Shown one piece after another: positions 1-64,000 of a stretch of DNA of 64,000 nucleotides. The position numbers were made by a program, and so were the translations under genes. This DNA is from Symmetrospora coprosmae (lineage: Eukaryota > Basidiomycota > Cystobasidiomycetes > Symmetrosporaceae). Position 1 is the first letter of the stretch. The number at the start of each line of letters is the position of its first letter. Location: NCBI GenBank assembly GCA_008802785.1, contig VUYT01000006.1:310001-374000 (forward strand). The letters run 5' to 3'. The notes under the pieces are model-generated. The model was not told where the DNA came from, did not search any database, and saw only the letters and a program-made list of their open reading frames with translations.

Positions 1-411
1 CTCATCGCGACAGGGAACTCCGCGGATCTTGATCTCTGATCGGTCTGTAAGCTGGGACCGTACTGACTTGAACGCTGTCCATTGCTTCTCTGTGAGGACG
101 AGAGGAGGAGGAAGCGGGGGTGCAGTACTAGCCCGTTGTAAGAACTGCGGCATCCATGAAAGCGAGCGTTGCGGGCCAGCCGGCAAGGTTGCTGAAGCGG
201 TGCTCGCTCTCAAAGGCTTCGCCGAGAGGTTCGGGACAATACTCGGGGTCTGCAATGCCGGAGGTGGCCCCGAAGGCTTCGAGTATTCCGAAAGGCCAGA
301 GCTGCGCGGAATACGAGATGATCTCCGTGGCTCCGAGTGTTGCTGGAGCAGTCCGGGCTCCGCACTCCTCTTGTGCCTGTGCCGGCCCAACCTCGAGGAC
401 TTCGAGCCCAT
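1..411 (-). CDS. Partial hypothetical protein, predicted N-myristoylated (MGSKSS start), runs off the window edge
   Basis: On the minus strand an uninterrupted frame starts at an ATG at 409-411 and stays open to base 1, about 137 codons, so the 3' end lies outside the window. The N-terminus MGSKSS fits the N-myristoylation consensus (Gly2, Ser6) and is followed by a basic stretch (RLGRHRHKRS), a common membrane-anchoring arrangement. The rest is Ser/Pro-rich and probably disordered; a Trp/Phe-containing segment (EKQWTAFKSV) appears just before the edge. The frame stays open another 19 codons upstream to an acceptor-like CAG near 470, so it could instead be a downstream exon of the DLT1-like gene, but no donor of the right phase was found. 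I do not recognise the family. Confidence 0.5.
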   Translation of the reverse strand, partial: MGSKSSRLGRHRHKRSAEPGLLQQHSEPRRSSRIPRSSGLSEYSKPSGPPPALQTPSIVPNLSAKPLRASTASATLPAGPQRSLSWMPQFLQRASTAPPLPPPLVLTEKQWTAFKSVRSQLTDRSEIKIRGVPCRDE

Positions 412-640
412 CGTGTTTCTGGACCGGGTCAAGCTATATGCAGCGGCGTTGAGCGACTTGACAGCGTCGCTGAGTCACGAGAGTCCAAGCAGGCCCACGC
501 AAGCGCAGGAGGCCGAGGACCGTACTGCCTCCAGCTCCTTCGATGAAAGGAGAAGGCACCGTGTGAAGCTGTTCCGGCTGAACCCCGGAGAACAAGAGGA
601 TAGCGATGCTCGACAGCAGGCCGTGGAGCCCGAAAGTCCA

Positions 641-1529
641 TCAAGCAGGCACACCCTCCTGCCCACTGGTCGCGCGCTTGCCGATGACGTCGACAAGCAC
701 CGCGACGATCCTCAAGCACTCCTCATAGTGCGCCTGAGTCGGTTCTTGCGCTGCCCACCTGGCGTCCTCGAGGCGGCTCTCGTACAGCTGAAGCAGAGGC
801 AGGAGCGCCCGCGGAATGACGGGGTCGTCGCCCTGCAAGAGGGGCAAGTACTTTGCGAGCGGCGAGGCGTGCTTTGATCTGGTGGGTATGGGACGCGCTG
901 TTGCCGAATCAGGCGAGAGGAGGCGTCCAGGGATGACGGCATCGAGCACGGAAACCGTCTGGAGAATGGCGCTGCGGAAGTGGATCCCGGAGTACTCGGA
1001 GTCCGTCGTGCCCCAGCCAGGGAGAGCGCGGCCGGTTGGGCGGGTCGCATGCACAATCATTGCGCAGCGCGTGAACTCGGACGTGACGAGGCGATACATG
1101 TTCTGCGCGCGCGAGAGAGAGCCGGATCAGCTCTGTACGAGTCTATGATGTACGCTGGAGACTTACCTTGCTCAGCTCGTCCTTGCCCGTCGGGATGTAC
1201 CCTTTCGGGATGGCCTGCAGCTCCCTCTTTGTCGTGTACCGGCGGCTGAAGATGATGCCCGACGCAATGAGGAAGGTGAGGACGTATGCGCCACCCGTGA
1301 CGATGGTGTCCGAGAAGCGTATCTGTCCGCGGGAGACGACGATGACTTGCTGGAAGATGTCGTACCCGGTCGCGAGGAGGACGCAGCTGAGGATGATGAC
1401 GAGGACGCCCAGCGAGCCGTTGTAGAGGAAGTGCGACAGGCGGCTGTGCGAGTGCGTCCCGCGGTAGAACTGGCCGTGGGAGTGGGGATGGACGGGCGCT
1501 GGAGCACCTCCAGTGCGCGACAGGGGCAT
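641..1529 (-). CDS. DLT1: DLT1-like (defect at low temperature) two-TM membrane protein
   Basis: Two exons on the minus strand: 1529-1167 and 1102-641, joined by a 64-bp intron (GTAAGT...GCGCAG) in phase 0, so ELSK continues into NMYRLVTSEF; about 274 residues. Exon 1 encodes a short N-terminal tail and two hydrophobic segments (around SLGVLVIILSCVLLATGYDI and TGGAYVLTFLIASGIIF). Exon 2 begins with YRLVTSEFTRCAMI and continues with GWGTTDSEYSGIHFRSAI, which I recognise as the conserved cytosolic part of the fungal Dlt1 family. In yeast Dlt1 is a membrane protein needed for growth under cold or pressure stress; its biochemical role is unknown. Length is slightly below the yeast protein. The identification rests on memory of the family pattern. 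Confidence 0.7.
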
Positions 1530-1791
1530 GGCGGCGGTCCGGGCCTCAGTGGCAGCAATGGGCGTCCCCCTTGGATGTGTGGCAAAGTCAATGTCTACCG
1601 GACGGCGAGCTGCGGGTCCTTGCGCAGTCTATGCAGCTGCTGCCCCTGTGCATGCTGCCATCCGAGTTGGCGAGAGCAAGAGCGAAAGCGGATTGCCACC
1701 GATGTGCACTACTCTCTCTCAGCTCTTCACCCTGCCCCGACTGCGGCTCTTGCATATCACAACGCTCACTAGAGAGCATCACGCCTGCACC

Positions 1792-2910
1792 ATGTCTGCT
1801 GCCTCTTCACGGTCCTCCAGCAATGCCTCTTCCACCATCCGCCAGCTGCTCTTTCGGGCGCGCCCAGCACCTCCGCGGGGAACTCCGACTCCGAGCAGTC
1901 TACGCTCCCGCCTGACACGCCGCTGGAACAGCACGAGCACCTCTGCATCATCATCTCCCGGCGCGAATGGCGCATCCCCTACACCATTGCGGAAGGGTCG
2001 CTTCGCTAGGGCGGTCGATGAAATGAAGAAGCGGCCGTGCGTATACCCGTCTGCGCGGAGAGAGGTATGACGTGCATGAGAGCGACTGCTAATGAGTGCT
2101 GTTCTACACCGCCGGAACAGAGGCACTCACCTGACAGCCTTCCTATTGCTACACGAGCTCACGGCTGTTGCGCCCCTGGGTGAGCTTCTACAAAGGCGTT
2201 CAGGCGTATAGGTATCTGGAAGCTGACGTTCTGCTCATAGTCCCCATGTACTGTGGGTGACCGCATCTACACATCGAGCGCCAGACGCCTTCCTGATCTT
2301 CCTTACCTTCTCATGGAACAGACTTCTTCCAATGGACGGGCCTCTCTGCCTCCTTCCTGGGCGGTCCGATGGTCGGCACTCTGGGCCAGACGTCCATCCC
2401 AGCCATGGTGCCCGGTATCGGCGGGCAGAAGGTTGAGACCGTCATGACAGGGTGGATCGACACGATTGCGCGGACAGTAGCGCGCGTCGGCTCGAAATAC
2501 GGCATCATGGGCTTCCACAAAGTCCAGCAGCTCCGGGGCAAGGAGAAGGACGTTGTCGAGCAGGAAGGCGCAAATGCGCTCCAGCGCGGAATGAAGGGCA
2601 TCAGTGCCGGAGTGCGCGGCAAAGTCAGCGAGACCGTCAGCGGCGTGAGCGTCAAGAACGTGATGGACGGAGGTAGGATGCCCTAGATGCTCGTCCGCGT
2701 CCGCTACTATCAGCTGACATACCAGTCTTCGCGTCCGTTTCAGTCGCGGCTTATGCTGTTGTGAAGGCGCTCCTTCCTTTCAGACTGGCCATCTCGATAA
2801 GCGGAACACCGTGGTTCGCTACGCGCATCATCGGACCCGTCTTGCAAGCGATCCGGCGGAAAAAGCCTGCCGCGGTGACCGCTACTACCGCTGCTGCACC
2901 AAAGGCCTGA
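1792..2910 (+). CDS. Mitochondrial membrane protein, possibly MRX11/YPL041C-like
   Basis: The start at 1792 opens an Arg/Ser-rich, acid-poor N-terminus typical of a mitochondrial presequence. Exon 2 (2123-2179) reads HLTAFLLLHELTAVAPL, a hydrophobic motif I associate with fungal mitochondrial proteins of the MRX11 type. Exon 3 (2322-2672) gives FFQWTGLSASFLGG and a charged central part; exon 4 (2726-2910) gives AAYAVVKALLPFRLAISI and a basic tail to the stop. Introns 2 and 3 are canonical and in phase. The first intron is awkward: the obvious donor at 2065 (GTATGA) is out of phase with exon 2, but a GC donor at 2039 (GCGTAT) spliced to 2123 restores the frame and gives KKRPCTHLTAF and a 279-residue product. 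The family name is tentative; mitochondrial location is inference. Confidence 0.6.
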
Positions 2911-3021
2911 GTAGCGAGTTGCGACCGTCAATTACTCTGATTCTTGTTGTTGTTACCCCATCTCGTCGTTACCCGCAATCATGGTACTACAACACGCGTG
3001 CACCCTCGTACCCCCGATACT

Positions 3022-5077
3022 TCACAGCTTTGCCTGCCGCGTGGCCCGCTTCTTTGGCTTGTAGATCTGTACCGGGAAGCCTTTGACAGTCTTGAAGTCC
3101 TTGCGGAGGATCTTGCCAGAGTTGGACTTAGGGATGGCCTCACAGACAACGACGCCGCCCCTGATCCACTTGTAGTCGATAGCTTTACCCTCGATGACTT
3201 TGAGGACCTCGCTGACCCATTGCACAGTCTCGGGCGTTGCTTTCCCAGCTTTGCGACTAGTTTCGAGCAGCCTCGTGTCCTTGGGCACGAGATAGGCGAG
3301 AGGATATTCCGTCGCTTCTTCCTCGTTGTACGTACCCGTCACTCCTGCATCCGATACGCTGTCGATGCCGCACAGGTAGGCTTCCAGCTCGGCCGGAGCC
3401 ACTTGGAAACTATGAGAAGCAGAGCTTTGGCGTTAGCGGAATTCGGCGTCATTAGGTGTCAAGCTGAGCTGATGCCTCACCCCTTGACCTTGATGACCTC
3501 CTTGAGCCGGTCGACAATGGACAGATTGCCCGCCTTGTCCAGCTTGCCGACGTCTCCCGTGTGGAACCATCCTTCTGCATCGAGCGCCTCCTTCGTGGCT
3601 GCCTCGTTGTTCAGGTAGCCGTTCATCAGGCTCGGAGACCGGATGAGGACCTCGCCCGCCTCTTCAATCTCGAGCAGCTTCCCACTGCCGTCGGTTGAGA
3701 TGACCTTGATCTCGACGCTCGGGCACGGCACGCCCGTCGCCCCCGCAAAAGGCTTGTACTGCTCAAAAGTGTCGGCCAGCGTCGAAGTGACGCTCGCCGT
3801 CTCGCTCAGGCCGTACCCGAGTTTGATGAGGAAGCCAAGGCGCTTGTACACCGCCTCAATGATGGCGACGCCGAGGGGCGCGCCGCCGGACGTCCCACTT
3901 CGGACAGTCGAAAGGTCAAAGCCGTCCAACAGGGGCGACTTGGCCAGGATCACCGCGACCGGCGGGGCGAGGTGAAGGTGCGTTGCGCGGTACTGCTGGG
4001 CGAGCGTCAGGAAGGAGACGGGATCGAATTTGGGCATGACGACCGTCGTCCCGCCCATTGCGATCGAGAGGAGCTCGATGTTGCACAGTCCAAAAACGTG
4101 GAAAAAGGGCGCAAAGCCGATGAAGACCTCTTCCCGCCCAAAGTCGAGGTTGCCGTAGAAGAGAGCTTGCACGGAGGCGACAAGGGCGCGATGGCTTAGA
4201 ATGACGCCTTTGCTCTTGCCGCTCGTCCCAGACGACCACAGAATGATGGCCGTCCTCCGCTCACTCTCGCCCTCGCTGCTGTACTGTGGAAACACTGCGC
4301 CCGTGCCCGTCTTTATGCTTGTGTCGAGCAAGCTCTTCCAGTCGCTGACCCCTTGCGGCTGCTTGGGCAACGCGACCGACGGGAGGGCAAGCCCGTAGTC
4401 ATCTGCGTTAAGGTCGACAGTGAAGATCCTGCCTTGGTACGACTTTGCGAGATCCCTGTCGTCCAGCAGGGAGAGGGCCTCCGAGACGACATCAATGCCT
4501 CCCTCGCCGGCGAGGGTAAAGATGGCGGCGGGTCTGCTCGACGCAAGGATGTAGGCGAGCTCGGCGGGTTTTAGGGCGGAGTTGGCCGCCGTGACGGTGA
4601 GGCCGGCCTGCCAGACGGCGTGCTCAATAACGACGAAAGGCAGGCAATTGGGCAGGTGTAGCGCGACGATAGGCGAGATGATGGCGTCGCTCGTCGGGCC
4701 AGACCGAAAGGGCGCCTGCTTGAGGTGCAGCTTCCTCTGGAGTCCCGCAGCAAGACGCGCAACGTCCGTCCTCAAGCGGGCATACGAGATCTGGGCGCCC
4801 GTGAGGCTGTTGATGAAGGCTGGCTTCTGGTCCGGCAGCCGCTCCGCCATAAAGTGCCCCGCGTTGCGGGCGTCTCTGCGCGCAAAGGAGCAACGGCAAC
4901 GGCAAGGGTATCAGCTTCAGCAGCAGCGGCCTCTGGTAGAGAGCCTGGGCACACGCAGACTCACCCTTCCTTGATCCATCGCGTGTCCTTGTGGAACGGG
5001 TCGCTCAGAACGAACTCGGCGAGGTTGCCGGCATAGATAGGGAAGCTGGGAGCGGTGCCTGCGAGAGCGGACGGCAT
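3022..5077 (-). CDS. Peroxisomal acyl-CoA / 4-coumarate-CoA ligase-like enzyme
   Basis: Three exons on the minus strand (5077-4965, 4875-3481, 3409-3022; all phases agree) give about 631 residues of the ANL adenylating superfamily. It would activate a carboxylic acid with ATP to an acyl-AMP and then to the CoA thioester. Signatures in order: P-loop WSSGTSGKSKGV, FFHVFGLC, GYGLSETAS, GWFHTGDVG, DRLKEVIKVKG and the C-terminal catalytic Lys motif PKSNSGKILRKD. The protein ends in AKL, a good PTS1 peroxisomal targeting signal. The substrate (fatty acid or phenylpropanoid-like acid) cannot be read from sequence. The start at 5077 is the only in-frame ATG close to the conserved N-terminus; an additional upstream exon in the 5.2-5.4 kb region is possible. 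A P450 gene lies directly upstream on the same strand. Confidence 0.9.
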
Positions 5078-5567
5078 GTCGGGACGGAGAGCAGCGGGAG
5101 GTACGATGGGTAGCGAAGCAGCAGGAGGTGTGACTAGAGGAGCAATGAGATGAGATGATCCATAGCTGGGAGCCCCTCCCTGCTGCCCTGCCGCAGAAGC
5201 TGGAGCACCGAGCTTCGCTAAAACCACGTGCCGTCGCTGGGGTCCGCATCAGGCACCGGCGGCGGCAAAAAGGTCGGTGCGAGAGCCGCTGCGGGCTGGA
5301 CGGACCTCTGAGCAGGCTTTGAGCTTCGCAGCGGTCCGTCGTGCACATCATGGTCGGCTTGCTGTGTAGAGGGCCCTGCCGCAGTCGCTTGCGCCGGACC
5401 AAGCACCTATAGCTAGGCCTGCACATTGAAGCGATGGCAAAGAGAGTGTCTCCGATGTGTCGATGGCATTGCACGCAATCTGATGACACTCAAGCGAACT
5501 ATTGGACACGACAGATATGACCCTGAAATTGAGACACCCTAAGATTGATACAAGGGACGCGCTCAGC
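5078..5567. other. Intergenic gap between P450 stop and CoA ligase start
   Basis: About 490 bp. On the minus strand 5218-5406 is a Pro/Ala-rich open frame that could be an extra 5' exon of the ligase, but no convincing splice pair was found. Otherwise nothing recognisable; it must hold the 3' end of the P450 and the promoter of the ligase. Confidence 0.4.
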
Positions 5568-7623
5568 CTATGCCAGCCCGCTGCTCTTTGGCAGATGGTG
5601 GTGCTCCGCCTGCGCCCTGATGACGCCAACTGTCTCGCTATGTCGCGGCGTGATGCTGCACATGAACTTCTTCGGGTGCGACGAGAAGCCCGTCGTGTAC
5701 GCGTTGACATCGACGGGAATCGGCTGACCGAGGCTGTCCTTGGCTGGACTGATGGTGAAGCCCCACAAGAGGCGGGAGAAGACGACTGTGAAGAAGAGGA
5801 AAGACTTGTTAGCGCGAGCCCGTCATACGAGGCTGGCTGCGCAGGCTGCTCACTGAACAAGGAGCGCTCGGCAATGTACATGCCGGGACAACTGCAATGT
5901 GAAGATCACATCAGTACGACTCAGGACACTCGCCCCGCTCAGTAGATGAACCCACATGCGCCTTCCATAGCCAAAGCCAAAGTGGCCTCGCTCGGCTTGT
6001 GGGACTCCGATGACGTTGCCATCCTTGAGGAAGCGCTCGGGCCTGAACTGCTCCGGCTGCGGGTAGAGGTTCGGGTCCATGTGGATAGCCCACGCGTTGG
6101 GGATGACGGTGGTGCCCTTGGGGATGAAGTAGCCGAGGTAGACGTCGTCCTTCGTGGTTGCATGTGCGAGGCCGCCCGCAATCACCGGGCGCCACCGCTG
6201 CACCTCCTTGACGAGCGCATTGATGTACGGCAGGTCCGCAGAGTCCTCGAACCCGGGCATCCGGTCACGCCCAACGACGCGGTCGAGCTCCTCCTGCGCG
6301 ATACGCTGCTGCTCTGGGTGGTTGACCATGGTCATGATGAAGGTGGCAATCGCGTCGGACGTCGTGTCGGACCCGGCGCCGTACTTGTAAACCAGCACAG
6401 CACGCGTCAGCACCTTGTCCTTTACCCTCGTGCGAACGCATGCGCCAAACACCCACCATCACGCCCGCAAGGAAGGCAATTTCCTGGTCCGTGATCTGCG
6501 AGTCCTTCTGCCCGTCCAGCAGGTACTTGACAAAGCAGTGCGCGTCCTGCCCTGCCGCTGTCTGCCTCTTGACGTCCATCATGTGCCCGCCAAAGAGTTC
6601 GTTCTGCCGGTTGAAAATGCGTGCTGCCTCCTTCTTCCATGGTGCAAGTGCGGACGGGAGGTAGTTGAGCCAGGGGAGCGAGTCGACAAGGTGGCGCCCA
6701 GGGACGGCTGCCGACGTCAGATTTTCCAGGATGGCACGCTGCGGGCGCGTGTAAAGCCCACAATGTCAGACGGATGTCATAGACAGTAGCATCGTCGGAT
6801 AGCGGCTCACCATATCAGCAACGGCTGGGTCCGTATTGCGGTTTGCACGCTTGTTGAAGGCAATCTGCATAATGAGACTGCCTGCGTAGCGCTGGCAGTG
6901 GCCCCAAAAGGCAGCAGGGCGGTCGAGCATGTCGACCATGAGCTGCGTTGACTCGAGCTCCTGCATTGGCTCGTAGCTCGATGAGGCCTGGGACGAGGTG
7001 AGCTTGTGGATGAGCTTGCGTTCCTTGCGCCAGAGATCGTGGCTGTGAGGAATCACCGTCTCAGCAGGTGCCCGAAGGCAGAATGGACGGGTTGCATGCC
7101 CATGAGCTCACTAAGGCATGAAGGTCAGGCGGAGGCCGCGTGAGATCAGGTCGTCGGCCATGACCTGGCGGGGCCGTGACGAGTAAATAGGCGAGCGGCG
7201 GTCCAGGAGCTCGATGGCATGCTCTGCGGACGAAACAACGAGGACTTCCTGCGTGCCGAGCTTGAGGCGATAGAGCGGTCCTGCAAAGTGGATATGCAAT
7301 GACGTGATGCCTACTCAGCGCGCCCATTCGCGCACAGCGGCTCGCGCTTGATTCTGGCCGCATGGCGAGTGTCACCCACCGTACACCTCGCTCCACTCCT
7401 TAAGCTGTACCCATGGCTTGAGCTTTGGGAGCTGTCGCAAGTTCCCAATGACGGGGACGCCCTTGGGCCCAGGCAGGGTCCTTGCCCCGCCTTTGCGCTT
7501 CTTGAAGTCGGTGTGCTGCTTGAGCGAGTAGAGGACGATGGCGATCCCAACGACGAGAAGGGCGACGTTGGGATCCGGAACAGCGAAGGCACGCGAAACA
7601 GGGGAGGAGGTTGCGGAGCCCAT
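5568..7623 (-). CDS. Cytochrome P450 monooxygenase, ER-anchored
   Basis: Seven exons on the minus strand (7623-7380, 7310-7112, 7042-6811, 6738-6457, 6383-5956, 5891-5854, 5785-5568) with matching phases give 546 residues. An N-terminal hydrophobic anchor (NVALLVVGIAIVLYSL) precedes the Pro-rich hinge LPGPKGVPVIGN. The C-helix reads YHDLWRKERKLIH, the I-helix oxygen-binding motif is AGSDTTSD, and the K-helix ExxR lies in KEVQRWRPV. The heme-binding loop FGFGYGRRICPG is completed only by splicing the 38-nt exon 6, which supplies the ligand Cys. The pattern resembles fungal P450s often annotated as O-methylsterigmatocystin oxidoreductase-like, but the substrate cannot be inferred. It sits upstream of a peroxisomal CoA ligase on the same strand and shares a 686-bp divergent promoter region with the ERAD gene. 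Confidence 0.93.
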
Positions 7624-8309
7624 GGCGTTTAGGTGGCGTTTGCGCGGGTACGGCCTCTCACGTCAAGTGTGCGGGGCAGTTGGGCGGCTGTTGCTGCTGT
7701 TGCTGCGAACGTTGGCAACCGAAGTGGAAGGCGGAGCAGAAGTGGAAAGAGAGAGAGAGAAGGTGCAGTATTATAGAATGTGAGTGTCAGTCTCCCCTTT
7801 GCGGCACTTCTGGTAGGCCGCCGCAGCCGTAGAGCCGGGCAAAGTGGATGGCCATGCAGCCGCGAGGTTGCCACCACCGGCCCGACAGTGGCTCCGCTCG
7901 AGAAGCGTTCTGCCTGGCCACGGAGGGCATTGCCAGCTGCAGGGGCGAGGAGCCATGCATGACCAGGAACCGGAGCCCAGAGCATGCAAGTTCAGCGTGA
8001 TGATGCGCAGTGTCCGAGACCTCTGCCGTGGACCTCGGTACAGGGGTCGCCTGGGAGACAGGCCCTGTTGAGGACACGGATCTCATCAAAGGCAGGCCTG
8101 CCTCGCACCCCCACGCAGCAGTAGCCCCCTGTGACCTCATCAGCGGCTGCTTGAGCTGTTCGCTGGACCTTTGTATGGATTTCAGTGCCATCGTCAGATT
8201 GTCTGATTGTACACCGAGCAAGAGTGTCCGAGTCGCGCGGTACTGTAGTGCCTTGCCTGCAACGTCGCCCCTGGTCGCTTCATCACCACCATCCATAACT
8301 ATCAGGAAT
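7624..8309. promoter_or_regulatory. Divergent intergenic region, P450 (-) / UBL-ERAD gene (+)
   Basis: About 686 bp between two divergent starts, so it must contain both promoters. A GA-rich stretch (AGAGAGAGAGAG) lies near 7750. No defined TATA box or factor site could be assigned by eye. Confidence 0.4.
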
Positions 8310-8665
8310 ATGGCAGCTGCGAGCAGCAGCGCGGACACGTCATCCGCAGGGAATGATGGCATCAAGCTATCCATCTTCTGTCCCATCCGCCCTGCCCGCC
8401 TCGCTGTGCCTTCCAGCAGCAGCAGCAGCAGCAGCGGCAATGACGCACCCGCAGCCAGCACGACCCCGAGCACGACGGCGCTCTTTGCGAGCCCGGAGCA
8501 CATCACTGTCCCGCCAGAGTTGACGGTGAAGGAGCTCAAGGTCAGGCTGGAAGAGCACATCATCCCGGGCGGGCCATTGCGCGAGGCACAGACGCTCATC
8601 TGGCGAGGGAGGCGACTGCGAGACGAGGAGCGCCTGGCCGACATTGTCCGCGAGGTCCATCCAAT

Positions 8666-8696
<31 letters not shown>

Positions 8697-11600
8697 CCAG
8701 AGGTACGTGTTGTCTTCCATACATGAATGGCGGCTATGAGGGCGCTGAACCCGTGTGTCCTCTCCCCCGCTAGCCCGCTCAGGCACCAACTGGCCACGTC
8801 CTCCACCTCTCAGTCACCCCGACAGAATGGAAGGCACTCGGGGACAAAGGGCCCGCAGCTGCCCCTGTCTCTGCCAGCAACAACGTCGGCATCCCTTCGA
8901 CACATCTGACTCGAGCCGCAGCAGAGCGCCTCGCAGCCCTCTCGACCAGCTTGACCGGCGGCAGCAGCGGCAGCGGTAGCGGCGGTCCAGGCCCAGCAGC
9001 TCCAGTGCTACTTTCCGAGCCGTCTCCGCTAGACACATCAGCAGCGGGGCTCGCTTCTGGCTCCGTATCACCCACCACGGTGACAGCAGCACCTTTCGGC
9101 CCGGCCACAACATCAACCTCAGCTTCGGCCTCTGTCGCATCCGGCTCGACTCTGCCATTCACGTCTCCGCCATGGATGGCCTTCTATACGCATCTCGCGG
9201 CGTTGTCGTCCTCCCAGCGATATGACCTGCTCTATAAACTGATACCGGCGGAGCTGCATTACACCCAAGTTGTCCTATTCTCCAACCTCAAGCAGCGCAC
9301 GCCTTTCGAGCCTCTCCGTCCATCGAGTACGTCTGGCCCCTCGACAGCCGCAGATGCACCTAGCGCAGACGTGACTACAGGATTGAGCGCCGAGGAGATG
9401 GGCGTGGAGGATCCAGCACTCGAGCAGCAGATCGAGGGTCTCCTGTCCGCACTCGGCTTTACGCCCCACATCGAAAGCGTGGCGCAGCACGCGCGCGAGA
9501 CTTTCCTCGCCGCAGAAGCGTACCAGGCGGAACTGCTAGGTGCTCAGGGAAGTGCGACGACGGCTTCCCAGATCGTCACCATCGGCGGGCTGCCATTCCT
9601 GCTGCAGGTTCCAGAGTACCTGCAGGCGCCGCAGGCCGAGAGGCTCGAGAACCACGTCCGCCTGAAGCGATGCAAGGCGGTCCAGCAAATTCTCGGCAGC
9701 ATGCTGAGCGCAATTCGTTCGGCTTCGTCCAGTGGTAGCAGCAGCAGCAGCGGTGTCAGCGCATTGCTAGGCGGCGCAGGTGGGGCATCAGCAGCGGCGT
9801 ACGCTCGCTTGGGCAGGACGGGCGTGGGCGCAGGTGCGACCGAGATGTGGGCGCCTGGAAACGGCAACGAGCCACATCCTCTCGATCTCACTCCGGCTGA
9901 ATGGAACGCTCGACAGGTGCGCGCACGGGCGCTGGCCAGGCACGCTGGGATCGGTATCCCGCCACCGCTTGTCCCTCCCGCTCTTGGTGCCGGCGGGGGC
10001 GCCGGTGCGCCCGCCGTGCGCGCGCGCGTCGTGCTCGCCATCAACCTCGAAGATGTCATTGGCATCGTGGTGCCCCTCGCGTTCCTTGCCGTCAAGCTCG
10101 GGTTCCTCATCTATATCTTCGGGAGACACGCCTCGCCAACAAAGCGGAACATCATGTGCGGCCTCGCGGCATTCTGGGTGCTGTGGGAGGGCTACGCAAT
10201 CAGACGGAGGCAGCACCAGCGGGATCTACGCGCAAGACTGAATGCAGGCGTCATGGGTCAGATGGACGCACAGGCACAACTGCACGCCCAGGCGCACGCA
10301 CAGGGACAGCAAGCTGGCGCAATGCAGCAGCCACTCAATGCGCAAGGTCAGCCGCAGCCGCAAGCGCCTGCGGTACCCGGACCCGCTGCCCGAGGCGGCG
10401 GACTAGCCCTGCCGCCGCTCGTGCCGGGACAAGCCGAGCCGCCGCTCATGGCTGAGCTCCGGGAGCGACAAGCGCGGCATGAGAGGCGCGCCGCGCGCAA
10501 TGCAGCTGCGGCTGCCGTGGCTGCACAACGAGAGGGTCGAGCGCCACCCGCTCCGGGCGTAGCGGAGGCTGCGATGCGCGAGCTGGCTCGCTACCATCCG
10601 GCTGCTCGCCCTTCGCCAAGCCGCCTCACCCCGCAGTACTGGATGCGGCTCGTCGCGAATGTCGGGCTGGCGGAGGAGGCGAGGGAGCTTGGAGTCTCGA
10701 GCCGAGCTGCCCGGTTGGCAGCAAACGCCGTTGCTGGGCCAGCCGCAGGCCCGGGACGGCCCGAAACTCCCGACGGTGGCGTATCGGCTGCTGCGACAGC
10801 TCCTACAGTGCCTGCAGGCGAAGCGGCCACAGATGGAGTGCCCGACGTCAATGTCGGCGAGACCGCCGAAGTCATCGTCGAACGCAAAGTCAGGACATAT
10901 CTCCGGACCCGGCCTTTCACCCTCTCCCGGGTCCTCCACTTCGTCCTGATCTGCATTGTTCTCTTCATCGGCACGCTCATCCCGGAAATTGAGCGATTGA
11001 GGAAACGCGCCATCGAGAAGCGCGAGCGGAAAATGAGGGAGCTGGAGCTCCTCCGCGTGGGGAGGAGTTTCAGGACGGGAAGGGCGGGACAACCTCTACC
11101 TGGCATCGCGCACGGCACGGAACCAGCTGTGCCTGCTCAGCCAGCGACTGCGAGTGTGCCGGACGCCGGGCGGACGTTGGGCTCCACGGAAAGGCCGGGG
11201 GCCGAGACTTCAGCATCCCCATCTCAGCGGATAGTCACAGGCAGCCCCGCGCAAAGCGACCAGGTCCACGGTGTGCAGCTCGAAGGAGCAGCATTGAACG
11301 CCGGCTCGGACGAAACCAATGCTGTCGGGGCGCCAGTGCAGACGACAGCCTCCCTCGACATGGCGCCCAATCCTTCCTCTGACTCGTCAGCCGCATCTAT
11401 CGACGACGACGGGCCCGTCACCCAAGCGACCAGGGGAGGGCCGGCCGCAGAGCAGGACGATGCTGACGCCGCACGTGAGGGCGAGATCGACGAAGTGGTC
11501 AATCTTTTCACACCTCCATTCGAGCGAGAGGCGGTCCAAGCTGCGTTCACGAACAACGGCGGCCGGCGCCATGAGAGGGATGAGACAGTGAATGCGGTGA

Positions 11601-12088
11601 ACTTGTCTGCTGAAGGCGGTATCAGCATGCCAGTTCACAGCAGCGGCACGACCTCCTCGGATGGGTCTCCCGCTTCCGCTTCACCTGATGCTGTGCAAGG
11701 ATCTACAACATCGCCTGATTCCTCTGTGCAGCCGGTAAACCCGCGCTCCCATCCCAATATACAGCCACTTCGAGTCCGGACGACTAGCGGCGCTCAGGCC
11801 TCTCTTTCCGGTCAGCCGTTGTCAGGTACAGGGACAACCAGCGTCGGCGGAGGCACAAGCGGTGCCAGCAGCGCGACGAGCACTCGGCCAGTCACGCCGG
11901 CTTACGGGCAGTCGCGCGTTGCTGTGCGACCGCATCAGCGCGATAACGACTCGCTGCATCTCGGCGTCAACGCGGACGGCGGCAGCACACCGACCACGCC
12001 TCTCCTGTCGCCTGCCTTGGCTGATACAACGGACGAGGAGGATGGAGACGATGAGCCTGACGATGCGGATGGGGAGGTCGGGATGTGA
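8310..12088 (+). CDS. Large HERP/USA1-like ERAD protein: ubiquitin-like domain plus ER membrane segments
   Basis: Two exons (8310-8702 and 8774-12088, phase 0) encode about 1235 residues. Residues ~20-140 form a ubiquitin-like fold: ITVPPELTVKELKVRLEE, then LIWRGRRLRDEERLADI, closed after the intron by HVLHLSV. A CAG-encoded polyQ run (8666-8697) sits inside the domain, just before the splice site. The middle carries three hydrophobic segments: around NLEDVIGIVVPLAFLAVKLG (residue ~555), KRNIMCGLAAFWVLWEGYAI (~590) and TLSRVLHFVLICIVLFIG (~845). The rest is Ala/Gln/Ser-rich and disordered, with a Ser/Asp-rich C-terminus. UBL plus ER hairpin is the layout of mammalian HERPUD1 and yeast Usa1, scaffolds that bind the Hrd1 ligase in ER-associated degradation. 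Membership is inferred from architecture; it is much longer than HERP and longer than Usa1. Confidence 0.75.
8666..8697 (+). repeat. CAG/CAA trinucleotide repeat encoding polyQ
   Basis: About ten consecutive CAG/CAA codons within the ubiquitin-like domain of the ERAD protein, ending five bases before the exon 1 donor. It probably lengthens a loop before the last beta strand. Length variation would not shift the frame. Confidence 0.85.
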
Positions 12089-13253
12089 GTGGCCTCCTGT
12101 CACCTCGCGAGCTTGCTGAAGGGGCCAACTGAAACAACTCTCCTCTCTTCGGCTTGCCAGGATCCTGTTCTGAGTTTCCGTATGTCCGGCTCGACCACAC
12201 GCGGTGAAGTGCGATGCAGTGTAGTGCAGTGCCGGTGACTCTGTGCCTGATGTAGCTGAGCAAACCTGCCAATGCCCTGTTGCCAGAGGTCAGGCCCTCA
12301 AACTGATGAGCCGGTCTCCTGCCTAGGCTTGGTCACATCTGAAGCGTGGTTCGACACATGCACTATTGGTCCAGCGTGCACTTGCCGTCGTCTCAGGGCA
12401 TGTCCCGTTCGAATGCATGGGTCCGATATTTGCGCGGCCCGGCCTTTATGACCATGACCAACCCTGGCTGCGCAATTGTGTACAATGCCATCACTGGGAC
12501 GCAGCTGCTGAGGCGCATGCAAGCCTACACATAGGCCTCTCCAACTCCCCTGCACCTTTGCTCAAGAGTCTTGGGCGTCATGCACCTGGCGGCCGGCATG
12601 CAGGAACGGGAAACGTGACCTGGCGTCGACGCGTCGGTGGCGGGCATCCCGGGCGCTATGCAAAGCGATTCTGTCGGGCTCGACAGACACAGCTGCACAC
12701 TGCCCTGCTGCGTGTGCACTGCATCGACTTCATCATCAAGTCTTGTAGATATACTGCAGCGGGCTCCACATGATCCACGTCATTCGGGCGGTCTGGCCGT
12801 TTCACCGCGCGCGCAGCAGGGGACGCGACTGCGGGTGCGCCTCTCTGGCGTGCGATCGGCGCCTGCGCGCGAGACGGAGACCCCTGGAAAGTCGCAGCAT
12901 AGGGGACAGAGGTGAGAGGAGGGCGGGATTGTCCCTCGTTGAGCACCGGGTCTGCGCACTGTGCGCTGCTGCTTGTTCTCTCCTTCTCGACAATCCTCCC
13001 CTTGACACTCCCATCTTCCCTCTATAGACTGCCTTCAACCCGCTCACTCGCTACACACGACCATCTCAGTTCACCAGAGACATCCCCCTTGCTCGGATCT
13101 GCCAGGTTGCAGCTCAAAGAACATCAGACGCAGCCAGCGAACTAGACCACATCACCCTCTCTGGTACAGCATCCGCACCGAAAGGCAGGCCCTTTCCGCA
13201 TTCTCTCAGCTAGACCCGGTACATACCTGCACACACGCGCCCACGCAACTACC
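12089..13253. other. 1.16-kb intergenic region
   Basis: No supported gene between the ERAD gene stop and the DPBB gene start. Short frames on both strands are fragmented and lack splice support. The last 300 bases are pyrimidine-rich (CTC/TCC runs), as expected for the promoter and 5' leader of the downstream secreted protein. Confidence 0.5.
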
Positions 13254-14688
13254 ATGAAGCTCTATGCCACTTCGACTCTCCTGCTCCCTGTTCTCGCCTT
13301 CCTGTCGGGCTCTGAGGCCGCCAACAGGCACGCTGGCACGCGCCGTACCCTCGACCTGTCCCGCGGCCATGTCGGACGAGGCCTTCCCCACCACGCCAAT
13401 GTCAAGCGCGTTCCCATCGCTGTCGACGGCCCCATCGAGGTTGGACCCAAGATGAGGACCGTCAAGCGACACCCACGCGCCTTTGCGGCCACTCCGGTCG
13501 CGGCAAAGAGGTCGGCGTCAGCTTATGGCGCCGTTCCCATCATGAACGCTGGAACGGCTCCCATCGTCGGTCGTAAGTTGATGATGCCTCAATGCCTGCC
13601 TGCATGACGGGTAAGAGGCTGATGGTAGCACTGGTACCTGTCCGCAGTTGTCGGCAAGCGCGATATCGCCCTAAACTTCGCGCACAACGGTCAGCAGGGC
13701 ACTGCTGTCGATGCCGAGACGACTACTTCGGACTCGGACAATACGTCTAGCTCCACGGGTTCGACTGGCTCGACCACCTCTTCTAGCGATGACGATGAGG
13801 AGGACTGCGAGGAAGAGGATGATGACGAGGACGATGAGGAGGATTGCGGTTCGTTCATCCCGACACGATCCAAGGTTTGCGATGCAACATGGACTGACGT
13901 CTCCCTTCGGGCGCGAATAGATGCAGAGGACGACGATGAGGGTGACGACGAGGAAGACTGCGATGACGAGGATGACACCGATGCCTCTTCGGGCTCGACC
14001 ACCTCTACGACCGCTTCAACCTCAACCGAGTCGGGTACCATTGAGGTCCAGGTGAACGCCAAGAACGTGGCTGCCAAATCGTCCTCCTCCTCTTCGTCTT
14101 CTACCGCGCCCACCGCATCGGCTTCGAGCGAGAGCAAGTCTTCCAGCAACTCGCAGTCTTTCACCGGGATTGCGACGTGGTACACTCAGAACGGGAACGC
14201 AGGGTGAGCAGCATACATATTTCGCATCATTGGAGTATTTTTGATCTGACATCGAGGGCCTCGTTATCTTCCATAGCAACTGTGGCAAGGGTGAGCGACT
14301 GAAACAGATGCTCGTACAGGCGTCGGTCAGATGAAGCGGTCACTGATCTCCTCGTCAATACTTTGCTCCTGCCCATCAGTCAACCCCGACTCGGCCAAAA
14401 TCATTGCCCTGTACACCGAGGCGTACGAGAACGGTGCCAACTGCGGCCGGACCGTCCAGATCGACAACCTGGATGATGGAACATCAACAACTGCAGTCGT
14501 CGCGGACTCGTGCCCTTCGTGCAGCAATTCAAACAACATTGATCTCTCCGTTGGCGCCTTCGAGGCCATCGACCCGGAGTACAAGGTCAGTCCCGCTCAC
14601 ACGCTCGCAGCTTGCGACCAGAGCTGATACGAAACACACTTCACAGACACACGGGATCAGAAATATCCGTTGGCATTACATCTCCTAG
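13254..14688 (+). CDS. Secreted acidic protein with C-terminal double-psi beta-barrel (RlpA/expansin-like)
   Basis: Six exons (13254-13572, 13648-13848, 13921-14203, 14277-14290, 14380-14585, 14647-14688) close in frame to 354 residues. A signal peptide (MKLYATSTLLLPVLAFLSG) is followed by a region with several Lys-Arg sites that may be Kex2-processed. Residues ~135-190 are extremely acidic, with three EEDC units spaced by Asp/Glu runs, then a Ser/Thr-rich linker likely to be O-glycosylated. The C-terminal ~100 residues match a double-psi beta-barrel: GIATWYTQNGNAGNCGK, NPDSAKIIALYTE, VADSCPSCSNSNNIDLS and the closing strand IRNIRWHYIS. Exon 4 is only 14 nt and encodes NCGK. Related fungal proteins act at the cell wall or as protease inhibitors or effectors; the function here is unknown. 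Cys residues inside the acidic repeat suggest disulfides or metal binding. Confidence 0.88.
14277..14290 (+). other. 14-nt microexon of the DPBB gene
   Basis: Flanked by CCATAG upstream and GTGAGC downstream. It supplies NCGK, which completes the conserved N-G-N-x-G-x-CGK beginning of the double-psi barrel and keeps the frame between phase-2 and phase-1 introns. Confidence 0.8.
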
Positions 14689-15229
14689 ATGTGCCCAAGC
14701 TCGCTGGAAGCGAAGCGAGTATTCGGCTTCGTTGGCGGGCGCACTTCGCTCTCTGCGCTTCTATCTAGCCTTTTCTACGCCAATTGCTGGCATCTTCACC
14801 AAAGCATGGGGCCTGCTGGGCAGGCTACCTCCTGATGTGCGCACTTCACCAAAAGGTTTTTTTTTTTTTCTTTTTCTCTAAGGGACAGGCCATGCAGGGA
14901 GGCCCCAGTGTTCATATGGACTCGCATGGCGTCAGTGCCCGCGCACCTCGGCCGTGACTTGATACGACGCAATAGTACTCCAGCAAGCAGTCTCAGCTCA
15001 TCTTTAGCGGTCATTGGGCCAGCACGTTGTATCCTTGTCGTCGAGAGACTGGTCTCTCCGCAATGCAATGGTATCGGCATTACCTTCCAGGACACTCCCG
15101 GTTCCTCTCTGTCACTGATACTCGATCGATACAGCGTTCGAGCGCTTCATTTCTCTACTCCTGTGGTGCGATGGTTCCCAACTAGCCCTCGCCCACACGG
15201 AAACGCAATCTGCGTATGATTCTGCTAAC
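14689..15229. other. Intergenic region between convergent genes
   Basis: About 540 bp between two convergent stops. It holds a T-rich tract (TTTTTTTTTTTCTTTTTCTC, near 14859-14878) and no supported coding frame. Confidence 0.5.
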
Positions 15230-17281
15230 CTAACGCCCGATGATGGCATTCCTAAATCTCTTCCTCAGCTCGTGCTTCTGGATCTTGCCCGTCGACGTCT
15301 TTGGTAGTTCCGGCACGACCTCTACCCACTCTGGCCTAGCAAAGCCGGGCAGATGCTTCCTCGAGTGGGCAATGAGCTCCTTCTCGAACTCGCCGCCTTC
15401 TGCGCCTTTGCCTTCCCATTTGCTGACCGCCTCCGGGCGGAGGATGACGTACGCCATGGCGCGCTCGCCGTACTTCTCGTGCGGACGCGCGACGACAGCC
15501 ACCTCGAGCACGTCCGGGTGCATGAAGAGCGCGCTCTCGATCGCCAGACTCGATGCGTTCTCGCCGCCCGAGATGATCAGGTCCTTGCTCCGGTCTTGGA
15601 TGCTGATGGCGCCGTGGGGTTCGCGAACAGCCAGATCGCCAGAGTGGAAGTAGCCGCCTTCGAATGCCTTGGCCGTGGCCTCTGTGTCGTTGTAGTACTC
15701 TGACAGGACCGCAGCGATGAGTCTTAGCGCGAAAACTTCGGAGGGTAGTGCAGGCGGCTACTCACCCTTCATGACCAAGTTTCCCCGGACGACAATCTCG
15801 CCAACCTCCTTGCCATCGGGCGTGACATCCTCGTACCCGTCCTTCGCCGATGACTCGGTCCTGATGACGCGCACCTCATCACAGGTAACGTAGCTGTTGC
15901 CCTGCATGGCCTTACGTCTGTAAAACTCCGTCTCGTCGAGATTGCTCCACTCTGGCAGCTCGACACATCCCGTGAATGGGCCGTAGGTCTCTGTAAGGCC
16001 GTAGACGTGGTTGACGTGGATGTTGAGCTTCTCCAGCCCTGCAATCAGCGTTGCGCTCGGTGCGGCACCCGCAATCATTGCTTCGACCTTGTGCTCGAGC
16101 TTGTGCGCCTTCGCGTGATTGATGATTGCGATTTGCACCGTCGGCGCCGCGCAGTAGGTCTTGTGGGGGCGAGAAAGTCAGCCATACTCGCAGCACTGAG
16201 AGCGCGAGCGACGCACAGTGACGCGATTCTTGACAAAAGCGTCCCAGATTGGGCTGTAATCGCCCACACTCCGCAAGCAGACCTGACCTGCTGATGCAGC
16301 CGTGACTGCGCACGGATACGTCCACCCAGCTGCATGGAAGGCAGGCAGGATCCAGAGGTACACCGAGTCGGCGCTCATTTGAGCCTGGAAGACGTTGGCC
16401 AGTGCAGCGAGGTAGGTCCCGCGGAAGCTTGTGAGGACGCCCTTTGGTCTGCCGGTCGTGCCAGACGTGTAGCAGAGGTTGTACCCGGCCTCCTCGTCGT
16501 CAATCATCGTCAGACCCTGCCAGCCTTTCGTATCTGCGTCGGCCTGACCCTCCTGCACCAGCTGCTCGTACGGGTCTGACGGGTCCTGCCCCGCACTGTC
16601 CCGCGAGACAATGACAGGCCCAGCTTTGAAGCCGTCGGCCAGGTGGGCAAACTCGTGATCGACGACAATCATGGTCGACCCTGAGTGCTCGAGGATGTAG
16701 TCGACCTCAGCTTTTGTGAGCCGGATGTTCATCATGACGCCGATGGCGCCGATTGCAGGGAGCGCCTGCTGCAGGTCGAGAATCATGGGCACATTGGGGC
16801 AGATGACGCAGACTCGGCTATCGGGTGTTGCAAAGTGGCAATACTCATCAGCTGAATGGGCTCGATGGGACGCGGTAGCCGGTCTCTACTCACTCGCCCC
16901 GCTTGACGCCGCGTCGCAAGAGCCCGTACGAGATGGCGCAGATGCGCATGGCCCTGAGAGTAGGACAGTCAGCTGATGGAACTAGCGTAGCCTACTTAAC
17001 GTCAGTCTGACGCCGCACCACTCAGCATAGGTCCACTGAGCGTTCTTTGCGGGGTGGACCATGGCGACCCTGTCTGGGCGAATAGTGGCGGAGCGCAGGA
17101 GGAACGAGACTGGATTGAGAGGGGTGTGGTTGACTGCGAGACCCTTTGGGTACCCTGCCTGGAACTTGAGGGCATTGGGGTTGTGGAAGGGCGATTGTTG
17201 GCCATCCGCTGCCTGATTGCCCGTGATGGAGCCCGTCAGTGCGGAGACGACCTGCTTAAGTCGAGCGGCTGGGGAGGACAT
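15230..17281 (-). CDS. AMP-forming acyl-CoA synthetase (AMP-dependent ligase)
   Basis: Five exons on the minus strand (17281-17019, 16953-16894, 16817-16217, 16159-15766, 15699-15230) sum to 595 residues with all phases consistent. ANL-superfamily motifs are in order: WTYAEWAMRICAISYGL, P-loop CYTSGTTGRPKGV, WILPAFHAAGWTYPCAV, VNHVYGLTETYGP, GGYFHSGDLAV, DRSKDLIISGGEN and catalytic-Lys motif PKTSTGKIQKHE. The pattern resembles short/medium-chain and aromatic acyl-CoA synthetases of the plant AAE/bacterial AlkK type more than 4CL; substrate not assignable. Unlike the ligase at 3-5 kb it ends in IIGR, so there is no PTS1; the N-terminus is weakly basic and could direct it to mitochondria or leave it cytosolic. 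It is divergent from KRE6. Confidence 0.92.
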
Positions 17282-18057
17282 GGTCGCGGTGCAGGGGACG
17301 GGGTACGGTACTGGGCCAGTGACTGTGCCTGTAACTAGATCGCTGCTACCGTACTTGAGTGATGGATGGATGGCTGGATGGAAGGAAGAAGGAGAAGAGC
17401 TCCTTGGCTATGCATGCTGCAAGGGTCAGATGGCCTTCCTCCGCTTCCCCCTCTGCCTCCGCCTCCACGTTGAGCGGCAGATCCCGGGGACCCCTTCCCT
17501 TCGGGCGAGAAAAGCCGGGGCCCGGGCAGGCAGAGAGAGGGTCTTCCTTCAGACTTTTCACGGACAGTGTAAAGTGCACAATCGCAGCGCATCAGCCATC
17601 GTAGAAGGGTCATTGCAATGTCTGGAGGTCTTCCGCTCGCCCGAGTCCTCACGCTCAATCGCAGCGGGTTGCAGCCAGCACATGGAGGAAGGGCTCGTCC
17701 TCCAGCATCACGACAACAGCCAGAGAGGCAGAGACGTTCGTGCTCATGATGCATCATCGCCCCACTGACAGCTCATCATCATCCTGCCATCTTCCTCCAA
17801 GCAATGCCATCGGGCCTGGCTAACCCTCCCATCTGGTTCTCGCCTGGGCCGCTGTTGACAAACTTACACATCCCTGCCCCTTCAAACAGACAAGACAGCC
17901 AGCGGCTTTCATGCGATGGAGCTGATGACTCGACTTTGGCCAACTGACAAGCTTCTCTCCTTCAAACACCGTTGGCTTTCCCCCCCCCTCCCCCCTTGTC
18001 CTCCTCCTGCAGCGCCATCGCCCATACAGACAGCGCGCTCGAGTGACCGCCGCCAAG
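17282..18057. promoter_or_regulatory. Divergent intergenic region, acyl-CoA synthetase (-) / KRE6 (+)
   Basis: 776 bp containing two promoters. Near 17360 there is a short GATG tandem repeat, and at about 17980-17996 a C-rich tract just upstream of the KRE6 start, like the pyrimidine blocks seen before other starts in the window. No specific regulatory motif is claimed. Confidence 0.4.
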
Positions 18058-21000
18058 ATGGCTTCCTACCCCAACGACTGGCACTTTCCTCAGCAGGACC
18101 AGCAGTCTCGTCAACGATATCAGCATCAGTATACACACTCGGACCACCACGCGCAGTACCCGCTGCACGACCCCTACTTGGGCAATCAAGCATACGAGCC
18201 GCCGCCGCCCCAGGCACAGGCGTACTACCGCAACTCGCCTGAGCTCGGTTACCAAGCGATCGGGCAGGAGTCGACCCCTCCTCGTTTACGAACCTCTCAG
18301 TGTCATCCTCCTCCGTTCGCCTCTATCCGTCAGGTGGCCGAGTCACCGTACCGCGGCCCTCAGCCTGACACATCGTACAGGATGGCAGCAGCCAGATCCC
18401 GCACGCACACGGCAGCCTCGTCGAGCGAGGGGAGCACCGCTTCGGACACCGAGTTCCTCTCGCATGACAATCATGAATTGCAACCCGATGCGATTCAGCA
18501 CCAGCAGTACGCTCGGCAGATGCCGCCTCTGCCTCACGGCGCTGCACCTCGACAGGCCATACCTCAGCAGCACGGTCAGCAGCAAGCGGATCCGTCTATG
18601 ACACACGTTGGCGGCCACGAGTACGGTCCCTATCAGCATCTCAACTACGCGCAAGGTCTGCAGATGGAGCGGCAGTTCTCGGACAATGCCAAGTACCAGA
18701 GTTCTGCCTCTTCACACTCTGGCTCCAGCCACGGAAGCGATGCCCCACTGCAATATCAGCTGTACGGACGGAGCTCGGGCTCGTCGGGACAGGCTGCTCC
18801 TCCCATGGTCCTCGCCAGCGGCAGCGCCATGTCGCACGACCCCGCGCGTACGCCTCGAGCTACCGGTATGGGCCCTTCTCCCGGCAGCTCGGCGCCCTTG
18901 TCGGGCTTTGTGTACATGCAGGACGGTCCATCGGCATCTGGGTCTACCTCCTCTCTCCCGCTTGCCGCCGGTCAGCCAAAGATGAATCGCGGCGGGCGGG
19001 CACCCATTTCCCGTCGTCCAACAAACGACTCGACGCTCACCCTCGCTAGGCCCTACTACACCGCAAACAACGCGTCCGAAGCGCACTTTCTGTACGACAC
19101 CAAGGACCCCGAGCGCGATGACTTCATGCATAATCCAGGTCCGCACGACGACATTGCCGATAACCGGACGTGCACGCTCCTCAGCCTGCGCGGAGTGCTC
19201 AATGTCGCGGCCCTCGTCATCATCATGCTCGCCATGGTCGGCATGTTTGGTGCCTATCCAATCATCACGCAGATCCAACAGCTCAGGCCAGGCAACCAGG
19301 GCGCGTGGAACTTGGGTGGTGCGTGCTTCCTACTCACTGGAAGATTGAGCTCGGCTAACCTTAGGAACATGAACAGGCACGAATTCGAGCGGCCAGGTGC
19401 CGAGCATCCCCGGCTTGCGCACATTAGTCGATCGAGATACACCGGACGAGGCCCTCACGCGGACAGGGTTCGATGGAAAGACGTACAACCTCGTCTTTTC
19501 GGATGAGTTCGAAGTGGATGGCCGGAGCTTCTTTGAGGGAGATGACCCGTACTTTACCGCCATCGACGCGCATTACTGGTAGGTGTTCACCTCTATGTCC
19601 TGCTCCAGGTCGATGGGCTAAAACTAGACTGCGCTATGCCAGGGGAACGGGAGATCGGCAATGGTACGATCCGGACTCTGGTGAGTACATGACCCCCGGG
19701 CTGTGCTAGATCCAGCTTATTTGCCTGCCGTACTGCCGTCAGTGACGACGCGAGGCGGCTCAATGGTCATCACGATCACAGAAGAACAGATCCACAACCT
19801 GGACTACAAGAGTGCAATGGTCCAGTCGTGGAATCAGCTGTGCTTCACTGGGGGCTACATCGAGGTCCGGGTGTCGTTGCCTGGCAGCTCGACCGTTGGC
19901 GGATTCTGGCGTACGTGACGGGCTCCGCAGCGTTCAGACCGACATGGCTGATATATTGCATGCGTCTCCAGCCGGGGCCTGGACGATGGGCAACCTAGCG
20001 AGAGCAGGCTACGGAGCCACCACATCGGGTGTCTGGCGTGAGTCGCGCAGCTCGACCAGCCGTCCTAAAGGCGCGAGCTGAGACATTCATCCGATCTCAG
20101 CCTACTCGTACGACACCTGCGACGTTGGCACGCGACCAAACCAGACCAACGCGGACGGATCTCCAGCCAACGCTGCCGGCCTCTCATACCAACCAGGGCA
20201 GAAGCTCTCGGCGTGCACTTGCAAGGGAGAGGATCACCCAGGGCCCAGGAACACCGTTGGCAGGGGCGGGCCTGAAATCGATCTGCTCGAGGCGGCTATC
20301 CACGTTCGGAACGGCAGAAAAGGCGGTGAAGTGTCACAGTCCCTGCAGATGGCGCCCTATGGTACGTCTGGCGCATATTTGCAGCCTGATGCAGCAGCTG
20401 ACTCTGCCCTGCTTGCTTGGATCTAGACCATCAGTACCACTGGGGACAGGAAGTCTCGACTATACACGACTCTTCAAAGACATGGTTCAGTGGGTGCTCT
20501 CATCCCGTATTGTTTTCTTGCCGAGCTGAATCCGGTAATTCAACTAGACGAGTACGAGGGCGGAGTTTATCAAGAAGCTCTCTCTGGTCTCACGTTCATT
20601 GACGACGCAGACTACCAGTTGCCTGTTGAAGGCTTCGGAACTGTGAGCTGGTGCTCTGGATTGGCGCGGCTATTGCATACATCCGTCAAACTGCTGACTC
20701 TGCGGAAATGACTCTCGCTAGTACGGGTACGAATACAAACCAGGCACGGACGATGACTCCTACGTCACTTGGACCTACGTGAGAATATGACTCTATGGAT
20801 GTAGAGACAAACACTACGACTTCGTCTCACGCTCTCTCAACATGCAGAACGGCAAGCCTACCTGGACGATGCCTGCTGCAGCTGCGAGTCACTTGCGCTA
20901 GTGATGGCTGAGCCGATTCCTGCAGTCAAGCTGATACGTCTGCATTGACTTTCCCATCGCACAGATCGGGCCCGATGCAGACGTTGGCATTTCGCAAAGA

Positions 21001-21423
21001 GTCATCTCGGAAGAGCCCATGTACATCATTCTCAATCTCGGCTTGTCCGACTCCTTCCAAACTGTGCGTGATCATTCTCCGCAGGACGACGTTCGGGGCA
21101 GACTGACATGCCTTCTCATCCCTCGCATGGCAACTGCACAGATCGAATTCGATAGCCTGGTCTTCCCGGCCCAAATGAAGATCGATTATGTGCGCGTGTA
21201 CCAACGCGAAGGCGAGACGAATGTTGGCTGCGACCCAGACAGCCATCCGACAGCCAAGTATATCCAGGAGTGAGCAGCCAGCTCCCACACTGTGTTCGCT
21301 CTCGCAAGAAGCTGACCAGCTCCTCCGGATAGTCATCTCGAGGCATACTCGAATCCAAACCTCACGACCTGGGAAGACGCTGGTCATACCTTCCCGAAGA
21401 ACAGACTGATAGACGACTGCTAA
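18058..21423 (+). CDS. KRE6: KRE6/SKN1 family beta-1,6-glucan synthesis protein (GH16)
   Basis: Thirteen exons (18058-19318, 19377-19578, 19643-19680, 19743-19910, 19972-20037, 20101-20361, 20427-20489, 20548-20642, 20722-20778, 20848-20883, 20965-21063, 21142-21269, 21333-21423) join to 854 residues. A long Gln/Ser/Tyr-rich cytosolic tail precedes one TM segment near residues 377-400 (LNVAALVIIMLAMVGMFGAY), giving a type II protein of the secretory path. The lumenal domain has NLVFSDEFEVDGRSF, YDPDSVTTRGGSMVIT, GGYIEVRVSLPG, the GH16 catalytic-type motif PEIDLLEA (ExDxxE), GGVYQEALSGLT and KIDYVRVYQREGETNVGCDP. Kre6/Skn1 are required for cell-wall beta-1,6-glucan. Exon 10 joins exon 11 in frame only with a GC donor (GCGAGT at 20884). 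The start at 18058 has a Kozak-like CAAGATGG context. Confidence 0.95.
20884..20964 (+). other. KRE6: GC-AG intron in KRE6
   Basis: The family alignment requires WTMPAAA to run directly into IGPDADVGISQR. The only phase-0 solution is a GC donor (GCT|GCGAGT) with the acceptor ...CATCGCACAG|ATC. GT donors further on either break the frame or admit a stop. Confidence 0.65.
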
Positions 21424-21889
21424 GCACGAGGAGGCGTGCAAGTCGAGCCCTCACTTTTCTGCAGGCTCCTTGTAGCCCCATTACGACCTCGCACCCGCCC
21501 GCTTGCAGGCATAGGTCGTCGGTCGTGCTATCTTCTCTTGTCGTTCTTCCGTACAGCTATATTGTCTAGTCGTTCATACCATACACTTGTACGGAGCGCA
21601 TGCTCACTCCGGGTGGGGTGTCTTCTTGTCAGCTAGACTTGTGCAGTAGAAGTGTCAAACAGGCGAAGGTAACGACACGGCGACGAGCGCCCGATGACTC
21701 TGCTGGACTCCTCAACTGCTACTTCTTGCTGCGAGTATTGGGCTGAGTGCTATTGCATACAAGGAAATGAGGAGGCGGGGACACCTCCGCCTGTTCTGGC
21801 AGGTGAGGCAGTGTGTAGAACGACGACTGGCAGCAGAGTAGACAACGGCAAAGTCCAAGGCCGGGAACTGGCTCAGATCAGGAAGCGCA
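21424..21889. other. Intergenic region between convergent KRE6 and BDF1-like genes
   Basis: 466 bp of 3' flank for both genes, AT-richer than the coding DNA (TCGTTCTTCCGTACAGCTATATTG around 21540). No gene is seen. Confidence 0.5.
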
Positions 21890-24800
21890 TCACTGCTCGT
21901 TCCCGTCATATCCATCAGACTCGGACTCGGACCCATCGTCCTCATCCTCGCTGCTGGACGATGCAACATCTCCGGCCCGTCCTGCCTGCGGGGCAGCCAT
22001 GGGCGGGATGTCGGGGACGGGCACGCCTGCAGCCGCTGCGGCGCCAGCGACGCTTCCCTCCATAGCATCAAGTTGTGCCTGGAGAGCATTGATGCGCTCC
22101 TCCTCAGCGACCTCGTCGACACCACGATTGCGTCCCTTGACCTTGTTCTTCTTTGGCTTGAGCTGACGGCCCTTGTTGACAGGGCGAACAACGTATTCGT
22201 ACAGCTTGAGCAGGGTGCGCTGGTCGAGCATGTCAATGTCGAGCTCAATCTCCTTGTTGTCGTCGCCGAGGAGCTCGGGCGCCGACCGTCGGATGATCTC
22301 GACGACCATGTCGAGCTTGGGGCCGTCGAACTCCTGGATCTTCTCGGCGAGCTCTCGCTTCATGTCAAAAGTAACGGGCGTCTCGCCGGCGGGGATATCG
22401 CCTTCAATGTGGTCTGGGTCGTCCAGGTCGTTCTCTGGCTCGGGCTCGAATTCCTCGTAATCAGACTCGCTCTTTGCCCGTCCACCGCGCGAAGGCGGTG
22501 CATAGTCGGTGTCGACCGTCGCACGCGCGGCTGCACTCGACCTCTTTGTCGTTCGCGGCTTCGGCGGTGCGTTCGCCTGCGCGACGGCAGAGGGGAGGCT
22601 GGATGAGAACGAGCCCGACGACTTCCTCTTGGCCGGCGCCTTGGCGACCTTCGGCGGGGCAGGCGGACGGGCAGCTTTGGGTGCTGGCTCGCGCTGCTGC
22701 TGCTGCTGTTGCTGCTGCTGCATCGGCGGTGGACCGGGCTGCTGCATGTGGAGCGGAGGCGACATCTGCATGGGCGAGGGCATCTGTCCGTACTGCCCAC
22801 CTGGCATCTGCATCTGCATGCCCATTGAACCTCCATACGGCGAAGGCTGAGACTTCATCCGTGCCTGAGCCTTGAGCATTTCGAGGTTACCTGTGAGTAG
22901 CTCGAGCTGCCGCTGCATGAGGCTGATCTGCTCATTGTCGAGGCCCATATTGCTGTCGCCGCCATAGGGACCCTGACTCCCATAGCCCCAGCCCTGCTGC
23001 TGCTGCTGCTGAGGCACCTCCTGCTGTGGCTGCGGCATCTGTTGCCACTTCTCATAGAAGACGGAAGCGAGCTGCTGGCCCATATCATGGACAGGCGTGC
23101 GGGGAGGGTTGTAGGTGCTACAGTTGTGGATGAGGAGCTTGAAGTCGCTCTCGAAAGCGGCAGCATTAGGATACTGTCCAGAGTCAAGCTTTCGCTTCAT
23201 CGTTGAGAGATCCATCGGTCGAGTGACGATCTTGGGGTAGTCCAGGATGCCGAGCGCGACATAGTCTGTTGATTAACAGGGCGGAGGTGAATGACGAGTC
23301 AGTTCATGATGGAGGCGGCGCGAGAGTACTCGAGGAGGAAGAGCACACGCACCAACTGGCTCGAGGAAAGGGTACGCGTAAGCGGCATGCTGCTTCTTGT
23401 GCAGTTCCTTGAGGACCTCCTTGCAGAACTTGAGCTGTTCCATGTTGACGTTGGGTCCGATGCCGTTGTTGGGCGTGCGCTGGGTTGCAGAGCCAGGCTG
23501 CATGCTGTACGGATTCATGCCCATGCCCATACCGGGCGGACGCTGTCCGCTAAGCTGGCCCTGCTGCATGGCCTGCAACTCCTTCTTCGTCGGCTTCTTC
23601 TTGGAGCCAGACTTGCTCTGCCCTGCACCACCCTGCTGCAGCTGTTGCTGCGGGAAAGGAGGCTGACCCATCTGCCCCATCTGTCCCATTTGACCCATTT
23701 GACCCATCTGACCCATCTGACCCATGTGCTGCATGTGCTGCATCTGCTGGAACTGCATTTGCTGCTGCTGGAAAGGTGCAGAGGAGGGTCCCGCCCCGCC
23801 AAAGTCGTCGGCTCGCTGCTTCTGCTTCTTGCTCCCGCCCTCAGTCTTTGGCTTGACTTCTCGCTGTCCGCCTCCGGACTTCCTGGCCTGCGGTGACTGA
23901 GACCTCTTCTCCGGCTTTTGCGTTTGTGCAGCCGCAATCTATGTATCGTGAGCAGCATATCCCAAGCAAGCGGAGCAGACACATATCAGCAAAGGAGGGC
24001 TCGCTAAATGGGGCGGAAAAGAGTGACTCACGCTCTGGAGAGTAGGCATCTTCTGGATCTGCTTCTCAAAGACGCCGCCGAGCGTCTTTGCCCAGATGGA
24101 GATGGGCGACTCGTGACCGTTGAACTTGTAGCAGTTCTCCCAGATCTGGCGCACGTCCGCCTTGAACTCGTCAACGTTCCTGTACTGCCCTTGCTGCGTC
24201 TTGCGCTCGGCCGTCGAGAGGTCCATCGGGCGCGTCACAATCTGCGGGTAGGTGGGGATGCCGAGCGCGACGGGGTCGACGGGCTGCAGGAAGGGCGAGG
24301 CTTCGTTGCGCTTCTTGAGCGTGCGCAGGATCGACAGAGCGTACTTTTGCTGCTCCTTTGGCATTGTCTGCGGCTTTGGTGGCGCTGCAGATGTCGATGG
24401 AACAGGTGCTGCTCCCTGTGCGGGATAGCCAGATGGCGCGGCAGCAGCGGGTGTAGGAGGGAGAGAGGGCTTGACATCGTTGTACGGGCCCGAGACGGCT
24501 GAATCTAGAACGGGAGGCAGTGCTTGCGTCGACTCTGGCTTCTGCTGTTGATAAGACTGGTCGTGCGCGTCTTGGAGGTAAGATTGGTCGCCATTCTTCG
24601 GGTCGCACGATCCAGACAGGGTGGCAGTCAGTGCACCGCCAGACGCGTGGAGCTCAATCGCCGGCATTCAACTCACCATGGACTGATTTACGGACTGATC
24701 GATCGTCTGATCCGCCATTGATGCATCGCCGAAGGGGGCAGCACTAAACTGATCTGCTTCCATCTCTGGCTCGCCCTCTGCGTCCGCCTCTCCCGCCTTC

Positions 24801-26197
24801 TCGCCCATGTCGTCCATGCCAAACTGGATCTCCGGGTGGTCCACAGTCTGCCCGGGCAGGCTGTTCTGCTCTTGTACGCCAGCTGGTGGACCCGTCGCGG
24901 CGTCATCGAGCGCCTGTTGGGGTGCTTCAGTGCTCTGCTCGGCACCGCTAGCTGCGGGTGGCGGCGGTGTGAGCTTCTGGCGCTTCGAAGACGGCTCCTC
25001 GATGGCTTCCCCAAAGTAGTCTCTCGCCCGCGCGTCCTCGGTGTCGGGCTCGAAAGGTCGCTTGGCAAGGGATGGGGAGGCGAGGTCGGCTGACAGGCCG
25101 GACATTGTCGCGGGGTGCGTCTGCGGCACGCGCTCGGCGTCTGCAGGGATTGTTGGCTCGCCAGACGTAAAAGGAGAGCGAGGCGCGGACTGCTGCTGCT
25201 CATCTTGCGGCAAAGAGGAGGCGGTGACATTCTGGTGGATATCGGTCGAAGTAGGAGCATGACCCTGCACGAGCTGGGAAGGTAGCGGCGCAGGGTCGTC
25301 GGGAAGGGCGTCCATGGAGAGAGGCGGTTGCTGCTGGTTAGGCAGCGGCTGGGACACAGTCGAGACTGCGCCTCCCTCGTTGAAGGGGATATCGGACTTG
25401 TCGGATGCATCCAGAAGGGCATCCATAGGCAAAGGCGCCTGCTCTTGGCTGCGTGCCTCAGCGGGGGCAGGCTCGTCGTGCAACGTCGAAGTACTGGGTT
25501 GAGCCGAAAGCGACTGCGCTGTGCCATTGACGCCTTCGTGTCCATCTCCATTCAGATGCGGCAGACCGTTCGCCGGGGCCTGCTGCTGCTGCTCATCAAT
25601 CTGCTCCATAGGCACGCTCTTGTCCGCTCCTGGTGCAGGAAGGATGGCCTCGCCCTGCTGTTGCTGTCGCTCTGGCTCTGGCTGCTGTGACGATGCATCT
25701 CCGTTGACCTGCTGCCTCGTCGGCTGCTCGACGTCCGTGCTCATGAGCGGGACTCTGCCTCCCTCGTCCTCCACTCTGGTGGAGTCCACCTCGTTCCCGA
25801 CAGCCTTGTCCTGGGCGTTGTCGATATAGCCGTTGGTGTGCGGCAGCGCCTGCTCCCCTTTGCTGTCGAGTCTGTCGTCTACCGCTGCCATGGCTGCATC
25901 CCCCACGCCGCCGAGGACTTCGGAATGCAGAGCCTCTCCTGCGCCTCCATTCGGCTCTGAATCTGTGTGCTCCTGGTGGAAGAGGTCCGGCTTGACGGCA
26001 GCTGCTTCCTGACCGGCTGGAGGCAAGGGAGGTCCTCCTGCAGCCTCTTCCGCTTCCAAGGACTGCTCCTCGTTCCCTTCCTTCTGCGCTTCCTGTTCCT
26101 GCGGTGCGTGCTCGGCTGGACGCTTCCCTCCTTCGACGGCCAGGGCGGCCTCGCTCGACGCCTCGGAGGCCAGCGTGTCTAGAGGGTTGTTGGACAT
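21890..26197 (-). CDS. BDF1: BET-family double bromodomain protein (BDF1-like)
   Basis: Four exons on the minus strand (26197-24677, 24595-24032, 23938-23353, 23265-21890; phases agree) give about 1348 residues. The first ~500 residues are acidic, Gln/Pro/Ser-rich and disordered. Bromodomain 1 (residues ~595-690) shows YPQIVTRPMDLSTAERK and the acetyl-lysine Asn in CYKFNGHES. Bromodomain 2 (~865-965) is rebuilt across an intron as FLEPVDYVALGILDYP, then MDLSTMKRKL and its Asn in TYNPP. A basic/polyQ region and a NET/extraterminal domain (DMKRELAEKIQEFDGPKLD ... LYEYVVRP, ~1185-1265) follow, with an acidic Ser-rich tail typical of BET proteins. It should bind acetylated histone H4 and link it to TFIID-type transcription. 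Between the bromodomains lies a Met-Gly-Gln tandem repeat. Confidence 0.95.
23670..23737 (-). repeat. Tandem repeat encoding Met-Gly-Gln units in BDF1-like protein
   Basis: A 9-nt unit (ATG GGN CAR on the minus strand) is repeated about seven times, giving MGQMGQMGQ..., preceded by QHMQHM. It lies in the linker between the two bromodomains. Copy-number change keeps the frame. Confidence 0.85.
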
Positions 26198-27583
26198 GTG
26201 CGTGTAGATTGTGTAACCCCCTCTATCCTTGTCCTGCGCCCCAGTACCCAGGGTGCAAGAGAAAAGGAAAGGGCCTTTGTCGAGTGGAAGAAGCTGGAAG
26301 GTGGCGCCCGCTTGTTTAGGGGCAGCCGGCGGTGTGGTTTGACTTGATTGTCTAGTGTGTATGCGTGTGTATGTGTTATAATCTGATGCTGACCCCTTCC
26401 TCCTTTCGCTGTTAATGTTGTTGAAAGTATCTGATAATGCCCCAATGCCAGTGCCAGTGCCAATGCTGCCCGTCAATTGCCCGTCCAAAAGTTGAAAGTG
26501 GAGGAGAGAGACGCCCGTCGCTGCCCCTTTTTGAGAAATCTCGTGACTTGAGGTGGACGGGGCGGCGGCTGCGGCGGCGGGCACACTGGGCTCTCCCCTG
26601 CCCCTTGCCTGCGGCGCTGGAGGCCACGGCGATCGGGAATGTTGGGGGAGGGGGGGGGGGGGGGAAAAAAGGGGGGGGAACAAACAGAAGGGGCCAACAC
26701 ACAAACATGAGGAAAGGGCACCGACGACGACACACAGGAGCAGGGACAGCGCGAGAGTAGCGCGTGTAGAGGGTAGCTAGCAATGCAGGAACTCGTATAA
26801 TCTACAGGCCACCTCTGTGCAAGCAGCCTGACCATCTCTCCTGCCTCTCCTCTCGGCGCCTCGGCCTGCTGCCCGGGTGAAAACTCGGATCGACGACAAC
26901 TGATGACGAACAACTGATGAGAGTCAGGGCCGCAAGTGTGCGAGCAAGGAATCCGCTGTCGTGTGCTCACACGAGGCCCTTGCATCGCAGATCACAGCCG
27001 CACGCAGATGTCTCCCTTCGTCCACCCATTCGTCCTCATCCTCAGTCAGTCCCCGCCGAGTCCTGACCCGCGACGGGCCGCGCACGCAGCTGTGCTGACG
27101 TGGCAGCGTCCGGGAAGGTAAGAGGGTCGAAAAACGGATAGAGGGAATGGATAGAGGCAAATCCTACACGTGCAATGAGGTCGCTCTGTCTTTTCAGGAT
27201 TGATGCTGTTGTAAGATCGTCTTGACCTCCGCCGCTTCGCGTCTTCACCACAGCAGAAACTCCCGGACCGACCGGATTGTTCGCCGCCAGAAGTAGGGTT
27301 CGCCATCGCTTCGTCTTGCGGAGGTCTATTTTGACTTCGATAAGATTGTGCCTCTGGCTGTGCACTCGATCAGCAGGCGTAGGCGTAATGCATGCGTTGC
27401 CGAAAATGCCTGAAGCCATCAGTCCCGCACACTGTGCGCTCCGTCAGTCGTCGCAAGACCATCGGCGTGCCGGGACGAATGTCTTGAAGCCAATATTGCA
27501 GGATTGTCAGGAGAGGCGGAGGGTCCACTGCCATGTTCCTGAGCAACGGCCTGAAGCGGGCTGCATCTACCGCTCGCGCCAAT
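26198..27583. promoter_or_regulatory. 1.39-kb intergenic region upstream of the BDF1-like gene
   Basis: This holds the BDF1-like promoter and the 3' flank of the next gene. At about 26643-26678 the plus strand has a striking G tract (runs of 5, about 16 and 8 G with an A6 spacer), and near 26440-26465 alternating CCAGTGCCAATGC units. A 125-codon minus-strand frame (27042-27419) has no recognisable family or splice support and is not called. Confidence 0.5.
26643..26678 (+). repeat. Long G-homopolymer tract with A6 interruption
   Basis: G5-A-G~16-A6-G8 on the plus strand, about 450 bp upstream of the BDF1-like start. The length of such homopolymers is often wrong in assemblies. Confidence 0.8.
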
Positions 27584-30355
27584 CTACCGCCCCCGTTCCT
27601 TCCTCCTGGCCTTTCTGTCATCCACCATCTCCCCCGCCAGGGTGGCTTTGCTGACCGCCCGGGCCCACTTCCAGATTTCCCGGTCGTCGAACCCGCGCTT
27701 GTACTCCCCTAGGCGAATGGCCCCATTCCCGGCATCGACAAACGGGTTCCCGCCTGGACTCTCGACCGCCATCTGCGCGAGCTGGTCGAACGCCTCGTAC
27801 CGCGCCTGCGTCTCGCGGTGCTTGCGCTCCCTCCGCTCGCGGGGCGTCTCGACGCGCTTACCCTTTTTCTCACTCTCCTTCCCTTGTCCGGCCGGACCTG
27901 GGTCTGCTCCGACGAGCGCCGGATCCAGCGAGGTCGAGGGGAAGAGCGGGCTCGTGTCGAGCTCGAGCGCGTCGAGGAAATTATGCCCAAGTGGCGTGCC
28001 GGGCAGCGGGCAGAGGCCGCGCGTCGAGGAGGAGGGCAGCGGCATGGGAGAGGAGACTGCCCTTGGTTGCAGAGCGGCGGGATGACCCATGCCCAGCCCG
28101 AGGTAGGATCCCGGCCCTGGACTCAGAGTCTGTCTGTTCGGCGACGGCGGAGGGATCGGCGCCAGCGTCGACGTCTGGATCCCGCACCGCACGAGAAGGT
28201 CCGTCGTGAACCAGTCCATGCGCAATGGCGAGACTGGGCTGGGCAGAGGCAGGGCGTACGGGTTATCTGGGGTGCTAGCTGACGGTGGCGGCGCGAGGTG
28301 CTGTGCTGAGCTCGAGCGAACGGTCCCGGCTTGCTCGAGGCGCGGAGTCGTTGGCGGCCTAGGCGAGCGCGGTGGGAGAAACTCGGCGGGCACGGCGAGA
28401 CTCGGCAATGAGCAGCTCTTGGAGAGCCGTTCCGGGTCCAAGTTGAGCGAGACGAGCGTTGGAGCAGGCGTTGGGTCGGGCGAGCGCGGCATGTCCAGCT
28501 TTTCCCGGTCAGGCAAGGCTGGGGCCTTCCTTGACGGCAAGAGAGGCGGTCTCTGTTGCTTTCGCGCGGGGCTCGAGAGCGGAGTGCCCTCGTATTTCGC
28601 CGCCACCTTCAGAGTGGCAGCGGCGGATGGCCGCCCACGCCGCCCTTTCCTCCTTTGCCGCTTGCCAACGTGCTCTTCCGAAGTCAGACCAGATGCAGAC
28701 GACCCAGTGCCGCTCCTGTCTCCATCGCTCGACCCATGCGAGTCGGAGCGCGAGCGCGAGAGGTACGACGCGCGCCTGCTGGACGGCAGAGGGGATGCGG
28801 GTTGGACAGCAGTGGCTTTTCGGGCCGGGGAAGGCGCAAACGCGGCGACCGGCGAGGGCGGGCGCGCATCGCGCAGCGTCGGGCTTGCCGGCGCACCGAT
28901 GTCGACAGGCGCAGAGACTCGAGCAGCCTTGACCGGAGTGGATGGCGCGCTGGTCGCTGGCGTGGAGAAACCCGAGCCTGAGCCCGAGCCTGACTTGAGC
29001 ACATTCGAAGAAACAGATGTCGGCGTCGAGGGCGTGGCAGGAGATAAGAGGCGCGGGTACCCCTCCTTCTCTCTGCGCTCCGGAGTCGAAGGCAGCGACA
29101 CGATGCGCAAGTGTGCCGGCGGGGCAGATACGTGTCGTTTCTCAGCGAGCGTGGCAGGTGTCCGGGTCGTAGTTGGCACAGCCGCAGATAAAGGCGCCTC
29201 GGCCTCGGCGTCAGGGTCCGGGTCCGGGTTTGTGACCCGCAAGATGCGGATCTGCTGCGTGACGACGCTGTCCACGGAGCGCGAGAGCGGGTCGTCCCTC
29301 CCCGCCATCAGCTCTGCGTACGCTCGCTCGTTCCCTCCTGGCTCCTCCTCGTCGTACTCGGAGCCAGACGAGGACGAGGTCGATGGCGAGTCACCACCTT
29401 CGGGCTCGTGCGCAAGCATGCGCTCAGCAAAGCCGGGCGAGGCGGCTTCGTAATTGACGAGTGTAAAAGCTGAAGCGACTGGCGAGCCGGGCAAAGGCAA
29501 AGGCAGAGCAGCGGTGAAACCGGGTGCCGTCGGAGAAGCCGGTGAAGAGGTGGGCCGCGAGAGAATGGGGCGCGGCGTGCCCATGTAGGTGGGCACGGGC
29601 TCGACGAGCACTGCCGGCATGCTGGGCGAGCGGGCGAAGGGTGGGGCGGAGGCGGAGGCGGAGGCGGCGGCGGCAGCGGCAGCGAAGGGAGACGTCACTG
29701 TATCGACCTTGACGTCGGGCGCGATGGGACGAGCTGCCCCTGACCCGCTCAGCTGCCGCATGATGGGCGATGACTCGACAATGTCGATGCGCGGGATATT
29801 GACCAGGGCAGGGAGGACCGGCGTCGGGATCTGAGCGGCCAAGGTCATACCAGTCCCAGCAGCTGGGGACGCAGCAGCCAGGCCGACAGGCTCGAAAACG
29901 ATGCCAGCCCTGTTCTGCCCTTCGCAGACAGCCTTCCATCCGCGCTCCTTGGTTCTCCGGCGCTCAACGCCCGACCTGCGGGACGTGACGGACGGCCTCT
30001 TCTGCGCGTGCGGGCGGGGTGCATCGCCCTTTCTGGCTCCCCCGCCAGCGGCAGGTGCGGCAGTGGCGGCGCCGCGGGACGAGACGGACCCGGCTCGTGA
30101 CCTCGCTGAGCGGGCTTGCCGGGTGTGCTTGCTAGCAGAGCGCGACATCGACCTGCCCTGCTTCTTTGTAGGGGTTGGCCGTCCAGCCGAGTATGGCGGA
30201 GGCGCTGCCGCGCCACTTCCGCTTGCGCGAGGAAAGGGAGACAGGTCGGGCAGATGCGATATGTTTGCCGTCGCCAGTCCTGATCGGTGGTACAGGAGCT
30301 CATTCGTGTGTACGTACTCCGAGAGCTCGGCGGTGGTCGAAGGTGCCTGTCCCAT
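27584..30355 (-). CDS. 923-residue disordered protein of unknown function, predicted N-myristoylated
   Basis: A single exon on the minus strand, 923 codons plus TAG. The N-terminus MGQAPSTT fits N-myristoylation (Gly2, Ser6). Most of the chain is Ser/Pro/Ala/Arg-rich with many SP/TP and RS sites and no recognisable fold. The C-terminal ~80 residues are charged and helical and look conserved: RRERKHRETQARYEAFDQLA, then GEYKRGFDDREIWKWARAVS and DDRKARRKERGR. An aromatic DREIWKW core like this suggests a docking segment. It is intronless, unlike nearly every neighbour, which is usual for long disordered basidiomycete proteins. I do not recognise the family; membrane association is inference from the N-terminus only. 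A 415-codon frame on the opposite strand is a codon-bias shadow. Confidence 0.7.
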   Translation of the reverse strand: MGQAPSTTAELSEYVHTNELLYHRSGLATANISHLPDLSPFPRASGSGAAAPPPYSAGRPTPTKKQGRSMSRSASKHTRQARSARSRAGSVSSRGAATAAPAAGGGARKGDAPRPHAQKRPSVTSRRSGVERRRTKERGWKAVCEGQNRAGIVFEPVGLAAASPAAGTGMTLAAQIPTPVLPALVNIPRIDIVESSPIMRQLSGSGAARPIAPDVKVDTVTSPFAAAAAAASASASAPPFARSPSMPAVLVEPVPTYMGTPRPILSRPTSSPASPTAPGFTAALPLPLPGSPVASAFTLVNYEAASPGFAERMLAHEPEGGDSPSTSSSSGSEYDEEEPGGNERAYAELMAGRDDPLSRSVDSVVTQQIRILRVTNPDPDPDAEAEAPLSAAVPTTTRTPATLAEKRHVSAPPAHLRIVSLPSTPERREKEGYPRLLSPATPSTPTSVSSNVLKSGSGSGSGFSTPATSAPSTPVKAARVSAPVDIGAPASPTLRDARPPSPVAAFAPSPARKATAVQPASPLPSSRRASYLSRSRSDSHGSSDGDRSGTGSSASGLTSEEHVGKRQRRKGRRGRPSAAATLKVAAKYEGTPLSSPARKQQRPPLLPSRKAPALPDREKLDMPRSPDPTPAPTLVSLNLDPERLSKSCSLPSLAVPAEFLPPRSPRPPTTPRLEQAGTVRSSSAQHLAPPPSASTPDNPYALPLPSPVSPLRMDWFTTDLLVRCGIQTSTLAPIPPPSPNRQTLSPGPGSYLGLGMGHPAALQPRAVSSPMPLPSSSTRGLCPLPGTPLGHNFLDALELDTSPLFPSTSLDPALVGADPGPAGQGKESEKKGKRVETPRERRERKHRETQARYEAFDQLAQMAVESPGGNPFVDAGNGAIRLGEYKRGFDDREIWKWARAVSKATLAGEMVDDRKARRKERGR

Positions 30356-31329
30356 AGCTGCAACGGAGGTCTGTTGAGGGCGAGGGTTCGGACGGTCTTG
30401 TTCTGCGGAAAGGGGGGCCTGTGTCAGGAGGATGCTGGATACACGCTCAGCCTATGATGCAGAGAAGAGGCTCCTAATTGCCTCGCTTACCAGCAGGGGT
30501 CTACCAGAGACCAGAGGGTTTCCTTGGTCGATGAGCGAGGAGCAACCAGTGCTCTTGATCCGGGAGCGTAGGCGGGCTGAAAGGGAAAGGCTGCTTGCTG
30601 TATGTCTACCAGAGACTTGAGCAGTGCAGACAAGGAGAAGGAGGGATCAGTAGTGGGGTGGCTGCGAGGTCACTTCAGCTGCAGAGGGCGAGAGGTCAAC
30701 GGCAAGATCGCGTGAAGACGTCCCAATGCGACGGGCTTCCCAGCGCGCGCTGGAGAGGCGCGCTTGCCCCCCCGCTCGTCAGATATCTCAGTATGGACTG
30801 GAGCGCGTGTCGTACGTCGCCATGGTGATCGGCGGGTCTAGGTCGCGGTCCTCTTTGTGCGTTGAGTGGTTGTTTGATTTGGACGAGGACCGGCTGGAAG
30901 GGCGAGCGACGTCTCTCGAATTCGACCGCCGCCCCGACATCTCGACGCTTGGCCGAAACAGCAAGCGCCAGCGAGGGGACTCTCCATATATGCGAGCTGC
31001 GTACGCTTGAGTCTGTCTTCTCTACTCCCGTTGACGGGGGATCCCGCGCTGGAGCGGCTGCTGTTGGACGCGGCTGCTCCTCCGTTCCGCGTCCATCTCC
31101 GTCTCCATGAAGACGATGCGACATGATGAAGCGCAACCATGTCATTCGCGCGCATCCTGTGTCATTCCCCGGAATCGAGCTGCTCCGTCCCTTGCGTATT
31201 GCACCCAGTCAGAGAGGAATGAGCTCTACACCCAGCGTTGTCGTCTCTCCTCTATCTCCCTCGAGGCCGCCTCTCGATGAGGATGAGGGGAGATCCCATC
31301 TAATCTATCCCTCTCATCAACTCCTCCAG
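30356..31329. promoter_or_regulatory. Divergent intergenic region, 923-aa gene (-) / MCP2-like gene (+)
   Basis: About 970 bp containing both promoters. An alternative in-frame ATG for the kinase gene lies at 31123; the segment 31123-31329 is probably 5' leader, because the mitochondrial-type presequence begins at 31330. No gene otherwise. Confidence 0.45.
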
Positions 31330-34106
31330 ATGGCGTCCCGGCACATCCAGCATGCAGCTGCAGCAATGGCATCAATAATGGCGCCGACCTGCAGGATATC
31401 CAGTAGGGTCACGCCCAATATGAGGATCCGGGTGCGCCTGTTGCACAACAGCGCCGCCGCCGCCGCCGCCGGTGTCCCGATGCGGTCTCGCACACTTGCA
31501 GCCAGCGTGCAGGAAGCCTCGAGCAGCGGGGCCCACAGCAAGTCAGCGACAGCTGTGGCATGGCAGACAAACAGTGCTCCTAGCATCCTTCATGCTGGTC
31601 CATCAGCACCAGCAAGCTCGGTTTGGCCAGAGCCACAGCCGACAAGATCTAGATGGCTCCACGGGGCGTCATCGCCTGCCAGCTCTCCTTGGGCCGTCCC
31701 AAATCGACGCCGCTCCCCTGTACATCTGGGACGTGCCCACACCCCTTCTCCTGCTTCTCTCCATTCCTCGGTGCGGCGCGCATACGGCACAGCGGCAGCC
31801 GCCTCCCTCTCGCCCGAAGCGACGTCCATCCCTCCGGCCCAACACCCAACGCGCAAGGAGCGCGAGATCCGCGCCTTCAAGAAGCAGCGGCGTCACTACC
31901 GCTTCCTCTACCTGCTCGTCGGGCTAGGTGCGGCTACAGTGATTGGGTACTACACCGTCACGCCCGTCCGGCATGCCGTCATTGCAGGAAAGCGCATCAC
32001 CCTCGTCGCAGCCGCCGTCCTCGCGTGCATCGCCGACTACAAGCTGCTCTTCAGGAAGGAGTGGGACGACCCCGCCGTGCGGCATCGGGACTACAAGGCG
32101 TGCCACAGTGCGTGCGGAAGACCGGGCAATATAGCCTGCGCAGACATGGCCCGAGACTGACGACTGTCGGGCACGCCCCCGCGGGCTGCCGCCAGAGCGC
32201 TGCGCTGAGCGGATACTCAAGGTTCTTCAGCTGAATGGCGGGATCTACATCAAGCTCGGGCAGCACATGAGCTCGATCCAGCTCATTCCCGAAGAGTGGT
32301 CCAGCACGATGCGGCCTCTGCAGGTCAGTCCACGCTTACGCTCATGTCGAGATCGAGAGAGCTGACGGACGACCACATCCCTATGCGCGATGCAGGACCA
32401 ATGCGTCCCCACGCCGCTCGAGGACGTGCACAAGCTCTTCCTGCACGACATTGGCGAGCCGATAGAGAACCTCTTTTCGGACTTTGACCCAAATCCTATT
32501 GGCGTCGCCTCGCTCGCGCAGGTCCACATTGCAACCGACAGGATCACGGGCAGGAAGGTGGCCGTCAAGCTCATGCACCCAGATCTGCAGGAGTTCACTC
32601 AGCTCGACATGACGACTGTGTGAGTTACTCCAGAGTGATCTCCTGCCACCGACCATACAAGTCGAGCAGGAAACGTGGCTAAGACGTGCCTACCTGCCTC
32701 GCTCACATCAGCTCCGCCATGCTCAAAGTCGTTCGATACTTTTTCCCGACCTTTGAGTTCTCCTGGCTCGGTGAGGAGATGGAGCAGAAGTGGGTTTCAG
32801 CCGTCCCTGCCGGTGGCATCGGAGTATGGGCCAGGTTGAGCTGACTGAACGTGAATGGTCACCAGCCTCCCGCTCGAGATGGACTTCAGGCACGAAGCGG
32901 CGAACGCCAAAAACTGCGTGTCCAACTTCAGCAAGCTCAAGGTGACGAGTCTCGTCGTTCCAGAAGTGCTCTGGGCGCAAGAGCGCATCCTTGTCATGGA
33001 GTTCATCGAAGGCGGACGAGTCGACGATCTAGAGTACCTTGCGAAGCATGGCATTGACCGGAGTGAGTCCTCGTTCTGCCGTCTCTTCCGGCACGATGGC
33101 TGTAAGGTGCCCAGAGACTGACGGCTGACTGCCATGCTTCTGCCGTTACACAGACGCCGTTTCGTGCGAGATCTCTCGCATCTTCTCCCAGATGCTCTTC
33201 ATCGACGGCTGCTTCCATGGCGATCCAGTGAGCTGTCATAACTCGTCACGCTGGTCTGCGCATAGGCGTCCGGCTAACGCGCGCATTTTGCGCACTCTGC
33301 AGCACGCGGGGAACCTGCTCATCCGGCCTCTGTCGCTCAGTCAGCGCAGCACAACCCGTTCGGCACACAACTTTGAGATTGTCTTGCTCGACCACGGCCT
33401 CTGGTTTGACATCTCCAAGCCCTTGCGGACCAACTACGCTCGCCTGTGGCTGTCGCTGCTCGCTCCGAAGACGCCGGCGGTCGATGCGGAGCGGCGACGA
33501 TATGCTGCCCTCGTGGGGAACATCGGGCCGGACCTGTTCCCGATCTTTGAGGCGGCCATCACTGGGCGCGCGGGTCTCAGCGACGAGGACGCCGCTGCCG
33601 CTGCCGAGGCTGGAAAGCTCACTGCGCCGCTCGAGGGCAGCCTTGTGGGCCTCGCGACGCAGACGCCGGAGGACGCGCAGCGCCTCCGGAACGCCTTCAT
33701 GCAGGAGGGCATGATCAGCGCCATCTTTGAGCTGCTCCGCCGCGTGCCCCGCCGCCTGCTCATGGTCCTCAAGATCAACGACCTCACGCGCTCGCTCGAC
33801 AAGTCGCTCAACCCGTCCCACCCGCCCTGGCGCGTCTGGCTCATTGTTGCGCGCTTCTGCTGCCTCTCGGCGTACCAGGACGACGTCGAGCAGCTCAACG
33901 CGCCAGGGTGCACGCTGAGCGGGGTCGGGCTGCTCCGAGAGCGCCTGAGCAAGTGGATCGGCTTTACAGTGTGGTACCGCGGGCTAGGCATTGTCGAGTT
34001 CCTCGCCGACCGGTATGCCAAGTTTGTCAAGACGCAGGCATTTGTCGTCGGGCTCGTCCGCGGGGGATGGCGAGAAGCCAAGGAGAGAGAGGCGGGTCTG
34101 ATCTGA
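31330..34106 (+). CDS. MCP2: Mitochondrial ABC1/UbiB-family atypical kinase, MCP2/ADCK1-like
   Basis: Seven exons (31330-32107, 32196-32323, 32396-32619, 32712-32789, 32866-33062, 33154-33227, 33303-34106) join to 760 residues. The N-terminus (MASRHIQHAAAAMASIMAP, then Arg-rich) is a typical matrix presequence; a TM segment follows (YRFLYLLVGLGAATVIGYY). ABC1 hallmarks: KxGQ motif in GGIYIKLGQHMSS, Ala-rich loop and Lys in GVASLAQVH and RKVAVKLMHP, WLGEEMEQNLPLEMDFRHE, catalytic-loop HGDPHAGN (formed across an intron) and metal-binding LLDHGL. The LPLEMDF segment and EFSWL context fit the ADCK1/MCP2 branch rather than COQ8. Yeast Mcp2 acts in mitochondrial lipid and coenzyme Q homeostasis. 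An upstream in-frame ATG (31123) is possible. The stop codon lies inside a pentanucleotide repeat. Confidence 0.92.
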
Positions 34107-34167
34107 TCTGATCTGATCTGATCTGATCTGATCTGATCTGATCTGATCTGATCTGATCTGATCTGAT
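34097..34167 (+). repeat. Pentanucleotide microsatellite (ATCTG)n overlapping the kinase stop codon
   Basis: About 14 perfect copies of ATCTG/TGATC. The first unit supplies the last residues and the TGA stop (34104-34106) of the MCP2-like gene; the rest forms the start of the 3' UTR. Because the unit is 5 bp and contains TGA, every reading frame entering it stops within three units. Confidence 0.95.
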
Positions 34168-34289
34168 GCGCAGTCTATCGATACCCGCTATTTCGCATTT
34201 CGTCAGGTGTGTCCGTGATGGCATTGTAGATTAGGCAGGCTGGGTAAGGGAAGCGCGGTGACTAGATCTGTGCAAGCCATTGCGCCCGT

Positions 34290-35358
34290 CTATACTTCGG
34301 ACCGTGAGGTCGCCTGTTGCAGGTAGTCATAGATGGTCCGACTGCACTGCAGTACTTGCTCGGATTTGCTCATGGTGCGCGCTTCCAGCAGCAAGAGTCG
34401 CTTCGCCCTTGCCTCGTCTGATAGACGACCATCCTGCACGTCCGCATTCGTAAAGAACGAAGCGTGAGCTTTGGTGTACGCCGGCCAGACAATGTTGTCA
34501 AAGTAGCCGGGCGGATCGACCCAGAAGGATTCGGCGGTGACCTGCGACCCGCGAAGCATATTAGACTTGAGTTTTCACCAGTCGCGAATAGTGGCGACAT
34601 GGACGCACGAATCCCTTGCGGTCTGTGCGGCGCTGTCGAAGAACGTCCTTGTCCTCGCGCACGAATATGCGAACTTCGTACATGCCCTCGACGCTCTTGT
34701 CCCAGAATGCGAGGAAGCCGTCGACAAGGACGAAGATGGTGTTGCAATGGCTTTCGGAAGTCAGAGAGTGGAAGCGCTCCTTCTCGCTGGCGATCCTGAG
34801 ACAGCCAATGCCAACCGGCAAGCAGGAGTCAGAGAGCACGCAGATCGTCCTCGGACGGAGAGGTTGTGGGCCAGCCGCGACTCCAATGTGCATGAGCTTA
34901 CATGCCCTCGTCCACGGCGATGGGGTCTGGTTGGACGAGATAGTCGTACGTGACATGGTCGGACGGCAGCCTTCCTGTTGGGCGCAGGTCTTGCAGCTGA
35001 GCGCGAAAGCGGGTCCAGTCTATTGCGCCGTCTGGGTCGTCCCAGTCCTGCTGCCCCAACACTGGATGAAAGGGGATTTCGCCGTCTGGAGGAGCAAAGT
35101 CATCCTGAGGGAGAGAGCGTGCATGGGCACGTCAACCGCAGGCGGGAAATGGGGACGTGGAGTGAAAGCGAGAGGTCGCGAGCGCACCTGGTGTACAATG
35201 AAGGAGCCGGGAGGGAGGATGCGGAGGAGATGGGTCGCAAGGGACGTCTTGCCGGAGCAGCTCGCGCCTCCGATCCCTACGAAGATGATTCGGCGGCGGG
35301 GTGCACGAGTACGTGTCTCGTCAGCATGCTCTGCAGATGCTGCATCAGTCGATGCCAT
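34290..35358 (-). CDS. NRK1: Nicotinamide riboside kinase (NRK1-like)
   Basis: Four exons on the minus strand (35358-35188, 35104-34902, 34795-34609, 34541-34290) give 270 residues in frame. The Walker A loop is GIGGASCSGKTSLA. HQDDFAPPDGEIPFHP is the substrate-binding segment (DDF). TRFRAQLQDLR, then VLVDGFLAFWD, the lid REDKDVLRQRRTDRK and FWVDPPGYFDNIVWPAY complete the family pattern of NRK/uridine-kinase-like P-loop enzymes. It phosphorylates nicotinamide riboside to NMN in NAD+ salvage, probably in the cytosol. An upstream in-frame extension exists but the P-loop begins ~23 residues after the chosen ATG, the usual distance. It faces the MCP2-like gene tail-to-tail across the ATCTG repeat. 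Confidence 0.93.
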
Positions 35359-36260
35359 TGGTCCCCGGTCTGTCAGTGATGCCGGTGCGGCGAGGGAGAG
35401 GTATAGAAAGAGGCCTCTTTTGAAACGCGCCTGTACGCGTCCAGGCCCAGGCACGCCGTGGTCTCACGATTGGCTTTGCACTGCGACAAAGCAATACAGC
35501 CTAAATAAGAGGAGAGGCTTTGACACACGCAGAGCCGACGACGCGACATTCGTGCTTGTGTGTTCCCTCGACTGAGTGAAGGAAGGAAGGCTCGGGTGGG
35601 CGTGCCTGCGTGTCGCGCACGTCGCACAGGTGATGAAGAGGCCCAGGCCCATGCACCGTACTCTCCGCCTCCGCCCCCGGCCGGGCACTCCCGTTGGGCG
35701 GCGTTCTTTCTCCGTTCACGGAAGGGGAGCTGCGACAGCAAGCAAGGCAAGGAGGACAAGGCAGCGCTCCGGAGAGTATACTGTCAGCTGAGAAGCAAGC
35801 GTTGCTGTTCCTCTCACTCTACTGCAAGACTGTACTACTCGTAGCCGACGGCAGCTCCGGGTCAATCAGTTGGAAAGACCGCGTCCGCACGCGCACGAGT
35901 ACCGTACACGGGGCTGTGTCATCAGATGGCATAAGCAGGACGATCTCTTCTGCCTTCCATTTCCACTCTATTCATTTCCAGGTCCCGGGTAAGTCGAGCC
36001 AGGAAGCGGCGTGCGACTGTGGCTGCTGATACAGTGCCAGTCCTCACCCATCTCTGCTGCATTGCTGTCCCTGCTACCCGCACCGCAGTCGCAGCCACCC
36101 ACCCTCCCTGCGCTGCCCGCCACGGTGCCGTCGTCGTGGTCGCTGGCTGATCAATCAAATCTTCATCATTCATCACCGACCGACCGACCGACCATAGCAA
36201 TACCGTACGCGTGCAGCGAGCAGGAACACGACAGCACACACGCACACACACGCACGCACC
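35359..36260. promoter_or_regulatory. Divergent intergenic region, NRK1 (-) / bZIP (+)
   Basis: About 900 bp. The last 90 bases before the bZIP ATG carry short repeats: (CGAC)4-5 near 36175-36193 and ACACACGCACACACACG near 36237-36256, probably in the 5' leader. No gene supported. Confidence 0.45.
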
Positions 36261-38121
36261 ATGTCGGATCCACCGCCCACCCTGCCTCTACCGCCCATCC
36301 GCTCCCCACGGCCCTTCAGCTTCTCCGATCACACGTACAACCCAGTCGACCCATCCAGCTTTGCCCACTTCATGCCCTCGCCCATTGCGAATCAGCATCA
36401 GCGCTCACCGGGGCCAGGTGCCGCGGCGGCCGCGTCAGGCCAGAGCGTAATAGGGAACAGCATGCTGCTGGGCAACGGAAATGCAGGAGCCAGCAGCAGC
36501 AGCGGCAGCAGCAGCAACAACGGCGGCGGCGGCGGCGGAAACTATCCGCCGCACCTCTCGCCGTCACACCTCGGCGTTGTCAGCAGCGGCAGCAACAATG
36601 GCGCTGGCGGGCTTGCAGTTGGCAGCAGCAGCAGCAGCAGCAACAGGAGCGATCACAACGGCCTAGGCAACGGATTGCAGCAGCGCTTCCCTTCGCCGAA
36701 TTCTACAGCGGGCCCTCTCTCCTCTGCAGGAGGCAGCCTGCCGCCCTTGCCCCCTGTGCCTTCCCCATCGCCCGGAGCCATCCCAGCTCTCTACCCGCCG
36801 CGCGTCACACAGAAGCGCAGCTATACGGATCACCAGTATCAGCAGCAGCCACTGCAGCCACCTCTGCAACACCGACCTAGCCACCAGCAGCAGCAGGGCC
36901 AGCGCTCTCCTCGACGCCCGCAGAGCAGCAGCCAGCAGTATCACCCGTACGCACATGCCCAGCACGCACTGCACAAGAATGGCGACGGGACCGAGAGTCC
37001 TGGCACAGGCGGTGACGGCGAGGGCGAGCTGGACGGTGAACCGGAAGGAGAGGGCGAAGGAGACGCGGAAGGGTCGGATCTCGATGGTGTGGATGCAGGC
37101 GGGTCGGCGCTCAAGGACGAAGACGCCGATGGCGACTCGCTGCCGCCCACACCAGGGGGAGCTGGGACCGGCAAAGGCCGCGCCCGGCGCGAGAGCAGCA
37201 GCACAGCGTCCGGGCGCGCGCTCAAACAGACCAAGCGGGCGGCGCAGAACCGTGCCGCGCAGCAGGCCTTCCGGAAGCGCAAGGAGGAGCGCATCCGGGA
37301 TCTCGAGGATAAAGAAAAAGTGCTCAATCGATACATCGAGAAGGAGAACCAACTTGTGCGCAGAGAGCAGGAATTGCTTGAGCGAGAGCAGGCCTTTGCG
37401 CTCTGGAAGATGAAGGCGGACCACCAGGCGCAGGCACAGGCGCAGGCGCAGGCACAGGCGCATGCGCAGCATCAGGGACACAACGGTCATGGTCAGGCAC
37501 ACCAGGGCGCACACCCTTACGGCGCAGCAAGCCCCGGACCAGGATCGGGCTCGGCGTCTGGTGGGGGAGGAAGCAGCGGGGCCGCGCCCAACACGTCAAT
37601 AGGGAGCATGAGCGGGAGCGCCGTGAGCGGGAGCATTGCGAGCGTCAGCGGAGGGCGCGTAAACAACATCAGCAAGTCGGGCGGCACGGGCGGCTCGAAC
37701 GGGAACACGTCGGGCTCTGAGTACAACTCGTCCAGGAGCGACGCGGATTCCGCGGCGGCACGCGAGGCGCACAAGCAGCTCGTCAGCCTCAAGCTCGACA
37801 TCAACGAGATGAAAAGACAGCTCGAGCAGAAGGAGAGCCTGCTCGAGGCCATGCGGCGCTCGCTGGGTGGGTTTCCCCTCCTTCTGGGTCCAATCGCAGA
37901 GACGTGGCAGGCAAGCAATCGCTGACGAGACGGTTTCGGGGTACTTGTGTGCTACAGAGGACCTCGGCTCGGAGAACCGGGCGCTGCGGAAGTACCTGCT
38001 CGAGCAAGGGCACAGCCTCGTCGATCTCGAAGCCCGCGAGTTTGACGCGCACATGCAGGACCTCGATGTCAACAAGGTCGAGCCGCCTCGCTCACACTCC
38101 CAGACGCCGCAGCAGCTGTGA
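36261..38121 (+). CDS. AP-1 (Yap)-like bZIP transcription factor
   Basis: Two exons (36261-37866, 37958-38121) encode 589 residues. The N-terminal ~310 residues are Ser/Gly/Gln/Pro-rich with acidic Gly-Glu repeats. The basic region KRAAQNRAAQQAFRKRKEER carries the fungal AP-1 signature NxxAQxxFR, followed by a leucine zipper (RDLEDKEKVLNRYIEKENQL). An Ala-Gln dipeptide repeat follows the zipper, and the C-terminus has a second coiled coil across the intron (SLKLDINEMKRQLEQKESLL ... RKYLLEQGHSLVDLE). No Cys-rich redox domain like that of Yap1 is visible, so peroxide sensing of the Yap1 kind is not expected. It binds DNA in the nucleus; targets unknown. A glutaredoxin gene lies 600 bp downstream on the same strand. 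Confidence 0.92.
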
Positions 38122-38728
38122 TTGCGATGCACAGTAGCCCCGCCGCGCTGGACCGACCCGAATGCATACACGTATTAAGCAGCGGTCAGTGCGGTTTTGA
38201 CACTCGCCTGGCTGAAGTCAGAGGAGAGCGCCACAACGCAGCTCGACCCATCGCATCGCATTTATGCACCAAGCTCGGACCGAGACGTCTTTGCCTAGGT
38301 AGCATGCGTAACAGCACCGACACAGACTCGACTGCATTTCATCTCGATCTGTCATAAATCGCATCGTTTTCCGCCACGCTGCGTGGCCTAGCCAGCCCCA
38401 GTGGGCTCGCTGTTGTTGTATCTCAAACCACTCATATGCGGTAACCCAGCCTCTTGTCATTCGATAGCTCTATCTGCAATGCCACACCGCGTTCGCACCT
38501 TTGAGCGTTTCTCTGAGAGGACGCCTTGTCCCGGCTGCGGAGCACAGCTGCCCTGGCCCGCGGCTGCTGACTGGGCGAGCAGGCACGTCATCGCCCCCGT
38601 CTGGCTGCCGCTCCCCCTCAGCTCTGCGCATGGGAGACGGAGCTTCCTGTGGTCTTCGTCCATCGCACCGTCCTTGCATGTCATCAGCTGCAGCTTCATC
38701 CTCGTACACCACAGAACCAGCCATCACA
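38122..38728. other. Intergenic region, bZIP to glutaredoxin
   Basis: About 600 bp with the glutaredoxin promoter. No supported gene or notable repeat. Confidence 0.45.
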
Positions 38729-39316
38729 ATGTCCAACGTAAAGGATCAGGTCCAGGTGCGGCGCTTCGTGCAGGCTGGGCCGGTGGGCAGAGAAGCAGCG
38801 GACGGGCAGGCAGGCTGACGAGGACCTCCCTGCGCCCTCGGCCGTCCTCAGAAGCTCATCCAGGAGAACGACGTGGCCATCTTCAGCAAGAGCTACTGCC
38901 CGTAGTGCGTTCCGGTTCTCCTGCCCGCGATGCGCGCACCGGCCAGGCAGGGCCGAAGCAGCCGGATGATCACGATGGAGGCTGAACTCCGCTATGTTGG
39001 TTGCCCTCAGCTGCAAGAAGGCAAAGTCCACCATTCAGTCGCTCGGTCTGGACGACGGGGCCGTAGGCATCCTCGAGCTCGACGAGATCCGAGACGGGGC
39101 CGAGATCCAGGACTACCTCGAGTCCGAGACGGGTGGGTCGGCCCTTCCATATCCTGCAGATCCGGACACACGCAGCATGCTAACGTCGAGTCGAGCATCC
39201 CAGGCCAGAGGACCGTCCCGAGCGTGTGGATCAAGGGCAAGTTTGTCGGCGGCAACAGCGAGCTCTCGGCCATCCCGAGGAAGGAGCTCGAGCAGCGAGT
39301 AAAGCCCGCCGCATGA
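38729..39316 (+). CDS. GRX1: Dithiol glutaredoxin (CPYC)
   Basis: Four exons (38729-38755, 38852-38904, 39011-39132, 39204-39316) give 104 residues, the normal length for a class I glutaredoxin. The active site SYCPYCKKAK is split by an intron inside the Tyr codon. The cis-Pro motif TVPSVWIKG and the glutathione-binding GGNSEL follow. The enzyme reduces disulfides and glutathione adducts using glutathione; no targeting peptide is seen, so it is probably cytosolic. The first exon is only 9 codons. Confidence 0.95.
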
Positions 39317-39778
39317 GCCGGTCTCAATCCAGCGGAAAACGCAACATCGTGTAGCGTAGCGTAGTCCCCGCATATAATGAGACCCGGCGCAGATGCACCG
39401 AAATCCATCCCAGCGTCGAAAGGCAACTCCCACAAGGCTTGCCATCTGCTGTGAAGTGGCTCGAGGCAGAACTATCGCTACACGACTAAGGAAGCATTGG
39501 CTACTGCGCCTTTTCCGAGAGATTCCGACTTGTGCATGCTCAGAGTGGAGCATAGTTGTACTTGAGCATAGCAGTGTTACAGCCCTTCCCCAAAAGGCTG
39601 GTGGAGCTCCGAAAAGATGGTGGCTCGATGCCTTCACAAGTACTGTCCTGTTGGAGACGCACCGGCACTCGTGAGCTTCTGCATCGTCTTCTCCATGAGG
39701 CCAACTCCAGCACTGGCGGACGCGCTTGTGCATTTCCTGACGCGCTTGCCTTGCAGGAAAGAACGAGCGATGCCCGTA
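39317..39778. other. Intergenic region between convergent glutaredoxin and homeodomain genes
   Basis: About 460 bp of 3' flank, less GC-rich than the neighbouring genes. Nothing recognisable. Confidence 0.45.
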
Positions 39779-42398
39779 TTAGCGTTCATCTCCAACACGC
39801 GTCAGATAGGCATGCAGACACTTGCCCCTCTTCTCGTCCTCTTGATCACTTCCATCATCGTTTGCCGCTGCCACAGGCACCTGATTCTCTCCCCCGCTGC
39901 GGCGCCGCGCATATTTAGGGCTGCGCAGCGACACGGTACTCCCGATTCTCCCTCGACTACGTCCGGGGGAAGCTGGTCCGCCCTTCGAACCCGTACGCGC
40001 TCCCGGCGGACTGTACGACACCGGCCCGCGTTCGCGCAGTTCCCTGCTCGAGGAGACCGTAGAGCCTAGACCGCGCGCCGAGGTTGGTGCATCATCGTCG
40101 AATGGGCCTCTGGAACAGCTCGCACCCTCCGCCGCTGCATAGTCGCTCTTTGCCACCCTCGATCTGTCACCAAGGCTCGCACCCGTAGAGCGCCGCGTCC
40201 GCACGAGCGGCGGCGAGCGCAGGAGGGACGGCGATGGCAGCCCAGAGTCGAGTGTCATGCGGGGTCCTTTGCTCTCTGGCTCGGACAGGTCAGACTCCAC
40301 ACTCGGACGGCGGCGCACCGTGGGCTTGGCGCAGGTGTCCTGGTCAATCCGCAAGCTTGTGGCCGCATCGTTCTCTAGAAAAGCGGAAGCAGCACCTTCG
40401 GGCCTGTGCTGTTGAGCAGGAGATGGCGGAGAGATGTACGGCTTGCTTACGCTGCGGACCATCGGCTGGCTCGTTGGCCCGAGCGGTGGCAGGCCAGCCA
40501 GTGCGTCCGACAGGCGAGGCAGAGCAGGTCCGTGCCCGTTTCCGCTTGCGCCGGTCGAGCCTGAGCGCGAGCGCTGGAACGGCACTGCGCCCATCGAGCT
40601 CGTTCCGAAAGACGACGGTGAGGCGTGCCTGCTGCTGGTGCTGATGGTCTCGCTGCGGCCGAGGTTGAGGCCCATTGTCGTACTGCTGATGCTTGCATGA
40701 CGCAGGGGCGGCAAGGCCAGCCCGCCGTCATGCAGCGACTGCCCGCTTGTCTCATCCCGGATGGACGGAAGCGGAGAGCGCGAGTAGTGCCTCGCGTGTG
40801 TGAACGGGTCGGTGGCGTTCTCGGGCGGTGCCTTCGAAGACGCCCGAGACGCCGTCCAGCCGCCCTCTCGCTGCTCGTTGCGGCTGGCGGGACGAGATGT
40901 CAGGGGCGTGGGAGCATCAGGGAGACTCGCCATCTTCGTGTCGTACGCAGCGGCACGGACAAGGGACGACAGGCCATTGTCTGCAATGGCGGAGGGCGAC
41001 GCTGACCTGAAAGGGTGGGATGGGCCGGTCCCGCGAGTAGCGAGGTACGACATTGCAGACTGTACGTTCTCGGCGTTGACACTGCTGATGCGCGGACGGG
41101 GCTTGCTGCTCGACGAGAAAGGTGACTGGTGCGTTGGGTCGACTCCGCGCGTGTTGCCTTTTCCGGGGATTCTGGCCAGATCGTCGTGTAGGCTTGTTGG
41201 TCCCGTGTAAGCCTCCTTACTGCTGTCTATGGCCCTTTGCGATGCCGCTGCTTTGACATCTGTCGGTGCAAGCGAGTCTGCGGCCGACGAGGGCCGCGAT
41301 AGGTTGCCTGACACCATCGGGGCCGGCAGATTGCTTCGGTAGCCATTGTTCCAGGACTCGCCCTGTGCGTAGCCAGGGTAGTCGGCATCCACACTCGCAC
41401 TGGGAGAGTCAGGCGAGTGCTGGCTCCCCACAGGATAGGCCCTATAACCGTCAGGCGGGTAGTGAGGGTGGTGAGGCGGGAGTGGGTAATGAGGGTCGAT
41501 GGTTGGATAGCCTGAAGGACCGTATATCCCGGGATGTGGAGGACCGTAGGGCGGATAGCCGGGATAGGCTGGATAGCCTTGATGCATCATTGCGTGCTCC
41601 TGCGGGCCCGTAGGTCCGTAGACGGGGTGGTATCCCGGCGGGTAGCCCCATGGTTGAGCAGGATTGCTTGAAAGCCCCCCTGCACCGTGCAGATACGGCG
41701 GAAACACGGTACCAGGCGGCGGGCCTCGCGCCCAAGCTCTGCCTCCAATTCCACGCATGGCCTGCCGGCGGTTCTGAAACTGTTTGCGCATGAAAGGGGA
41801 TGCAGGTTTGGCGCATCAGGCCGAGCAGGACATGCCCCGAATGGGCTGAGGGAACCACGAAGCGGAGAAGAGCGACCTACCCATACTTGAACCCTGTGAG
41901 ATGGTGCAGACGAGCATCAGCCATTGTTCATTGCTGTCTTAGGCAAAGCGAGCGATGGTTTTGGAGTAGGGAGCTCACCTCCTCTTGTCCATGCCGAGCT
42001 CCAACGCTAGCTCAGCTCTCCTTTCAGCAGCTGGAAAGGGGTTGATCTCGATCTAGATTCAGCGGATATATCATGGGCGTCGATATGTTTGCAGGGATGA
42101 GAGTCGAGGCGGGTGGCGTCAGTGGCCCGCATGCTGGCGATTGACACGGGGCTGGCGCACAGGAGCGTACCTCTCGTGTAAGCACAGCTACCTGATGCGG
42201 AGTCGTTGCCAATCTCTTTGGCTTTGAGTCGTCATCGTCGTTGTTGGACGCGGCTGTTGCTGTCACTGCCGCCGCGCTGCGTTTCCGACGGCGCCCAGAA
42301 GCAGACTCGTCGTCCGGCAGGGTCGTGTCGCCTCCCTCTGAGCTGGCTGTGCTTTGGACTGATGCCTGCTGCTCCCTCCATGCTGCTACGTTGTTCAT
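39779..42398 (-). CDS. Homeodomain transcription factor
   Basis: Four exons on the minus strand (42398-42171, 42052-41979, 41893-41881, 41779-39779) join in frame to 771 residues. The homeodomain spans residues ~55-115 and all three introns fall inside it: KPKRLATTPHQVAVLTRE / IEINPFPAAERRAELALELG / RVQVW / FQNRRQAMR. The recognition helix therefore crosses a 13-nt exon (VQVW) and the WF-QNRR junction. The remaining ~650 residues are disordered: a Pro/Tyr/Gly/His-rich stretch (PYGPPHPGIYGPSGYP) and a long Ser/Arg/Pro-rich region. This is the general layout of fungal Phx1/Yox1-type homeobox proteins, but no specific orthologue is claimed. It is divergent from the PWWP gene. Confidence 0.9.
41881..41893 (-). 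other. 13-nt microexon in the homeodomain gene
   Basis: Acceptor CATCTCACAG, donor GTAGGT. It completes the Arg codon begun in exon 2 and encodes VQVW of the DNA-recognition helix. Skipping it would lose four residues and shift the frame. Confidence 0.85.
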
Positions 42399-43412
42399 CG
42401 CGGGCTTGCGTACCTCAGGGCAGATAGGTCTGTCGGATGCGTCACTAGACTGGCAGCTTGCTCGTAGACAGGTCGACTGGGCTAGTGACGAGCAGATGGA
42501 GGCCCTGTCTCAGCGGAAAAGAGCGGCGAGTGTGGTCGCTGATGCAAATGGCTGTGAGCTGCGCCCTGTCCTGCGGTGATGAAATGGTCTGCCCTGAGAA
42601 ATTCTGAGTGCCTCTGACGACAGCCCCCGGACGGTCTGAGCGAGGGCGGAGGTGACCGACGGGAGTGACGCGGGTGCCCGGGGGGGCTGAAGAGCTCGAC
42701 TCGCTGGAGTGGGTCAATGGTCGTAACTATAAACGATGAAAGAGCAGAGAGGGGATCCTTGTTGTGCAGAAGAGGAGGGAGAGGGAGAGGGAGAGGCGAC
42801 AGGGGATGGCAGTAATACACGGAGGACTTGTCTGATGAAGGGAGTCGTCAAAACCGCACGCACACGCCCATCCCCTCCGCTTCGGGCGCCCGTCGAGCTC
42901 CGTCCCTCCGTCAGGCAAATCATGCTACGGCCAGAACGGGGACGCGCAGACCCCAAACACGGCAACGTGATGCAGCGTGATGGGTAACGCGCGGATGAGC
43001 GAATGCGGGTGCCGCGGAGAATGCGGAGAGCCTGGATCAAGAGAGACGAGCACGGCACGCGTAGTTGCATCGTAGACGACTTGGTGGAGCCGGCTTTCCA
43101 GAAGAAGCATTGACGCGCGTTGTCGAATCCGTAGAATCGTCAAGACGTCAAAGTTCTCCGCCGCCGTCGGCTTGGACCCGAGCGGGCTGAGCGGGTCCGG
43201 CAAGTCCGCGTTCTTCTTGACATGTTGACTGGTGATGGACCCACAAGACGGACAAAGCAGCTCTCCCCTTTGACAGTTCCGCATTTCCAGTTCGCGAGTA
43301 CTTTACGTCCGACCACAGCCAGGATATCAGACAACTGCCGCGCCTCATTAGCGCGTCGCTCTTCGTACGCACGGGCTGCCGCGCCTGCCAGTGGTTTCGA
43401 CGCTTCGCCATC
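42399..43412. promoter_or_regulatory. Divergent intergenic region, homeodomain gene (-) / PWWP gene (+)
   Basis: About 1 kb. It includes a short GGGAGAGGGAGAGGGAGAGG purine repeat near 42776-42795. No coding frame with family or splice support. Confidence 0.45.
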
Positions 43413-44470
43413 ATGAGCCAACCATCCTCCAATATCACGGACATGCTCGCATCTGTCCTGGAACAAAATCAGACAATGACCGACATGATCGTTCAGCTAT
43501 CTTCGGAAAACCTGGCCCAGCATTTCAAGCTCAATAGGCTTATGGATGACATGAACGACCTGCGCAGCGAATTGCGCGCAGTGAGCAGCATCCTGGGAGT
43601 CAATGCTGTGAGACAAAGTGCGCCGCGGGAGGCGGACAAAGCCGGGAATGTCGAGGCCGGCAACGCTCAGCCTGGCGCCGGCGCCCGTCGCGTCACAGAA
43701 GGTGACGATACGGGAGCTGGCCAGGCTGTACAGCAAGCCGCTACTGGAGCTGTCCGGGCCAAGCGATCACGGCAAGATGTTGCCCCGGCAGCACCGCCCA
43801 ACGGAACTTTCGAAGCTGGCCCCTCGACTAGCAAGAAGGCTAGGAAAGATCCCAATCTATATCCAGATCCAGAGCCACAAACCCGCGACGACGCTTCCCG
43901 ACATCAGCAAGACACATCAGGATCTGCGGCTGCCGGTTCGTCGCTCAAATACAAGGCGGGAGACGTCGTTCTCGCGAAAGTCAAGGGCTACCCGGAATGG
44001 CCAGGGATGGTGAGGATCTACACCCCCTTCTCAAGCGGTGGGAGCACTGCAATCGCTGAGGTCCCTGCCCCCGGGACTCTTCGGCGAACCGGAAATGGTC
44101 TGGTTGCGGCAAATAGGTGATGGACAGCTCGGCCGCCCCAGCCGCCGTCACGGCCGTACAAGGTTCCAGACCGTACCTGATTCGCTTCTTCCCTGATGGC
44201 GACTTGTGAGTAATGCGCTTCTGTTCGCGCGCTCTTCCCGGAGCTGCCGCTCCTGGACTACGCCTTCCGCATCAAAGCGTTTGGGCCTATACGAAGGAGA
44301 TACAAACACGCACATCTCGCGATTTTCTTCTTGCCAACGCCAAGATCAAGAGCGGTAGACTTCGAAGCGCCTACCTGATTGCGGCCGATACTAGAGCGTG
44401 GATGGCTGAACAGGAGAAGAAGGATCAAGAGGCAGCTCTGGCGGGCGGCGTCAAGAGCGAAGAAGAGTGA
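43413..44470 (+). CDS. PWWP-domain chromatin protein
   Basis: Three exons (43413-44009, 44117-44205, 44278-44470) give 292 residues. A coiled-coil-like N-terminus (HFKLNRLMDDMNDLRSELRA) and a disordered Lys/Pro linker precede the PWWP core: YKAGDVVLAKVKGYPEWPGM, then RPYLIRFFPDGDF and VWAYTKEI after the second intron. PWWP modules bind methylated histone H3 (H3K36me) and DNA, so a nuclear chromatin role is likely. The C-terminus is a short helical, charged tail (WMAEQEKKDQEAAL). PWWP domains of this type occur in small fungal chromatin adaptors; the partner complex is not inferable. Confidence 0.88.
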
Positions 44471-44702
44471 ACCAGCGCGTGTGGCATTAGTGACTTCTTC
44501 GCAAGCTTTGCGAGTACCACGGATTCCCAAGAGTCGTGAACGGCCGGTCCGTACCCCTGAAATACAGGTGTTCTGCTCGATTCAAAGCAGCCTGCTGGAG
44601 TCCCGGGGTCGCCTTCTGTCAATACACGAGCATGCAGCTTGTTACGGCCGGAGAACCTATGCTACACGACTACTTATCAGCCCTCAAGCCGACATGGCTC
44701 TA

Positions 44703-46505
44703 TCACGCCGTCAGGGGCGTTACCATATCTGCAGCAGCCACCACGCTCGCCTTCCTATCGAACGGCCGGGCGAATTGATACCCTTTGCTCGTTGCAAAGC
44801 CCTGGTCTCGCGTAGGATGCACGGTATGTTGGAAGAACTGGTCTCGTATCGGGATCTGGAGGACATTCATTCTGGCACGGTGGGAAGAGGAAGAGAACGC
44901 ACGTCAGTCGCTGTCGGCCATTTCGGACCTGAGCGTCGAGGGACTCACCGAGGCGTGACAACGACGCATGTCTCTGGATTCGATGTCTCAGACAGTCATC
45001 GTCAGGGTCTACAGACTGAGGTAGGCTACGCTCTCTGAATCACGGCTCACGGCATGGTATTTCTAGCCAGTCGGCCTTCTCGAACGTCAACGGTTCGCTG
45101 GCAATGAGCTGCAGCACGAGCAGGATCAGTCGCGTGCACCTCGCCTGCAAATCCATGTCCCACCACGCACCACGATATTCTCGCGCTTGTCATTCTTCTT
45201 CATCCGGTAGTGTCCGCCTGGCTTGTACTGCTCGAAAGACTGCAGGTAGCCATGTAGGTCAGTCACGAGGCGGCACGTTTCGGAGAAGTGCGGAGCTACC
45301 CACACTACCCGTCGAGAACCATAAACTGGCCGCCTCGTCCGTCGCCGACGTGATGTATCTCGTCGCGATGATGCTCCTCCCATCCGTCACGCAAAAGTTG
45401 AGCAGGCTGGGGACGGTGATCCCGGCCTCTTCGCTCCACTTGTTGATGCTCGCAATGCTATCGAGCACGGCCTGCTGGAGGACCTTGTAGCTGAACGAGT
45501 TGGCGTCGACGTCTGCGAGTAGGGAGAGGTGCTGCAGGAAGAGCGAGAAGCACCACTCGCTGTCGGTCGACCCGAGCGGCAGGTGGAAGAAGCGGTCGGA
45601 CAGGAAGGCCTGCAAGCGCCGCTTGATCTTTGCGAACTGGGCGACCTCGCCATTGTGCATGAACATCAGGCAGCCGAGGCTCCAGGGGTGGCCTGCAGGG
45701 CTCGGGTCGGCACATCCGGCATCAGCTACGAGTGCGATGCCCGACACGGTAGCATACCAGTAAAAAGAGAGCGGCGAGAACGCACAATTTGGCTCGCTCA
45801 CGACGCCCAGCGTTGATGCACGGACATGAGCGAAGACAAGGCGCGACTTGAGCTTCTCTGCCAGTCGGTGCAGGTTCCGGTTGCTCCACGCGGGTGTGAT
45901 GGCCTGGAAGATGCAGGGTGTGTTGCGCTCGTCGTCCGCCGAGTAGGCGTCGTACCATCCTAGACCGAAGCCGTCTATTTCGGTGCCGTGAAGCGGATTA
46001 GGGGATACACGTCCAGATGCGCGTGACTTGCTCGGAGACCACCTGAGGTGGCACTCACCCGCATTCAGGTTGCCGCCCATGAGGCGCAGACGGGAGTCTG
46101 CAGCCTGGTTGATGATCGAGTGGATGGGTCCTGTCTCGCGTAACGAGGATTGTCCAGTCAGCCGTCTTGTCGTCGTGTTCGCGTGACTCGCTCAAGGCGC
46201 TATCGCTGTGGACGGAACTCTCAGCGCAGGACTCACGGGTGATAAGCTGGGCAGGCATGGATAGGAGGAACGTGTGCATGCAGATAGATAAGAATCAGCA
46301 TCAGTCCTGTCTGCTCAGACCGCCGCAATGCGTTGCCAGCGGCCGCCACACTCACGTCGGCGAGCTCGACCGGCTCGGTGCTCTTAACGGCGAGCAGCCT
46401 GGACAGCGCATGGATCACAGCGGAAGCATCGTCAGCAGCGTCAGTCACGATGAATAGAGATCCAAGCTCCTCGGCTGGCTAGCCAGAATACGCCTACCTG
46501 CACAT
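44703..46505 (-). CDS. DUG3: DUG3-like class II glutamine amidotransferase (glutathione degradation)
   Basis: Ten proposed exons on the minus strand (46505-46498, 46398-46356, 46246-46237, 46130-46059, 45974-45786, 45692-45304, 45239-45171, 45108-45051, 44986-44949, 44871-44703) give about 347 residues. The product begins MCRLLAVKSTEPVELAD, so the class II nucleophile Cys2 lies in an 8-nt exon. Then LITRPIHSIINQAADSRLR, DGFGLGWYD, ITPAWSNRNLHRLAEK, VFAHVRASTLGVVSEPNCHP, FMHNGEVAQF, LGSTDSEWCF, RYITSATDEAASLWFS, IASEPLTFEKADW and MNVLQIPIRDQFF match Dug3 along its length. Dug3 acts with Dug2/Dug1 to cleave glutathione. The junction after exon 8 is one base out of phase with the GTGAGC donor, so either splicing is unusual or the assembly has a one-base error. 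It shares a 140-bp promoter with the SH3BGR-like gene. Confidence 0.88.
46237..46246 (-). other. DUG3: 10-nt microexon of DUG3
   Basis: Acceptor TGCCTGCCCAG, exon CTTATCACCC, donor GTGAGT. It supplies LIT plus the first base of Arg, producing LADLITRPIHSIINQ, the conserved Dug3 segment. Confidence 0.8.
46498..46505 (-). other. DUG3: 8-nt first coding exon of DUG3 carrying the catalytic cysteine
   Basis: ATGTGCAG followed by GTAGGC. Splicing to 46398 completes the Arg codon and gives MCRLLAV, as required for a class II amidotransferase whose Cys2 is exposed after Met removal. Confidence 0.8.
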
Positions 46506-46645
46506 GGCCGTCGTTGCTCTATGCTGTGGGATGACGCAGAGCGCCTGAAGATAGGGGCAGCACAGACCAGGCGTGTGTGTACGAAAGGGGCACCTCTTCT
46601 TGTCGCTGCTACAAGACACACACACCAAACCCCGACTCCGCCAGA
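46506..46645. promoter_or_regulatory. 140-bp bidirectional promoter, DUG3 (-) / SH3BGR-like (+)
   Basis: Only 140 bp separate the two start codons, so both genes must be driven from this interval or from within each other's first introns. It contains the run ACAAGACACACACACC near the plus-strand start. Confidence 0.6.
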
Positions 46646-47417
46646 ATGACGAGCCGCATCGAGGTCTTCTACACGTCCATCATGAGCAATCCCAAGATTC
46701 GCAGCAAGTGAGGTGGAGAGCGCGCTCGCAGCTGTGCCTGGATCTCCGTCGCCCATCTATTCAGCGGACTACCGGCTGTCGGACATGCAGCTGACCTTCC
46801 GTAATTACCTCCTGCGCAATCTCTCCGCCTCTACCATTCCTCTCCACTGAAACCTCCAGCACCGAAAAGGTGGACCGTTTCCTGGCAAAGATCCCGCACG
46901 AACGCTACGACATCTCGATGGACGAAGCGGCAAAGACGCTCTGGAAGCGCAAGAACGCCGGAAACACCGAGCTGCCCATGCTTCTCGTCGACGGCGCGAG
47001 GCCGGGAAGCGTAGAGGATCTAGAGAACGCGGTCGAGTACGGCGAACTGCGGCAGTACCTGAGGTTGGACGAAGGGCCCGCGCGTGAGTCGAGATGGCGC
47101 GCAGTCCATGATGACGGAGAGTCTAGCATAGGGAGGTGAAAGGCTACAGCTCCCTGACGCTGACCGAGCCACTTCCAAACATCCTCTTCGCAGCCTCCAC
47201 GAACGACGATGACCGCGCGCTGGCGGATCTCAGCCCGGAGGACATCAAGAAGCTGAATGCCGAGCTGGAGGAGTCAGAGACCAAGAAGGTGCCCCTGAAG
47301 CCGACGAGTGACGGCGTGTACACGGAGGACCCGGACAGCTCGGGTGCTCACCCTGATCTGATTCGAGATCCCGGAGACGCGGGCGCGGAGGACATTGGGG
47401 AGTCAGGCATGATGTAG
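46646..47417 (+). CDS. SH3BGR-like thioredoxin-fold protein
   Basis: Proposed exons 46646-46707, 46860-47079 and 47136-47417 give 187 residues. The opening EVFYTSIMSNPKIRSN and TEKVDRFLAKIPHERYDISM, then DEAAKTLWKRKNAG, ELPMLLVDG and ENAVEYGELRQYL follow the SH3BGR/glutaredoxin-like fold, which lacks the redox CxxC. A hydrophilic C-terminal tail (LADLSPEDIKKLNAELEESE) extends beyond the human proteins. The second intron is in phase only if a GC donor at 47080 (GCGCGT) is used; the stronger-looking GTGAGT at 47084 shifts the frame and truncates the tail after a few residues. Molecular function is unclear; the family may modulate redox or SH3 interactions. Confidence 0.78.
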
Positions 47418-47630
47418 CGGGTATTGTCCCAGTACGCGCATGGAAACTGCAGGCAGGATCCGCGTGTTGCTGTCCCCGCAAAGTAGCTGATTCACGGGCT
47501 ATCGAGCTGGGTGTCTCACTGCACACTGACTGAGAGCGTCCTCTGCACGAGCCGGCGCTTGGCGCGCGTCCTGCAGCTCTCGCTTTCCCCCTTCTCGAGC
47601 CGCAAGTGCCGTGGGCAACGTCTTGTCAGG

Positions 47631-48092
47631 ATGGGAGCTTGCGTGAGCAAGAAGAGCTTGTGAGTGGTGGTAGCGACATCGGCCAAGCTGTTCACGATGA
47701 AGCCTGACGTGTCGACCCAAACTGTGGCTGCCAGCCCAGATGATGCGAAAGGCCGCCGCCTGAACGAGCCAAAGGCCAGTGGGACCGCTGTTGCCCCGTC
47801 AGCTGCAGTGTCGCAGGGCCAGAGACTCGGAGGAGATGTAGTCATGTCCGAGAAGACGCCCGCTGTTGCTGTTGCTGTTCCTCCTGGTGGGTATGGGACG
47901 TCTCCGCTCTCCCAGGGCGAGCGCGAGCAGCGGGCGGCAGCGGCAGCAGCGGCAGCCGAGCAGCGACAGCAGAAGGTGGGGCGAAGGGAAGCGCGCAATG
48001 GGCAAGGCTGCATGCTGAACTGAGCATCTCATTGCTATCTGTCGCTGCAGGATCAACTGCGTGGCTTGGCCAAGACGAGCAAGTTGCGCTAG
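47631..48092 (+). CDS. Small lipid-anchored protein (MGAC N-terminus)
   Basis: Three exons (47631-47659, 47735-47975, 48051-48092) give 103 residues. The start MGACVSKKS combines an N-myristoylation site (Gly2, Ser6) with a palmitoylatable Cys4 and a basic patch, a classic dual-lipid plasma-membrane anchor. The middle is Ala/Pro/Val-rich; the end is helical and charged (LSQGEREQRAAAAAAAAEQR, KDQLRGLAKTSKLR). Similar small MGxC/S fungal proteins of unknown role are common. The exon 1-2 junction was chosen because it is the one acceptor in phase (GCTGCCAG|C); conservation would be needed to confirm it. Confidence 0.65.
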
Positions 48093-48974
48093 GGATGCTG
48101 TGTAGAGCGTGTGTGCGAATAGGCCATTGGACCCTGTTGACTGGTGAGCAGCAGCAGCAGCACAATCGAGAGCAGTACTCTGCACCCACTCCGTACAATG
48201 CGAGCTGATGCCGCTCAATCTGCACCCAGTAGTATTCTGAAGTCTCCTGTGTACGAGTATCAGCGCCGCCTCTGTGGCGGGGACCCCATCTATGCACGAA
48301 CACGTCCTCCAAAGCAAAGCAGGTTGCATCCAGGACCCAGCTACAGACAAACGGCGTCCTCTCATATCCACATCTCAATAACCACGCGCGAGTGGTTCCT
48401 TGCCTTTTGGCCCGTGCCCGCTCCCTTCTCGCGCGCCGCCTCCTCCCCCCTTCCCGTTTCGGCAATATGCACTATTCCGGAGGGAAGCGCGCGAAAGACC
48501 CAGGCCCGCGTATCCTGATGTGTGTGCGCGCGCTGCTCTTTCGAATCAACAGCGCACGAGCGGATCCGGAGCGCTGCGCACTGCTGCTTCGGGGCGGCCC
48601 GTCCTTGCAGCCTCGACCGCTCTCCCCGTCCATCGCTTTTGGGTAAATCAGCTGCGACGCCTTTGATGACGCTCACTCAGACCTCGAATTACTACCTCTC
48701 CCTCTCTCTTGCGGGACAACGGCCTCTGCTCAGGCCGTAATTCAGCTTCTTGCCCTCTCTCTCTCCTTCTTCCCCACTTCGACTTCGCATCTCTCATATC
48801 GCAGCACGCACGTCTGCCGCAACACCAGCCCGACAAGCCGAACCCCACATTCACTTTCTACACTTCGCTGCATCGTCGCGCTCTCGGAGCCGAAACATCT
48901 GACTCGCCGCCCTAGCTACCCACTTCATACGGCCAGCTCCCTGCAACTCCAGTCAGACACACAGCACAGCCGCG
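48093..48974. promoter_or_regulatory. 880-bp intergenic region before the CE12-like gene
   Basis: No gene supported. It contains a short GCAGCAGCAGCAGC run (near 48148-48161) and, over the last 250 bases, CTCTCT pyrimidine blocks typical of promoters in this window. Confidence 0.45.
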
Positions 48975-50727
48975 ATGCACGCCACTTTCCTTACTTCAAC
49001 AGCCCTGGCCCTGCTCAGCCTGCAGGGCGCGCTCGCGTCCGGGCAGCACGGCAACATGGCCAAGCAGAACCATGCCGCATTCGTCCGCGTGAAGCGGGGA
49101 GGGCCCACGCTGCATCTCATCGGCGACGAGACGGTCGGCAAGTGGACCGGTGGCAGCTTGCCTCAGCTGCCTGTTGTGCAAGCTACCGCGGTGGCCTCGC
49201 CCACGACCACCTGGAACCTCCTCGACTCGATCAACGCCGCGCTCGGGGCGCCGATTGGCAAGCCCACCTCTACCTCGTCTGCGTCGTCCTCGTCTTCCTC
49301 CTCGTCCTCGTCCTCGTCCTCGTCCGCGTCACCGTCCGCTCGCGCTGCGTTCGCCGCGTCCGAGTCGTCGTCGTCGTCGTCGTCCTCGTCGGTCTCCGCT
49401 GCTGCCGCCCCCTCGAGCTCCAGCCCTAGCATTAGCGTTGCAGCAGCGCAGGCAGCCCCTTCCGACACCAGCAGCAGCTCCAAGGCCAGCCTAGGTCTGG
49501 GTCGCGGCCGCGGTGCCGCCGCTGCCACAGCCTCCGCGACGCCCGCCTCAAGCGGCAGTGCCCCCGCCAAGCGATCCATCGATGAGGTCAAGGGCGAAAG
49601 CGAGGACGTGACCGAGAATGAGGAGGACCCTATTGCCCTGAGGCAGAAGAAGCGTGCAGCCACAACTCTCGCTCTCGGTCGAGGCGCCGCCAAAGTCCTC
49701 GTCGCCTCGTCCTCCTCTGCCGAGGCGGCCCCTACCCAGGCCTGGTCCGCTTCTGACTACGCTACTGCCCAAGGCTGGGGAGCTGGTGCGTCCATCTTCT
49801 CATGTCGCCCCGGATTGCAAAACCTTTAGCTAATGACCCGCTTCGCTCATCAGCCTTCGCCAACAAGTACACGAGCATGTCGGTCGTCAACCATGGTGTA
49901 AAGGGCGTAAGTCGCGCGCACTTCCTGCGGAGAAGAGAGAGACGTACTAAGTAGAGCACCACATGCGGACCACAGGCCACCACCCGCGCCATAGTCCGCG
50001 ATCTCTGGTCCGGTATCATCTCGAGTGTCAAGGCCGGTGATGTGGTTGTCATCCAGCTCGGGCATAAGGAAAGTGGCATGCCTTCGAGCACCGCCGACAC
50101 CAAAGCCGGCTGTGTCGCTAGTGTCCCAGGCCTCGGCGGCGAGACCATGACTGTCAAAGGCTGCGATGGCGGCCAGGAGGTCGTCCAGACCTACGGAGTG
50201 AGCCGGCTTGCATAAGCTCCCGGCCATCATGGGCGCAGACGCTGATACGCTTTTCCTGGCCTCGCAGACATACATCAAACAGATGTGCGCAGATGTCCAA
50301 GCCAAGGGCGCGACCTGCGCCGTCGCGTCCGTGACGCCCAAGAACGAGTGGAAGCGCGACAACACCCTCACGTACAACTCGCCCTACATTAGCTACGCCC
50401 GCAGCGCCGCTTCTGCCGCCGGGGCCGTGTACATTGCGCACGAGGAGACCATCGCCAAGAAGCTCATTGCGGACGGGCAGGCTCCGACGCTCAAGTATTT
50501 CCTCGAAAGCGATACCCTCCAGCCCAACCTCGCCGGCGCCGATGTCTTTGCCGCCACTTTTGCTGGTGAGTCCCTGACTCTGGTTGCGACTTAACAACGG
50601 TGAGAAGCATGGTGCTGACACGTCCATGCCTTCGCGTCCTCCAGCCGCGGCTTCATGCGCCGGCGTCTCTAGCATTACCGCCCCTCTGACCTCTGCCGGA
50701 CAGGCGTTCAGGGGCCAGTTCTGCTAG
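48975..50727 (+). CDS. Secreted CE12/rhamnogalacturonan acetylesterase-like protein, probable pseudoenzyme
   Basis: Five exons (48975-49785, 49854-49906, 49976-50197, 50268-50565, 50645-50727) give 488 residues. A signal peptide (MHATFLTSTALALLSLQGAL) leads into an SGNH-hydrolase fold. Between block I and the rest sits a ~170-residue insert rich in poly-Ser/Ala with dibasic sites (AKRS, KKRAA). Fold markers: LHLIGDETVGKW, then QGWGAAFANKY, VVNHGVKGATTRA, DVVVIQLGHKESG, VQTYGTYIKQMC and LAGADVFA. CE12 esterases normally have GDS (nucleophile Ser), GHND (oxyanion Asn) and DxxH (catalytic Asp and His). Here these read GDE, GHKE and DTLQ, so Ser, Asn and His are all replaced and only the Asp remains. 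Catalysis is not expected; a carbohydrate-binding or effector-like role is possible but unproven. Confidence 0.85.
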
Positions 50728-51112
50728 GCAATCCGAGGCGAGGTTTGGTAGTACATCGCGCTCACATCCACTCCGCCTCCATCCCTCCTTTAAATTTACT
50801 TGCTCGTGGCGCTTGCCATGGTGCGACGCCATGCAGTCTCCATTCTCTCCTTGACTGCGAGGCACTGCCATTCGTTTGTCTCCTTCGAGCTTCATCAGTC
50901 TGCGTCATCATATCTGTCGGTAGATTGTGCAGTTCTACAAGCAGTGCACCCCTGTTCCATCTTGTCCAGTTATCCCTCTGCCTTCTGCAGTCTGCCCTTG
51001 TCCATCCTTGCCACTGCCGTCATTCCCCCTCAGGCAGACAGGCAGGCAGGCAGGCGGTCCTCTCGGTCACCCTCAGACCCATACTGCACCAAGGCTACCA
51101 ATACCAGGCAGC
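50728..51112. promoter_or_regulatory. Intergenic region before SAC1
   Basis: About 385 bp, with an AGGCAGGCAGGCAGG repeat at about 51035-51055 just upstream of the SAC1 ATG. No gene seen. Confidence 0.5.
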
Positions 51113-53975
51113 ATGGCCCTCTACGAGACTCTGCGGCTGTTGGTCGATATCGCATCGCATCGCATCGCATTGTCTAGTCACTGATGCGGGCTGGCCTCGC
51201 CCGCCGACACCCGCGCCCGCAGGTACATCAGCAAGGAGGCATACCACCTCGTCCCGGAGAGCGGCGGGAGCCTATCCAGCACGGGACAGGGGACAGCGCT
51301 CAAATTTGACAGGCGGAGCAATGAGATATCCTCGAGCCGTGCGTCCTTGTCCCCGTTCGCGATGCGATGGATGGCCTCGAGCTCGCTGAAACGTGCCCGC
51401 CACAACGGCCGTCTTCGACTTCGCAGCCAACCTGAGCCCGCCCGCAAGCTATGACTCTGCCATTCTCGTCTATGGCCTGTTCGGCATCATCTCGCTCTAC
51501 AACAGTGCGTTGGCCCCTGAAAGCTGCTGGCGAGGCCCTTCGCCGTCCGAGTGCGCCGGGCTCACCTTCCCGCATGCGCACGCACGTAACTTGCACGTAA
51601 CTCGCCCATACAGCGGACTACCTCATCTTCATTACCTCCCGCAAGCGCGTCTCGCGCGTCCTCCAGTCTGACATCTACCTCGCTCGCGATTTCAAGGTCT
51701 TTCCCATAGACCCCTCCACTTCGGCCGATGCCGTCAACAGGGGTGCAGGGCTGCACCAACCCAACGAGACGTACCTCTTGTCGCTCATCAAGGGGCATCT
51801 CTACTCTGGGCCATTCTACTATACGTATGGAGGATACGATGTCACGAGCAGGATGCAGGCGCAGGATACCGTCAACGACACCCGGCCGCTGTTTGAGAGG
51901 GTGGGTCCGGCAGGACTGTCCTGGACTCCCTGCAGTGCGACCCGCACTAACTCTTCGGACGTATGATCAGGCCGACGACCGCTTCTTCTGGAACAAGTAT
52001 CTTCAAACGCGCTTGATCGATCTCGTCGGGAACATGCAGGGGAACGACATCTCGGGCTTCATCATCCCCGCTCTCTTCGGATGTAAGCGCGCCTCTGCGC
52101 CAGACAAAGCTGCTCGGCGGTGCTAAACATACTCCCTATGGCATCTCACCATTGCTTCATAGTCTGCACCGTCAAGTCCGCCAGCATCAACGGGCGCGAC
52201 TTCATCTTTGGCGTCATTTCACGCCGGTCTCGCTATCGCGCAGGTACACGATACTTTTCGCGCGGCATCGACCCAAAGGGCAACGTCTCGAACTTCAACG
52301 AGACGGAGCAATTCGTCCTGCTGGATAGGGCAGATAGCAAGCATCTCGGGCCAGTCAAAGGCGACATCCGGGCATCATACGCGCAGATTCGCGGCTCCGT
52401 CCCCATATACTGGGCGGAGGTCAACAACCTGCGATACAAGCCGGACTTGCTCATCATGGATATGCCAAGGACGGTTCGTGTCGACGCAGCCCTTTCTTCT
52501 TGTTGGTAAAGCCGACAAGGACTGACATGCAGCCTGCCGCACCACAGACCGACTCGCTGCAGAGACATTTTGACAGCATCACCACGACGTATGGCGACAT
52601 CTACGTCGTCAACCTCGTCAACCAAAAAGGATACGAAAAGCCAGTCAAGGAGGCACTCGAGCGCTCCCTGCAGGAGCTCAACAATCCGAGCGTGCACTAC
52701 ACATATTTTGATTTCCACCACGAGTGCAAGGGACTGCGATTCGATCGCGTCAGCCTGCTGTTGGACCGGATGGAGAACGAGTTGAACCAACAAGGGTGGG
52801 GCCTTGTCCTCGGGTATACCAGCTCATGACGTGTCAGGCTGATGATCACCTTGTCCCGTTGCAGCTACTTTTACCAGGACGTCACTCTCTCCGATGGAAA
52901 GCCTCAAAGACAGCAGAAGTCCATTGTCCGCACGAATTGCATGGACTCGCTCGACCGGACCAACGTCGTGCAATCAACAATGGCCAAATGGGCCCTCACG
53001 CAGCAGTTGCGGCAAGCGGGCGTCTTGAGCGAGAAGGAGACGCTAGACATCCACCCGGACTTCATCTATCTGTTCCGCAACGGTCAGTAGACGTGATCCA
53101 ATGGCAACCAGTTCCTGGTTTCAGTCAATGCTGATGCCATGCCATCGCGCATGCGGCTTGCCAGTGTGGGCCGATAACGCCGACACGGTCTCGAAAGCGT
53201 ACTCTGGGACTGGCGCGCTCAAGACGGACTACACGCGGACGGGCAAGCGGACGAACGAGGGCCTGATCCAGGACGGTGTCAACTCCATCATGCGATACGT
53301 CAAGAACAACTTTCTCGATGGACCGAGACAGGATGCATACGATCTTGTGTCGGGGACGTGGCAGCCGGCGAAGGACAAGAACGTCCCCTTTGTCGACCAC
53401 CGCCCGCTGGTCACGCGCGCCGTATGTGCACTGAACTGTTGGGCCTCGAAGGCCATTCAGGTGTGTAAGCTGCTAACGTGTTCGCGCCATTCTTGCACGT
53501 TTTCGCTGGACAGACTCCATACGTCTTTGGCTTCGCCTTGTCCATGCTGCTTCTTGACATTCTCACGCCCTCAGTCGTCAGCAGTGAGTGCAGTGATTGG
53601 CACATGACAAGCTCCCTAGCGCGCGCACACGGTTTTTCGCCCCTGGTCTTACTTAACCTCTCCGTCTACGTCCACACAGAATTTGCCGGAGTCCGCAGCT
53701 TCTTCCTCTTCAACTTCCTCCTCCTCGCCGGGTCCGGCTACTACCTCGTCGCGCATGGCGTCGACTATGTCGCCTGGCCGCGGCTGCAGCCTCTCACAGA
53801 CACAATCAACTACTCGGGCAAGGGGTACGCGTCCGGCCGGCACGGTCGCGGCTTCGTCAAGGCCGGAGGCAAGAACTCGCGCCTGGAAGTGAAGGACGGC
53901 GGCGACAAGGACATGGAGAATGCGCACCTGGCGACGGCCGCTACTGCAGGACCGGGCAAGAAGCGCCTTGACTAG
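51113..53975 (+). CDS. SAC1: SAC1-type phosphoinositide (PI4P) phosphatase
   Basis: Eleven exons (51113-51138, 51223-51338, 51427-51504, 51614-51900, 51971-52082, 52163-52473, 52533-52795, 52865-53082, 53165-53421, 53514-53583, 53680-53975) give 677 residues with agreeing phases. The N-terminal Sac domain contains [32 protein letters not shown] and FFWNKYLQ. The catalytic P-loop CMDSLDR (CX5R) near residue 421 lies in [15 protein letters not shown]. Two C-terminal TM segments ([20 protein letters not shown] and [18 protein letters not shown], ~557-603) anchor it in the ER/Golgi as in yeast Sac1, where it dephosphorylates PI4P. The first exon is short and uses a weak donor (GTTGGT), so the extreme N-terminus is the least certain part. 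Intron 1 carries a CATCG microsatellite. Confidence 0.95.
51147..51174 (+). repeat. (ATCGC)n microsatellite in SAC1 intron 1
   Basis: About four to five tandem copies of ATCGC/CATCG inside the first intron of SAC1, between the donor at 51139 and the acceptor before 51223. No coding effect expected. Confidence 0.8.
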
Positions 53976-54452
53976 ATGTCGAGCGGATCGTGAATAGTCG
54001 ATACCCGGAACACATAGATTTCCCTTGGTGCATGTCAGCACGCGCATCCACGCTCGAGCAGAAAGCTCTGTTCCGCTCGTTGTACGAGCGTGTCTCCCGA
54101 TGTAATGCAGTCCATCCGCTGAGATAGCGATTGCGCGCCGTAGCTTCAAAGTCCGTGAAAGGCAGCGCTCACTCTGCTAAAGAGCACTTCCCCTTTGCAT
54201 TGCCAACTACTTTTTCCAGACAACTACCACTACTGCTAACGAGATGAAGGAGCCAGGCTGCAGCCGAGCTTGCTGCTGTATTGGATACGGGCGACGCTCA
54301 ACGTCGGGATGAAGGTGGGGCAAACGAGCACTGCGAGTATCATCACGACCGTTCGGTCAAGCAGACGAGGGTCAGTGATCGTGCATGGACTGAGCCTGCA
54401 TCCTTTGCTCCATGACTGGAGGTCAGAAGTGTGTCTGTCAGCCTTGCATTCG
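53976..54452. other. Intergenic region between convergent SAC1 and CDC11
   Basis: About 475 bp of shared 3' flank; no gene supported. Confidence 0.45.
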
Positions 54453-56547
54453 TCAAACTGAACAGGGGAAGCCAAATGCGGCCAAGTCACCTTTAAGGCT
54501 CTCCTCCCTGGCGATGAGCTCCTGCCTCTTCTCGCTAATCTCCCTCTGGACCTTGATCTCGATCTCTCGGAGCTTCTCCTCTTCCTTCCGGAGCTGCTCC
54601 TCCTTGAGTCGGACCGACTGCGTGGCGAGGTCCTCCGGGTTGATGCTATTGCTCGAATTGTCCATGCCGGGCGAGAGGATGCCGGACCCGTCGCCGTTCG
54701 AAGAGGCACCCCCGGCCCCGCCGCCCGAGCCGAGGTTCAGGCCATTGACGGTCCGGCTCAGCTTTTCGGTCCGGTAGTTCTCGTACAGGAAGTCGTGCGT
54801 AATCTCCTTGAGGTCTGTCAGGTGCGTGTTGAGCAGGCACGAGCGCAGCCGCACAAAGTCGCTGTGTTGCGGGTTGTCGACCTCGACAATGCCCCACGGG
54901 TACCGCCGGGCGCGGATGATCTCGCCGTTCCCAATGTCAATCTCCTCCTCGCTTCCGACAATGGCAAAAGGCAGAAGGGCCTGCCACGAGGCAGTAGAGT
55001 CAGTCTTCTAGTCACGATCTCACTCGGCGTGTACATATCCCCACCCGCAGCTCGCTGTTGTCGGCAATCGTGTCCTCGTCATCCTCCTCGACGTCGTAAG
55101 GGAAGTTGTAGACTGGAATGCCATAGTGCTCAATGTCTTCCATAATCTGCAAGATGAGACAGAGTCTCAGTCCCATCCATCACTGCAGGCGAGCTTGAAG
55201 CAGGCAGCCACTCACCCTCGCTTTGAAGCCGGCGAGCTCTGATGGGGTGAGGGTGTCGGCCTTGCCAACGACGGGAATGACATTGACCCGTGGCGAGAGT
55301 CTCCGCATGAGCTCAATGTCCATCTCTCGGAGGCTGCAAACATGAGCAGAACCAGATTCAGCGGAGGTCAGAGAGGAGATCGACACAACGAGCGGGGCGA
55401 CCTACTGGTGTCCAGAAGGCGGGATGAAGTACAAGAGAGCATGGACACGGTTGTCTCTAAAGCGTGGGTTTCGCTTGATCCGCGACTCCTCGGCAAGAAT
55501 GTCGTCGTACTGGCGCTCGAGGTAGCCGACAATCTCCTGAAAGCTGTGTTGACGGACGTGCTCAGCCGAAAGTCCGGACATCTGCATGGAGCTACGTGAG
55601 ATCAAGCAGCACCCACGAATCGCTGCTGTCGATGGCATTACCAAAGCCAGGGGTGCTTGGAGGAGGATACCACACGGAGACTCAGCACATTGCCCTCGCA
55701 AAGTGGAGCGCCGAGACGGGCTCACTCGACAATGGTGAGGGAGATCCTGACCCCTTCCTCTTCCAGCTCTGTGTGAGCACCACGGACGGAATCGCAAGCC
55801 TGTCAGCACGACCCGTATCTGCTGCCGCGATGGGCACCTGTTAAAGCGCGACTTGCCGACGGTCACGGGCTGTGTGACGGACGCAGTAGCCGTGTCAGCC
55901 GTGTCAGCTGTACGGCCCGCTCCGGCAACGAAAGAGAAGCTCAACGCACCTTGATCTTTAGATCAGGGATGTCGTCCAGGGTGTGACCGAGGACATTGGA
56001 CTCGCAGAGGGTGTTGACAAAGGTCGTCCGTCCCGTCCCGGACGCGCCTTGGGAACGTTAGACATGGATGGTCAGCTCGTTCGGGGCGCCCGAGTGCGCT
56101 TGTAGCATCTGCATCGACTCACCGACTGCAAGCGTGTCGAGTAGATGCGAATAGTGCGGCACGGAGCGTTACAGCCGTGTCAGCTCTTGTGCCCCTGTGC
56201 CCCGACTCCTGAGATGGCGACGCGCCGTGCCGCAGCTGGAGCTGGAGCCGCAGCAGCTGCGATAGAGACGAGATCTCACTGACCGACTGAGAGTGGGATG
56301 GGAAGAGAGAGCGAGAGAGAGCGCGCTTGTGTTCAGCTGCAGCCCTGTGCCCTCCGCTGAGGCAGCCCAGCCCTGCCGCGACCGGACTCACCCATCAGCG
56401 TGAACTGGAGGCCTGTGGGCGCGTGAGCAAGGGGGGCCATCCCGGACAGCGTCAGCAGCAGCAGCAGCAGCAGCACCATCACCGCTATGGGAGGTGACAC
56501 TGAAACGCACCCTTCTTGACGTTCTTCCTTCGACTAGAGTGCATCAT
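54453..56547 (-). CDS. CDC11: Septin, CDC11 type
   Basis: Twelve proposed exons on the minus strand: 56547-56511, 56412-56392, 56286-56284, 56125-56123, 56047-55950, 55869-55857, 55768-55726, 55655-55617, 55543-55406, 55333-55216, 55146-55045, 54980-54453; sum 1143 nt, 380 residues. Start MMHSSRRKNVKKGLQFTLM, then P-loop VVGASGTGRTTF, the switch TIVDTPGFGNAID, RNPRFRDNRVHALLYFIPP, the G4 motif VVGKADTLT, NFPYDVEEDDED, LLPFAIVGSEEE, KYP-like RRYPWGIVEV, and a C-terminal coiled coil (LKEEQLRKEEEKLREIEIKV). The GASGTGRTTF loop is typical of the CDC11 group. Septins form GTP-bound filaments at the bud neck and septum. Two 3-nt exons supply the two valines before the P-loop, and the intron after 55857 is GC-AG (GCAAGT). 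Intron 1 contains a CAG repeat. Confidence 0.93.
55769..55856 (-). other. CDC11: GC-AG intron in CDC11
   Basis: Minus strand: GTC G|GCAAGT ... GCTCACACAG|AG CTG. Joining gives PVTVELEEEGVRISLTIVD, the conserved septin strand. GCAAGT is the consensus for GC donors. A GT donor in this stretch would break the frame. Confidence 0.85.
56123..56125 (-). other. CDC11: Candidate 3-nt microexon B of CDC11 (TCG)
   Basis: Minus strand: acceptor CGACACGCTTGCAG, exon TCG, donor GTGAGT. It adds a second Val; the leftover G joins GC of the next exon as Gly. The downstream intron is 75 nt. Yeast Cdc11 has two residues (Ile-Val) between Met and Gly here, as predicted when both microexons are included. Confidence 0.7.
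56284..56286 (-). other. CDC11: Candidate 3-nt microexon A of CDC11 (TCG)
   Basis: Minus strand: acceptor CCCATCCCACTCTCAG, exon TCG, donor GTCAGT. With a leading G from exon 2 it gives GTC (Val) and passes a G on. Introns on either side are 105 and 158 nt. Confidence 0.7.
56450..56475 (-). repeat. CAG/CTG repeat in CDC11 intron 1
   Basis: About eight tandem CAG units (plus-strand reading) between the exon 1 donor and exon 2 acceptor of the septin gene; non-coding in this model. Confidence 0.75.
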
Positions 56548-56982
56548 CGCGGGCGGGCGTGCAGGGTGGTACGGTCGAGTCCGTCAGGAACGGAGAGCAC
56601 GAGAGGGAGCGCGAGGGGGAGACAGGGGGGAGAACACCGACGTCGAGGTCGGACTCACCTTGCAGTGGGCGCCATCTTGGAGATTTGCACAACTGCAATT
56701 ACTGAACTCTGTGCAGACGAAGTGGGCAGGTGCAAACAGCGAGCGAGCGACGACGACGACTAAGGGACAAAGGGGACGGCGAAGTGAGCGGAGGTTCAGG
56801 GACGGGGAAGGAGAAGGGGTCAGTCCGCCACCAAGCAGGAGGGAGGCCTGTGCCTGAAGCCGGTGAATGCAGATTGCACCTCGAGATCTGCTTCCCCTTC
56901 TCTGTCTGTACAACAGCACACTCTGTATTCACTGTAACGACAGCACTGCTCAGCTTCACCCATCCTCCAGGCCCCCGCCCAC
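56548..56982. promoter_or_regulatory. Intergenic region, aconitase 3' end / CDC11 promoter
   Basis: About 435 bp. It contains purine-rich GGAGAAGGGG and GACGACGACGAC stretches (56745-56820) but no supported gene. Confidence 0.45.
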
Positions 56983-59755
56983 CTATGCACCGGCCTTGGC
57001 CTGCGCCGCTGCAATGTGGTTCAAGCAGCTTCCAGCGACCAACCACTTGAGCTGGCCCTCGCTCATCGAGTGGACAACATCAATCATCTCCTCGCTCCCG
57101 TCCGCCCGCGAAACCTTGACCTTGAGCTTTCCGCCGGCATCCCGACGGATCAGATCGTCCAGCCCAACAGTCTCCACAATGTCGCCAGCCGAGATCTTGC
57201 TGTAGTCGTCTGGGTTGGCAAACGTCAACGGCAGCACTCCTTGCTTCTTGAGGTTCGTCTCGTGTATCCGCGCAATCGAGCGGGCTAGGACAACATTCGC
57301 GCCCAGGAAGCGGGGCTGCAAGGCAGCGCTGCGATAGGGCATGGTGTTAGCTGGTCAGCCACGCAGCCTTCGGGCACTGTGAGCATGATCGAGACTCACT
57401 GCTCTCGCGCACTCCCTTCTCCAATGTTTGAGTCTCCCACAACGATCCACGGCTGCCTGCTCGCCTTCCACCGCTTGGCGACTTCTGGCACGCTCCCAAC
57501 CTTTCCGCAGTCCAACGAATCAATAGCCTGGTTGATTTCGCCCGTCTCGTCGTTGATAGCGCCGATGTATGTGTTCTCAGCGAGGTTGCTCAGATGGCCC
57601 TTGTACTTGAGCCACGGTCCAGCAGCCGAGATCTCATCCGTGGTGCACTTGCCGCGGATGCGGAGCAAGCAGCGCATCCCTCCGAGCTCGAGCTTGACGC
57701 TCGGATCGGCGACCTGCTCGGGTGTGAAGTGCGGCTCGAACGGCGCAAGGAACTCGAGGCGCGACGAGCTGGGGTCAATGGCGATGGGCGTGTCTGGCTG
57801 CGGCTCCGGGTTGGGCGTGGGCGTATAGCTCGTGTTGCCCGCGATGAAGCCGTTCTCCGGTAGCTCAATCCCCGTCGGCGGGTCGAAGCGGAACGGCTGG
57901 CCCTGCGCGTCGAGCAGCGTGTCCGTCATCGGGTTGAACGACAGCTTGCCGCTAAAGGCCATGGCAGTGACAATGTCCGGGCTCGCGAGGAAGTTCATCG
58001 TCTTCTTGTTGGCGTCGTTCCTGCCCCGGAAGTTCCGGTTGAACGAGGTGAGGATTGCATTCTCCTCGCCCTGGCAGTCGCTCCGGTCCCATTGCCCGAT
58101 GCACGGCCCGCACGCGTTCGCTAGCACGGTCCCGCCCACGTTCTCCAGCGTCTCCTTCAAGCCATCCCGCTCGATCGTCGCGTTGATCAGCTCGGAACCG
58201 GGCGTGCACATGAAGGGTGTTGCGGCCTTGAGGCCCTTGGCTTCGGCCTGACGCGCAATGGACGCAACTCGGGTAAGATCCTCGTACGACGAGTTTGTGC
58301 ATGATCCAATGAGCGAGGCCGAGATCTGGTCCTTCCATCCCTTCTCCTGCACCATGGAAGCGAACTTGCTGAGCGGCGTGGCCAAGTCGGGAGTGTGCGG
58401 GCCGTTGCTGCCGGAATTGGACGAGGTGGTCAGCTCGTTGCGCGAAACCCTTGGCGGGTCGATGCACTGGTGGTAGTTCCTTACAGGTGTGGCTCAAGTT
58501 CATCAAGGTTGACGGTGAGGTGCTGGTCGTACTCTGCGCCGTCGTCCTTCTGGAGGAAGCCCTGCTGCGCCGCCTTGTCCGCCTCGTTCGCAACCGGTCC
58601 ACGACCCGTCGCGTGCAGGTAGCTTCGCATGCTGTCGTTGTACGGGAAGCACGACGTTGTTGCGCCCATCTCGGCGCCCATGTTGGCGATCGTGGCGAGG
58701 CCGGTGCACGATTGCGAGGCCAGTCCGCTGCCGTAGTACTCGAGGATGTGACCCGTCCCGCCCTTCACCGTCAACCGGCCCGCAATGTGCAGGATGAGAT
58801 CTTTCGGCGTCGTCCACCCGGACATCTTGCCCTTGAGCTCGATGCCAATCATCTTTGGCGCCTTGAGCTCCCATGGCGTGTTGGTCATGGCGTCGCTGGC
58901 GGGCATGATCGACTCGCGTCAGCCCATGTGCTAGGGCAAGATGAGATCGCTGTCTCGCACTCACACTGCGTCGGCTCCCCCCACGCCGATGGCGATGGCT
59001 CCCAGTCCGCCTGCATTGGGCGTGTGGCTGTCGCAGCCGAGCATGAACAGGCCAGGAGCGGAATAGTTCTCGAGGACGATGGAGTGAATGATGCCGGAAC
59101 CGGGACCCCAGAACTCGATGCCAAACTTGCGGGAGCTGTGGTCGGCAGTTGGAGAGGGCACATTAGCTGCTGCAAACGTCGGGGAGCTTTTTGGGCAAGG
59201 CACTTACGCCGACTCCAGGAAATCAAAGACCTCCTTCTCACTCGCCTGTGCTCTGCGAAGATCCGCCTCTGCGCCTGCAAAGGCCGAGATGAGGTGGTCG
59301 CAGTGCACCGAGGTGGGCACGGCCGCGCGCTTTGCGCCGCAGCTGTTGAACTGCAGCAGGGCCATCTGGGCCGAGGCATCTTGTAGAGCGACACGGTCCG
59401 GGCGAAGCTTGAGGTACGCCTGTCCGCGGAGGTTCTGTGCGTCGAGCGCGGTAAGGTCCTCGACGTTGTGCAGGTGCGAGTAGACAATCTTCTCGGCGAG
59501 CGTCAGGGGCCGCTTGAGGATGGCTTTTACGCGCTCCAGGGAGGACAGGAGATGCGCATACGGCGGGATGAGCGTGCTGCAGTCCTTCGTCGGGAGGACG
59601 CCTCGAGCCGGCGAGCTGCTGCTGGTATCGACGTGCGTCGCAAAGCTTCTCTGCAGATGTCCTGCAGCCACCGCCGCGCCTGACCGCGACGACGACGACG
59701 AGGAGAGCGCAGGAAGCCGAGACCGCTGCGCACGGGCAGCACGAGAGGACAGCAT
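56983..59755 (-). CDS. Mitochondrial aconitase-family hydratase
   Basis: Five exons on the minus strand (59755-59208, 59135-58965, 58895-58485, 58407-57400, 57328-56983) sum to 827 residues in frame. A Ser/Arg/Ala-rich presequence ([20 protein letters not shown]) marks mitochondrial import. Aconitase signatures: [62 protein letters not shown] and [11 protein letters not shown], with the three Cys for the 4Fe-4S cluster (Cys in GSCTN and CxxC in CGPCIG). [13 protein letters not shown], with its active-site Ser/Arg, crosses the last intron. The enzyme isomerises citrate to isocitrate; the fungal Aco2 paralogue works in lysine synthesis on homocitrate, and the two cannot be told apart here with certainty. 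Confidence 0.93.
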
Positions 59756-60034
59756 TCTGGCTGTCGAGATGTCAGATGCGAGTTGGTGTCTGCGTTGATT
59801 CTGTATCTCGCTCCTCGTCTCCAATGGCAGGACTCTTAAAGGTGTTCAGAGTCGTGCGAAGGGCAAAGGTCCCCGGAGACAACGGCGGAGGGGGTGGTGG
59901 CCATCTTGGCCGAGCTCCATGTTCACTGCACAAACGCATCGGATCGCTAAAGAGACGCAGCTCTACGATACAAGGACGTGGATAAATCACCTGCGATACA
60001 AGAACCCGCCGCACACATCCCTGCATGCCGCCGC

Positions 60035-61259
60035 TCACTCCTGCTCCTCGTCGTCGCCGACGTTCATGAAGGTCGCCCATACGTCTGTCGCAACGGCCGC
60101 GGCCGGCGTACCTGCCTTCAAGCCAGCTTCGATGAACTCGTGCATTGCGTCGAGCGACTTGCGGAGGTTGCGCATCTCCTTGCAGAGAGCGTGCGAGCTG
60201 GAATTGTAAAGGCTGGCGAGCTGCTTGTGCGGGACGTATTCGAGGATGACCGCCAGGCAAGGCATTGTCTGATTCGGGCTCTTGTCCACGAATCCAAACG
60301 TTGATGCTTGCTCACTGGCCAGCAGGACTGTGATGCTCCCACGCTCCGTCTCGACATCGAGTCTGTCGTTCCCGACCTGAAGCTGCTCAGCGGTCTGGCT
60401 ACCGGTTGTCCGCAACGAAGTGGGCATCGCTGGCAGCTGAGCCGGCTCGATTTGGTAAAGCTTGCCACCCTCGCAGCCGCTCCAGGGCATGAGCACACTT
60501 CGTCGAAGCAGGGCATCGCTCAGTTTGATCTTTCCTGTGGAGTTGATGGTGCCGATAATGCCAGAGAAAGCATTCGGCAGGATGACACACATGGGTCCTG
60601 AGTGCCAGAAAGCACGGAGACGTACCGCGCCGTACGAAGGTCAGCGCCGTCGACTTGGTGTTGAGAGGAGGTTTGCTTAGTTCTCCAAGCGGCAGTCTCA
60701 CCCTTGTAGTTACAGCACGCTACGTGGAGCACCTGCCGGGGATGCGCCTGCGAGACGTCTACCCTCATGGGGCCGGAGCTGGTCTGTACGTTGATGACGA
60801 TCGGCCGAGGCACGTTGCTCGTCATCCTTAGATCAACATCGATGGGACCGCTTTCTGTAGAAATGGCAATGTCCTTGTCGTTTGCATGCTCGCCGATGTC
60901 GACGAGGTAGCTGCCCCGTACTGCAGCTGAGGTCTCCCGTAGAGTTCTGTAGCCCGCGAGAAGGTGCAAAGATAGCGTATCAGCGGGCTATTGCCTTCGA
61001 GGGTACGCCAAGGCGAGAGACAGAGAGAGTCCCGCTCCACATACACCGGCGCAGTGGCTCGCTGTACCTTGTGCGAGCGACCTTCCCTCGTTCCAGAGCT
61101 GCTGCCTGCTACGGAGTCTCTGGCCAGCTTGGTCTTGTTCGCTTCGGTACGCTTCTTGGCAGATCCGCCCTCGACGCTGGTGCTGGCAACAGGTGGCGGA
61201 GAGGTTGTCTCGGGCTCTGAGCCTGCAGCATCGTAGTGCGGGGGAGCATCGGTCATCAT
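60035..61259 (-). CDS. DUF7330-like / adhesin-type beta-strand repeat protein, unknown function
   Basis: Three exons on the minus strand (61259-61068, 60987-60702, 60597-60035) close in frame to 346 residues. The N-terminus has a PPxY motif (PPHYDAA), a possible WW-domain/Rsp5 ligand, then Lys/Ser-rich disorder. Two blocks of alternating strands follow: VRGSYLVDIGEHANDKDIAI, ESGPIDVDLRMTS, IVINVQTSSGPMRVDV, and GPMCVILPNAFSGIIGTINS. This beta-helix-like pattern resembles the fungal DUF4097/DUF7330 family. The C-terminal part is alpha-helical and acidic-ended (MRNLRKSLDAMHEFIEAG, DDEEQE). A further in-frame ATG lies upstream at 61403. Function unknown; cytosolic since no signal peptide is seen. 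Confidence 0.75.
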
Positions 61260-61557
61260 GCGGTGGAAGTCGCCACCGTGAGCGGCTGCGTGGGTGTCAA
61301 CGATGGATATGGTGGGAAGCAAGGCAGAGAGATGGGAAAAGAGAACAGCGGCACCAGAACTACTCTCGATGCCGTATGTAACGTGCACTGCCACCTTTGT
61401 CATAGTGTCAGTAGCGTGTCAGTGCTGTCCAGGCGTGTCTGTCATTCATGTCACTTCCGTCAAAAGACGCTCAGATCCAAGGCAAATGAAGATCGTGCAG
61501 TCTTTCTGTGAGGGTCAGTCATACATGTACAGGCTGCTGCCACGTTGGACATATGCA

Positions 61558-63669
61558 CTAATCCCACAGCTTGATCAAGCCGTCGTGGCTACCGGTGATG
61601 ACTTTCGACTGTGCAGAGGTGCAGCAATCTGCGTCAGCGTTGTTCAATACTCGGGGTACGATAGCAACTCACCGTCTCGTGTGGCAACCAGGCGTGAGAG
61701 ATGACGGCCTTGCTCGACACCCTGAGCTTCTTGAGCAGCCTGCAGTTCTTCCAGTCCCACATGACGAGGTTCCCTTCTCCGTCTCCCGACGAGAGGAACT
61801 TGCCGTCCGGCGAGAAGGCGACCTCGCAGGCGTACCCAGACGAGTTGTGCCCTGCGAACCGCTTCTTGCGGTTCTGCTTGAGATCCGGACTCGAGTAGAT
61901 GAGAATCTGGTTGTCGAGCGACTGCATGGCGAGGTACTTTAGGGATGGGTGCACGCCGACGGACGGCATCGAGTTCATGTGCGGCTCGGCAATGTACTTG
62001 ATGACGACGGGGATGTCCCAGTCCCAGGCGCGGACCGACTTGTCGTCAGAGGTGGTGACGAACCGGCGATTCTGGTCGACGAATGTAATGCTGTTGACGG
62101 GTCCCAGGTGCTGGTCGTACTCCTGCACAATCTCGCCCGATCGCGCGTCAAACTGGCAGATCTTCTTGTCCGACATGCCCGCGAGGAAGATGTCCTGCTT
62201 GTCCTCGTCCGGGTTGAACTTGATGCAGAAGGGGATCTTGCCGTTCCCGAACGCTTGCACGCACTGCCCGGTCTCGGTGTCCCACAGCTTGATGGTGCGG
62301 TCGTAGCTCGCAGACAGGAAGCGGGTGCCGTTGTTGTTGAACTGAACGTCGCGCACGCTCTGCCCGTGTCCCATGAATGTCCGCAGGCACTTGCCCTCGT
62401 GGTACACGTCCCACAGCTTGACGCGCGTGTCCATCGAGGAGGAGAGGAGGAGGTGCCCGGACTTGGGAAAGAGGCGCACGGCGTTGACACCCTTGGTGTG
62501 CCCGGACCACGTGTGGATGCACGTCTTTGGGATGTAGCTGTCCTGCGTTCCCGGCTCGCCCGTGAGGTTGACGTCGATGTCGCGCGGGATGTGCATGTAT
62601 GTCCGGCCCTGGTAGTCCTGCATGGACTTGCCATGGAACACGGACTTCTCCTCTCCGAACCCGACCTCCTGCTTGCTCTTGTGAATGATTGGGCCCTTCT
62701 TATTCCGTACGCGCTCGTGCATCTGGTACTCCTCCTCTGTCGGAACAGGCGGGGCGGTGGCTTCGTCCTTCCAACCCGCCCACGGTCCCATGTAAGCCTT
62801 TGCACGCTTGAGATCGTCCTCTTCGCTGCTAGCCTCTTCGTCCTGCCCTTCCTCCCCTTCTGCTCCGTCGCCTTTTGTCGGCTTGTCCTCTGCCGGATCG
62901 TCGAACACGCCGACCTTGCCCTTTGCCTTCCTCTTGCGCTTGATAGCTTTCACCTCTGCTTTCGGGGGGCGATAGTCTCTCACGGTTGCGCCATTCAGCG
63001 CATTGGCATTCGAAGCATCCCCGACAAAGCCGCTCCCGCCAGCCGCCCGCCCTCCGATAATCGATGGGTCGCGGGCGTACTGCAGCACGTTGAAGCTCAT
63101 GTGCTGGTTCCGAAAGTCGACGTCCGACATTGCCTGCTGCTCGACATGCCCTGTGAGCGTGTTGTAGGACTTCCCGAGTCCGGCCGACGAGCCGGCGCCT
63201 CTCAGCTGGCCGAGGACATTGTCTGGCCCTTCCACGGGACGTGTCATGTCCTCGTAGCTCAGGTTGATGTTCATGAGCGTGTCCGTGGGGCGTGTGATGA
63301 GCGAAGTGGACGGTTTGGAGAGGTCCTGGTTGCAGCCATCACAGTCATCAGCTTTCGTTGCTCCACCGTCGAGCTGGCTGCGAACCGCCAGTGGCCCACC
63401 TCTGTCAAGACATCCGGGTTGGCCAGACCAGCCGCAGCGCCGGAGATGGACGGTGCTGCTGCAGCTGCCCTGCTCGTGCTCGGCAGTGAGGCTATTGGCC
63501 TGCTGCTGCCTTGCGCTGTCGCAGTCGAGCCCAGATTTGCGAGACCAAAAGCGTCGCTGGCTGCTGCTGCCTCAATCGCAGCATCCTCCTCCTCCTCCTG
63601 CTCGCGCCGTTGCCGTTCGCTGATGGCAGCAGCATCCGCCTCCATGTCGTCTGTGATGTGCGCCTGCAT
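61558..63669 (-). CDS. PRP17: PRP17/CDC40 second-step splicing factor (WD40)
   Basis: Three exons on the minus strand (63669-63400, 63325-61673, 61608-61558; all phase 0) give 657 residues. An Ala/Glu-rich N-terminus precedes the family segment LITRPTDTLMNINLSYEDMT, formed by the first splice. A Lys-rich linker (EVKAIKRKRKAKGKVG) and SKQEVGFGEEKSVFHGKSMQ, DYQGRTYMHIPRDIDVNL follow, then seven WD repeats with clear GH...WD units: TWSGHTKGVNAV, KLWDVYHEGKCLRTFMGHGQ, KLWDTETGQCVQAF, VRAWDWDIPVVIKYIAEPHM, and the last, GSHDGLIKLWD, completed by the 17-codon final exon. Prp17 joins the spliceosome for the second catalytic step. Both an ATG at 63669 and one at 63645 are in frame. Confidence 0.95.
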
Positions 63670-64000
63670 CCTGCTGTCTGTCTGCGTAGGCTCGATCTGA
63701 TGAAGCCGGTAGGCAGGACGGCAAGCCGAGACAGCTGGCCTCTGCCTCTCTGCCTCTTTCCTGCCAGCCGCTGCATCAATGCAGACGGGCTCACGGAGCA
63801 GCTCAATTCGGAGCCGCAAAGCTATGAACAATGTCCTGTGCTGCAGTGCGGCGCTATTCGCTACTGACACGTCTGCCGTCGCAGCCTGATGAGCCCGCTG
63901 AAACCCGCAAACGGCTTCTTGTAGCGAGGCGGCTGCCATCGCCCACGGAGACACCAGAAGCCTACCCACACTGACCCTCTGACCACCCTCACTCACAATT
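63670..64000. other. Window edge, upstream of PRP17
   Basis: 331 bp that should contain the PRP17 5' leader and promoter. No other gene is supported before the window ends. Confidence 0.45.

Follow-up and report, generated by a model that had tools for sequence, protein, structure and literature searches.

Two putative consecutive 3-nt exons ahead of the P-loop in a CDC11-class septin gene of a yeast close to the Cystobasidiomycetes

Microexons as such are a known kind of exon. In the excerpts of the literature covered here, consecutive microexons of 3, 18, and 22 bp are reported for human RPS24 (PMC11162997), and adjacent microexons of 5 and 12 nt for plants (PMC8831610), e.g., in a Peptidase M1 gene (PMC11096116). 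A 3-nt exon is described in the covered parts of the respective reports for mouse NCAM (PMC8042270) and, as a 3-bp micro-exon, for homothorax (hth) of Drosophila, together with two 5-bp exons in Ubx (PMC7392893). Exons of 1 nt are recorded for the Fusarium gene CYP621A, where the exon was verified by reads (PMC12940212), and for Arabidopsis APC11, for which Guo and Liu judge intron definition with successive removal of the two introns to be more plausible (PMC4674806). The bglA gene of Rhodotorula minuta, whose current name is Cystobasidium minutum, has 22 exons, 10 of them under 30 bp and the smallest 6 bp, according to the portion of the report that gives the structure determined against cDNA, and a GC-AG intron lies beside microexons (PMC9142197). 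No case of two consecutive 3-nt exons turned up among the papers listed on consecutive or adjacent microexons, microexons in septins, smallest exons, or fungal microexons.

The window analyzed, a stretch of 64,000 nt, contains a septin gene in which two consecutive 3-nt exons, both TCG, very probably supply the two valines of strand beta-1 just before the P-loop and would be constitutively included. This pair had been proposed from the letters of the DNA and is borne out by the sequence, the splice sites, the uniqueness of the coding solution with GT-AG introns, and a conserved requirement for exactly two residues, from which we infer the splicing itself.

The septin gene and its exon structure

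The gene lies on the minus strand (56675-54372), and its full model of 14 exons (Table 1) encodes 383 amino acids with zero internal stops. A domain search places a septin GTPase domain (PF00735, E = 2.3e-105) at residues 13-283 of the product, yeast Cdc11 comes out on top among solved structures (5ar1, E = 1.3e-88), and several homologues among the matches listed bear the name cell division control protein 11, septin 3, or spn3. The predicted product is accordingly classed as a CDC11-class septin. Its top homologue among the matches listed, the Cystobasidium minutum septin with 86% identity, reads MVVGASGTGR at the corresponding place.

Table 1. Exons of the septin gene and the introns around the two TCG microexons (positions in the window; site strengths in bits with percentiles in the site matrix)
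Feature	Length (nt)	Position	Strand	Sequence and sites	Basis
Exon 1 (coding part)	17	56659..56675	-		gene model, spliced alignment
Exon 2	23	56511..56533	-		gene model, spliced alignment
Exon 3	21	56392..56412	-	3' end CTG ATG G	gene model, spliced alignment
Intron 3	105	56287..56391	-	donor GTGAGT, 10.0	gene model, site matrix
Exon 4 (putative microexon)	3	56284..56286	-	TCG; acceptor 7.0 (61st percentile); donor GTCAGT, 6.4 (17th percentile)	model, alignment, matrix, enumeration
Intron 4	158	56126..56283	-		gene model, site matrix
Exon 5 (putative microexon)	3	56123..56125	-	TCG; acceptor 6.7 (55th percentile); donor GTGAGT, 10.0 (79th percentile)	model, alignment, matrix, enumeration
Intron 5	75	56048..56122	-	AAG acceptor, 3.0 (6th percentile); branch-like CTGAC and CTAAC within	model, matrix
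Exon 6	98	55950..56047	-	5' end GC GCG TCC; P-loop GASGTGRT	gene model, domain match
Exon 7 (microexon)	13	55857..55869	-	CCCGTGACCGTCG; followed by GC-AG intron (GCAAGT)	gene model, spliced alignment
Exon 8	43	55726..55768	-		gene model
Exon 9	39	55617..55655	-	TPGFG motif	gene model
Exon 10	138	55406..55543	-		gene model
Exon 11	118	55216..55333	-		gene model
Exon 12	102	55045..55146	-		gene model
Exon 13	490	54491..54980	-		gene model
Exon 14	44	54372..54415	-	carries stop	gene model

The two triplets lie on the minus strand in a gap of 344 nt (56392 to 56047), exon 4 between CCACTCTCAG and GTCAGT and exon 5 between ACGCTTGCAG and GTGAGT. All elements quoted in the sequence-only reading, i.e., the exon ends, the TCG triplets, the acceptors, and the donors, were found where it had put them, and its intron lengths of 105, 158, and 75 nt are those of the gene model; the Ile-Val that it had given for these positions of yeast Cdc11 is present in the alignment to 5ar1. 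Its exon numbers had to be changed, since the full model adds the 17-nt first coding exon and the flanking exons 2 and 5 become 3 and 6. Its placement of the organism in Ustilaginomycotina was likewise abandoned: the nearest named relatives (the Cystobasidium minutum septin with 86% and a Cyphobasidiales MAG with 76% for PRP17) are both Cystobasidiomycetes of the Pucciniomycotina, and the organism is therefore close to that class.

With both TCG exons included, the coding sequence reads ATG G/TC G/TC G/GC (M V V G), and without them two residues are missing ahead of the septin P-loop. The predicted joined reading is ATGGTCGTCGGC / ATGGTCGTCGGCGCG, and partial or full skipping would give ATGGTCGGCGCG or ATGGGCGCG. 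Both exons are of phase 1-1, so that every combination of skipping stays in frame, as had been anticipated.

Two further features of the window may be mentioned. For exon 7, a donor after AACAG was ruled out by frame. The sequence PVTVELEEEG is restored with the GC donor GCAAGT, which the spliced aligner also picked with three references; with P0048 the 13-nt exon was left unused. The resulting GC-AG intron (55869-55769) resembles the GC-AG intron beside microexons in Rhodotorula minuta bglA, as far as the excerpt of that report goes (PMC9142197). The PRP17/CDC40 gene (61561-63669, minus strand; model without the 3' end) is 99% identical to P0186 and 76% to the Cyphobasidiales MAG. P0186 comes from a 2071-nt contig, and the window encodes it only after removal of two introns; this intron-free match suggests that P0186 represents public RNA of a near-identical organism.

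Conserved spacing, splice sites, and alternative readings

Two homologue searches, the second with the query septin deprived of both residues, provided 185 distinct homologues (the best 120 of 1583 and the best 120 of 560 matches). Exactly two residues separate the beta-1 core from the P-loop Gly by pattern in 179 of the 185 homologues among the matches listed, the pairs being VV in 113, VC in 63, VA in 2, and AC in 1 of these. P0014 was read by eye as VV, P0063, P0090, and P0117 are fragments starting MVVG or VMVVG, and the overall count among the matches listed is thus 183 of 185, the aberrant N-termini of P0094 and P0113 being impossible to judge. None of the 183 judgeable homologues among the matches listed has 0 or 1 residue at this place, even with the query that lacked both. 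With the two-residue spacing present in 183/185 of these homologues, the TCG exons are required for the conserved protein sequence.

The two exceptions are public septin models from Pseudohyphozyma bogoriensis (P0094) and Sporobolomyces roseus (P0113), both Microbotryomycetes. In each of them the N-terminus breaks precisely ahead of the P-loop Gly, which looks as if an intron or microexon had been mispredicted there. The residue before Gly (Ser and Leu, respectively) can have a codon ending in A, which would fit a translation that continued across an acceptor AG and on into an exon of phase 1.

Splice sites were scored with a matrix built on 84 well-flanked introns out of 110 that the same genome yielded at 16 other gene loci; these introns came from the spliced aligner with simple consensus scores, and the matrix is therefore not RNA-based. 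Only 3 of the 16 GT in the gap exceed 4 bits, namely, the donor of exon 3 with 10.0 and those of the TCG exons with 10.0 and 6.4, the next best reaching 3.8. Among the 23 AG in the gap, the acceptors of the TCG exons take the first and third places (7.0 and 6.7; second, 6.8), and the exon-6 acceptor, an AAG of 3.0 bits, is the weakest of the three acceptors used. Both TCG exons are hence flanked by plausible AG and GT sites with scores within the range of the genome's introns. Intron length in the 16 other loci has a median of 81 nt and a 95th percentile of 192 nt, by which measure an unsplit 344-nt intron would be unusual. The strict CTRAC branch motif is absent from intron 3 and present in 79 of 152 other introns in the stretch tested; branch-point motifs are not diagnostic in this genome.

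A spliced aligner with a minimum exon of 3 nt (1 nt in a second version) recovered both TCG exons unprompted with 3/3 references under simple consensus scores. With the trained matrix and 120 references, both exons were found with 88 and the second exon only with 27, in which the second position is occupied by Cys in 26 cases and by Ala in one; the 5 references that gave neither exon are truncated or aberrant. With P0001, two exons were preferred over one by 2.4 units and over none by 5.1, values that depend on the gap penalty; these margins are small, and it is therefore the conserved spacing and not the score that carries the argument. As a null model, introns and internal exons of up to 15 nt were shuffled across the whole gene, whereby the 13-nt CDC11 exon was lost too. 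The real score was reached in 0/40 CDC11 shuffles, a single spurious exon of at most 9 nt appeared in 4/40, and two appeared in none; across six genes, spurious calls were made in 13/240 replicates, and the real score was again reached in none.

The 27 of 120 references with which the aligner picked one exon, and a frame that stays open (LM-V-G), would be compatible with the use of only one TCG exon or an alternation of the two, resulting in a septin one residue shorter in beta-1. Such a product is unlikely, given that one-residue spacing occurs in 0/183 judgeable homologues among the matches listed and that the exon-4 acceptor is the top-scoring of all 23 AG in the gap.

As to their origin, the two exons might go back to a tandem copy of one exon together with its intron, or a repeated intron element might have been inserted. 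Both are TCG with sites alike, and the similarity of their neighborhoods is marginally above that of shuffles (24/500 as good), but the similar stretch is out of register with the exons and the 344-nt gap has no second copy in the genome. No introner-like repeated intron was found in that genome search, which skips simple repeats and matched only the query itself. An origin by copying is not supported and must be regarded as unlikely.

Uniqueness of the solution was assessed by enumeration. With GT donors, introns of at least 50 nt, and six bases placed in a single exon or a pair, the 344-nt gap admits VVG and no other solution. A wider enumeration, in which the donor could be any GT or GC, introns had at least 40 nt, single exons were at most 60 nt long, and exon pairs added up to 6 nt, yielded no single 6-nt exon in the gap, GC donors included. 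Allowing GC donors gave other six-base pairs with a final Gly, e.g., ALG, ACG, ARG, and GLG, which rely on donors (gcgctc, gcacgg) unlike GCAAGT/GCGAGT; Ala-Cys does occur in one homologue. The gap was also dinucleotide-shuffled 20,000 times: two hydrophobic residues followed by Gly were obtained in 1,261 of the shuffles and VVG in 28, and with all four sites at 6.0 bits or more an acceptable solution in 1 and VVG in 0. Among 8,117 genomic stretches, which overlap and are not independent, the respective numbers were 538 and 61, falling to 0 and 0 at the 6.0-bit threshold, which was picked after the observed scores were known.

A six-base assembly collapse or natural deletion could also have taken TCGTCG off the end of exon 3, the TCG motifs in the gap then being a coincidence. 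The septin paralogue on contig C21 (L016, ~1886-1667, minus strand) lends itself to this idea with a contiguous ATGGTCGTCG ahead of its intron: it reads ATG GTC GTC G/gtgggt...cacacag/GC GAG TCT, with the same codons and an intron only at the third junction, and the C55 and C1 septins are read through in one frame at this place. CDC11 accordingly has the V/G junction in common with one paralogue and, beyond that, two additional junctions that fall within the GTC codons. Collapse or deletion is nevertheless quite improbable, because it would leave an unusually long intron and because a solution as strong as the one present was so rare in the shuffled and genomic controls, subject to the post hoc threshold.

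Equally improbable is a regulated switch. The sequence-only reading had envisaged isoforms with 0, 1, or 2 valines, and all combinations are indeed in frame; the isoforms themselves appear unsupported, and no sign of regulated skipping was found. The two-residue spacing is kept in the 183 judgeable homologues among the matches listed, with 0 or 1 residue in none of them, a full skip would need the weakest acceptor (3.0 bits versus 7.0 and 6.7), and since the beta-1 strand runs straight into the P-loop, loss of a residue would probably break the GTPase fold. Least credible is that both exons are skipped and exon 3 is joined to exon 6, which would keep the frame open at the price of a septin without the two residues, a spacing seen in 0/183 judgeable homologues among the matches listed, of a 344-nt intron beyond the 95th percentile (192), and of a choice of the weakest acceptor (3.0 bits) past two stronger ones.

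Very small exons in other conserved genes

A survey with the aligner allowing 1-nt exons covered 42 gene loci, CDC11 included, and comprised 187 internal exons, of which 117 were well flanked and 13 of these 117 were 15 nt or shorter. In the 29 genes whose references reach an identity of about 50% or above, 13/144 internal exons were of this size and were distributed over 9/29 genes, a rate that is not a genome average, as the loci were picked from conserved families. Three of the 13 tiny exons are those of CDC11, and one, the 13-nt exon of L021, is doubtful, as it lies next to a 449-nt intron close to the 3' end. A start in the first third of the coding sequence was recorded for 12/13 exons of 15 nt or less versus 68/106 internal exons longer than 51 nt, and for exons of 30 nt or less the 5' bias has a Fisher p of 0.03; the bias is modest because so many of the long internal exons also start there.

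Several of these exons restore conserved residues, e.g., a 5-nt exon ATGGG in actin (L019; MGQK), a 6-nt exon ACATCG in Ran (L042; YIA), and the 8-nt exon TGTGTCGG in Hsp70 (L028; CVG). In EF1A (L055), a first coding exon ATGGG of 5 nt and the 10-nt exon AAAGGAGAAG read MGKEK. The beta-tubulin gene (L059/L022, genome G000, contig C35, locus on the minus strand) begins with exons of 9, 11, 8, 1, and 16 nt reading MREIVHLQTGQCGNQ, and the predicted joined read of this 5' end is ATGCGCGAGATCGTCCACCTTCAGACGGGCCAATGT. Its probable 1-nt exon, a G between ttcag and gtgcgt, restores QTGQCGNQ and leaves 166 and 141 nt of a 308-nt interval on its two sides. In 20,000 shuffles, AG-G-GT with sites at least as strong was found in 7 and any AG-G-GT in 1,504. 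A one-base assembly error in the G run that ends the 8-nt exon could account for this case as well.

A 3-nt GTC exon called by the aligner in a Rho-like gene (L040/L061) was left out of the 144 exons because the first exon of the gene was aligned to unrelated sequence. The N-terminal KLVIV before the P-loop of this gene was looked for and not found.

The statement that two 3-nt exons in a row are exceptional was therefore too strong for the genome itself, whose sampled conserved genes repeatedly show exons no longer than 15 nt. The TCG exons look like members of a broader set of very small exons that this genome has in conserved genes and would not represent a septin-specific switch. On balance, extrapolation from the 42 sampled loci leads us to lean toward the view that the yeast keeps constitutive exons of 1 to 15 nt genome-wide in its core genes. 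The spliceosome would then have to remove neighboring introns routinely one at a time although hardly any exon separates them, and its early splicing factors might be adapted to this.

Splicing of the septin exons and comparison with known systems

Short introns favor recognition across the intron. The introns of 105, 158, and 75 nt may each be recognized in this way (intron definition), in which case exon size would set no limit on recognition. A 3-nt exon would amount to no more than the exonic portion of a U1 site, directly abutted by the acceptor, so that U1 and U2AF probably could not be on both sides at once and the introns would be removed one after another. The acceptor strengths of 7.0, 6.7, and 3.0 would favor inclusion over skipping. 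If RNA agrees, the gene would provide a natural case of two consecutive 3-nt exons at an essential motif, in a genome with recurrent exons of this kind. The yeast is a good test of the smallest exon that the splicing machinery can handle, as some exons of its core genes seem to be as short as one letter.

The known systems, as far as the excerpts of their reports extend, resemble the septin exons in different respects. RPS24 shares with them a 3-nt exon among consecutive microexons, although only one of its exons has 3 nt and all are alternative and tissue specific; homothorax shares a 3-nt exon, which is there an alternative form nested in a longer exon. The plant pair of 5 and 12 nt likewise consists of neighboring tiny exons in a conserved region that were overlooked by annotation, but the plant and algal exons are longer and were verified by RT-PCR or RNA-seq. 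In CYP621A, a fungal exon at the size limit was spotted in the same manner, via an incomplete conserved motif and within an intron too long for the species, yet it is a single 1-nt exon verified by reads. The exon of APC11 is tiny and constitutive, and the intron-definition reasoning applied to it would fit the TCG exons, whereas it is a single exon from a plant that was experimentally tested. The bglA gene comes from the same class of yeasts and has a GC-AG intron by its microexons, as is the case at the 13-nt CDC11 exon; its exons, in contrast, are at least 6 bp long and were determined from cDNA.
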